From positions 1 through 41,918 of the forward strand of contig JANXYV010000060.1 in assembly GCA_025355875.1 (NCBI GenBank): a stretch of DNA of 41,918 nt. Direction: 5' to 3'. The notes below the pieces were generated by a model. It was not told the DNA's origin. It saw only the letters and a program-made list of their open reading frames with translations, and ran no database searches. Position 1 is the first letter of the stretch. The number at the start of each line of letters is the position of its first letter. The stretch is from Prolixibacteraceae bacterium (GTDB taxonomy: Bacteria > Bacteroidota > Bacteroidia > Bacteroidales > Prolixibacteraceae). Made by a program: the position numbers and the translations under genes. This document shows, one piece after another, positions 1 to 41,918 of this stretch.

Positions 1-86
1 GGAACGGTTTATGGTCGCGGCAAATACTCTGCAACTAATTGAATACAATCATTTTATTTAATTCACTTTGACTCATTTTGATACTT
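1..86. repeat. Left arm of a perfect 86-bp inverted repeat
   Basis: The first 86 bases are an exact reverse complement of 464-549, leaving a 377-bp central segment. The left arm begins at base 1, so the window (perhaps a contig) starts inside or at the edge of the repeat. The stop codon of the recombinase fragment (73-75) lies inside this arm. Terminal inverted repeats of a small element, the crossover sites of an invertible segment, or a fold-back assembly artefact would all look like this. Confidence 0.9.
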
Positions 87-387
87 CGGTATTAAGCAAT
101 CTGTTTTTGATTGTATTCACATCAAATTCTTCATTGGAAGACCTTAATTGATTAAAGATATCCTGAATTTCAGTTTTCATTTTGTCCAGCCGCTCATTAG
201 AGACACTGGCTCCGAGAATTTTTCCTTTTATCCTTTGTTTACTTTCGTCCCAATGATCTTTTGGAATAAAAATTCCGGTAGAGAGTTCTACTCTTTTATT
301 TTTGAAAGTGAACCTCGCATAAATAGGGAATTTATTATCTGAGGATTCCCTGTTTTTTCTTAATAAGAAATTAATTACAATCTTCAT
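73..387 (-). CDS. Truncated tyrosine recombinase, arm DNA-binding domain only
   Basis: This 104-aa ORF matches the N-terminal arm-type DNA-binding region of Bacteroidota tyrosine recombinases: an N-terminal MKIVINFLLRK strand, then a YARFTFKNKRVELSTGI sheet and a helix starting IPKDHWDESKQ. Full integrases of this family are about 400 aa. Here the core-binding and catalytic domains (R, H-x-x-R, Y) are absent, because the frame runs into the left inverted-repeat arm and stops. The ATG is 76 bp inside the right arm. It is either a decayed integrase remnant or the 5' part of a gene whose remainder lies beyond an inversion breakpoint. A functional stand-alone DNA-binding peptide is possible but less likely. 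The tRNA-Leu about 300 bp away is a typical target for such integrases. Confidence 0.6.
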   Translation of the reverse strand: MKIVINFLLRKNRESSDNKFPIYARFTFKNKRVELSTGIFIPKDHWDESKQRIKGKILGASVSNERLDKMKTEIQDIFNQLRSSNEEFDVNTIKNRLLNTEVSK

Positions 388-463
388 AACCTGCCTGTTT
401 TATAATAAGCGAAAAAATGGTCTCTGAAACCAATTAAAAATACCTCATTTAATGCTTAATAAA

Positions 464-549
464 AAGTATCAAAATGAGTCAAAGTGAATTAAATAAAATG
501 ATTGTATTCAATTAGTTGCAGAGTATTTGCCGCGACCATAAACCGTTCC
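464..549. repeat. Right arm of the perfect 86-bp inverted repeat
   Basis: Exact reverse complement of bases 1-86. Its outer end is CCGTTCC, followed by non-repeated sequence. No mismatches were found by eye, which points to recent origin, active recombination or an artefact rather than an old, drifting repeat. Confidence 0.9.
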
Positions 550-622
550 GAAAGTCATGGCCTCGATTTTGCCGCTTTAAGTATGATTTTGTATGAAGTA
601 TTTTGATATTTTAGTCAAAAAT

Positions 623-656
623 AAAAGCGCTTAAATCATTGAATTTAAGCGCTTTT
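623..656 (-). terminator. Rho-independent terminator after tRNA-Leu
   Basis: A 14-bp perfect stem (AAAAGCGCTTAAAT and its complement) with a 6-nt loop. Read on the minus strand it lies 25 bp after the tRNA 3' end and is followed by a T-rich tail, as expected for termination of the tRNA transcript. Confidence 0.8.
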
Positions 657-680
657 GATCTAATTTGACTTCTACTTTAG

Positions 681-764
681 TGCCCAGAACAAGACTCGAA
701 CTTGCACACCCTTGCGAGCACTAGTCCCTGAAACTAGCGTGTCTACCGATTTCACCATCTGGGC
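681..764 (-). tRNA. tRNA-Leu, anticodon CAG
   Basis: The minus strand folds into a class II tRNA of 84 nt. The acceptor stem is GCCCAGA/TCTGGGC with an A discriminator. The anticodon stem CTAGT/ACTAG carries the loop TTCAGGG, giving anticodon CAG (codon CUG). A long variable arm follows, and the T arm is GCAAG-TTCGAGT-CTTGT with one G-T pair. CCA is not encoded. The anticodon and the long variable arm identify leucine. The 3' end faces the recombinase remnant and inverted repeat, the usual geometry for integration next to a tRNA gene, although no duplicated tRNA 3' end was found in 1-549. Confidence 0.95.
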
Positions 765-788
765 ATTTACCTTTCTTTAAAGGCGGAG

Positions 789-796
789 CAAATATA
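789..796 (-). promoter_or_regulatory. Bacteroidota -7 box (TATATTTG) of tRNA-Leu
   Basis: The minus strand reads TATATTTG, a full match to TAnnTTTG, 25 bp upstream of the mature tRNA 5' end. No clear -33 TTTG is visible at the usual spacing, so this is a partial promoter call. Confidence 0.4.
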
Positions 797-953
797 GAAA
801 TTTTTAGTTTCCATCATTTATTTTTCAGTACATAAAATTTAAAAAATCATTTCTTTGACTTAGTCATCCATAATTATGCCAACATTCAAAACTTGTTGGA
901 TTAGCCGTGTCGTTTGTTTGTCGGTAATTATCAGGCATTGGTCGTTAAATTGA

Positions 954-961
954 TAATTTTG
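954..961 (+). promoter_or_regulatory. Bacteroidota -7 box (TAATTTTG)
   Basis: TAATTTTG matches TAnnTTTG. Transcription from it would begin near 968, giving a leader of about 36 nt to the ATG at 1004. This argues against the earlier in-frame GTG/TTG-type starts near 914. The -33 element is not evident. Confidence 0.4.
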
Positions 962-1003
962 AGGATCGAATTTCAGAACTTGCAACAACAAAAACTGAAA
1001 CCA

Positions 1004-2263
1004 ATGATTCGAAATTATACTGGACTTTATTCGGGGATCTGGGAATCTTGTTCCATTTCTTTTCCGGAATTTTCAAAATTCTACTCCTTGACAGAAAAGC
1101 TTCAGAAAGAACAAGTTCTGGATCAGTTTCTTCAAACTGTTAAATCATTCCGAAGACAGCGAATCAGTAGAAAAACCTTTGTGGAAGCTGATCAGCAGCT
1201 TTTTATCTCAAATGTTCGCGTGTTATTGAAGGAAGGATTGGATTTTTCGGATGGACAGCTCGAATTGATGTTTTCGGACGAGTTAATTGAAGTTTCCCGG
1301 ATATTTGTCCGGCAAGCGTGTGCCTTCGACCCCGGGTTAAGCTTTCATGATATCTTTCAGGCTCTGCGGAATGTTTGGATCATGAACGGGTTGCAGTTAA
1401 TCATGGGAGTTCCGGTGCAGTTAAGCCCTTCGATATTCGCCTACAGCCTTTTGTATCCTTATACCGATAATATGATTGATGATCCGTTGGTTTCCACTTT
1501 TGAAAAGATGATTTTCAGTGAACGATTTCGAAACCGGCTCTCAGGTCAAAAAACAGAACCTTCGAGTAAAATTGAAAATATTGTATTTCAGTTGGTTGGA
1601 ATGATAGAAGATCAATATTCAAGGGATGAATTCCCGGAAGTTTTCGAAAGTTTGCTGGATATTCACGATTCTCAAACAAACAGCTTAAAGCTCATTCAGG
1701 AAAGGGATTGTATTTCCGAAGAAGAAATACTGAAGATTTGTTTGGCCAAAGGCGGATCGTCAGTTTTAGCGGATGGCTTTCTGGTGGCCGGAAAACTGAC
1801 CGAAACTCAAAAATATTTTTTATTCGGGTTCGGTGCATATCTTCAGTTGTTAGATGATATTCAGGATGTTGAAGAAGATTTCAAGGCTGGATTAATGACT
1901 GTGTTTTCGAAGGATGCGTTTCAGGTGTATCTTGACGAAAAACTAAACAAAACCTATTGGTTTGGCGAACAGGTTATGAAAAGCATTGATTTATTTGAAG
2001 GTCAGCACCTGGATTTGTTTAAATCGCTGATGCGTCGGAGTATGGATTTGTTTATTGCTGAAGCCATTGCCCAGAATCCGGAGGCTTTCGATCCGGAATA
2101 TGCCATAAATTTTGAAAGCGCTGCACCATTTCATTTCTCGTATATCCGAAAAAGAAAAGAACAATTCATTCCGTACAATGGATTTTTACTTACCGCCATC
2201 GAAGAAATTGCTTATACCGAGAATCTCAGGTCGGAAAACTATAAATACGAAATGACTTTGTAA
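1004..2263 (+). CDS. Class I isoprenoid synthase-like protein
   Basis: A 419-aa all-helical soluble protein with two acidic metal-binding-like motifs, D155-N-M-I-D-D160 and the cluster starting D284-D-I-Q-D ending near D292. Their spacing and helical surroundings resemble the two Asp-rich motifs of class I prenyl/terpene synthases. It is longer than squalene/phytoene synthases (about 280-350 aa), and neither motif is a textbook DDxxD, so product and substrate cannot be stated. The frame is open from 914, but the ATG at 1004 is preferred because a -7 promoter box sits at 954-961. It stands alone, between tRNA-Leu and the carbohydrate locus, with no visible isoprenoid pathway neighbours. The fold assignment is fairly confident; activity is unproven. 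Confidence 0.6.
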   Translation: MIRNYTGLYSGIWESCSISFPEFSKFYSLTEKLQKEQVLDQFLQTVKSFRRQRISRKTFVEADQQLFISNVRVLLKEGLDFSDGQLELMFSDELIEVSRIFVRQACAFDPGLSFHDIFQALRNVWIMNGLQLIMGVPVQLSPSIFAYSLLYPYTDNMIDDPLVSTFEKMIFSERFRNRLSGQKTEPSSKIENIVFQLVGMIEDQYSRDEFPEVFESLLDIHDSQTNSLKLIQERDCISEEEILKICLAKGGSSVLADGFLVAGKLTETQKYFLFGFGAYLQLLDDIQDVEEDFKAGLMTVFSKDAFQVYLDEKLNKTYWFGEQVMKSIDLFEGQHLDLFKSLMRRSMDLFIAEAIAQNPEAFDPEYAINFESAAPFHFSYIRKRKEQFIPYNGFLLTAIEEIAYTENLRSENYKYEMTL

Positions 2264-2329
2264 ATTGTAGTACGTGTTTTAATTTGTTTGTCCGTCTAGT
2301 AAATCAGGAAATCATTTTTTTCCAATTGC

Positions 2330-2362
2330 CTGATGACAGTCTGATGACAGTCTGATGGCAGG
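2330..2362 (+). repeat. Three tandem 11-bp repeats upstream of the GH2 gene
   Basis: CTGATGACAGT occurs twice in direct succession, followed by a third degenerate copy, CTGATGGCAGG. The 11-bp period is about one helical turn, so all copies face the same side of the DNA. They lie roughly 80-110 bp before the predicted start of the GH2 transcript, a reasonable place for an activator or repressor array. No known operator is recognised. Confidence 0.6.
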
Positions 2363-2404
2363 AAACATGCAGATAGCCAGGAATTAAATTTTCAGGTGTG
2401 CGTG

Positions 2405-2435
2405 GTTGAAACTACACGATCGTTTCATAACTTTG
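2405..2435 (+). promoter_or_regulatory. Bacteroidota promoter for the GH2 gene
   Basis: GTTG at 2405-2408, a 19-nt spacer, then TAACTTTG at 2428-2435. This agrees well with the Bacteroidota housekeeping consensus (TTTG, 19-21 nt, TAnnTTTG). The predicted start site near 2442 leaves about 33 nt to the ATG at 2475, which also rules out the earlier in-frame TTG at 2406. Confidence 0.65.
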
Positions 2436-2474
2436 ACAAATTCTAACAGAATATTAACCGCTAAATCAGAAGAA

Positions 2475-4892
2475 ATGAAAAACCTTTTCCGGAATTTTTC
2501 CCTTGGTATTTTATCTTTAATTCTTTGTGTTCAATGCACTCCAAAAAAAGAGAATGGCCGAACTATCCTGAGTTTTGGTAAGGACTGGAAGTTTCAGCAT
2601 GGCGACGCTCCGGGCGCTGAAGCCTTGAAATTTGATGACTCGGCCTGGCGAAAATTGAATGTTCCGCACGACTGGAGCATTGAGGGCGAATTTAGTGACA
2701 AGAATCCCGCAACGGTAGGAGGTGGCGCTTTGCCTGGTGGAATTGGTTGGTACCGCAAATCGTTCCAGGTTTCTCCTGGAGATTTGAAAAGGTCGGTTTT
2801 TATCGACTTTGATGGAGTGTATCAAAACAGTGAAGTCTGGATCAACGGCCATTCCTTGGGTAAACGGTTTTATGGGTACAGTTCCTTCAGGTATGAGCTC
2901 ACTCCATATTTAAATTCCGGAGAAAATGTTATTGCAGTAAAGGTCGACAACTCCAAACAACCTAACTCCCGATGGTATTCAGGTTCAGGAATCTACCGTA
3001 ATGTATGGCTGGTCACTACAGGTAAAATCCACGTCGATCATTGGGGAACATTTGTTACTACTCCTGAAATTACTGATGCATTGGCAAAAGTGAAAATTAC
3101 TCACCGGATAAAAAACAATTTGAAGGAAGGAATTGATCTGCTGGTTACAACTGCCATTATTGATCCTTCAGGAATTGAAGTAGCTAGCGGGAAGATGGAT
3201 ACAAACGGAGTAAAAGATTCAATTCTGAGTACCTCCTTTGATTTTGAAGTGAAAAATCCGGTTCTTTGGAATCTGGATTCACCTAAATTGTATTCGTCCG
3301 TCACCCGAATTTTTGCGGATGGCAATTTAGTCGATTCATATACCACTCCGTTCGGAATACGAAGTTTTAATTTCGATGTTGAAAAAGGATTTTTCCTGAA
3401 TGGCAAACCAATCAAAATCAATGGAGTATGCGATCACCACGATTTGGGATGTTTGGGAACGGCCATCAACAAACGGGCGCTCGAACGACAGATCGAATTA
3501 CTGAAAGGAATGGGCTGCAATGCCATCCGTACCTCGCATAATCCACCTGCTCCGGAACTGCTGGACCTTGCCGACCAGATGGGAATGATCATCATGGACG
3601 AAGCCTTCGACATGTGGAAAATGCCGAAAAATCCTTTCGATTACCACACAGTCTGGGACCAAATGCACAAGCAGGATATTCAGGATTTGATCCGTCGCGA
3701 CCGTAACCATCCTTCGGTCATGATGTGGAGCATTGGCAACGAAATTCCGGAGCAATGGGACAGCACCGGTGTGCGGATTGCCAGGGAACTGGCCGGTTAC
3801 GTTCGCGAACTAGATACCACTCGTCCCATCACTTCCGCTCTGAACAATCCTGAACCAAAGAACTTCCTCGTCAAGTCGGAAGCACTCGATCTGATTGGAT
3901 ACAATTACCATCAAAATACTTTTGCCAATTTCCCGAAAGATTTTCCGGGGAAAAAGTTCATTGGTTCAGAAACGGTTTCGGCCCTGATGACCCGTGGTTA
4001 CTATGATATGCCGTCTGAAGAAATTCGTCGTTGGCCAGCAGAAAAAGACTGGAAAGGCAAAATGCCAAATACGGATAATACCTGTTCATCCTATGATAAT
4101 GTTTCTGCTCCATGGGGCTCAACGCACGAAGAAACATGGAAGGTGATTAAAAAATACGGATTCCTTTCCGGACAATTTATCTGGACCGGGTTCGACTATC
4201 TGGGCGAACCAACGCCATATGGATGGCCGTCGCGCAGTTCATACTTCGGAATTATTGATCTTGCCGGCTTCCCGAAAGATGTGTATTATATGTATCAAAG
4301 CGAATGGACCAAAAAAGATGTACTGCATATTTTTCCGCACTGGAACTGGAAAGAAGGTCAAACAATCGATATCTGGGCCTATAGCAATGCCGATGAGGTA
4401 GAATTATTCCTGAATGATAAATCGCTCGGCATCAAGAAAAAACAAGGCGACGATTTGCACCTGATATGGAAGGTTCCATTTGCCCCCGGGACTTTGAAGG
4501 CAATTTCGCGAACCGGCGGAAAACAAATTTTGGTTCAGGAAGTGAGAACTGCCGGTGCTCCTGCCAAAATGATAGTTACTGCCGACCGTTCTGAAATTAA
4601 AGCCGATGGGACTGACCTTTCGTTTCTGACAGTTGATTTGGTCGATGCAAATGGGGTGATGGTTCCAAATGCTGACAACCTGGTGAAGTTTAAACTGGAA
4701 GGATCGGGTGCCATAATCGGAGTTGATAATGGCGATCCGGTAAGCCACGAATCTTTCAAAGCGCCACAGCGCAAAGCTTTCTATGGAAAGTGCCTGGTAA
4801 TTGTTCAGTCTGGCGAAAAACCCGGAATGATCAAATTGACGGCCAGTTCCGAAGGATTACCGGACACAAAAGTTGAGATCACGACAAAATAA
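2475..4892 (+). CDS. GH2 family beta-galactosidase-like lipoprotein
   Basis: An 805-aa glycoside hydrolase family 2 enzyme. It begins with a lipoprotein signal (MKNLFRNFSLG, then a hydrophobic stretch ending LCVQC), so it is probably surface- or periplasm-anchored. The order is a jelly-roll sugar-binding domain (GWYRKSFQV, DGVYQNSEVWING), an Ig-like domain, a TIM barrel opening at NGKPIKINGVCDHHDLG, and C-terminal DUF4982 and Ig-like modules. The general acid/base is E423 in WSIGNE; the nucleophile is E499 in FIGSET. Both catalytic glutamates and the preceding Asn are intact. Family members cleave beta-galactosides, and some cleave other beta-linked sugars, so the linkage is not fixed. The adjacent arabinofuranosidase suggests arabinogalactan or another plant/algal polysaccharide. 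The start follows a good promoter at 2405-2435. Confidence 0.9.
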   Translation: MKNLFRNFSLGILSLILCVQCTPKKENGRTILSFGKDWKFQHGDAPGAEALKFDDSAWRKLNVPHDWSIEGEFSDKNPATVGGGALPGGIGWYRKSFQVSPGDLKRSVFIDFDGVYQNSEVWINGHSLGKRFYGYSSFRYELTPYLNSGENVIAVKVDNSKQPNSRWYSGSGIYRNVWLVTTGKIHVDHWGTFVTTPEITDALAKVKITHRIKNNLKEGIDLLVTTAIIDPSGIEVASGKMDTNGVKDSILSTSFDFEVKNPVLWNLDSPKLYSSVTRIFADGNLVDSYTTPFGIRSFNFDVEKGFFLNGKPIKINGVCDHHDLGCLGTAINKRALERQIELLKGMGCNAIRTSHNPPAPELLDLADQMGMIIMDEAFDMWKMPKNPFDYHTVWDQMHKQDIQDLIRRDRNHPSVMMWSIGNEIPEQWDSTGVRIARELAGYVRELDTTRPITSALNNPEPKNFLVKSEALDLIGYNYHQNTFANFPKDFPGKKFIGSETVSALMTRGYYDMPSEEIRRWPAEKDWKGKMPNTDNTCSSYDNVSAPWGSTHEETWKVIKKYGFLSGQFIWTGFDYLGEPTPYGWPSRSSYFGIIDLAGFPKDVYYMYQSEWTKKDVLHIFPHWNWKEGQTIDIWAYSNADEVELFLNDKSLGIKKKQGDDLHLIWKVPFAPGTLKAISRTGGKQILVQEVRTAGAPAKMIVTADRSEIKADGTDLSFLTVDLVDANGVMVPNADNLVKFKLEGSGAIIGVDNGDPVSHESFKAPQRKAFYGKCLVIVQSGEKPGMIKLTASSEGLPDTKVEITTK

Positions 4893-4927
4893 GAAGCCCC
4901 CTAAATCACCCAAAATGGGGGACTTTA
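4892..4927 (+). terminator. Terminator-like palindrome after the GH2 gene
   Basis: A CCCCC/GGGGG stem extended by AAG/ACTT (one bulged A), 15-nt loop, and a short T tract. It begins right at the GH2 stop codon. The GCCCCCTAAATC...GGGGGACTTT type is also a recurrent intergenic repeat in Bacteroidota genomes, so it may be both. Confidence 0.5.
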
Positions 4928-5012
4928 AATACTACAAGTGTAGGATGGCGGTTCATAAATGATATTTTTTCTGAATCGTGCAAATCAAGAGTTGAAAGAT
5001 ATAAGATTAATA

Positions 5013-5154
5013 ATGACGAAGGCATGATAGGATTATAGACAATTGGGAACAAAAAGCGATAAAATGCCGAAGGCATGACAGATTAATACCACCACTTCGT
5101 GGTTTAAGACGGCTTCCTCCAACTTTTTCTATAACCATTACAACCCTTCTGGTT
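5013..5154. repeat. Array of mini-hairpins between the GH2 and GH51 genes
   Basis: The 441-bp gap 4893-5333 holds no gene. It carries a string of tiny perfect stems: TGACGAAGGCA (5015-5025, imperfect), TGCC-GAA-GGCA (5065-5075), CCAC-TTC-GTGG (5092-5102) and AACC-CTTCT-GGTT (5142-5154). The first two are copies of one phrase (ATGnCGAAGGCATGA). A further stem, CCTTTC/GAAAGG, lies at 5201-5221. This looks like dispersed genomic repeat material rather than regulation of either gene. A similar array closes the window at 41754-41910. Confidence 0.55.
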
Positions 5155-5333
5155 TAAAAATCCAACTCTTTATTCGCATGAACCATCCTAACCTATACAT
5201 CCTTTCCCAAAATGAGAAAGGGTAGGGGACAGGGACTATTATTCAAATAAAGTGTTTGAAAGACAATTAATTTTTTGTTTTTTTGAACTCCAAATCAATG
5301 AAACTAATTTACATGCAATTAAAACCATTAAAA

Positions 5334-6878
5334 ATGAAGAAGCTCACTTTCTTTTTCCTCGCTATCCTTTTTACTTTTTCCTTGACGGCTCAGGTCAATG
5401 TGCTTTCAATTGATGCTGCCGGAGGTAAAACTCAGATCAATAAAAATATTTACGGTCAGTTTGCTGAACATCTGGGCCGCTGTATATACGATGGAATCTG
5501 GGTTGGAAAAGATTCGCCAATTCCGAATGAAAACGGATACCGAAAGGATTTGCTCGAAGCCCTCAAGGCGCTGAAAGTTCCGGTACTTCGCTGGCCGGGA
5601 GGCTGTTTTGCCGATACCTATCATTGGAAAAACGGGATTGGTCCGTTGGCCGATCGTCCGAAAATCAAGAATGTATTCTGGGGCGGAACGGTTGAAGATA
5701 ATAGTTTCGGAACCAACGAATTCCTGAATCTCTGCGAAATGTTGGGCTGCGATCCATATATTTCGGCCAATGTGGGTTCGGGAACAGTGGGTGAAATGGT
5801 TGACTGGATTGAATACATGACTTCGGATGACAACGTTCCTATGGCGAATCTTCGCCGGAAAAACGGACGTGAAAAAGCTTGGAATGTGAAGTTTATTGGG
5901 ATTGGAAACGAAAGCTGGGGTTGTGGCGGAAACATGACTCCTGAATTCTATTCCGACCTGATGAAACAATACTCCAATTATGCAGCCATGTATGGTGGCG
6001 ATAAGTTCAAACGTGTCGGTTGTGGTTCAAACGGAGGCGATCTGAACTGGACCAAAGTACTGATGGAAAGAGGGAAAAATAACATGGATGGCTTATCGTT
6101 GCATTATTACACCATTGCCGGAGAAGGCTGGGACAAAAAAGGATCGGCAACCAATTTTGGGGAAGACCTGTATTTTTCAGGATTGAAAAAAGCATTGTAC
6201 ATGGATGAGTTGGTGAACAAGCATTCAGCAATCATGGACCAGTACGACAAAGATAAGCGCGTTGATTTAAATGTTGACGAGTGGGGAATCTGGACCGATG
6301 TTGAACCGGGAACCAATGCCGGTCATTTGTTTCAGCAGAATTCGATGCGTGATGCGCTGATTGCAGCCAGCACCCTCGATATCCTGAACAAACATTGCGA
6401 TCGTGTAAGAATGGCCAACATTGCTCAAATCGTGAATGTCTTGCAGTCGATGATTCTGACCAAAGGCAATCAGATAATCCTGACGCCAACTTACCAGGTA
6501 TTTAAAATGTACAATGTGCATCAAAATGCCACTTTGCTGCCTTCGAACCTGATTTGTGAACTTTATAAGCTGGGCAATGAGCAAATTCCATCCATTGTTA
6601 GTTCTTCTTCGATCGATAAAAATGGCAAGATTCACATCAGCATGAGCAACCTGAACCCGAACAAGGAAATCAAACTTGAAATTAATCTTTCGGGCAAAGG
6701 ATTCAGTAAAATCAATTCAGGAACCATCCTCACAGCGGCTGCGGTTAACACGATCAATTCCTTTGAAAAGCCGGAAACTATTGTGCCAGTCGGATTTAAG
6801 AATGCCAAAAAAAATTCAGACAATAATCTGGAGGTGAGTATTCCAGGGAAATCAGTCGTGGTTTTGGAACTGGAATAA
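5334..6878 (+). CDS. Secreted GH51 alpha-L-arabinofuranosidase
   Basis: A 514-aa family 51 glycoside hydrolase. The start at 5334 gives a clean signal peptide (MKKLTFFFLAILFTFSLTAQ, cleavage after the AQ region); upstream in-frame ATGs would hide it. The N-terminal strand YGQFAEHLGRCIYDGIW and the segment VPVLRWPGGCFAD are typical of the family. The general acid/base is E193 in GIGNES; the nucleophile is E316 in NVDEWG. A C-terminal beta-sandwich follows the barrel. Length and motifs match complete enzymes, which remove terminal alpha-L-arabinofuranosyl groups from arabinans, arabinoxylans or arabinogalactans. With the GH2 lipoprotein it probably debranches the same polymer. No SusC/SusD pair is present in the window, so this is not a full PUL here. 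Confidence 0.93.
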   Translation: MKKLTFFFLAILFTFSLTAQVNVLSIDAAGGKTQINKNIYGQFAEHLGRCIYDGIWVGKDSPIPNENGYRKDLLEALKALKVPVLRWPGGCFADTYHWKNGIGPLADRPKIKNVFWGGTVEDNSFGTNEFLNLCEMLGCDPYISANVGSGTVGEMVDWIEYMTSDDNVPMANLRRKNGREKAWNVKFIGIGNESWGCGGNMTPEFYSDLMKQYSNYAAMYGGDKFKRVGCGSNGGDLNWTKVLMERGKNNMDGLSLHYYTIAGEGWDKKGSATNFGEDLYFSGLKKALYMDELVNKHSAIMDQYDKDKRVDLNVDEWGIWTDVEPGTNAGHLFQQNSMRDALIAASTLDILNKHCDRVRMANIAQIVNVLQSMILTKGNQIILTPTYQVFKMYNVHQNATLLPSNLICELYKLGNEQIPSIVSSSSIDKNGKIHISMSNLNPNKEIKLEINLSGKGFSKINSGTILTAAAVNTINSFEKPETIVPVGFKNAKKNSDNNLEVSIPGKSVVVLELE

Positions 6879-6961
6879 ATGAATTGCCTGAATTGCCAAA
6901 AGTTTTCAGCCTGCAGCTGGCAGGGGAGTGACTAGAGCTGGCGGATGCAAATTTGAAAAAT

Positions 6962-6994
6962 AGCCGGATTGTGAAAACAGTCCGGCCATTTTTT
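6962..6994 (+). terminator. Rho-independent terminator after the GH51 gene
   Basis: Stem GCCGGA/TCCGGC (6963-6968 with 6981-6986), 12-nt loop, then ATTTTTT. It lies about 85 bp after the GH51 stop and ends that transcription unit. Confidence 0.75.
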
Positions 6995-7001
6995 GTGGAA
7001 A

Positions 7002-7034
7002 TTTCCATAACTCTCGCTAAATCCATTAATTTTG
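7002..7034 (+). promoter_or_regulatory. Bacteroidota promoter for the Gfo/Idh-malQ unit
   Basis: TAATTTTG at 7027-7034 is a full -7 match. TTTC at 7002-7005, 21 nt upstream, is a weaker -33. It sits between the GH51 terminator and the next gene, which agrees with a separate unit starting near 7041. Confidence 0.5.
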
Positions 7035-7059
7035 ATTCTTCTAAATCAATATTCACTGA

Positions 7060-8166
7060 ATGGTTTCAGAAAAAATGATTGTTGGATTTTTGGGTGCCGG
7101 GGGAATTGCCAGGGCACATGCGTATGCTTTAAATTCACTTAGGTATTTTTATCAGGAAGTACCTGAAATTGAAATGGAAGCAGTTTGCTCGGTCCGAAAG
7201 GAAATCCGTGATGCTTTTGCTGCCAGGTTCGGTTTTAAAAAATCACTTTCTCTCGAAGATTTTAAGGCAAGTCAAACGATCAATACAGTGCTGATTTTGG
7301 GACCCAATATGGTTCACTTTGATCACCTCAGGCTGGCGCTCGAAATGCCTTCGGTTAAGCGGATTTACCTTGAAAAACCTGTTTGTTCCAATCTGGAAGA
7401 AGAAATGGAAATGGCACAAATCGCTGCCAATTGCGGAAAACAGATACAGGTTGGTTTCCAGTATTTACAGACCGCATCTGTTCGCGAAGCGCTGGCTTTC
7501 TGGAAATCCGGAAAACTTGGAACTCCTATCCATTTTGATCTTAAATATTATCATGGCGATTATTTGAATAATGCATACCGTGACAAACGGACAAGTCGAT
7601 TGACTCCGGCTCCCGACGGTGGAGCTATGGCTGATTTGGGTTCACATGGTATCAGTCTGTTGATGGCTTTTTTGGGAGAAAACCTTCAGATTACAAGCGC
7701 ATTTCAGGCCGGTAATTTTAAGGATGTGTCTGCCGGTTCTGATCTGTTCAGTTCAATTTCACTGTTTCATCCTGAATACCATGCAGCAGGAGCTATGTCA
7801 GCAAGCCGGATCAGTTCAGGGACGGGTGATTTGGTGTTTTTCGAAATTTTTGCAGAAAAAGGAATGCTTCGGTATTCGTCGCATACAGCGGATTTTTTTG
7901 AGTATTATCTGGAAGAAAGCGGGCAGTGGACCCGAAAGGTGGTTGGCAGTGATTATTTGCCAATTACCTGTTTTCCATCGGCACATGTTCCCCCAGGTTG
8001 GTTGCGCTCGATGATTCATGCACATTATGTATTTCTGGGTGGAAACGATCCGAAATCTTTCGTGCCCGGCCTCGGACATGGTTTGGCTGTTCAGCGTGTG
8101 GTAAGGGAAACAGCAGATCAATTAAAAAATTACAGGAATATAATACAACATTATGGAAAGAAGTAG
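7060..8166 (+). CDS. Gfo/Idh/MocA family NAD(P)-dependent oxidoreductase
   Basis: A 368-aa cytoplasmic oxidoreductase with an N-terminal Rossmann fold (VGFLGAGGIARAHA), the family motif YLEKPVCSN and the catalytic-region segment DGGAMADLGSHG. These enzymes oxidise, reduce or epimerise sugars, inositols or amino sugars with NAD(P); the substrate cannot be read from sequence. The first ATG is used, but MIVGFLG starting at 7075 is equally good because the Rossmann strand begins there. It overlaps malQ by 14 bp, so the two are translated from one transcript. It differs from the Tat-exported relative at 9725 in having no signal sequence, so the pair would act on either side of the membrane. Confidence 0.85.
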   Translation: MVSEKMIVGFLGAGGIARAHAYALNSLRYFYQEVPEIEMEAVCSVRKEIRDAFAARFGFKKSLSLEDFKASQTINTVLILGPNMVHFDHLRLALEMPSVKRIYLEKPVCSNLEEEMEMAQIAANCGKQIQVGFQYLQTASVREALAFWKSGKLGTPIHFDLKYYHGDYLNNAYRDKRTSRLTPAPDGGAMADLGSHGISLLMAFLGENLQITSAFQAGNFKDVSAGSDLFSSISLFHPEYHAAGAMSASRISSGTGDLVFFEIFAEKGMLRYSSHTADFFEYYLEESGQWTRKVVGSDYLPITCFPSAHVPPGWLRSMIHAHYVFLGGNDPKSFVPGLGHGLAVQRVVRETADQLKNYRNIIQHYGKK

Positions 8167-9628
8167 CGGGGTTTTGCTGCATATCAGTTCCCTTCCGGGC
8201 GATAGTGGCATTGGAAGTTTTGGAAAAGATGCTTATCAGTTTGTTGATTTTCTGGTGCAAACTAAACAGAAAATCTGGCAAATTCTTCCACTTGGACCGG
8301 TAGGTTATGGCAATTCGCCTTATCAGTGCTATTCTGCTTTCGCCGGAAATCCAATGTTTATTGATGTAAATGTGTTGGTTAATGAACGGTTGATTTCAAA
8401 GACATCGGTGAGCGATAAGCAATTTAAGGCAAAAAAAGTGGAGTTCGAGCGCGTAGAGGAATGGAAAATGGTCCTTTTCAGGGAAGCTTTTATTGGTTTC
8501 GGCAAGAATTTCGACCGTTATAGAAATGACTATGTCACGTTTATGAGCCACAATTCCTGGTGGCTTGATGATTACGCACTTTTTCGGTCGCTGAAATCAA
8601 AAAACGGAGAAACAGTCTGGAATACCTGGGATAAGAAACTCGTCACCCGCGACCGTCAAACCATTCATGAGGCATTTCAGGAATTGCATGCCGAAATCGA
8701 CTTTCACCGTTTCCTGCAGTTCATATTTTTCAGGCAATGGTATAAACTGAAAGCCTATGCCAATTCGAAAGGTGTCCGGATTATCGGTGATATTCCACTT
8801 TATGTTTCTATGGACAGTGTGGACGTTTGGGCAAATCAGGATATTTTCCTGCTCGACGAACATTCAAAACCAACCCAGGTTGGCGGAGTTCCGCCCGATT
8901 ATTTCAGCGAAACCGGTCAATTATGGGGAAATCCGGTTTTCGACTGGGAAAGGGTTTCTGAACGCGATTTTGACTGGTGGCTGGCCAGGATTCATTTTAA
9001 TCTCCGGATGTTTGACCAGGTTCGGGTTGACCATTTCCGTGGTTTGGAATCATTCTGGGCAGTTCCTGTTGAAGAAGAAACTGCCATTGTCGGCGAGTGG
9101 CTTCCTGCGAAAGGATATGAATTATTCAGGAAATTGAAGGAGCAGCTTGGATCACTTCCTGTCATTGCAGAAGATTTGGGTGTCATTACTCCGGAAGTAG
9201 AGAAACTTCGTGATGATTTTGGCCTTCCGGGCATGAAAATACTTCAGTTTGCTTTTTGTACTGATCCTACCAATATGGATTTGCCGCACAATTACACCTC
9301 CAATTTCATTGTATACACCGGTACTCACGATAACGATACTTCACTCGGATGGTTCAATTCAATTGAAAAGAAAGAACGGCGGTTTCTTCATAAATATGTT
9401 GATGGGGGCGGAAAACAGTTTGTGGAGAATTTTATTGAAGCTGCCTGGGCCTCGGCCGCATATACTGCAATAATCCCGATGCAGGATGTTTTGGGACTTG
9501 GAACCGAAGCTCGCATGAATACGCCAGGAATACCTTCCGGAAACTGGGACTGGCGATTTACCTGGCCTCAGATAAGAAATAATCATAAGGTTTTTCTGAA
9601 GCAGATGACGATGAAATATAACCGGTAA
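8153..9628 (+). CDS. malQ: 4-alpha-glucanotransferase (amylomaltase)
   Basis: A 491-aa GH77 enzyme that transfers alpha-1,4-glucan segments between maltooligosaccharides and releases glucose. It opens with the typical RSSGVLLHISSLPG and GIGSFG, followed by WQILPLGP and GYGNSPYQCYSA. The catalytic residues are visible: nucleophile D293 in RVDHFRG, acid/base E340 in VIAEDLG and stabiliser D393 in GTHDND. Length matches short bacterial MalQ proteins without N-terminal extensions. The start codon lies inside the end of the preceding oxidoreductase gene. A glycogen/maltodextrin enzyme in one message with a Gfo/Idh oxidoreductase is an unusual partnership, but the identity of malQ is secure. Confidence 0.95.
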   Translation: MERSSGVLLHISSLPGDSGIGSFGKDAYQFVDFLVQTKQKIWQILPLGPVGYGNSPYQCYSAFAGNPMFIDVNVLVNERLISKTSVSDKQFKAKKVEFERVEEWKMVLFREAFIGFGKNFDRYRNDYVTFMSHNSWWLDDYALFRSLKSKNGETVWNTWDKKLVTRDRQTIHEAFQELHAEIDFHRFLQFIFFRQWYKLKAYANSKGVRIIGDIPLYVSMDSVDVWANQDIFLLDEHSKPTQVGGVPPDYFSETGQLWGNPVFDWERVSERDFDWWLARIHFNLRMFDQVRVDHFRGLESFWAVPVEEETAIVGEWLPAKGYELFRKLKEQLGSLPVIAEDLGVITPEVEKLRDDFGLPGMKILQFAFCTDPTNMDLPHNYTSNFIVYTGTHDNDTSLGWFNSIEKKERRFLHKYVDGGGKQFVENFIEAAWASAAYTAIIPMQDVLGLGTEARMNTPGIPSGNWDWRFTWPQIRNNHKVFLKQMTMKYNR

Positions 9629-9724
9629 AATAGTTCCAGGATTCAGGTTCCAAATTTTAAGAGGCAACCTGGATCCCGGAATTTGAAACTTGAAACTAAA
9701 TTTAACCCAATAAACAAAAACAGA

Positions 9725-11092
9725 ATGGAAAATAACGAACCCAATTCAAGAAGGTCTTTCCTGAAGACTGCTGCGGCAGGCGCAGTCTTTGCAGCGGTCA
9801 CACCATCGGTTCTGGCCGGAGAAACTATTTCAATACCCAATATCATCCCGGAAAGTGCAAAAGGGGCAAATGACCGCATACGCGTCGCAGTTTTGGGTGT
9901 GAATGGCCGTGGAAAAACGCACATCGAAGAAATAATGGGCCTTTCAGAAAAAGCAAATGTTGAATTGGTTGTTCTTTGCGATCCTGATATGAATGTTCTT
10001 CAGGATCGTGCCAGTGAATTTGAAAAAAAATACGGCAAAAAGATTGCGGTTGAACAGGATTTCAGGAAAACCTATGAAGATAAAACCATTGATGCAGTGA
10101 CAATTGCGACACCGAACCACTGGCATGCACTTCAAACCATTTGGGCTTGCCAGGCCGGGAAAGATGTGTATGTTGAAAAACCAGCTACTCATAACATTTA
10201 CGAAGGTAAAAAGGTAATTGAGGCTGCTTACAAATATAACCGCATCGTTCAGCATGGTGTCCAATTACGCAGTTCAGTGGCTATCCGGGAAGCTGTTCAG
10301 CATTTACAGGACGGATTGATTGGCCGGGTGTATATGTCGCGCGGGTTGGTTTATCGCTGGCGTCCTGATATTGGCAACAAGGGCATTTCGCAAACTCCTC
10401 CCGGATTGAATTACGACTTGTGGTGCGGACCCGCTCCAATGCGGCCCTTCAGCAAAAACCTGGTGCATTACAACTGGCACTGGCACTGGAATTATGGTAA
10501 TGGCGATGTCGGTAACCAGGGAATCCACGAAACCGATTTGTGCATGTGGGGCCTGGGTGTGGACCATTTGCCGGAACGAATCACTTCGATGGGCGGCAAA
10601 TTCCTGTGGGACGATTGCAAGGAAGTTCCTGAAATCCAGACTTCCATTTACCATTATCCGAAAGAAAAAAAGATGATCCAGTTTGAAGTTCGGAACTGGT
10701 GTACCAACCTGGAAGATGGCGCCGGAGTCGGCAATATTTTTTATGGCGATAAAGGTTATATGGTGGTAAAAGGCTACGATACGTATGAGACCTTTCTGGG
10801 CGAGAAACGGGAAAAAGGTCCGACCCGCTCCGAAAAAGGAGAATTGACTTTGCACTTCCAAAACTGGCTGGATGCTATCCGTAAACGTGATATGAGCATT
10901 CAGAACGGACCGGTTCAAACTGGCCATCTTGCTTCTTCACTGGCGCATTTGGGAAATATTTCGTATCGATTGAGCCGCCAGCTTGAATTCGATCCGGTTG
11001 CCGAACGTTTTATCGGAGAAGGTGAGAGTGAAGCCAATTCGATGCTTACCCGTGATTACCGTGCGCCGTATTTGTTGCCTGAAATAGTATAG
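9725..11092 (+). CDS. Tat-exported Gfo/Idh/MocA family oxidoreductase
   Basis: A 455-aa protein. The start at 9725 gives a twin-arginine signal (NSRRSFLKTAAAGAV) with a hydrophobic stretch ending near LAG. After it comes a Rossmann fold (RVAVLGVNGRGKTH), the motif VYVEKPATHN and the segment GNQGIHETDLCMWG. Export by Tat implies folding with NAD(P) bound in the cytoplasm, as in other Bacteroidota members of this large subfamily. Some relatives act as retaining glycosidases or sugar epimerases in the periplasm using tightly bound NAD; this is a family-based possibility, not shown here. It follows malQ by 96 bp with no obvious promoter and ends at a strong terminator, so it may be the last gene of the unit. 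Confidence 0.85.
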   Translation: MENNEPNSRRSFLKTAAAGAVFAAVTPSVLAGETISIPNIIPESAKGANDRIRVAVLGVNGRGKTHIEEIMGLSEKANVELVVLCDPDMNVLQDRASEFEKKYGKKIAVEQDFRKTYEDKTIDAVTIATPNHWHALQTIWACQAGKDVYVEKPATHNIYEGKKVIEAAYKYNRIVQHGVQLRSSVAIREAVQHLQDGLIGRVYMSRGLVYRWRPDIGNKGISQTPPGLNYDLWCGPAPMRPFSKNLVHYNWHWHWNYGNGDVGNQGIHETDLCMWGLGVDHLPERITSMGGKFLWDDCKEVPEIQTSIYHYPKEKKMIQFEVRNWCTNLEDGAGVGNIFYGDKGYMVVKGYDTYETFLGEKREKGPTRSEKGELTLHFQNWLDAIRKRDMSIQNGPVQTGHLASSLAHLGNISYRLSRQLEFDPVAERFIGEGESEANSMLTRDYRAPYLLPEIV

Positions 11093-11118
11093 TTCAGTTC
11101 TTAATTCAATATAATTTT

Positions 11119-11150
11119 GGGATCGTCAGTTTTTTTGGCGATCCCTTTTT
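11119..11150 (+). terminator. Rho-independent terminator of the carbohydrate locus
   Basis: Stem GGGATCG/CGATCCC (11119-11125 with 11139-11145), 13-nt loop and TTTTT tail. It separates the plus-strand carbohydrate genes from the convergent minus-strand cluster. Confidence 0.8.
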
Positions 11151-11187
11151 CGTTTATCGGTTCCAGGTAATATTGGCTTATTGTTAT

Positions 11188-11730
11188 TTATATATTCTGG
11201 TGATGTTCAAAATCTGCTCTGCATTTTGAGCAAAGGTGATGCTCTTTCTGGTCAATATCTTCCGCATAGGTGCTTGAGCGCATCACACAAATTGGATTTT
11301 GACAATGGATCAGACCCATCGTGTGGCCCAGTTCGTGGATCACTTCTTTACGGAAACGATCGGCTAAAATCTGCTCGTTGGCTTTTAATCCATACCGTTC
11401 GTTACTGAGTCGATAGATCGAGGCAATGCCGCTTCGTCCGTTCAAAAAGGCCTGACCAAAGATATAGGTGAGAATTGGTATGAAGAGGTCAACATTGAAT
11501 AATCCCAAGGTCTTACCGGTATCGGAGGCAAACCGGATTTCAATTTCTTTCAGCAAACGGTTTCCATCGTATTGTTTTCTTCCTGAATCATAAAACTCGC
11601 CTAAATCGAGGTGTCCTTTCTGAGTCCTGACCGGAACCTGAAATTCATTCTCCACGTCGTTGAGCACCGTTTCAAGAAGCCCTTTCTCGAAAATACCAAA
11701 TGAGATTAAGGTTATACTTTCAAGGTTCAT
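11188..11730 (-). CDS. amzA: Archaemetzincin-type zinc metallopeptidase
   Basis: A 180-aa peptidase with the zinc site H132-E-L-G-H136-x5-H142-C143 and the family cysteine set: C143 and C148 (QNPICVM), then C167 and C170 (LCSKC). This combination of HExxHxxGxxHC and a CxxC pair defines archaemetzincins, which bind one catalytic and one structural zinc. No signal peptide is seen, so it is probably cytoplasmic. It begins 1 bp after the response-regulator stop codon and so is the last gene of the two-component operon. Its role with these regulators is unknown. Archaemetzincins have no settled physiological substrate. Confidence 0.9.
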   Translation of the reverse strand: MNLESITLISFGIFEKGLLETVLNDVENEFQVPVRTQKGHLDLGEFYDSGRKQYDGNRLLKEIEIRFASDTGKTLGLFNVDLFIPILTYIFGQAFLNGRSGIASIYRLSNERYGLKANEQILADRFRKEVIHELGHTMGLIHCQNPICVMRSSTYAEDIDQKEHHLCSKCRADFEHHQNI

Positions 11731-11731
11731 T

Positions 11732-13072
11732 CTACCGGGCTGGTTTTAAACCATATTTTTTGATTTTGTTGTAGAGTGTTACACGATCAATTTTTAACGC
11801 TTTGGCTGATACCGAGATGTTCCATTCGTATTTGTTGAGAATCTGAAAAATGTGGTTCTTTTCCAGATCATCCAGACTTTCGAAAGTGGTATTTACAATT
11901 TCCTTTCCGAGAGGAAGGTCTTTGATACTTATCTTTTTTCCATTTCCAACCACAATAGCACGTTCAACCATATTCTCCAATTCTCGGATATTGCCCGGGA
12001 ACGGGAATTCTTCCAAACGTTTCAGGGCAATAGCATCAATATTTACAATTGGTCTGTTCATTGACAGACAATATTTTTTTATAAAATGATCGACGAGAAG
12101 AGGAATATCCTCTATCCGTTCGCGCAAAGGCGGAACATTGATGTTTACCACGTTTAGCCGGTAGAAAAGATCCTCGCGGAAGATTCCTTTTTCAACCATG
12201 GTTTTCAGGTCGCGGTTCGTTGCGCAAATGACCCTGAAATCGGAGGTGATTTCCTTATTTCCGCCAACACGCACAAAACTTTTTGATTCGAGCACACGAA
12301 GAAGTTCGACCTGCATTTTGGGAGAAATTGTTGCAATTTCGTCAAGAAAAATGGTGCCACTGTCGGCCATTTCAAACCGGCCCTTTCGGTTATATACCGC
12401 TCCTGTAAAAGCGCCTTTCTCGTGTCCAAACAACTCGCTTTCAAGTAAACTTTCAGTCAGGGCGCCACAATGGACACTGATCATCGGGAAGAATTTTCGG
12501 GAAGAATTGGAGTGTATAGCCCTTGCTACAAGTTCTTTGCCTGTGCCGCTTTCTCCGGTTATGATCACTGAAGCACTTGACTGGGCCACACTTTCAATTT
12601 CGCGAAGCACTTTTTTCATGGCTTCACTTTGTCCAATCAGGTCGCTCACGTTCTCAAGCGAAACTACCTGGTTTTTCAAAGTTTCGTTTTCATCCATCAA
12701 GGCGATTTGTTTGGAGGCATTTCGGATGAGATGAGATAGATCGTCGGGATCAAAAGGTTTGGTCACATAATCAAAGGCACCATCTTTCAATGCCTGAACC
12801 GCGGTATCGACCGTAGCAAAGGCAGTCATGATAATGACAATGGAGTCTTTTCGCAGAAACTTGATTCGCTTAAGCATTTCGAGTCCGTCCATACCTGGCA
12901 TCTTGATGTCGGCCAGAATAATATCATAATTGCCTGATTCAAGAATCGCCAGTGCTTTTTTTGCGTTTTCGGCACATTCCACCTGATAACCGTCTTCAAT
13001 AAACCAATTGTATAACGAATCCCTTACCGATTCCTCATCGTCAACAATGAGTATGGAGATTTTTTTAGCCAT
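11732..13072 (-). CDS. Sigma-54-dependent response regulator (NtrC family)
   Basis: A 446-aa regulator. Residues 5-120 form a receiver (acidic pair D11/D12, phosphoacceptor D55 in LADIKMPG). Next comes an AAA+ domain with Walker A GESGTGKE and the sigma-54-contacting loop GAFTGA. A Fis-type helix-turn-helix lies at the C-terminus (ISVSAKALKIDRVTLYNKIKKYGL region). All parts are intact, so it should activate sigma-54 promoters from distant sites when phosphorylated. The cognate kinase gene ends 12 bp upstream. The best candidate target seen here is the sigma-54-like promoter at 19701-19716 with an upstream palindrome. Confidence 0.95.
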   Translation of the reverse strand: MAKKISILIVDDEESVRDSLYNWFIEDGYQVECAENAKKALAILESGNYDIILADIKMPGMDGLEMLKRIKFLRKDSIVIIMTAFATVDTAVQALKDGAFDYVTKPFDPDDLSHLIRNASKQIALMDENETLKNQVVSLENVSDLIGQSEAMKKVLREIESVAQSSASVIITGESGTGKELVARAIHSNSSRKFFPMISVHCGALTESLLESELFGHEKGAFTGAVYNRKGRFEMADSGTIFLDEIATISPKMQVELLRVLESKSFVRVGGNKEITSDFRVICATNRDLKTMVEKGIFREDLFYRLNVVNINVPPLRERIEDIPLLVDHFIKKYCLSMNRPIVNIDAIALKRLEEFPFPGNIRELENMVERAIVVGNGKKISIKDLPLGKEIVNTTFESLDDLEKNHIFQILNKYEWNISVSAKALKIDRVTLYNKIKKYGLKPAR

Positions 13073-13084
13073 GATCTGTTCTTC

Positions 13085-14755
13085 TTAAGTTTTTATTAAT
13101 GGTAGGGTTATGGATAGAACCGTTGCTTTTCCCCGTTCTGATTTTACATCCGTTTTTCCTTTGTGGTTTTGAACTATACCATGAACGATAGCCAGACCTA
13201 AACCAATTCCACTTGTTTTCTCTTTGGTCGAAAAGAAAGGTTCAAAAATATGTGGAATATCTTCAGCAGAAATTCCGACTCCATTATCAATCATTTCAAT
13301 GCGGATGTGTTCAAAGTCAGGATTGAGTGTTCTGATCATGATTTCACCGTTTTCAGGAACTGCCTCCGAAGCATTGACTAAAATGGCAATACAAGCTTGC
13401 TTGATTTGATTAGGGCTGCAATAAATCAGATCGTTTTTAGCTCCGAAATCCGACCAGAAATTGATATTGGCAATTTTCATCGGATGTGTCATCAAATCAA
13501 AGGTTTCAATCAAAATTTCATGAAGGTGCTTGGGTTCAAAACCATCCTGATCCTTTCGTGAAAAATCGAGCAGTCCTTTAACAATATCTCCGCAGCGTTT
13601 TGTTTCGCCTTCAATCAGTTTGAGATGTTTCAGCATCGATTCCTTTTTTGTCGGATCTAATTCCTGATTCGATAATTGTTTATGGATCAGCTTTGTGTAT
13701 ATTAAAATTCCTGATAAAGGGTTATTTATCTCGTGTGCCACCGATAAGGAAAGTTTTCCAAGAGAGGCAATCCGTTCGATGTTAATCAGCTCATTTTGAG
13801 CTTGTCCGAGTTCTTCCGTTTTTTTCTGAACTTTGTATTCCAGCTGTTGCGACCAGTTTTGAAGTTCGTTATTGGCAGTTTGTAAATTGTCGAGCATTTC
13901 GTTAAATGCGTATGAAACCATCCGCATATCGGAAAGTTGATGTGGTTTGATCGCCAACCGTGTGCTTTTGTCTCCTTTAGCTACAGATTCACTGGCACGG
14001 ATGATCTCATTCAGCGGTTTTTTAATTTTGTTGTTGGTAAAGAAGATCAGGAAGATAATGAGTAAAAGAGTCATCAAAGAGGCCAACAAGAAATAATCAG
14101 TGGTAGATTTTTGGAGGGCAGTATCCAATCCTTCCATCGGAATCTTGATGATGAGCGAACCAAGTACTTTATCCGACGGATTGTGTGCGTGGCACGAACT
14201 GGTCGAACAGGTTTTGTTATTCAGGATCGGAGCTTTAATCAGCAAATGCCTGGTATTGTTATTGTTTGGATTCATAATGCATTCGCTGTTGGCATCAATA
14301 ATCCGGTATGATTTCTCTGTACCTGAAAACATTGTATCAAAGTCGCGGTGGCAACTTATACAATCGGGATTGGCATGATTGATCGTATCGTTCGAAATGG
14401 ATGTGTAAACCAGATTGTTTTTCGAATCATACATATTCACATCATCGATGCCCGACATGGTGTTGATGAGATCGAGTGTGCTTTGGAGGGAGTTTTGGTC
14501 GTTTTCGAGCATCGAGCGATATAGAGCACCTTCAACGAGCACTCCGATATTATTTCCATTTGTACGGATTACCGATTTCATATACTCTTCGTTCACCGAC
14601 CGGAAAATGATGCCGAAGGATAAGAAAAGGAAGAAAGCGGAGATAGTGATGATCAGGACCACCCTTCCGTAAATGGACGATCTGAATTTTACATAGCCAT
14701 TAAATATTGGGCTTCCTACATTTTTTTTGCCCGCTATTTTTTTGAACCAAAGCAT
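13085..14755 (-). CDS. Sensor histidine kinase with c-type heme motifs in its sensor domain
   Basis: A 556-aa membrane kinase. TM1 is about 33-52 and TM2 about 221-240, enclosing a periplasmic domain of about 170 aa. That domain carries two heme-binding motifs, C132-ISCH136 and the wider C183-STSSCH189 (CX4CH). HAMP (241-295), coiled coil, HisKA with H341 in SVAHEINNPLSG, and HATPase with GVGIS, EPFFSTK and GIGLGLAI follow. The hemes would be attached in the periplasm by the cytochrome c maturation system, making this a direct redox or ligand sensor. It forms an operon with the sigma-54 regulator and amzA, just downstream of the GcvH-like/Hyb-like genes it likely controls. Kinase identity is secure; heme attachment is predicted from motifs only. 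Confidence 0.9.
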   Translation of the reverse strand: MLWFKKIAGKKNVGSPIFNGYVKFRSSIYGRVVLIITISAFFLFLSFGIIFRSVNEEYMKSVIRTNGNNIGVLVEGALYRSMLENDQNSLQSTLDLINTMSGIDDVNMYDSKNNLVYTSISNDTINHANPDCISCHRDFDTMFSGTEKSYRIIDANSECIMNPNNNNTRHLLIKAPILNNKTCSTSSCHAHNPSDKVLGSLIIKIPMEGLDTALQKSTTDYFLLASLMTLLLIIFLIFFTNNKIKKPLNEIIRASESVAKGDKSTRLAIKPHQLSDMRMVSYAFNEMLDNLQTANNELQNWSQQLEYKVQKKTEELGQAQNELINIERIASLGKLSLSVAHEINNPLSGILIYTKLIHKQLSNQELDPTKKESMLKHLKLIEGETKRCGDIVKGLLDFSRKDQDGFEPKHLHEILIETFDLMTHPMKIANINFWSDFGAKNDLIYCSPNQIKQACIAILVNASEAVPENGEIMIRTLNPDFEHIRIEMIDNGVGISAEDIPHIFEPFFSTKEKTSGIGLGLAIVHGIVQNHKGKTDVKSERGKATVLSITLPLIKT

Positions 14756-14973
14756 GGGTTAGGTTTAAATCGTAACAGAATGCTAAGTTAGTTTCAAAAT
14801 TTTAAAACCAATTCAACAAACTGATTTTGTTTTTGAAAATCCCTCTAAAAAGTACACTGAAATCATGCCGGACCACATAAAACAGCAAAAGCGTAGTAAT
14901 TGTCACTCCGCTCTGGCTATTTAATTCAGGCAATTCTAAAATGAATTACAGAATTTTTATTTTTATCAAAAAG

Positions 14974-15744
14974 TTAATTTTCCGGAAGGTCTTTTTGGTT
15001 AAGCATGCAATTCCTGTTCCGGTTGTACGTTTTTTTGCCCAGAAAATCTTCCTGAAAATCTTGCCATACCACTTCCGGAAGTTCAGAAAGCGGCTTGTCC
15101 ATCAGTTCGCCGCCATCCTGTAAAACAAGCATGGATGGAGCCGGTGAATATTTTCCGATTGATGTGGACAGGAACTCTTTGAACTTTTCCAATTCTTGCC
15201 TTGAAAAAAGTATTGCATCTTCTGCCAGGAAATAGGAATAAGTATCAGCAGTCCAGCTCATTGGTTTAATCTTATACATCCATCCTTTTACATAGGGATC
15301 TTCATGTAATAACTCCGGATGGCTGTTCAAAACCGGGTTTGCTTCCAGTATTTCTCCGGAAATAGGAGAGAATATCTTTAGCATTTTACCCTGGTGATCA
15401 ATTTTTGCAAGCAACTCGCCCTTTTTTATTTTTTCGCCTGGTTCGCGAAGATTGCTGAATTTGACCTCTCCAATTAAATGAAGAAGCAGATCATCAAGAC
15501 CAACCCTTGCGATCCCTGAAACACCTAAGTGAGACCATATGTGATATTTGCTAAAAAAGAGTCCTTGCGGAATTTTTAATGAGTTGAGATTCAGGATTCC
15601 AGGTGATTTTTGCATTTGCTTCTTGTTTTTCACCTTTTTATTCAGAACAAGCCAGAAAGGTACCAGTACGGCAAAAAATGTGATAATTGCCAGGTATTCA
15701 ATTCCTTTCGTTTCGAAAATGTTGTGATATGTAAATCCGTCCAT
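14974..15744 (-). CDS. Membrane-anchored GcvH-like (lipoyl-fold) protein
   Basis: A 256-aa protein with one TM helix (17-35) followed by KKVKNKK, placing the rest in the cytoplasm. Residues 61-160 align with glycine cleavage H protein (GLFFSKYHIW, VGLDDLLLHLIGEV, REPGEKIKKGE, FSPISGEILEANP). At the lipoyl-lysine position there is G119, with K120 beside it. The C-terminus has LQDGGEL followed by a W-x-DFQ-x-x-FL motif, shared with the 563-aa paralogue at 17958. No other glycine-cleavage genes are present, so a role in glycine breakdown is unlikely. It probably works with the HybA/HybB-like module lying between the paralogues. Whether it carries lipoate on K120 is open. Confidence 0.75.
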   Translation of the reverse strand: MDGFTYHNIFETKGIEYLAIITFFAVLVPFWLVLNKKVKNKKQMQKSPGILNLNSLKIPQGLFFSKYHIWSHLGVSGIARVGLDDLLLHLIGEVKFSNLREPGEKIKKGELLAKIDHQGKMLKIFSPISGEILEANPVLNSHPELLHEDPYVKGWMYKIKPMSWTADTYSYFLAEDAILFSRQELEKFKEFLSTSIGKYSPAPSMLVLQDGGELMDKPLSELPEVVWQDFQEDFLGKKTYNRNRNCMLNQKDLPEN

Positions 15745-15840
15745 AGTTTTATTTATTTATGCTGCTATGTGCAGCTGTTTTTAATTATTAATTTCGTTTG
15801 TTCAACAACGGGCTCAGGTTTATCCTTTTCATTGGGCAAT

Positions 15841-17070
15841 TTAGTTTTCATTCCTCGCCCATGAGGGAGATTCTCTGAGAACCGGCATCCGGTTGATTAC
15901 CCAACGGAAAACCCATATTTCGGTAAAAATGACTGCCAGCGTAACCACAATCTCCATCCAAGAAGGAATATAGTGAACAGGTGTATCCCAATTAAATCCA
16001 ATGACTGAAACATTCAGCCGGTTCAGAATGATTCCAAGCATGGTCAAAATGGCCGCTACCCTGATCAGGGTAATGTTGTTCGTACGGTAACTGTAATAGA
16101 AAAGCATCATCGGAAGCAGAACAAAACCAATCATCTCAAACAGATACCAGTATCCCATGGGGGTATTCAGTAAATCCCAGTGCTTGCCATGAATAAAGAC
16201 AAGCAATTGCAGGAAGAAATAGGCAAACATGGCACCCGCACAGATTTTGGACAATCCGTGAAGAATTCCTTTTTCGGCATGGTGGTTTTTTTTACTGATC
16301 TGATGAGAAAATACTTTGCGACTGATCGTTCCTTCAAAAATGACCATGGAAAGACCGGCAAAGATGCTCGAAACAAGAAATAAAATGGGAATAAACTCGG
16401 AATACCACAGCGGATGAATTTTATCTTTGGCCATCAGGTAAAGTGCTCCTAATCCGGATTGGTGAAGGGTTGACAAAGTTATCCCGAAAATGACCGCGGC
16501 AATTGTTATTCCGGATAGGATTTTGTGGGCTCGCCGTGCACCAAGCCATTCAGCAATGGCGGGAGAAAATTCAATGAGTTCGGCCATCATATAGAGCATA
16601 AAATGCCAGGCCACCAAAAACAAGACCGAACTGGTTCCAAAACTATTCCCAATGATAGGGTTAATCACATTCCAGGGACGTCCGAGGTCAAGCAACAAAG
16701 CTCCGGCATAAAAAACGTATGCCAGACAGCCATTCAGAACAGTAATCCTCACAATGGAATGGTACTTATTCATTTTTAGGATATATACCATGAAGGTAAG
16801 CACGTAGGCACCTCCGGCGAAGGCAACACCGGTAACCACATCAAAACCTATCCATAAGCCCCAGGGAGTTTCCTGAGTCAGGTTAGTTACAGATCCAATT
16901 CCGTTAGCAAACCGTATGATAATTATTCCCAAACCCAATAGCATAATTGGGATAGAGACGATGTTGAACGGGGTAAGCCATTTTCCTTTTGGTCTTAATT
17001 CACTCCTGAAAAAACTCCAGATGGAGCGTCCATCATTATCTTTTACAATAGAATAGGAAGGGCTAGTCAT
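15841..17070 (-). CDS. HybB/NrfD-family quinone-interacting membrane subunit
   Basis: A 409-aa polytopic membrane protein of the NrfD/HybB superfamily, with about ten predicted TM segments starting near WLTPFNIVSIPIMLLG. The segments GGAYVLTFMVY and LLDLGRPW are typical of the family. It should exchange electrons between the quinone pool and the neighbouring periplasmic iron-sulfur protein. The frame is open to 17340, but the ATG at 17070 is chosen because it overlaps the preceding gene end by 8 bp (ATGACTAG) and the extra upstream residues read as antisense-like junk over that gene. No hydrogenase or molybdoenzyme catalytic subunit is adjacent, so the partner enzyme is unknown. Confidence 0.88.
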   Translation of the reverse strand: MTSPSYSIVKDNDGRSIWSFFRSELRPKGKWLTPFNIVSIPIMLLGLGIIIIRFANGIGSVTNLTQETPWGLWIGFDVVTGVAFAGGAYVLTFMVYILKMNKYHSIVRITVLNGCLAYVFYAGALLLDLGRPWNVINPIIGNSFGTSSVLFLVAWHFMLYMMAELIEFSPAIAEWLGARRAHKILSGITIAAVIFGITLSTLHQSGLGALYLMAKDKIHPLWYSEFIPILFLVSSIFAGLSMVIFEGTISRKVFSHQISKKNHHAEKGILHGLSKICAGAMFAYFFLQLLVFIHGKHWDLLNTPMGYWYLFEMIGFVLLPMMLFYYSYRTNNITLIRVAAILTMLGIILNRLNVSVIGFNWDTPVHYIPSWMEIVVTLAVIFTEIWVFRWVINRMPVLRESPSWARNEN

Positions 17071-17926
17071 TTTCTTCGTTTTTTGATTGGTTGTTTTTTG
17101 TTGCTTCGTGAATCCCAAGTAACAGTGTAGGCAAGAGAACAAACACAGATGGAACAGAGTATAAAAAGCCTTTTGACAATTCAGGATAGGATGAGTTTTG
17201 AATCTTTGGGTTAAATCCAAGTTCGTTGAATGGAACTGGTGATAAATATAGATATCCGGTTCCACCTGCAGTGCTCTCACCATAGATTTGATCTGTATAT
17301 GCTTTCGGAGTTTCGGCAATTCTTTTACGCGCTTCCGCAATCAATTCCCTTCGCGTTCCGGAAACTAAAGCTTCTCCGGGACAGGCATTCACACAGGTAG
17401 GTTTATCGCCTTTAAGGATCCTTTCATAACACATGTCGCACTTTTGAATTTTTGGATTGGCACTGTGGTATTCAAATTTGGGAACGTCAAAGGGGCAGGA
17501 AACCATGCAGTAGCGGCATCCCATACATTTTTCTTCTCTCCAAATGACAGGTCCTTCCTTTGTTTTGTACATGGCCTGAGTTAGGCAAGCAGCCGCACAG
17601 GCCGGTTCGTTACAATGCATACACTGCTTGCGAATAAAAACTTCGCCTTTGGAAGTGTTGTAATTATTTACCACACATCGCTGAGTTTCGCTTGTTTTTC
17701 TTAAAACGCCTGCCTTTACTTCATCTTGAGGTTCAGGCAGTTCATGTGCTGCTGCGCATGCTTTTTCGCATTCCTGACAACCAACACATCGGCTTGAATC
17801 GTATAATATCCCTCGAAATTCTATTTCCCCACTTTCTGGAGATGCAGCCCCAAGAGTACTGCCTACTGCGAGGGAAACTCCAATTACTCCGGCAGTTTTA
17901 AAGAATATTCTTCGATTTATGTTCAT
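17063..17926 (-). CDS. HybA-like Tat-exported four-cluster ferredoxin
   Basis: A 287-aa periplasmic electron carrier. A twin-arginine signal (INRRIFFKTAG) leads the protein. Four cysteine groups follow (CVGCQECEKAC, CMHCNEPAC, CMGCRYCMVSC, CDMC with CVNAC), enough for four [4Fe-4S] clusters. A hydrophobic C-terminal helix (SVFVLLPTLLLGI) anchors it to the membrane, as in HybA of hydrogenase-2. It overlaps the HybB-like gene by 8 bp and follows the PstS/GcvH-like fusion gene by 31 bp. HybA/HybB pairs pass electrons between a periplasmic enzyme and quinone; no catalytic partner is encoded next to this one. Confidence 0.9.
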   Translation of the reverse strand: MNINRRIFFKTAGVIGVSLAVGSTLGAASPESGEIEFRGILYDSSRCVGCQECEKACAAAHELPEPQDEVKAGVLRKTSETQRCVVNNYNTSKGEVFIRKQCMHCNEPACAAACLTQAMYKTKEGPVIWREEKCMGCRYCMVSCPFDVPKFEYHSANPKIQKCDMCYERILKGDKPTCVNACPGEALVSGTRRELIAEARKRIAETPKAYTDQIYGESTAGGTGYLYLSPVPFNELGFNPKIQNSSYPELSKGFLYSVPSVFVLLPTLLLGIHEATKNNQSKNEEND

Positions 17927-17957
17927 ATATTTGTTTTTATCTTGATTGACAGCTTAA

Positions 17958-19649
17958 TCATTTGGATGTATCGATGAATTCAGTTTGAAAATCTTCCCAA
18001 ATTTCAGGTCCAAGATCGGCTAAGACATGTTCAGAAAGCTCACCTCCATCCTGAAGAATTGTTGGTTGATAATGAATAGTATTTTCTTTACTTGATTCTA
18101 TCAAAAAATCTTTAAGTCTTGAAAATTCATCTTTTATCCAGGCCAAATATTGCTCAGCCATAAAGAGTAATTGAATCTCCCGGGCCCAATTTTTAGGTTC
18201 AATCAGGTATACCCAACCTTCAAAATATGGTGAAGAATTTATTATCGAAGAATCTGATAAAATTGTCGGATTTTGTTCCTTTATTATTCCTGAAATCGGG
18301 GCATAAATATGCAGTTGTTTTCCATTCCTTATGATTGTCAGAATCTGCTCTCCTTTTCTGATTTTTTCTCCCGGCTCTTTCATTTTGATTTTAGTCAGTT
18401 GTCCTGTAATTCGCTGAAGAAAATCGTCAATACCAATTCTTACGCTTCCATCTCTTTCCAAAAATGCCCATGTATGAGTTCTATCAAAGTACAAACCTTT
18501 GGGTGCAATAATTGAGTTTTCTTCCAAAACCGGATTAACATTGATGATACTATTCAGTTCATTGGATTTCTTATTTAATATAAACTTAATACCTTGATAA
18601 ATGATCATTCCTGCAACAATAAGCGAAAACAGAACCAATATCCAAATGCTTGAAAAAAGAGGCGAATTTGATCGAGGAGACTGAATACTTGGATTTAAAG
18701 CGTCCATGTTTGCTTGTTTATCTTTGCTTGAAAGAACACAATATCCATTTGGATTTAGATATTGCTGTCCTTCTGAATTTACCCAGTTCAGAAAAGCAAT
18801 TGAGTTTGCATCGGAAGGTTTTGATGCAGACGAAGCATAAATATTTACACATAATGATTTGGGATATTTTCCTATCCAAACTCCTCTGGTAAATGTGTTC
18901 AAATTAGAATAAATATTTTCTAAATTGTCAATCTTTCCATTCATGTTTTTATCTATCGGAAGAATGCAGATGCCTGACTTTAGTTCATTAGTGCTTGCGT
19001 CACATATATCAGAAAGCTTGCAGAAACCTATGGCAAACACATCTTTTTTGATTTCCTTAATGAGTTCTTCTGGAGAGATTCCTTTAGTTCCAATATAATT
19101 GTGGGGATCTGTTTTTGTGAATTTTGCCAGACATAATCTTAATTCCTCATTGTTCGATAAAAAGCAATGAATATTGGCATTCACTCCATGATTAATGAAG
19201 GTACTCCAATTCTGTATTTTAGGTTGAGTTAAAATCTTTGTAAATTCAGCCACAGAAAGTCCCCTTTTGAAAATTTCATCAAGTATTGGATTTTTAGTAC
19301 TTATAATCGGTACGATTGCATTACGGCCAATGATCATCTTCCAGGTTGTTTCTTCATTGAGGTACATAGAATTGTCATTAGAAACAATGTTAAGGCGTTT
19401 GCTTCCTGATGTTTGGTGATCATCAAGATTACTTAATGTAATTGACAAACTTGAATTAACTTTGAAATATTCATTTATCCAGTTCGTTACAAGGCCATTC
19501 ATTTCCGGAGAACTCGCGATATTTAAAGTATTTGCAGATGAGTCATAGGATTGAAAGCCTGTTTTGTTGCCATCCGTTGTATTGCACAGTCCTGATGTGC
19601 GAAAAGTTAAAAGTGACAACCCAATGATAAAGAAAGAGATGGTTTTCAT
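17958..19649 (-). CDS. PstS-like binding domain fused through a TM helix to a GcvH-like domain
   Basis: A 563-aa fusion. Residues 1-22 form a signal peptide. Residues about 40-310 resemble phosphate/oxyanion-binding proteins of the PBP-like family (NGLVTNWINEYF; PIDKNMNGKIDN; TRGVWIGKYPKSL; FLNWVNSEGQQYL). A TM helix (333-353) follows, then a cytoplasmic GcvH-like domain (385-485: GLYFDRTHTWAFL, IGIDDFLQRITG, EPGEKIRKGE, IYAPISG). The lipoyl-lysine position is G443, followed by K444. The C-terminal LQDGGEL motif (532-538) matches the paralogue at 14974. It is the first gene of the unit, behind a candidate sigma-54 promoter. It may link periplasmic ligand binding to a cytoplasmic lipoyl-fold domain; the ligand and chemistry are unknown. 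Confidence 0.75.
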   Translation of the reverse strand: MKTISFFIIGLSLLTFRTSGLCNTTDGNKTGFQSYDSSANTLNIASSPEMNGLVTNWINEYFKVNSSLSITLSNLDDHQTSGSKRLNIVSNDNSMYLNEETTWKMIIGRNAIVPIISTKNPILDEIFKRGLSVAEFTKILTQPKIQNWSTFINHGVNANIHCFLSNNEELRLCLAKFTKTDPHNYIGTKGISPEELIKEIKKDVFAIGFCKLSDICDASTNELKSGICILPIDKNMNGKIDNLENIYSNLNTFTRGVWIGKYPKSLCVNIYASSASKPSDANSIAFLNWVNSEGQQYLNPNGYCVLSSKDKQANMDALNPSIQSPRSNSPLFSSIWILVLFSLIVAGMIIYQGIKFILNKKSNELNSIINVNPVLEENSIIAPKGLYFDRTHTWAFLERDGSVRIGIDDFLQRITGQLTKIKMKEPGEKIRKGEQILTIIRNGKQLHIYAPISGIIKEQNPTILSDSSIINSSPYFEGWVYLIEPKNWAREIQLLFMAEQYLAWIKDEFSRLKDFLIESSKENTIHYQPTILQDGGELSEHVLADLGPEIWEDFQTEFIDTSK

Positions 19650-19700
19650 TTTATTGGCATGTAAATTTGGTTGAAAATATAAAAATGTATTTCAACCATT

Positions 19701-19716
19701 TTCAATAACAATGCCA
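19701..19716 (-). promoter_or_regulatory. Candidate sigma-54 promoter (-24/-12)
   Basis: The minus strand reads TGGCAT-N5-TTGAA. The -24 TGGCA is perfect and the spacing is right; the -12 element has TTGA where TTGC is preferred, which weakens the call. Transcription would start near 19690, giving a leader of about 40 nt to the start codon at 19649. The presence of a sigma-54 activator in the same cluster and the lack of a housekeeping promoter support it. Confidence 0.4.
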
Positions 19717-19797
19717 AGAATTTATATGCTATATAAATATTTGATATATAATATGATATGAAATTTTCCGTATAATTAATACGCATTTAAGTGTTGA

Positions 19798-19818
19798 GAA
19801 AATATACAATATATTTTC
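19798..19818. promoter_or_regulatory. Palindrome at an enhancer-like distance from the sigma-54 site
   Basis: Perfect 9-bp arms GAAAATATA / TATATTTTC separated by 3 nt. The centre is about 95 bp upstream of the -24 element, the usual range for binding of NtrC-type activators. AT-rich palindromes also occur by chance in such sequence, so this is a candidate only. Confidence 0.4.
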
Positions 19819-20000
19819 AATCTTTATCTAAGTATTTGACTGGAAGTGAATTGAAAAGTTGATTAAATACTATGCAGTGATGTAAATACCAACAGTCTTA
19901 TTCTAATAAATTAAAAATTAGATGTATAGTGGTTCAAATATCAATTAATAATTATGTTATTATAAAATATTACGACTATGGCAAAGGATTGATACTGTAT

Positions 20001-20040
20001 AAAAAGTCATGAGCTATTCGAAATATTTGCTCATGACTTT
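20001..20040 (-). terminator. Terminator of the molybdoenzyme-rhodanese operon
   Basis: A 12-bp perfect stem (AAAGTCATGAGC with GCTCATGACTTT), 14-nt loop. On the minus strand it is followed by TTTTTAT and lies about 70 bp after the last rhodanese gene, so the operon 26322-20107 ends here and the next genes need their own promoter. Confidence 0.8.
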
Positions 20041-20106
20041 ATCTTTAGAAATGCTCTGTACTATTGTAATATCGAATTGTGACTAATTCTCATTGACCTC
20101 AGTTTA

Positions 20107-20703
20107 TCAGCATCCTCCACCTGATGATGATTTACTTCGTGTTGGCACAACTGATTTAGGGTTCTGATTGTTGGGCTTTATTACTGAAACATCTGATGAT
20201 TCGGTCTCAGCATGAAAAACTCCCAAATCCAGAATTGAATTTTCTGAATTGCCTGTTGCAGACTCCCTAAAATCATTTGTTATAGTAATTGCTCCCTTTA
20301 AAAACTTCAGGTTGTGGTAACCCAATTGTTGCAAAAGCAGCCAGGAACCAGTAGCATGCAACTCACTGCTTCCGCAAATGACTGCCATTGTTCCATTACT
20401 TTTTAGCTGATCCAAAATTTCAATTGATTCTTTATCGAGCAGGTTTCGTTCCGGAATGTTGATAGAGTTTTCCGGATGGCCTTGAAGAAATTGATCGGAC
20501 GAACGAATATCGATGAGTTGTTTCCCTGCCAGATCAGAAACGGAAACCGGAGCGGACGATGTGTTCATCAGTTTCAGAGCTTGCTTTGCACTCATTTCGA
20601 AATCATTGGTTTTGGGTCGGAACAATAAGGCCAGAAAAACAATGACAACAGCCAATCCGAGTAAACTTAACCAGGGTTTATTTGATTCTATAAATTGATT
20701 CAT
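20107..20703 (-). CDS. Membrane-anchored rhodanese with catalytic Cys and C-terminal GGGC tail
   Basis: A 198-aa single-domain rhodanese. An N-terminal TM helix (about 11-29) precedes FRPK, and the domain is probably periplasmic. The fold is recognisable from LIDIRSSDQFLQGHPENSIN. The active-site loop keeps the catalytic cysteine, C110 in VICGSS. A low-complexity linker of about 50 aa leads to the end SSSGGGC, with C198 as the final residue; these are the only two cysteines. A flexible Gly-Cys tail recalls the swinging arm of the sulfur carrier SoxY. The protein could pass sulfane sulfur from C110 to C198 or to its Cys-lacking paralogue. Last gene of the operon, with a terminator 70 bp downstream. 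Related in concept to the periplasmic Sud rhodanese that feeds polysulfide reductase in Wolinella. Confidence 0.85.
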   Translation of the reverse strand: MNQFIESNKPWLSLLGLAVVIVFLALLFRPKTNDFEMSAKQALKLMNTSSAPVSVSDLAGKQLIDIRSSDQFLQGHPENSINIPERNLLDKESIEILDQLKSNGTMAVICGSSELHATGSWLLLQQLGYHNLKFLKGAITITNDFRESATGNSENSILDLGVFHAETESSDVSVIKPNNQNPKSVVPTRSKSSSGGGC

Positions 20704-20750
20704 AGTTGCTTCTTTTGATTTTACTTTTGCCTTTTAACCTTTCCCTTTTC

Positions 20751-21374
20751 CTAACAACCACCTCCTGATTTGGCTGCAGGTGCTTTTCGCAATACATTAA
20801 CTTTTTCATAAGATTTTGAATCATCGGTGGCATCGCTAGTTTTTCCAGCCCCTGTAAAAAATTGTCGGGCAGCATTCCTGAAACTCACGAGATCAAGATC
20901 AGCTGATGAAGCTGTAGCCGAAACATCGCCAGGTTTGATGATGGTATTGTACCATTCGTTCAAACCACCTTTTAGAATATATAACCGGCTGATGGATAAA
21001 CGTGTACCAAGCACCCAAGCTTTTTCAGCTGTCAGATCCGAATTTCCATACAATACCTTATCCTTTCCAGGCTGATTTAAAAGTTCCAAGGTGCCTTTTG
21101 ACAGAAGCGAATCGGGTTGAATATTAATTGAGCCAGGCAAAGTAAACTTTTTAAACTGGTCGGTCGGACGAAGGTCGATGAGCATGAGTGTCGGATCATT
21201 TTCAATGATTCGGTGCGTGACCTGATCGGCTGATAAAAACCTCGATTTCTCTGCAATGGCCATTAATAGGCTCTTTGGATCGGTTTCCTTCAATTCTTTT
21301 TTCTTCTGAAGAACCACCAGCCCAAGGGCCAGAACAATCAGAAGAACTGCAAGTATGGTATATTTTCTTTCCAT
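20751..21374 (-). CDS. Membrane-anchored pseudo-rhodanese with C-terminal GGGC tail
   Basis: A 207-aa paralogue of the next gene. The N-terminal TM helix is about 6-24, followed by a KKK-rich junction. The rhodanese fold is kept (LIDLRPTDQFKKFTLPGSIN; LYILKGGLNEW), but the active-site loop reads VLYGNS, with G110 exactly where the paralogue has C110. The protein ends AKSGGGC, and C207 is its only cysteine. It therefore cannot be a normal rhodanese catalyst, and the conserved tail is the only possible persulfide carrier. It starts 13 bp after the upstream transporter gene. A carrier or scaffold role in sulfur transfer is inferred from this cysteine pattern and the neighbours. Confidence 0.85.
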   Translation of the reverse strand: MERKYTILAVLLIVLALGLVVLQKKKELKETDPKSLLMAIAEKSRFLSADQVTHRIIENDPTLMLIDLRPTDQFKKFTLPGSINIQPDSLLSKGTLELLNQPGKDKVLYGNSDLTAEKAWVLGTRLSISRLYILKGGLNEWYNTIIKPGDVSATASSADLDLVSFRNAARQFFTGAGKTSDATDDSKSYEKVNVLRKAPAAKSGGGC

Positions 21375-21387
21375 GATTTTCAGATGC

Positions 21388-21981
21388 TTAATATTCTACT
21401 TTTTTCACTTTCTTCTGAACCCAGGCTGCTCCGAAAAACATGCCCACTGCGGCCAAGACGAGAAAGAAAGTAAACAGTTCTGGCGAAATTCCAAAGGCCG
21501 AATTGATCATTTTGGCACCTTGCGAACCACTGTAATACATGTTTTCGAAAATAGGGAAGGATTCGGAAAACAGAAATACTCCAAGGAACATTCCTCCAAA
21601 GAAAACAAGTCCATCGAGCCGTCCGACTGCTGCGGCACACAGGCTTGTTCCTGGGCAAAAACCACCCATCGAAAATCCGATTCCCATGATGATTCCACCA
21701 ACGATGGCCGAGGTCAGAAAGGTTGGTTGTATGTAAAGCTGGGAGAAATCGACAAGTCCGAGATAGCTCAGGTAAAGCAAACCCATGGATGCTACAATGG
21801 CTGCCGTAAAAAACACTTTCACCACCACAAAATCGTAGCCAAAAAAGGTACCAATAATTTTGCGTGATGACGAAAAACCCGACGATTCGAGCGCAAAGCC
21901 AAAACCCATGCCGATGAATACGGCAAATATATTATCCCAAGCATGGGAAACTAATCCTGATGAAATAATTGGTCCGATCAT
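21388..21981 (-). CDS. YeeE/YedE family sulfur transporter, second half
   Basis: A 197-aa membrane protein with about five TM helices and the family motif GGFCPGTSLCAAAVG carrying C109 and C115. In TsuA/YeeE, which imports thiosulfate, conserved cysteines in such motifs line the substrate path. Here the transporter is split in two genes (PmpA/PmpB-like), this one 18 bp after the other half. A conserved LESSGF segment lies near the N-terminus. It probably moves thiosulfate or another sulfur species for the respiratory enzyme or for sulfur transfer; direction and substrate are inferred. Confidence 0.85.
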   Translation of the reverse strand: MIGPIISSGLVSHAWDNIFAVFIGMGFGFALESSGFSSSRKIIGTFFGYDFVVVKVFFTAAIVASMGLLYLSYLGLVDFSQLYIQPTFLTSAIVGGIIMGIGFSMGGFCPGTSLCAAAVGRLDGLVFFGGMFLGVFLFSESFPIFENMYYSGSQGAKMINSAFGISPELFTFFLVLAAVGMFFGAAWVQKKVKKVEY

Positions 21982-21999
21982 AATTTCAAGCTTAAAAGA

Positions 22000-22527
22000 T
22001 TAAATCCAGTTTTTACGAAAAATCCAGGCTACAACGAAAGCCGTTCCGAAGATGGCCACCATGGTAATGTAACCGCCATAGGATAAAACGGCCATTCCGC
22101 TTAAAGCTGCACCACTGGTACAACCACGGGCCAGCTGGGCACCAAAACCAAAGACCAGGCCTCCTCCAAGGGCAAACCAAAGTCGGCGGCGGGAAGTGAT
22201 TTTGGGCGAATGTTCCACTTTCAATTTCAGGCGGTTAAAAACAATTCCTGAAATAAATGCTCCGGCCAAAACGCCCAGTACTTCATAAACCAGCCAGTTA
22301 TTCATGGGTTTTTTATCGCCACCTGCAAACTGGCAGTAGTATGCCGATTTTTCAACGTGCTGAGGCGCAATAACATTTACGGTTGCAGCTACCGTGTTTT
22401 TAACGGCACCGCTGGCTCCGAGCCCACGACCCGAAATGTAAAACGAAAGCAATAGAACTGTTCCCAACATCACTCCTCCTAAATAGGGATTAACATAGAA
22501 TGATCCGTCGTTTTTTATCTTTTTCAT
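22000..22527 (-). CDS. YeeE/YedE family sulfur transporter, first half
   Basis: A 175-aa membrane protein with four or five TM helices. The motif ARGCTSGAALSG contains C136, the counterpart of the cysteine motif in the other half. An additional C65 lies in a loop (YYCQFAGG). It belongs to the DUF395/YeeE-YedE family, in which a full transporter such as TsuA has both halves in one chain; here two short proteins presumably dimerise. It follows the NrfD-like gene by 60 bp and belongs to the same operon. Confidence 0.85.
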   Translation of the reverse strand: MKKIKNDGSFYVNPYLGGVMLGTVLLLSFYISGRGLGASGAVKNTVAATVNVIAPQHVEKSAYYCQFAGGDKKPMNNWLVYEVLGVLAGAFISGIVFNRLKLKVEHSPKITSRRRLWFALGGGLVFGFGAQLARGCTSGAALSGMAVLSYGGYITMVAIFGTAFVVAWIFRKNWI

Positions 22528-22587
22528 GTTTCTTATTTTTTAATTGTTGCGAGTTTAAAACCTGTAACTCGCATCTTGTAACGCGTA

Positions 22588-23529
22588 TCAGTATAAATAT
22601 CGTGTAATCTGTCCGGCTTCAACCATCAGGAATCGGAAGATTAATCCCCCTAAAAGAATTAGTACAGCCGGAACAACGATCGGGACTTTGTAGCCTTTTA
22701 ATTCAAATATTTCCAAAACAGCGGGGAATATCAGACCGAGAATCACAACGAATACGAAAAACGGAGCGGTAAATTTTCCGCCGAGAAATAGATTTGCTGC
22801 GTTAATCTGCACTTCCGATCCGGCCAGAAAGCCCATGAATAAATGGATAATAAAGAAGAGTTCGATGATGATGAGCAAAATGTCAATTCGTCCCATGATC
22901 TTTCGTTCCTTGTGATTTTTGCTCATCAGGATGATGGTTGCCGCACCGGTTGACATTCCGGAGACCAGAAACAATGGTCCAAGTATGGAAGTATTCCACA
23001 ATGGACGGGCATTGAATGCTGAAAGTAAAATCCCGGTATAAATTCCAAGAATAACCGCATAAATTGCCATCGGCCAGGCAATGAATTTCCTGTTCCGGAT
23101 TAGAAACTTTTCGATGTCTTTCAAAAACTGATATTTCCAATCCCATTTGGGGAAGATCTCACTCACATAACTGGCCGACCAGAGAATGGAAAGCGGCATG
23201 ATGATCATTAATACCCACGATCCCCAGCCCATGGGCGATTCCAAACGAATGGTGGTATAAAGCTGCCAGAAATAGAGTTTGTGTTTCAGGTCTAAAAACA
23301 ACATAAACAGCCCGATTGCCAGCGCAAAAGGAACAAGCATGGGTGCTTTTTTGACTGTTGCCGGCATCTTTTCTTCTTTTCCCATGAGGTAGAATACGCT
23401 GGCAAAAACCAGGATTCCGGCGGCCAAACCACCCAGAAAAAGATAAATGGGAATTTGCCAATGCCAGATGTTTAAATAAGGATCTATATTTGGAATATTA
23501 CGTCCGCTTGCGAATAATTCTTCTCTCAT
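22588..23529 (-). CDS. NrfD/PsrC-like membrane subunit of the molybdoenzyme
   Basis: A 313-aa polytopic protein of about eight TM helices. The start NIDPYLNIWHWQIPIYLFLGGLAAG, the segment LYTTIRLESPMGWGSW and the end FRFLMVEAGQITRYLY are characteristic of PsrC-type NrfD proteins. It anchors the iron-sulfur subunit and transfers electrons from menaquinol to it. Gene order PsrA-PsrB-PsrC is exact, with 19 bp to the ferredoxin gene. Length matches PsrC (about 310-320 aa). Homologues with thiosulfate, tetrathionate or arsenate-type catalytic partners look alike, so this subunit does not settle the substrate. Confidence 0.92.
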   Translation of the reverse strand: MREELFASGRNIPNIDPYLNIWHWQIPIYLFLGGLAAGILVFASVFYLMGKEEKMPATVKKAPMLVPFALAIGLFMLFLDLKHKLYFWQLYTTIRLESPMGWGSWVLMIIMPLSILWSASYVSEIFPKWDWKYQFLKDIEKFLIRNRKFIAWPMAIYAVILGIYTGILLSAFNARPLWNTSILGPLFLVSGMSTGAATIILMSKNHKERKIMGRIDILLIIIELFFIIHLFMGFLAGSEVQINAANLFLGGKFTAPFFVFVVILGLIFPAVLEIFELKGYKVPIVVPAVLILLGGLIFRFLMVEAGQITRYLY

Positions 23530-23548
23530 AGTTGGTGTTTTTGCGGGT

Positions 23549-24082
23549 TTAAACGAGGTAAAATATCTGTGGTTTGGTACCTGCTTCAGGAGCCAGAGAT
23601 TTGAATTTCCGGTTCTTTAGTACGTTTACAATTTTCGAGTTCGGATCGTCGAGATCGCCAAAGTTCATGCAACTGGTCGGGCAAACACTTACACAAGCCG
23701 GATCTTTGCCTTCACGAACCCGATGAATACAGAAAGTACATTTATCGACATAACCTTCCGGATGTGAATAACGGGCATCATACGGACAGGCCTGGATACA
23801 GGCGCCGCAGCCAATACACTTGTTGTGTTCGACCAAAACTATTCCGCCTTCTTCAAAATGACTGGCACCGGTAGGGCAGCAACGAACACATGGAGAATTG
23901 GCACAATGGTTGCAGCGTTCGGAGCGGAGTTCGATGCTCACGTTCGGGTAAGTTCCGTCAACCACTTCAACCACCCAATCACGGCAGAAACCAACAGGTA
24001 CATTGTTTTCGGTCTGGCAGGCTACCACACAGTCGCTGCAACCCACACATTTCCGGGTATCAATAGCCATTACATATCTCAT
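23549..24082 (-). CDS. Four-cluster ferredoxin subunit (PsrB-like)
   Basis: A 177-aa electron-transfer subunit. Cysteine groups CVGCSDCVVAC, CNHCANSPCVRCC, CIGCGACIQAC and CTFC...CVSVCPTSC bind four [4Fe-4S] clusters. It has no signal peptide of its own; such subunits are exported bound to the Tat-carrying catalytic partner. It overlaps the catalytic gene by 4 bp (ATGA), which is typical of translational coupling, and is followed by the NrfD-like membrane subunit. It closely matches PsrB/PhsB/DmsB in length and layout. Confidence 0.93.
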   Translation of the reverse strand: MRYVMAIDTRKCVGCSDCVVACQTENNVPVGFCRDWVVEVVDGTYPNVSIELRSERCNHCANSPCVRCCPTGASHFEEGGIVLVEHNKCIGCGACIQACPYDARYSHPEGYVDKCTFCIHRVREGKDPACVSVCPTSCMNFGDLDDPNSKIVNVLKNRKFKSLAPEAGTKPQIFYLV

Positions 24083-26322
24083 GATTTTGCCTCCTTTTTA
24101 GGTTGATCTTTAATGAAAGTGACAAAGTTTCCACGCATTCCGGTGCCTCCCATGATAGGGTCAACCGAAATTTTACTGATCAGTTCGGTGTCGTTCACTC
24201 CGCGCCCAAAAGCATATGTCAGCGGTTTATGGTGATGTCCGAAGCCATGAACAATGTAAACCGAGTCCCAGCGGATTCGCTCCGTTACGCGTACTTTGAC
24301 TGAAAAATTTGAAACGATTCCATCCTGATTTTTGAGCCAAACATGTTGATCTTTTTTCAGACCCCACAATTCGACAACCTGAGGATTCACCCAAACCGCA
24401 TTTTCGGGCATCAGCGCCACCAAATTGCGGTTGTTGGCGGTACGGCTGAAGGTATGCATGGGCGCACGTCCGTATATCAGGCGGTAAAATCCTTCTTCCG
24501 GTTGATCGTGTGCGGTATATTTTGGCATCGGATCAAACCCGGCCTCTTCCAGTTCTTTCGAGTAGAAGTGTATTTTTCCTGAAGCGGTTTTGAATTGGTA
24601 ATCCGAATTTGGATCGATATAAACCGGTGTTTTGCGGGCAAATTTTTTCGTACCAACACGTTCCATTTCAGAAAGTGATAATCCCACCTGCTTCAGTTGC
24701 CAATCGAGTACTTCGCTGAAATTCTTATAGTTGTAATATGCGCTAAGACCCAAACGTTCGCCAATTTGTTTGGCAATCCACCAGGCAGGTTTAGTTTCGT
24801 ACAACGGTTCGACTGCAGGCATTCTCAGGCAAAGAGTTGGTTCGCGGTGAGCTGTCGCGCGTAAATCGTCGTACCGTTCAAGATAAGTGCATTCGGGTAA
24901 AACCACATCGGCGTAACCGGTAATTTCCATCGGCATGGTATCGACCACAACCAGCAATTCGAGTGATTGAATGGCTTTCATCAATTGCTCCTTCAGCGGT
25001 ATTGAAACAATCAGGTTTGTTCCTGAAACGATCCAACCTTTGATCTGGTGCTCTTTTCCTTCTTCCGGAATTGAGGCTTCTATAATGGTATTGGTGATTG
25101 ATTCTTTAGCGAGCGGATATCTGCCGTTCAAGGTATCCTGCCACGACCAGGAAGGTTTTGGATAGACCGGATGTGGAAATTCAGGAATTTTAAAACCTTC
25201 TTTCAGGAAGATTCCGCCACGACTTCCCCATGAACCTAGTAGAGCATTTAGAATGGCAATGGCGCGTGAACGCTGAACATCATCACCGTACCAGGTGGTG
25301 TGCCGTCCGGGATGAATAATTACTGCAGGTGATGCATTGGCCATTTCGCGGGCAGTCTGGCGGATTTGCTCCGGTTTGATGGTTGTAATTCCATACGCCC
25401 ATTCAGGAGTATAATCTTTTACATGATCCTTCAGTTCGTTATAACCTTCAGCATATTTGGCCACATATTCCTTATTATAAATGTCATCGTATATCAAAAC
25501 GTGAATCCAGGAAAGCAGCAAGGCCAGATCGGTCGATGGTTTGATAGGAAGCCAGTATTTCGATTTGCTGGCAGCGGTGGATAGGCGGGGATCTACGGTG
25601 ATTATCACGGCTCCTTTGTCGATGGCTTCCGACATTTCCTGAACCTGCCCATTGTGCATGTTCTCGCCAATGTGCGATCCGATCAAGACCATGCAGCGTG
25701 TGTCGCGAATGTCAGTGACTTCAGGGCTGCTAACCGATTCTCCGAATGTTAATTCAAAGCCGGTGTCGCGCGGGCCGCGGCATTGTGCAAACGATGGTGC
25801 GGTTACATTATTTGATCCGAAAGCGTTCAGAAGTTGAGTGAAATGCTTGCCTGAGGAGCCGTGATTAAACAAAGCCATACTTTCTGGTCCGTGTTTTTCA
25901 GCAATTTCCTTCATTTTATTGGAGATGAAGTCAAGTGCCTCGTCCCAGCTGGCTTCGCGATAAGTTTGTTCACCGTTCTTTATTACGCGCATCAATGGTG
26001 TTTTCAGTCGATCGGGGTCCGAAAACATTCCGACACCGCCTGTTCCGCGTGGACACAAACGACCGTTACATTGCGGATCGTCAGCATTGCCAATGATCTT
26101 TTGAATCTGATTATCGGGAGTAACATAAGCCCATCCGGCACATTTCCAAAAGCATACTTCACAATAGGTTGGAACCTTTTTCGCAAAGACAGGAGATTGT
26201 GATCCGATTGAGATATTTTTTGGTGATGAAGAACCAACAACCCATTTTGCCATTCCCCCTACAAGGGCTGTTGCTCCTAATCCCAATGAACTAATTTTTA
26301 TAAATTTCCTCCGCGAATGCAT
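24079..26322 (-). CDS. Molybdopterin oxidoreductase of the Psr/Phs family
   Basis: A 747-aa catalytic subunit. The start at 26322 gives a Tat signal (MHSRRKFIKISSLGLGATAL). The [4Fe-4S] site is C54-x2-C57-x3-C61 with C90 (RLCPRG). The likely molybdenum ligand is C181 in SFAQCRGPRD. Molybdopterin-binding segments such as LIGSHIGENMHNGQ, IITVDPRLS, HPGRHT and LPECTYLERYDD follow. Length and layout fit polysulfide/thiosulfate reductases (PsrA, PhsA), with tetrathionate, arsenate or selenate reductases as alternatives. The downstream sulfur transporter and rhodaneses favour a sulfur substrate. It is first in an operon of seven genes and has a good promoter at 26390-26420. Confidence 0.92.
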   Translation of the reverse strand: MHSRRKFIKISSLGLGATALVGGMAKWVVGSSSPKNISIGSQSPVFAKKVPTYCEVCFWKCAGWAYVTPDNQIQKIIGNADDPQCNGRLCPRGTGGVGMFSDPDRLKTPLMRVIKNGEQTYREASWDEALDFISNKMKEIAEKHGPESMALFNHGSSGKHFTQLLNAFGSNNVTAPSFAQCRGPRDTGFELTFGESVSSPEVTDIRDTRCMVLIGSHIGENMHNGQVQEMSEAIDKGAVIITVDPRLSTAASKSKYWLPIKPSTDLALLLSWIHVLIYDDIYNKEYVAKYAEGYNELKDHVKDYTPEWAYGITTIKPEQIRQTAREMANASPAVIIHPGRHTTWYGDDVQRSRAIAILNALLGSWGSRGGIFLKEGFKIPEFPHPVYPKPSWSWQDTLNGRYPLAKESITNTIIEASIPEEGKEHQIKGWIVSGTNLIVSIPLKEQLMKAIQSLELLVVVDTMPMEITGYADVVLPECTYLERYDDLRATAHREPTLCLRMPAVEPLYETKPAWWIAKQIGERLGLSAYYNYKNFSEVLDWQLKQVGLSLSEMERVGTKKFARKTPVYIDPNSDYQFKTASGKIHFYSKELEEAGFDPMPKYTAHDQPEEGFYRLIYGRAPMHTFSRTANNRNLVALMPENAVWVNPQVVELWGLKKDQHVWLKNQDGIVSNFSVKVRVTERIRWDSVYIVHGFGHHHKPLTYAFGRGVNDTELISKISVDPIMGGTGMRGNFVTFIKDQPKKEAKS

Positions 26323-26389
26323 TATGCTAATATTTAGAGTTTTGTCGAGAATTTTATATTGAACTCTGATCGTTTTGCTCAGGTTCAAA

Positions 26390-26420
26390 CAAAAGTACTG
26401 GATTGCTTGAGTTTCGCAAA
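26390..26420 (-). promoter_or_regulatory. Bacteroidota promoter of the molybdoenzyme operon
   Basis: The minus strand has TTTG (26420-26417), a 19-nt spacer and TACTTTTG (26397-26390): a full consensus match. Transcription would start near 26383, leaving about 60 nt to the start codon at 26322. Confidence 0.65.
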
Positions 26421-26512
26421 TGACTTTTACTCTAAATATATAGATAATTGCAGATGTTTGTTCAAATATCAGTATATCAATGAGATATGTTTAATTTGAT
26501 TGTCTCATATAA

Positions 26513-26534
26513 TTTTATGATGCTGGTCATAAAA
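26513..26534. promoter_or_regulatory. FNR/CRP-like dyad between the divergent respiratory units
   Basis: A perfect dyad TTTTATGA-N6-TCATAAAA. Its geometry (TGA-N6-TCA core) fits Crp/Fnr-family operators. It lies between the molybdoenzyme operon and the Rieske/cytochrome unit, and a Crp/Fnr regulator is encoded at 29946. The centre is about 140 bp upstream of the predicted molybdoenzyme start site and about 87 bp upstream of the Rieske start site, both farther than the commonest activating positions. Confidence 0.5.
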
Positions 26535-26596
26535 AAAACTGATCTAACTCAGATTTCGTAAATGTGAATGAACAGGCTTGAAAGTCATAAAAGTAG

Positions 26597-26604
26597 TAGA
26601 TTTG
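26597..26604 (+). promoter_or_regulatory. Bacteroidota -7 box (TAGATTTG) for the Rieske unit
   Basis: TAGATTTG matches TAnnTTTG fully. No -33 element is at standard spacing (CTTG lies only 16 nt upstream), consistent with an activator-dependent promoter. The start near 26611 would exclude the ATG at 26614 and supports translation from 26626. Confidence 0.4.
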
Positions 26605-26625
26605 ACTCGCTGAATGTTATTCATC

Positions 26626-27051
26626 ATGGAAAAACAAAATCCGATATCAAGGAGTATTTTCATTCGAATTGCGACTGGCTTCATTTTAGGTCTGGTTGCC
26701 TGGGTTTGGTATCGGCTTTCAGGTTTTCAGACCGAAAAGGAGAACCTTTTGGAATTCAGACATGGTAAGGATATTCCAATGGGAATCAGCTTTTTTGAGA
26801 AATATTACCTCTACCGGACCGACAATTCAATACGTGCATTTTTAACCAAATGCACCCATGCCGGTTGCCGGATTGGAGCAAATACTGGTAATCTCCTGCA
26901 ATGTAATTGTCACGGGTCACAATTTGATGCCAAAACCGGTAACCCACTGAAAGGGCCAGCCATTAAACCCTTGCAGGAGATAGAATGCCAGTTTGATGAA
27001 AAGTCCGGGCAATGGGTGGTGAGGTTGCATGCAAAATCAACAAAAATATAG
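26626..27051 (+). CDS. Membrane-anchored Rieske [2Fe-2S] protein
   Basis: A 141-aa Rieske protein. An N-terminal TM helix (about 11-30) anchors it. The cluster motifs are C76-T-H78-A-G-C81 and C93-N-C95-H96-G-S, giving ligands C76, H78, C93 and H96 and the stabilising disulfide C81-C95 seen in high-potential bc-complex Rieske proteins. It precedes a cytochrome b-like gene with almost no gap, so the two form a Rieske/cytochrome b complex. The ATG at 26626 is preferred over 26614 because of the promoter position. A bc-type complex next to an anaerobic sulfur-type reductase suggests quinol oxidation with output to multiheme cytochromes. Confidence 0.93.
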   Translation: MEKQNPISRSIFIRIATGFILGLVAWVWYRLSGFQTEKENLLEFRHGKDIPMGISFFEKYYLYRTDNSIRAFLTKCTHAGCRIGANTGNLLQCNCHGSQFDAKTGNPLKGPAIKPLQEIECQFDEKSGQWVVRLHAKSTKI

Positions 27052-27052
27052 A

Positions 27053-29797
27053 ATGCATCTGCAAAAGCTAAAAAAATTCCTCCAATTTGATACTGCCGGT
27101 TGGATTGCCAGCTCATCGCTGTTGATCTGTGTGTTAAGTGGTATCTTTATAGCCATTCCTTATGATTTTACCCATGCACATCAGTCAGTTTCTGACTTGC
27201 TGTTGTACAATCCTGCCGGATCACTAGTTCGCAATTTTCATTACTGGAGTGCACAACTATTTTTCTTATTCACGGTTCTGCATGTTTACGATCATTTATC
27301 AAAGAATACCGAGACCAATATCAAAAACAAACGAACCTGGTTCATCCTGTTTCTGGCCTTGGTTTTTATGGGCTATGAAATGATTTCAGGTTTTATCCTG
27401 AAAGGCGATACGGCCGGAATTCAGGCTCACCGGGTTGTGGCTTCGCTTCTCGAATCTGTTCCCTTTTTCGGAAAACTTTTGAGTATCGCTTTTCTCGGAG
27501 TAAATGAAAACGGCCAGGTTGTTTACATTCAACATGTTGCTACCGGAACCATTTTGCTTTTCATAGCTGTTTTCGATCATATAAAAACCGTCTGGCCTAA
27601 ACGAAAATCATGGATTATCGTTTTCCTGATCGTTTTGATAGTGAGCATGTTATTTCGGGCGCCACTCGGTCAAACCGACACCGCACAAATCAAAGGACCC
27701 TGGTTTTTTGTGGGAATACAGGAAATACTTCATTTGACTAGCCATCCGGTATACATTATTGCTCTGATATTTTTTCTTCTTACGGTGATCTATTTTCTTC
27801 CCAACTTCAGGAAAAAGTACCGGATCCTGACCAAACGGATTTTGATGGCAGCAGGCATTTTTTACCTGATCATGACTTTGGTTGCTTTACTTTTCAGGGG
27901 CGAAAACTGGGAATGGAGATCGTGGAGCGAAAACCGTCTTTCGGGAGATCAACTTCTGATTTTTGATCCGGTAAATTTATTCAATTCTTCTACGCCAATT
28001 GTAATTCCTGCGAACCAGAAAAGAGAGAGTTGTATGCTTTGCCATGTATCGATGACTGGTTTGTCGGAGTCGCACAATCCAGCAGTGATGGGCTGCGTGG
28101 TTTGCCACAAGGGCGATTCGTATGCAACTGATAAGTCGACGGCTCACGAGAATATGATTTTGATACCTGGAAATTTTTCGAATGCACGGCAAACCTGCGG
28201 AACCCAAAATTGTCATCCTGATATTTTCAATCGAATGCGGAAATCACCGATGACCACTGAAAGCGGAATCATTGCCGTTGATAAATTTGTGTTTGGAGAA
28301 ACTTCTTCGCTAAACAATACTTTTCATGTTCAAAATCTTGGTCATTCAGCCGCCGACTCCCACTTGCGAAACCTCTGTGCGGGTTGTCATCTCGGAATGG
28401 AGAAAATCAAAACCGGAAATGCCGACTGGCTCGAACGGGGCGGTGGCTGCAATGCCTGTCACCTGCATTACACCGATCAGGCGACTGAAAGTATGAAGCG
28501 GATGCAATCCAAAACTTCAGGAAAGACCGGAGAGATTCACCCAACCATTGACATCCAGGTTTCGAACGACCGCTGTTTGAGTTGCCATAGCCGGTCGGGA
28601 CGAATTTCACTGAATTACGAAGGATGGAACGAAATAGGAGAGGGGACTGCCAGAAATAGTACAGTCCAAACAAAGGTTTTACCGGATGGCCGGGTGGTTG
28701 AATTTGTACAGGATGATGCTCACCATCAGAAAGGAATGGCTTGCATCGACTGCCATCCTTCCTATGATTTAATGGGCGATGGAAAAAATCATGTGCACAA
28801 GGAAAAGGCCGTGAACATTCAGTGTGTGGATTGCCATTCCAATGAAAAAGTGAATTCGATAGCCATTTCTTTGCTTCCGGATAAGGAATCACAAATGATC
28901 GCCTGGTTACGGAAATCTGATCCAAAAACCAAAGTGGTATTGACTTCGAAAAATCAATATCCTTTAATGAATACCCGGGCTGATTCATTGGACCGGATTT
29001 TCCTGAAGGATAAACTTTCAGGAAAAATGCATAAATCGAAACCTGTTGCTTCAGTTTGTACCAAAGGAAAGGGGCACAGCCGGCTGAGCTGTGAAGCTTG
29101 CCACACCGCCTGGGTACCTCAGTGCATCGGTTGTCACAATACGTTTGAGAAAGAAACATCGGGTTTTGATTTGCTGACCGGCAAAACCACCAAAGGTTCC
29201 TGGGTTGAATTTGCCGGGGAAAGCATGGCCGAAGCCCCTGTACTGGGTGTCAATTCAGCTACCAACCAGGTAGTAACTGCCATGCCAGGAATGGTGATTA
29301 GCATTGATAAAGAGTCATTTGAAAAGGGGAAAGGGACAAGCTTTCATCGCTTGTATGCGCCTGCATCAGGACATACGACGCAAAAGGAAGGCCGAAGCTG
29401 CAAATCCTGTCACAATGATCCGCTGGCTATTGGATTTGGTCGGGGCGAACTGATTTATCAAATTACTGAAAATACAGGAAACTGGACTTTTGAACCACGA
29501 TTTGCCATGAATCCGGCCGATCATCTTCCTGAGGATGCCTGGACCGGATTCCTTCAGGAAGCAAATGCACCCTATTCGACCCGTGACTGGCTGAGACCAT
29601 TCAATGTTTCGGAGCAAAAGCGGATACTGGAAGTCGGAGCCTGTCTGACCTGTCATGAGGAAAAATCAAAGGTGATGGATCAGGCTTTGGAGAATTGGGA
29701 GCAAGCCCTGGCGAGACGAAGTAAAAAATGTGTTTCGTCAAAGCTGTTTGGTTTTGAACTAAAACAAAAAGTCAAGCCTTTATCGAAGAAATCCTGA
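27053..29797 (+). CDS. Cytochrome b6-like domain fused to a dodecaheme cytochrome c
   Basis: A 914-aa fusion (922 aa if the ATG at 27029, overlapping the Rieske gene, is used; numbering below follows 922). Residues 1-290 are a cytochrome b domain with two His pairs, H71-x13-H85 and H169-x14-H184, the b6-type spacing, plus further TM helices. Residues about 330-880 are extracytoplasmic and hold twelve heme motifs: eleven CxxCH (335, 356, 450, 474, 516, 572, 599, 688, 699, 791, 872) and one CX4CH (390-396). With the Rieske protein it should oxidise menaquinol and pass electrons straight into a heme wire. Fusions of b-type and multiheme c domains are known in metal reducers (CbcL-like); the Rieske pairing here is distinctive. 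The acceptor is unknown. Confidence 0.9.
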   Translation: MHLQKLKKFLQFDTAGWIASSSLLICVLSGIFIAIPYDFTHAHQSVSDLLLYNPAGSLVRNFHYWSAQLFFLFTVLHVYDHLSKNTETNIKNKRTWFILFLALVFMGYEMISGFILKGDTAGIQAHRVVASLLESVPFFGKLLSIAFLGVNENGQVVYIQHVATGTILLFIAVFDHIKTVWPKRKSWIIVFLIVLIVSMLFRAPLGQTDTAQIKGPWFFVGIQEILHLTSHPVYIIALIFFLLTVIYFLPNFRKKYRILTKRILMAAGIFYLIMTLVALLFRGENWEWRSWSENRLSGDQLLIFDPVNLFNSSTPIVIPANQKRESCMLCHVSMTGLSESHNPAVMGCVVCHKGDSYATDKSTAHENMILIPGNFSNARQTCGTQNCHPDIFNRMRKSPMTTESGIIAVDKFVFGETSSLNNTFHVQNLGHSAADSHLRNLCAGCHLGMEKIKTGNADWLERGGGCNACHLHYTDQATESMKRMQSKTSGKTGEIHPTIDIQVSNDRCLSCHSRSGRISLNYEGWNEIGEGTARNSTVQTKVLPDGRVVEFVQDDAHHQKGMACIDCHPSYDLMGDGKNHVHKEKAVNIQCVDCHSNEKVNSIAISLLPDKESQMIAWLRKSDPKTKVVLTSKNQYPLMNTRADSLDRIFLKDKLSGKMHKSKPVASVCTKGKGHSRLSCEACHTAWVPQCIGCHNTFEKETSGFDLLTGKTTKGSWVEFAGESMAEAPVLGVNSATNQVVTAMPGMVISIDKESFEKGKGTSFHRLYAPASGHTTQKEGRSCKSCHNDPLAIGFGRGELIYQITENTGNWTFEPRFAMNPADHLPEDAWTGFLQEANAPYSTRDWLRPFNVSEQKRILEVGACLTCHEEKSKVMDQALENWEQALARRSKKCVSSKLFGFELKQKVKPLSKKS

Positions 29798-29888
29798 ATC
29801 AGCAGATTCAGTGATGCAGCAAATGCCAAGAAAATAGTTGATTGCCTGGAAAACTTGGTTAATACCGGTATAAAAGCTAATTTCGGTC

Positions 29889-29919
29889 GTTGAAACCTGA
29901 GCTCAATCAGTTAATTTTG
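29889..29919 (+). promoter_or_regulatory. Bacteroidota promoter of the Crp/Fnr regulator gene
   Basis: GTTG at 29889-29892, a 19-nt spacer, then TAATTTTG at 29912-29919. The -7 box covers the potential GTG start at 29919, so translation must begin at the ATG at 29946. Confidence 0.65.
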
Positions 29920-29945
29920 TGATCTGTTTAATTCTTAAAATTCCT

Positions 29946-30650
29946 ATGAGTCAAATCACTGAAACAAAAGGCATAAGTCACTGCTCCGTTTTTGAGTTCG
30001 AACAAAGCTGGTATGCATTGTTGACGCCAGAAGAACAGTTGCTGATTGATGCCAATTCGGTTAGCATTAATTTTAGGAAAGGAGAAACCGTCTGTAAATT
30101 GGGCGCCTTTGCTTCACATATTTACTTTCTGGAAGAAGGTTTGGTCAAAGTTTATCTGGAAGAACGAAACAAAAAACTCATTCTGTCGCTATCAACAAAA
30201 AATAGTTTGCTGGGAATTGCTGCAATCTTTGATGGAAATAATAAGCTTCCGTATTCGGTTTCTACCTATACCGATTCAAAAATAAGAATGATTGATCTTC
30301 AGATATTCAGGCAGTTGCTGAAACAAAATTCAGAATTCTCCTATCATATCATCAATCTTTTGAACGAAAAAACAGCACAAATCTATGGTCGCTTTTTTTC
30401 ACTGACTCAGAAACAATTGCATGGTCGTGTGGCAGATATCCTGCTTTGTTTGTCGAACAAAATATTCAAAAGCAGTTCGTTTGAACTTCCGCTTTCACGC
30501 GCTGATCTGGGCGATTTAACCGGTATGTCAACCGAAAGCGTTATCCGAATGATGAAAGAATTCAAAGACGATGGGCTGATCGACATGCACTGCAAAAGTA
30601 TTGAATTGCTTGATATTTCCAGGCTGGAGCGCATCAGCGAATTTGGCTGA
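29946..30650 (+). CDS. Crp/Fnr family transcriptional regulator
   Basis: A 234-aa regulator. The N-terminal half is a cyclic-nucleotide-binding-like beta roll (INFRKGETVCKLGAFASHIYFLEEGLVKVYLEE), followed by a dimerisation helix and a C-terminal winged helix (RADLGDLTGMSTESVIRMMKEFKDDGLI). The N-terminal cluster of cysteines that holds the [4Fe-4S] cluster in true FNR is missing, so it is not a classical oxygen sensor; it may sense heme, NO, another ligand or act through redox at its few cysteines. It follows the multiheme cytochrome by about 150 bp, with its own promoter. The TGA-N6-TCA dyad at 26513-26534 is a plausible operator. Confidence 0.92.
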   Translation: MSQITETKGISHCSVFEFEQSWYALLTPEEQLLIDANSVSINFRKGETVCKLGAFASHIYFLEEGLVKVYLEERNKKLILSLSTKNSLLGIAAIFDGNNKLPYSVSTYTDSKIRMIDLQIFRQLLKQNSEFSYHIINLLNEKTAQIYGRFFSLTQKQLHGRVADILLCLSNKIFKSSSFELPLSRADLGDLTGMSTESVIRMMKEFKDDGLIDMHCKSIELLDISRLERISEFG

Positions 30651-30905
30651 TCTATTCAGACTCGATGACTTTTTTTTCGGATTATCAAGTTGGTGATCGG
30701 CTTCACATGCCTGATTTTTGGCTGATTCTTTCGAACGTATGCAATTCTTATTGGGAAAAAGGTGTGATTGACTATCAAATCCTGCTTATTTTTCTGAAAA
30801 CTTTTCTTTTTTCCTTTTTTCTTTAATTCAAATCAGTATTTGTACCATAAAAATTAATCTGAATAGACTATTTTTACCACCTTTATTAATTAAGAATATC
30901 ACTTT

Positions 30906-32711
30906 ATGGGTTTTCATAACAATCCGCATACCTTTCATATCCCAGTTATGGGTCTGGGATATACCATCGATTCACCCGTTAAAATTGCTCATCTCGGTAT
31001 TTCTTCAGTCATTTCACTGGTCGATGATATTTCTATGGAAAAGATGAGGGAATTCTATTGCAAGAAGTTTAACTTACCTTTTCAGCCGATAACTCCCAAA
31101 GCTGAGGATCATAGGGCCAAACGAATTACTGCCTATTTGAATACGGTTCAGGAGATTGTAATTCACAAATTCGAGAATCTGAAAAACTCGCTTTCACACA
31201 CTGAAGACGAATTACAGAAGTATATTGATATGTTGCCGGATATGTCGGCTATCAAAATGAAACTGAATCAGTTGATCAATACCGGCGAAATTAAACATAA
31301 GCTTTCCGAATGGCTGAAAGAAAATCTGGTGGCCGGCGAAATTGATGTGAATATCATGTCGAAACTTGACCGCGACCGTTTTGAGAATGGTGAAAAATTA
31401 CCTTCCATAATGAGTGACGCCCAATCTGCCCTGCGGGGTTTTGCATTAAGCGATTTGAGTTCTTCACTCGTGCTTTCTGCCGGAATGAATCCCCGCTTAT
31501 ATAGTTATCTGGAAGAATTTGAGGATTTTTATCCGAATGCTTCCGTCGAATTAAAGAAAAAGGTTATCCTGAAAGTCAGCGATTATCGTTCGGCTCTAAT
31601 TCAGGGACGTTTTCTGGCTAAAAAAGGAATCTGGGTTTCTGAATACCGGGTTGAATCGGGTCTGAACTGCGGAGGTCATGCCTTCGCAACCGATGGATTC
31701 CTGATGGGGCCGGTTCTCGAAGAGTTTAAGATGAATAAGGAACTTCTGATTGACACAGTCCATGAAATCTATGTGAAAGCCTTGGCCGAAAAAGGGAAAC
31801 CTGTTCCGGAGAAGCCATTTTTAGTGAAAATTACTGCACAGGGTGGAGTTGGATCAAATACCGAACATGAGTTTTTACTCAATTATTATCAGTTGGATTC
31901 GATTGGCTGGGGAACTCCCTTTTTGCTGGTTCCAGAAGCTGTAACTGTTGATGAACAGACGCTCGAAGTATTGTGCAAGGCGAAGGAAGAAGATCTGTAC
32001 ATGAGTGAAGTTTCGCCGTTGGGAGTTATCTTCAATAATGTGCGCGGCACAGGAATGGACCTGATGAAAGAGGCACAGAACAAAGCTGGAAAGTATGGAT
32101 TTGTTTGCAAGAAGAAATACCTCGCTCTTACACCGGTTTTTACAGAAGAAGGTACTTGTACCGCCTCGAAAGAATATTTGCGCAAAAAGATTCAGGAATT
32201 GAAATTACAGAACCTGAGCGATATGGAATATGAGAAAGTTCTCGGCAAATTAACCGACAAGGCTTGCCTCTGCAATGGCCTGACTGCCTCAACACTGATG
32301 GCAAACAGTTTGGATACAGAAATGGAAGGTAAAGCCGTCAGCATTTGTCCGGGACCTAACCTGGCTTATTTCTCCGGCACCTATTCGCTCCGCAAGATGG
32401 TCGACCATATTTATGGACGCACCAATGTGATGGAACGTACCGACCGGCCGAATTTGTTTGTCAAGGAACTAGGTATGTATATTGAATATCTGGGCGGAAA
32501 AATTGAGGAAACCCTCAAACCAATTTCGGATAAGCAGAAGAAGCATTTTGATACCTTTCAGGAAAACCTCAATAAAGGTGTTGAGTATTATAAGGATTTG
32601 TTTCAGAAATGCAAGGCTCAGCTCGAAGATTCTACGTCAAAAAATAATCTGATGCAGGATTTAGAAAATATGAAACTGGAGCTTTTAAAACTGAAAGCCA
32701 AGATGCTTTAG
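30906..32711 (+). CDS. Conserved protein of unknown function, 601 aa
   Basis: I do not recognise this family with confidence. It is a soluble 601-aa protein without signal peptide or TM helices. Motif-like stretches are GLGYTIDSPVKIAHLGISSV at the N-terminus, LNCGGHAFATDGFLMGP in the middle and CLCNGLTAS and SICPGPNL later. The GGH and Gly-rich segments and alternating strands could fit a flavin-binding TIM barrel such as nitronate monooxygenase or glutamate-synthase-like domains; this is a guess. The last 60 residues look like a charged coiled coil. The upstream 255 bp (30651-30905) show only a weak promoter-like pattern (TTTG...TAGACTAT). It is convergent with the PEP-synthase-like gene. 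Confidence 0.55.
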   Translation: MGFHNNPHTFHIPVMGLGYTIDSPVKIAHLGISSVISLVDDISMEKMREFYCKKFNLPFQPITPKAEDHRAKRITAYLNTVQEIVIHKFENLKNSLSHTEDELQKYIDMLPDMSAIKMKLNQLINTGEIKHKLSEWLKENLVAGEIDVNIMSKLDRDRFENGEKLPSIMSDAQSALRGFALSDLSSSLVLSAGMNPRLYSYLEEFEDFYPNASVELKKKVILKVSDYRSALIQGRFLAKKGIWVSEYRVESGLNCGGHAFATDGFLMGPVLEEFKMNKELLIDTVHEIYVKALAEKGKPVPEKPFLVKITAQGGVGSNTEHEFLLNYYQLDSIGWGTPFLLVPEAVTVDEQTLEVLCKAKEEDLYMSEVSPLGVIFNNVRGTGMDLMKEAQNKAGKYGFVCKKKYLALTPVFTEEGTCTASKEYLRKKIQELKLQNLSDMEYEKVLGKLTDKACLCNGLTASTLMANSLDTEMEGKAVSICPGPNLAYFSGTYSLRKMVDHIYGRTNVMERTDRPNLFVKELGMYIEYLGGKIEETLKPISDKQKKHFDTFQENLNKGVEYYKDLFQKCKAQLEDSTSKNNLMQDLENMKLELLKLKAKML

Positions 32712-32734
32712 GAGAGTTCCAAATTTCAAGTTCC

Positions 32735-32785
32735 AAATTCCAAATTTTGAGTAATCAGAAGTGATACCCGAAATTTGGAATTTTT
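32735..32785 (+). terminator. Rho-independent terminator between convergent genes
   Basis: A 13-bp perfect stem AAATTCCAAATTT (32735-32747) with its complement at 32771-32783, ending in TTTTT. The stem uses the same TTCCAAATTT phrase that is repeated nearby (32716-32741) and at 9647-9662, so the terminator appears to be built from dispersed repeat material. Confidence 0.65.
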
Positions 32786-32841
32786 GTTTCCAGTAACAAA
32801 TAAACAGAGCAGACTCGGAACCCGAAGCTTGGAAATTGGAT

Positions 32842-35826
32842 TTATTCTTCAAACGAAATCAGCGCCTGTCGGTTCTTTCCGTCCATCACAATATTGAGTT
32901 CGTTAAGGAAACAAACATGTTTGATGAATTTTCCTTCGTCAACCACCCGCATTTTCGTCAAATGATCCATGTTGATTGTTGCATCCTGCGAATTATACGG
33001 AATAGTGAAATAACCCACATTCATCGAAGTTACATTGTGGAAGAAGTGCGAGCCCAAAGAACCGTCGAGTGGAAAATCTTCCAATCCCATTTCTACGATG
33101 ATGTGTGCCTTTGAAATGTGAGACCATAAAACCGGGATTCCGGTGAATGGGTCGCGAGTACCCCAGCGTCCCGGGCCAATCAGGATATATTCTTTTCTCA
33201 GGAACTCCATTTGCCGGTTAAAATGATTGATTTCGTCTGCAATCTCTCTGGTTTTCATTTTATCGAACCGGGCAGGATCAACAAAAATAACATCCCGGAT
33301 GCCACTCACTACTCCGTTTCCCATTCCCCGCCGGGCATACATCAGGGTTTTCGCAGGATCTATTTCACCCAGGTTCACGGTCAGCTGATCTTCGCGGCGG
33401 ATGAGCGGCTTGATTTGAAGCAAATAGAAAGTCGGGAGATTGTTTTCCCCTTTTTCAAGATCGACTGCATACTCAATTTCGACCGGCGAGCCCATTGCCT
33501 CGCGGAATAAACGCAACAACAGAGTCAGTGTGTCGGCAAATGGAATGTGTTTATATTTCAGAATATTGGCAAAATCAATGACTCGCAAACCGGGACTGTC
33601 GATTCCCGGAATCAGGCAGTCATTCTCGTTGTCGTACACCGAAGCGCAGTGTTGCAAAACTCCGTCTTTTTCTGCGGCCGAAATTTTCATTTTCCGGATG
33701 GCCGCATTTTCTCCGCCACCTTCCAGGTCAAACTGAGTGTGGTCCATGTCGATGGCATAAAACTCTTTTTGAGAATCACGCACAAGGTCGTGATCGGAAG
33801 AAGTGTTAATTTGGGGATATTTCGGACAGAAGCGGTAAGCCTTTTCACCTCCAACCACATACATTCCCAAGCCGATGGCTGCAACTGCAAAACCATCTTC
33901 AGGCTCCATATACGAAACCGGGTAAAAGTTATACGATTGAGCCACTCCGCTGATGGATGGATAAAAATGATCCTGATACTGGTGTCCGACCACTTCCTGG
34001 ATGACCACAGCCATTTTTTCCTCTTCAATTTTGTAGTTCACAGCGTCGAAATACGACATGGCTGATTCAGTATAGATACTGGCATACACCAGCTTGATGG
34101 CTGTCTCGAGTTGTTGATATCGTACTACGATATCCGGATGATTATTGGGGATGAGGTAAGTTGCATACACTCCTGAAAATGGCTGGACCAGCGAATCTTC
34201 AAATAAGCCGGAGGATCGGATGGCCAGCGGCATGGTCATTTTTTCGAGATAACTGTATAACCTTTCCTGGATCTCCTGGCTGAACTGACCGTCCAGGAAA
34301 ATACTCTTGGTACGTTCGTAATCGTTGCTCGAATAAATTTCATCGAGCATGTCATTGGTTTCCAGAAATTTATCGAACTCCATGGCGCCGATCACCGCAG
34401 TGGCCGGAATACGGATATTTAATTCAGGAATTATTTTGGCAAAATCAATGTTTTCGATGAAATTGCACATAAAGGCCATTCCACGGCCTTTTCCACCCAA
34501 CGAACCTTTACCAAGACTCACCACATACCGGTTGCCCGAAACCAGCGACTGATCAAACCCAATGATACTTCCCCGAAGTTTCTGAATTCGTGAACTTTCG
34601 AACACGTCGAGACAAAACTGACGCAAATCGTTTGAATTTTTAAAATCCTCGAAACGGTAGGGAAGGAGTTGTTCGGCAATGTTGATCTCGCCACGGGCCA
34701 TCAACCAGGTTGAAAAAGAGTTCCGCTGACCATGGTAAGCCAAAGCCATTTCAGGAACAATCCGAAACATTTCCTGAAATTCGGCCAGATTTTTGGCAAT
34801 CATGATCGGATTCCCTTCGAGGTCCTTAAAAACAAAATTTCCGAATCCAAGTCGTTTGTAAATGTAATTATGAATATCCAATGCAAGGCTTTCAGAATTT
34901 TTGTTGATAAAGCTCGCCTTGACATCCCGTGCCCGCTGTGCGTTATTCACATCGTGGCTTTGCAAAAGAATTGGAATCGGGAATCGCAGGGTTGAAGTTA
35001 CATACCGGAGAAGGTCAACCCCGGCATCTTCGTCATCAATTCCATTTCGCTGAAATTTGACATCCGAAATTACCGAGAGCAGGTTATTCTTATATTTATT
35101 GATCATGGAGACCGCCTCCTCAAAATTGCTTACCAAAATAACCTTTGGTCTGGCCCTCATTTTTAATATTTTATGAAGCTCATCCGCTGATTTGTCTTCT
35201 ACCAGGTTTTGCGTTTGCGACATGATATTGGTGTACAACATGGGCAGATACCTTGAGTAATACTGGATCGAATCTTCGACGAGCAGAATCACCCGGACGT
35301 TTCCGTTTTTGGTGTCTTCAGCCACATTCATTTTGTCTTCAATGTATTTGATCATCGCCAGAAACACATTGGAATTTCCGTTCCAGACAAAGACACGGTC
35401 GATCGATTCAATTTTTGCGGATGAAGTCTGAAAATATCTCAGGTCTCCATTGTTGTTAACCAGCAACAATACCGGGACCTGCGGCTTTTGTTTATGAATC
35501 GCATTTGCGGCACGAACCGGAATGTTTTTATCAACGCCTACCATGATAATTACCAGGTCAAAATCACGGGCTTTAACCATCCGCAGAGCATCTTCTTCCG
35601 TATTGACACTGGTAAAACGTGGATATGCGTAGAGATTCAACTGAAGAAATTCGCCGAAAATTTTGTCTGTAAACTGACCTTCGCGAACAATGGAATAACT
35701 GTCGTAGAGTGTGGCAAGTAACAGGACCTCTTTTACCTTGTACGGCATCAGGTCCTGAAAAATGTCACGGTCACTTTTTTTAAGTTTATAGATGGAGGTG
35801 AGCGAGATTGAATCCAGGTTTTCCAT
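32842..35826 (-). CDS. Receiver-containing PEP/pyruvate-binding (PEP synthase-like) protein
   Basis: A 994-aa cytoplasmic protein. Residues about 30-165 are a receiver-like fold without a clear acceptor (VIIMVG replaces the Asp strand end). Residues 175-330 are a second, complete-looking receiver (E184/D185, D255 in ISDVKF, K309). Residues about 425-830 match the ATP-grasp PEP/pyruvate-binding domain of PEP synthase and PPDK (GKGSLGGKGRGM; PLAIRSSGLFEDS; FSGVYAT). The phosphohistidine and PEP-binding domains of true PEP synthase are missing. The C-terminus has GPGRWGTRDP and GSHFFHN, typical of this stand-alone group. It is probably a phosphotransfer enzyme or regulator under two-component control. 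The large hybrid kinase encoded just upstream is a possible partner. Confidence 0.8.
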   Translation of the reverse strand: MENLDSISLTSIYKLKKSDRDIFQDLMPYKVKEVLLLATLYDSYSIVREGQFTDKIFGEFLQLNLYAYPRFTSVNTEEDALRMVKARDFDLVIIMVGVDKNIPVRAANAIHKQKPQVPVLLLVNNNGDLRYFQTSSAKIESIDRVFVWNGNSNVFLAMIKYIEDKMNVAEDTKNGNVRVILLVEDSIQYYSRYLPMLYTNIMSQTQNLVEDKSADELHKILKMRARPKVILVSNFEEAVSMINKYKNNLLSVISDVKFQRNGIDDEDAGVDLLRYVTSTLRFPIPILLQSHDVNNAQRARDVKASFINKNSESLALDIHNYIYKRLGFGNFVFKDLEGNPIMIAKNLAEFQEMFRIVPEMALAYHGQRNSFSTWLMARGEINIAEQLLPYRFEDFKNSNDLRQFCLDVFESSRIQKLRGSIIGFDQSLVSGNRYVVSLGKGSLGGKGRGMAFMCNFIENIDFAKIIPELNIRIPATAVIGAMEFDKFLETNDMLDEIYSSNDYERTKSIFLDGQFSQEIQERLYSYLEKMTMPLAIRSSGLFEDSLVQPFSGVYATYLIPNNHPDIVVRYQQLETAIKLVYASIYTESAMSYFDAVNYKIEEEKMAVVIQEVVGHQYQDHFYPSISGVAQSYNFYPVSYMEPEDGFAVAAIGLGMYVVGGEKAYRFCPKYPQINTSSDHDLVRDSQKEFYAIDMDHTQFDLEGGGENAAIRKMKISAAEKDGVLQHCASVYDNENDCLIPGIDSPGLRVIDFANILKYKHIPFADTLTLLLRLFREAMGSPVEIEYAVDLEKGENNLPTFYLLQIKPLIRREDQLTVNLGEIDPAKTLMYARRGMGNGVVSGIRDVIFVDPARFDKMKTREIADEINHFNRQMEFLRKEYILIGPGRWGTRDPFTGIPVLWSHISKAHIIVEMGLEDFPLDGSLGSHFFHNVTSMNVGYFTIPYNSQDATINMDHLTKMRVVDEGKFIKHVCFLNELNIVMDGKNRQALISFEE

Positions 35827-35975
35827 ATTGCAAATAGTTAGCAGGTCATATTTTACTTCTCATCAAATTGAAATTTGAGAAGTCTTTAGAAGCTGTTTAA
35901 ATTTAATTTCCAAATCCCGTGAGGGATTAAGTACTGGAAATGAAATAATGTCGTATAATTTGGTTTGCAATTCTG

Positions 35976-36063
35976 ACTCACCCCTGTCACACCTTCGGTG
36001 TTCTGCCCCCTCTCTTTACTAGGAGAGGGGGGTAAGACCGATTTATCGGGCTTCGGGGTGAGT
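35976..36063. repeat. Cloverleaf-like multi-hairpin palindrome
   Basis: The outer stem ACTCACCCC/GGGGTGAGT (35976-35984 with 36055-36063) encloses three further hairpins: ACACC-TTC-GGTGT, CCCCCTCTC-TTTACTAG-GAGAGGGGG and CCGA-TTTA-TCGG. It fills much of the 327-bp gap 35827-36153, which has no gene. This is a dispersed-repeat type seen in Bacteroidota intergenic regions. It may also insulate the two flanking minus-strand genes as a transcription barrier. Confidence 0.65.
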
Positions 36064-36153
36064 AAACTTTTCCTTGCGATGATATTCCTTTCAATTATTT
36101 AAAACATAAACTTTCTGATAAAATTTTTCTAAACAGTCTCGACAAAAATTTCC

Positions 36154-39100
36154 TCATACAGGTATGGTGAAATAAAAAGTTGAGCCTTTGCCAGGTTCTG
36201 ATTCCAGACCAATTTCACCTCCCATCATTTCGATCAGACTTTTCGAAATGGCCAAGCCAAGTCCATTGCCGCCATATTTCCGGGTATGCGCCACTTCAAC
36301 TTGTCTGAAGCGTTCGAATATTTGCTGGTGATATTGTTCAGGAATTCCGATCCCGGTATCTTTCACAAAAAATCGCAGTCCGAATGACTCCCCGACCGAT
36401 CCGGGTTCGACCAGCTCACCCATCGAACCGACGTTGCTCTGAGCCAGCCGAAGGGAAACAAATCCAATCTCAATAAACCCTTCTTCAGTAAACTTGATGG
36501 CGTTTCCAACAAAATTGATCAGAACTTGCCGGAGCCTTTGCTCATCGCTGATAAGGAAGATTTCTTCCTGCGGATTTGCCGGATCGGACCGCAACTCGAT
36601 TCCCTTTTCGGATGCCCGGTAGGAGTATTCTTTTTGAATAGCGCTGATCATTTTATTCACCGAAAAACGCTTCCGGATCACCTGAATCTGGCCGGCTTCA
36701 ATTTTTGACAGATCCATGATGTCGCTGATGATGGTTAATAGCCCATTTCCACTGGCATTGATTGTTTTGGCAAATTCCTCGTGTTGTTCAGTATTGAAAT
36801 CCGGATCGAGCAACAACTCCGAAAATCCGATGATGCTGTTGAGCGGAGTGCGTATTTCGTGGCTCATATTGGCCAGGAAGGATGATTTCAGACGGTCGCT
36901 TTCCTGGGCCTTTTCTTTTGCCCTGACGAGATCATCAATCATCATTTTCTTTTCAGAGATGTCTTCCTTAATTGCCATGAAAAATCCGATTTCGCCGTTC
37001 TCGTTGGTAATAGGGGAGATGACGGCGCTTTCCCAAAACGATTCGCCGTTTTTCCGTTTATTGTGAAATTCTCCAAACCAATCTTTTCCAGCCAAAATTG
37101 TTTCCCACAGATCTCTGTAATACTCTTTAGATTGATGGCCTGATTGCAGGATCCGGGGATTATGACCTTTTACCTCTTCAAAAGAATAGCCTGTGGATTC
37201 GGTAAACTTCGGATTTACATACTCAATACTGCCATTTTTATCAGTAATCACAATGGTTACCGGACTTTGATCGAATGCCTTGCCTAACAGTTTCAGATCC
37301 TGTTCCGTTTTCTTGCGCTCGATCGAGATACTGATTTGATACGAAATAAACTCAAGCATTTGCTGGTCCTTTTCCGAATAGGCATTCGGGTTATCGTAAC
37401 TCTGAACCACAATCGCACCAATTGCTTTCTTATTGGATACCAGCGGAACGCCAAGCCAGACTTTTGAAGGAGTACCAAAGGTTTCTATGCCACTGGAAAG
37501 GTAAAATTCTACAACCTGATCTTCTTTTAACAACAGAGACTTCTGATGTTTGATGACATAACCAGTTATCGAGTTTTTGGCAGACCATGTTTCGATCACA
37601 TCCTTCTCGTCACGTTCATAAACCGTCGAAAGCATATCGGTTTTCTCATCATAAAAGGCAATGTAAAAATTAGTGGCATCAATCAGCTTTCCTACTTGCA
37701 AGCTGATAAATTCAATCAGTTTTGATAAATCGATCGACGAAAGGGCGGCATTCGAAATGGAGAAAAGAACTTGCTGCATTTGTTCTGCGCGATTCTTTTC
37801 AGTAATATCAGTCTGGGTTCCCCACATCCTGACCAAACAGTTATTTTCGATAATTCCCAGCGAATTATTGCTGAAGTACCTCAGATTTCCAATCGAGTCA
37901 ACTTCTTCTGTAATAGCATTTTCAAATCGGTATCCGCTATTTACAAACTCGCGTATTGCCCCACGGTTCACCGGGTTGTTCCTTCCACCATGAAAATCGA
38001 GATGACTTTTACCGATCATCTCCTTTTCGTCCGCAATTCCATACATTCGGATAAATGCCTGGTTACATTCGGCCACAAACATATGGTCGTAAATTAAATC
38101 AACTTGTTTTTCAACCGGCAGTAAAATATCTATGGGCTGGTCACTTTCAAGCCGGTAAACCCCTTCCGAAACCTGGGAAATAAACTGACGGTAACGGTCT
38201 TCGCTTTTATTAAGTTCAGCTTCAGATCTTTTTCTTTCAGTAATATCCTGAAGAATGCCAAATACGATTTTTTTCTCCCTGTTTAGGAAAGCCACCGAAT
38301 GAATATCCTTTATTTCATGGGTATCAGCGGTCCGGATTTTAAATTCGACTTCATAGTGAACGTCGTGTTCTACCAGGTTTTTTAAAGCATCATTCAGCAT
38401 TGGCCGGTATTCAGCCAGCGGAATATTTTTGACCATTTCAAATTCAAATTGCTCACCTGCCAGACCATATATTTTTTGCGCTCCTTCGGATCCAATCATC
38501 GTTTGTGAATCCAGATAATACTCCCAGTTCCCCGATTTGGAAGCAAGTTCAGCACGTTTTAACCTGACCTCACTCACCCGGATGGCATCTTCAGCCAGCT
38601 TTCGTTCAGTGATATCACGGTCAATGCCAAGTACCATTTCTTTTCCTCCAATAATGACGATCGAGGTCGAAATTTCTACCGGGAAAATGTACCCGTCCTT
38701 GTGCATGTGAAATGATTCCTTCTGAAGAACAGGATGAATCCTGAGATTTGCGAGGTATTTCTGGCGTTCTTCGCGGGTTCCTTCGGTTAGGTTGAGCAGG
38801 TCAATTGATTTTCCGATCATTTCTTCGCGTATATAGCCGTTCATCCGGCAGGCTGCCTCGTTACAGTCGACAATCGGCCACGATATTCCTTCTCCGTGTG
38901 GATCAATCAGCACAATGGCATCGGGCGATGCATCGAATAAACCTGCAAACAATTGCTGGCTTTCCTTCAATTGGTCTTCGGCTTTTTTGCGTTCGGTAAT
39001 GTCCTGGAAAATTTCGAGTAGGGCTTTTTCCCCTTTGAATATCATTCCGGTATGACTGATCTCAAAAATCCTTCCGCCGAAAACATTTATGGTCTCGCAG

Positions 39101-41721
39101 GTTGCTGTTTTTCCCAGGTCTATCCCTTGTAGCAAAGGACAATCGCGGCACTGGGTATGATCGTCACGGTACAATTCCCAGCATTTACGGCCAATGGCCT
39201 GTTTACCAAATGTATTTTTCAGATTCTCACTCTGGAAGATTAAATTTCCTTTTTCGTCCACAATGTTCATTCCGAAAGGAATGGTTTTCAGTAATGATTG
39301 GTTGAATTCATAACTTTCGTTCCTGGCCTGTTCTGCCAGTTTACGTTCGGTAATGTCCTGGATGGTTCCGATCATTTCACGAATGTTCCCTTCCGAATCA
39401 AAACTCAGTTTGCCCAAACCAAGTACCCAACGGATTTCACCTTCAGTTTGACTTACAATGCGGTATTCCTTGTTAAAAGGCTGTCGTTTACCGATAACTT
39501 CTTCGCCGAAATATCGCGTCATCATCTCCCGGTCTTCAGGATGAATAATTTCCTGCCAGCCTTGCAGACTTCTATCGAATGTTTTATCAATACCAAAAAT
39601 CTGATCAAGAACTTCAGTAGAGGTCCAGAAATCGCCCACAATATCAAACTTGTATGAACCCACAAATGCGGCACGCTGCGATTCCTTGAAAAAATATTCG
39701 CTTTCGCGCAACAAATCTTCGGCAAGTTTACGCTGGGTAATGTCTCTGAAAGTTCCCATGAGGCAATGTTTTCCTTTGATGAACACTTCACCTGCCAAAA
39801 CTTCCACTGGTACTTTCGTTCCATCGGACCGGACTATTTCGTCCTCAATCGGACGAGTCTGTTCTTTTTGCTGTACTTTTTCCTTATGAAACTTGAAGGC
39901 ATTTTTAGTTAAAGCTGGATGAACATCCGGATGTAGTTTCGACTGGTGCATTCCGATAATCTTACTATGAGGCATGAGCATCAACCGCGAAGCTGCCTCA
40001 TTGGCATCAACGATAATTCCTGTTTCGATATCAGCAATGAAAATTGCATCTGCAGCCTTCTGAAACAATTGTCGGGATTGTTCTTCGCTCGAACGGAGCG
40101 ATTCGAGGGTTTTCATTCGCTCGCTAATGTCGAGGAAAGACCATACCCTTCCATCCGGTTGGCCATCAATGAGCATAGGTTTCGAAATGCGTTCGAATAC
40201 CCGTCCGTCGTTGAAATAGATTAGATCTGAGGATTCAGCATCCGGATTCTGGTACAATTCAGATACCTTTTTAATAAAGCCATCTGGGTCGGCTAGCTGA
40301 ACAAGTATACTGTCGATCAGTTTTTTGTCATCGCCTGCAGCCAGAATATCTTCAGGAATATTCCACATTTCGGCAAACCGCTGGCTGGTCTTGATTACTT
40401 TTCCCTGTTTATTGACAACCAATATTCCGTTATGAATGGATTCCAGCGTGACTTCAGTCAAAGAATATGCGCTTTTTAATGCTTCCTCCGATGTTTTACG
40501 ATCTGTAATATCCCGCAGAATCGTTTGTACCGCTGGCTTGCCCATATATTTGATCGGTATTCCTATGACTTCCGCAATTTTTACTTCGTTGTTGAAGGTT
40601 ATGAATTTTTCTTCGGCAAAACCGGAAGCTTCCCCAGTTTCATAAATTTTCCTGATCCTTGCCTGCGCCTGGCTCCTGCTGTCGGGGTGAACAAAATTGG
40701 TGACTGGCTGATCCTTTAGCTGATCAACCGAACTTACCCCTAGGATCTTATATGCAGCCATATTTGCATATACAATCCTTCCTTCGGCATGAATAATAAT
40801 CGCATCAGGTAATAAATCAACCATCCGCCGGTATTTTTCTTCGCTGTCGCGCAATGCTTTTTCGGCCAGTCTTTTCTCGGTAATATCCTGCAACATGCAG
40901 TGGGTTTGTTTAAAATCACCTCTTGAATCATAGCCAATCCTTCCTTCGAAGGCAATGAAAAGTTTCTTTCCATTCTTATGAACCATTTCAAATTCACTGT
41001 GACTCCGGCCAATTGACTTAAATAATTGAAATTGTTCGCGAAAACCATCCTGGTATTCAGGAGAAAGAAAATCGCCAAACCATTTTCCAATGACTTCGTC
41101 ACGCGTATATCCAAGCGTATCCAGCCATTGTTGGTTTACTTCAATAAAATAGCCATCGAAATCGAGCGACTGATAGCCTACCGGAGCATCATTAAATAGC
41201 AGATGAAACCGTTCCTCACTGTTTTTCAGAGCTATTTCAGCCAGTTTCCTTTCCATCAGCTCTATTTGCAGCGCCTCGGTTTTTTCGTCGACCAATCTGC
41301 GCAGGCGATCCGTTTCGTCCAGCTTCCTGTTTTCAGCTTCTTTGATCCTGAACATGGCACGGACCTGGGCAGTCAGTTCCGATTCGTCGACCGGTTTTGC
41401 CAGAAAAGCATCTGCGCCTGAATCCAGCGCTTTGATCCGGCTTTCCTTATCGGTCCGGGCAGCCGTTACCATGATGATGGGAATGGTTTTGGTCGCCTCA
41501 CCGGCTTTCAGAATTTGGCAAACCTGGTAGCCATCCATTTCGGGCATTACAATATCGAGCAACACCACATCCGGATTTTCCAGCATGCATAATTCAATTC
41601 CAGTCTTTCCTGAAGGGGCGCTCATGAATTGCGCTTCAGGAAATGCTTCGGACAACAATGCTTTCAGAACAATCAGGTTGTCGGCATTATCGTCGATTGC
41701 TAAAATTTTAACCTTATCCAT
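36154..41721 (-). CDS. Giant hybrid sensor kinase: receiver, about ten PAS, one GAF, HisKA, HATPase
   Basis: An 1855-aa soluble kinase without TM helices. An N-terminal receiver (1-125, acceptor D56 in [11 protein letters not shown]) precedes a series of PAS/PAC units, each closed by a D-I-T/S-E/D/Q-K/R-like motif; I count nine before a GAF domain and one after it. HisKA follows (H1621 in NMSHEIRTP), then HATPase to the end ([24 protein letters not shown]). One PAS unit holds a Cys group ([14 protein letters not shown]). The HATPase domain contains an extra segment near [17 protein letters not shown], encoded by a small palindrome. It is probably a multi-signal cytoplasmic redox/ligand integrator, its output passing to its own receiver or to the adjacent receiver/PEP-synthase-like protein. 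Confidence 0.93.
36404..36429. repeat. Palindrome inserted in frame within the kinase ATPase domain
   Basis: GGTTCGA (36404-36410) pairs with TCGAACC (36423-36429) around a 12-nt loop. The sequence encodes part of the extra segment GELVEP...SVGE, which breaks the usual run of the HATPase domain just before KDTGIGIP. It resembles the TTCGAC-AGCTCA type of palindromic repeat common between genes in many bacteria, here kept in reading frame. Confidence 0.5.
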
Positions 41722-41737
41722 ATTTGTAAAATTTCAT

Positions 41738-41745
41738 CAAATCTA
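41738..41745 (-). promoter_or_regulatory. Bacteroidota -7 box (TAGATTTG) of the hybrid kinase
   Basis: The minus strand reads TAGATTTG, a full match to TAnnTTTG, 16 bp before the start codon at 41721. No clear -33 TTTG is present, and the leader would be very short, so confidence is low. Confidence 0.3.
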
Positions 41746-41753
41746 AATGTTTC

Positions 41754-41910
41754 GTTCCTACGGAACTCATTTTCTACGTTCATTTTTCGATGGATTAAAA
41801 TCCATGACTACAATATTGACCGTTCCTGCGGAACTGCGGAATTCAAATCCGCGGCTGCTACTCAAATTTTTCCAGAGGAACTAATTTTTTTGTGGTCAAT
41901 TCCACTGGAA
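41754..41910. repeat. Array of mini-hairpins at the right end of the window
   Basis: The 197 bp after the kinase start contain no gene but at least six tiny stems: GTTCC-TAC-GGAAC (41754-41766), ATGGAT-TAAA-ATCCAT (41790-41805), GTTCC-TGC-GGAAC (41822-41834), GCGGA-N7-TCCGC (41836-41852), TTCC-AGA-GGAA (41870-41880) and TTCC-ACT-GGAA (41900-41910). Four share the TTCC-NNN-GGAA form. The array runs to the window edge. Confidence 0.7.
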
Positions 41911-41918
41911 CTCAAGAG

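Follow-up and report, generated by a model that had tools for sequence, protein, structure and literature searches.

Membrane-anchored pseudo-rhodaneses with a terminal cysteine tail accompany respiratory sulfur reductases of Bacteroidota and are candidate tethered sulfur carriers

A sulfur-reductase operon of a Prolixibacteraceae bacterium encodes two adjacent membrane-anchored proteins, RhB and RhA, which combine a rhodanese domain lacking the catalytic loop motif with a Ser-Gly-Gly-Gly-Cys C-terminus. On balance, we regard it as probable that RhB and RhA are membrane-tethered thiol carriers that present sulfane sulfur to the reductase; we infer the chemistry, the direction of transfer and the docking. 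The recurrence of the tail beside sulfur-reducing enzymes points to what may be an overlooked family of tethered sulfur carriers.

The operon lies in a stretch of 41,918 nucleotides (contig JANXYV010000060.1 of assembly GCA_025355875.1), which was analysed as a whole and is called the window here. On the minus strand, between 26388 and 20107, its genes follow the order psrA-psrB-psrC-yeeE2-yeeE1-rhB-rhA:

24079..26388, minus strand: PsrA/PhsA-type molybdopterin subunit (PDB 2VPW, 665.9 bits; NCBIfam PhsA, 482.1 bits, cut-off 694)
23549..24082, minus strand: PsrB-type 4Fe-4S subunit (PF13247, 84.8 bits, and others)
22588..23529, minus strand: PsrC/NrfD-type membrane subunit (PF03916, 159.5 bits, cut-off 25.8)
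22000..22527, minus strand: YeeE2, C-half of the split transporter (PF04143, 79.8 bits, cut-off 27)
21388..21981, minus strand: YeeE1, N-half of the split YeeE/YedE-type sulfur transporter, five hydrophobic segments (PF04143, 50.9 bits, cut-off 27)
20751..21374, minus strand: RhB, membrane-anchored pseudo-rhodanese of 207 aa whose sole Cys is the C-terminus (ORF, Pfam, hydrophobic segment)
20754..20768, minus strand: terminal SGGGC codons (tail) of RhB (translation; Gly-Cys end in 74/74 complete first-position homologues)
20107..20703, minus strand: RhA, second membrane-anchored pseudo-rhodanese, 198 aa, with Cys110 and Cys198 (ORF, Pfam, hydrophobic segment)
20374..20376, minus strand: Cys110 codon of RhA, catalytic-loop column; Tyr in five close relatives (alignment)
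20110..20124, minus strand: terminal SGGGC codons (tail) of RhA (Cys last or second-last in 63/67 complete second-position homologues)

The molybdopterin, 4Fe-4S and NrfD-type anchor subunits stand in order, as in PsrABC/PhsABC complexes, and the substrate assignment is a prediction from sequence. Among PDB structures, 2VPW, which we take to be PsrABC of Thermus thermophilus, was the best sequence match of the window PsrA, aligned over 24-760 with the score given above. The NCBIfam PhsA equivalog cut-off was missed by PsrA, and none was reached by the PsrB-type subunit among the 25 matches listed. Close to its N-terminus PsrA carries a Tat-like motif, SRRKFIK. YeeE1 and YeeE2 are half-length neighbours that both match PF04143 and thus form a split YeeE/YedE transporter. 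At 27029-29797 of the window lies a cytochrome b fused to a multihaem region, which resembles Geobacter ExtM (256.6 bits, cut-off 800) and adjoins a Rieske-like ORF, divergent from psrA; related ORFs adjoin psrA in many of the best 80 of at least 129 loci.

RhB and RhA share one layout: an N-terminal hydrophobic segment, a rhodanese domain, a low-complexity linker and the SGGGC end. Their PF00581 scores (46.9 and 46.2 bits, cut-off 22.2) place both in the rhodanese superfamily. ORFs and Pfam matches confirmed the adjacent paralogues of 198 and 207 aa, with N-terminal transmembrane helix, rhodanese fold, linker and SGGGC end, that the earlier note on this DNA had described; its observation that RhB has Gly at the catalytic column and no Cys besides the terminal one was likewise correct.

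Homologous loci were located with YeeE1 as the anchor, which kept the carriers out of the search key, and the best 80 of at least 129 confirmed loci made up the locus set. Selection by YeeE1 biases the association of YeeE with the tail, and the loci, being related, do not give independent counts. The rhodanese-finding HMM applied to the loci was built from alignment A1, with six rows, all tailed. In 74 of these best 80 of at least 129 loci, the first rhodanese-like protein that follows YeeE1 or is fused to it is complete, and all 74 end in Gly-Cys (73 GGC, 1 EGC). Three of the remaining first-position proteins are cut at a contig end and three are absent, in two cases where the contig stops; the third such locus, L078, was rejected as a YeeE pair without carriers, since a tailed pair and psrABC lie elsewhere in its genome. 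Within the same best 80 of at least 129 loci, the second-position protein has the tail, with Cys last or second-last, in 63 of 67 complete cases; second paralogues of L046, L070 and L073 are without it, the tail of L089 is present but out of frame, no second rhodanese was seen in 12 loci and one is cut. Among 708 further ORFs (150 aa or longer) in these loci, 3 end in Cys and one of them in GGC; this one, in L100, belongs to a double rhodanese, sharing 43% identity with the C-terminal half of that of L088. The tail frequency is far above chance. The earlier note had named same-context homologues without the terminal Cys as evidence against its reading; none was found among the 74 complete first paralogues, but 4 of 67 complete second paralogues lack the tail in frame, one of them (L089) with an out-of-frame copy.

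For a phylum-wide search, a profile with the tail included was used to rank 395 genomes, of which 289 matched. All 29 loci from the top of this ranking (L111-L139) are tailed. A lower-ranked sample took 40 of the next 46 places, leaving out three for internal stops, G000 and G401 as loci already in the set, and G617. In this sample 34 places adjoin YeeE, of which 33 have Cys last or second-last and one (L221) has the tail out of frame; the six places away from YeeE had no tail. Loss of the tail in L089 and L221 was therefore rejected. L099 and L117 seem to be one genome occurring in two samples. Alignments A4 and A5 hold tail-bearing rows that we chose, and for this reason their invariant GGC columns were not used as evidence. 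GGC is the commonest spelling of the tail, with EGC, DGC, MGC and one FQC beside it and a few ends in which the Cys is followed by one more residue. What stays constant in the tail is the terminal Cys, and GG is not required.

Some loci depart from the usual arrangement. In L070 (9309-11275), RhA is tail-less and it is the double rhodanese next to it that carries a GGC end, whereas in the other flavobacterial loci listed the double rhodaneses have no tail; a hand-over of the tail from RhA to the double rhodanese is possible. L166-L170 have a single tailed protein with an EGC end beside psrABC and YeeE, and in L169 YeeE1 and the rhodanese form one reading frame in a Psr context.

The earlier note took C110 of RhA for a kept active site and the pair for one catalytic rhodanese plus one pseudo-rhodanese. 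The loop at Cys110 reads ICGSSELHAT, which does not contain CxxGx(x)[SA], the motif that we chose to score. In alignment A5, moreover, Tyr occupies the Cys110 column in L021, L022, L023, L024 and L028, whose RhA proteins are 46-57% identical to that of the window. With Tyr in these five close relatives, Cys110 is probably derived, most simply by a lineage-specific, recent Tyr-to-Cys change, and we dropped it as a retained active site. The motif is absent from all 130 tailed single-domain proteins (including six from the window and its first two relatives) and from all 13 YeeE1-rhodanese fusions, every one of which is tailed. Among the 130, Cys stands at the catalytic column in two, the RhA proteins of the window and of L042, and elsewhere in the ten-residue loop stretch in five more. 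RhB and RhA thus do not have the catalytic Cys in its loop motif by which catalytic rhodaneses and thiosulfate sulfurtransferases are recognised; both come from a family without the catalytic loop, and the proposed division of labour within the pair did not hold. CxxG loops with the motif are present in all 30 double rhodaneses found in the loci, of which 10 are tailed, and this third protein would fit the catalytic role in other loci better. Of 127 single-domain proteins with a GGC end, 68 have no Cys other than that of the tail.

The tails of the two paralogues are matched within each locus. For 55 loci in which a single-domain pair is intact, we compared the eight residues that precede the final three. 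RhB and RhA of the same locus are 0.76 identical in the tail and 0.26 in the rest; between loci, RhB domains are 0.44 and RhB tails 0.38 identical. None of 5000 permutations reached the within-locus tail identity. Against same-clade controls, the within-locus identity was greater in 53 of 54 loci (RhB domains 0.45-0.85 identical) and, under the stricter range of 0.55-0.85, in 35 of 37. Loci that have a fusion or whose double rhodanese is tailed, mostly octaheme loci, show a weaker effect (0.28 within vs 0.13 between). Identical tail residues share the same codon in 298 of 497 cases, where 260.4 are expected; given this modest excess, gene conversion may contribute, but much of the match lies at the protein level, and we rejected conversion as the main cause. 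Tails this alike on domains only 26% identical suggest one shared partner, and the plain reading would be one docking site that both tails fit. In two Lutibacter assemblies (L067 vs L068), AEAEGGC stands against APAEGGC, with the same change in both paralogues.

The predicted topology places the tail outside the cytoplasm. In the 13 fusions, the presumed inner loops carry on average 2.0 (TM1-2) and 4.1 (TM5-6) Lys/Arg and the outer TM2-3 loop 0.2, with the TM3-4 (0.8) and TM4-5 (1.1) means not discriminating between the sides; these charges fit a rhodanese located outside. Lipobox-like starts, found with a simple pattern in 17 of 30 double rhodaneses and in 8 of the 10 tailed ones, would agree with an exported tail. 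In the 127 single-domain proteins the topology is not clean: the N-side is more positive in 88, even in 14 and less positive in 25, the last with a reversed charge bias.

Psr-type ORFs were found at 63 of the best 80 of at least 129 loci and an ORF with 7-8 haem motifs in their place at 11; neither reductase was seen at 6 of these 80, five of which are on contig pieces shorter than 10 kb. The haem ORF of L079, the one that was run, belongs to the octaheme tetrathionate-reductase family TIGR04315 (559.5 bits, cut-off 375), and its neighbour is cytochrome b561-like. The tail module therefore accompanies two unrelated reductases, PsrABC-type and octaheme-type. Much of what the earlier note proposed for the pair stands: the tail Cys is the conserved residue (74/74 complete first paralogues) and, by prediction, the best candidate carrier site, RhB and RhA most likely face the periplasm, and the association with PsrABC and YeeE is real and wide. 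Its catalytic/pseudo-rhodanese split is the part that falls.

We propose the following model. RhB and RhA would be non-catalytic carriers anchored in the inner membrane, in which the rhodanese fold persists as a scaffold or docking body and the functional thiol has moved from the catalytic loop to the Cys that ends a flexible tail. In the periplasm, the tail Cys would load sulfane sulfur from thiosulfate, from polysulfide or, where present, from the active double rhodanese. The resulting persulfide would be offered to the adjacent respiratory sulfur reductase, the receiver being the PsrABC-type enzyme in the window and, in other genomes, the octaheme enzyme of tetrathionate-reductase type. On that side of the membrane the YeeE pair probably takes up or delivers sulfur, but it is not strictly required. 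A wider hypothesis, to which we give a little less than even chances, is carrier-bound sulfur respiration as a reductive counterpart of Sox: tethered pseudo-rhodaneses would feed at least two unrelated reductases from a C-terminal Cys arm, with the double rhodanese (sometimes tailed itself) as loader, the split YeeE as exchange channel and the arms coevolving in each genome to one docking site.

The main rival to a reductase as receiver is that the tail Cys serves the YeeE pair, handing sulfur into the split channel or receiving it from there. Thirteen proteins of the best 80 of at least 129 loci are fusions of YeeE1 with a tailed rhodanese, and a tail follows YeeE in all 74 complete cases; a passage of the SoxT paper considers it conceivable that SoxY sulfur is passed along channel cysteines, and itself questions direct Cys-to-Cys transfer (PMC11582611). 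The 74 cases, however, come from loci picked by YeeE1, and two genomes argue against YeeE as the only partner. In G552, which is 99% complete and has no PF04143 protein, the order is psrA-psrB-psrC-rhB-rhA with matched tails; the tail thus does not need YeeE, and the reductase is the partner that remains there. In G654 (L078, L230, L231), the set is split over three separate places, with psrABC at one, the YeeE pair at another and the tailed pair at the third together with a double rhodanese, so linkage to YeeE is not obligatory. We consider service to YeeE instead of the reductase unlikely, at roughly one chance in several, and weakened above all by G552; transfer to both partners is compatible.

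Less probable still is a structural or redox role, in which the tail cysteines form disulfides among RhA, RhB and their partners, or pass electrons, and carry no sulfur. Two matched tails in an operon could form a heterodisulfide, and a thiol with such a role would be conserved in much the same way. Against this, only one tailed protein was found in the stretch read of L080, L082, L084, L096, L099 and L166-L170, and the 68 single-Cys proteins among 127 have no internal dithiol couple. The sulfur-enzyme setting at 74 of the best 80 of at least 129 loci and the active double rhodaneses of several loci also speak for sulfur carriage.

We judge it very improbable that the carried chalcogen is selenium or tellurium. 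The resemblance of the neighbour at 27029-29797 to the Geobacter selenite/tellurite cytochrome ExtM, a rhodanese-like ExtH mentioned in a passage on the ext cluster (PMC5877670), and weak matches of the YeeE parts to the YedE selenium transporter would favour it, but the ExtM score (256.6 bits, cut-off 800) and the YedE scores are far under their cut-offs, the nearest matches of PsrA are the Thermus polysulfide/thiosulfate reductase and PhsA, and the octaheme contexts point to tetrathionate.

Equally hard to credit is a role as a tag by which a dedicated enzyme recognises the C-terminus for sorting or processing, as with PEP-CTERM and GlyGly-CTERM: the tail is short, strictly C-terminal and common to several proteins per genome, but no hydrophobic or basic segment follows the motif, and pattern searches for two tail spellings in nine genomes did not find the same tag on many unrelated proteins. 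The EGGC pattern gave 22 matches in eight named genomes, 16 of them ends of tailed operon frames longer than 200 aa and the other six in frames of at most 28 aa or without a stop. GGGC-stop matched four times in the window's genome, twice in the window genes and twice in copies of one short repeat at contig starts, in frames of about 40 codons. Where tested, the tail is restricted to these operons, and we dropped the idea of a genome-wide sorting tag.

The favoured reading, tethered carriers for the reductase, can be set beside known systems. Sud is soluble and carries polysulfide on its loop Cys. Like Sud (PDB 1QXN, a weak match of profile A4, E 2.5e-4, 24.1 bits), the tailed proteins are rhodanese-like in sequence and stand beside PsrABC (Psr-type ORFs at 63 of the best 80 of at least 129 loci); unlike Sud, they are membrane-anchored, lack the loop motif and have the Cys on the tail, the loop Cys being absent in RhB and aligned to that column in 2 of 130 tailed proteins. 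In Wolinella succinogenes, Sud presents polysulfide to PsrABC, as a passage of PMC2628731 describes. The window PsrA resembles the Thermus enzyme over the span given above (2VPW, 24-760).

The arm of SoxY is C-terminal and ends in GGCGG. The tails here likewise place a Cys on a Gly-rich C-terminal arm (GGC, with EGC, DGC, MGC and FQC variants), and given these variants and the ends extended by one residue the likeness is loose. Unlike SoxY, described in part of PMC11237559 as a periplasmic sulfur carrier with its reactive Cys on a "swinging arm", RhB and RhA have a membrane anchor, a reductase context, other partners and often two paralogues with matched tails; at E 0.001 Pfam found PF00581 alone in them and no SoxY domain. 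The best reading, by analogy, may be carriers like Sud in role and SoxY in geometry that belong to neither family. The split YeeE proteins PmpA/PmpB are encoded by half-length genes with one conserved Cys each, and YeeE-type proteins such as SoxT are tied to sulfur carriers, according to passages of PMC11582611. Unlike these, YeeE1 here has a tailed pseudo-rhodanese after it or fused to it.

For PsrABC of Thermus thermophilus, we know of no tailed carrier of the kind described here. Thiocarboxylate carriers, such as ThiS/MoaD and QbsE-type precursors, have an invariant GlyGly at the mature end, which the EGC, DGC, MGC and FQC tails do not share. We found no description of tailed pseudo-rhodaneses in the open-licence literature; other publications may already mention them.

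In the usual scheme of periplasmic sulfur reduction, the reductase is reached by free polysulfide or thiosulfate, or by soluble Sud. If true, a tethered carrier of wide occurrence would change this picture for many Bacteroidota and perhaps for neighbouring groups, as Ignavibacteriae and Holophagaceae assemblies are among the matches listed. The carriers also occur in cultured strains, including Lutibacter, Maribacter and a Polaribacter. They would exemplify an enzyme fold that lacks its active site and bears its reactive thiol on a tail, and the GGC tail is a strong sequence marker for such loci.

A second redox cluster lies at 14974-19649 of the window and comprises two GcvH-like proteins, an HmcC-like NrfD protein (401.4 bits, cut-off 550) and an Fe-S protein. 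One of the GcvH-like proteins has a long N-terminal region that by eye is like a periplasmic binding protein. In L021, the genes of this cluster stand directly after the carrier pair.
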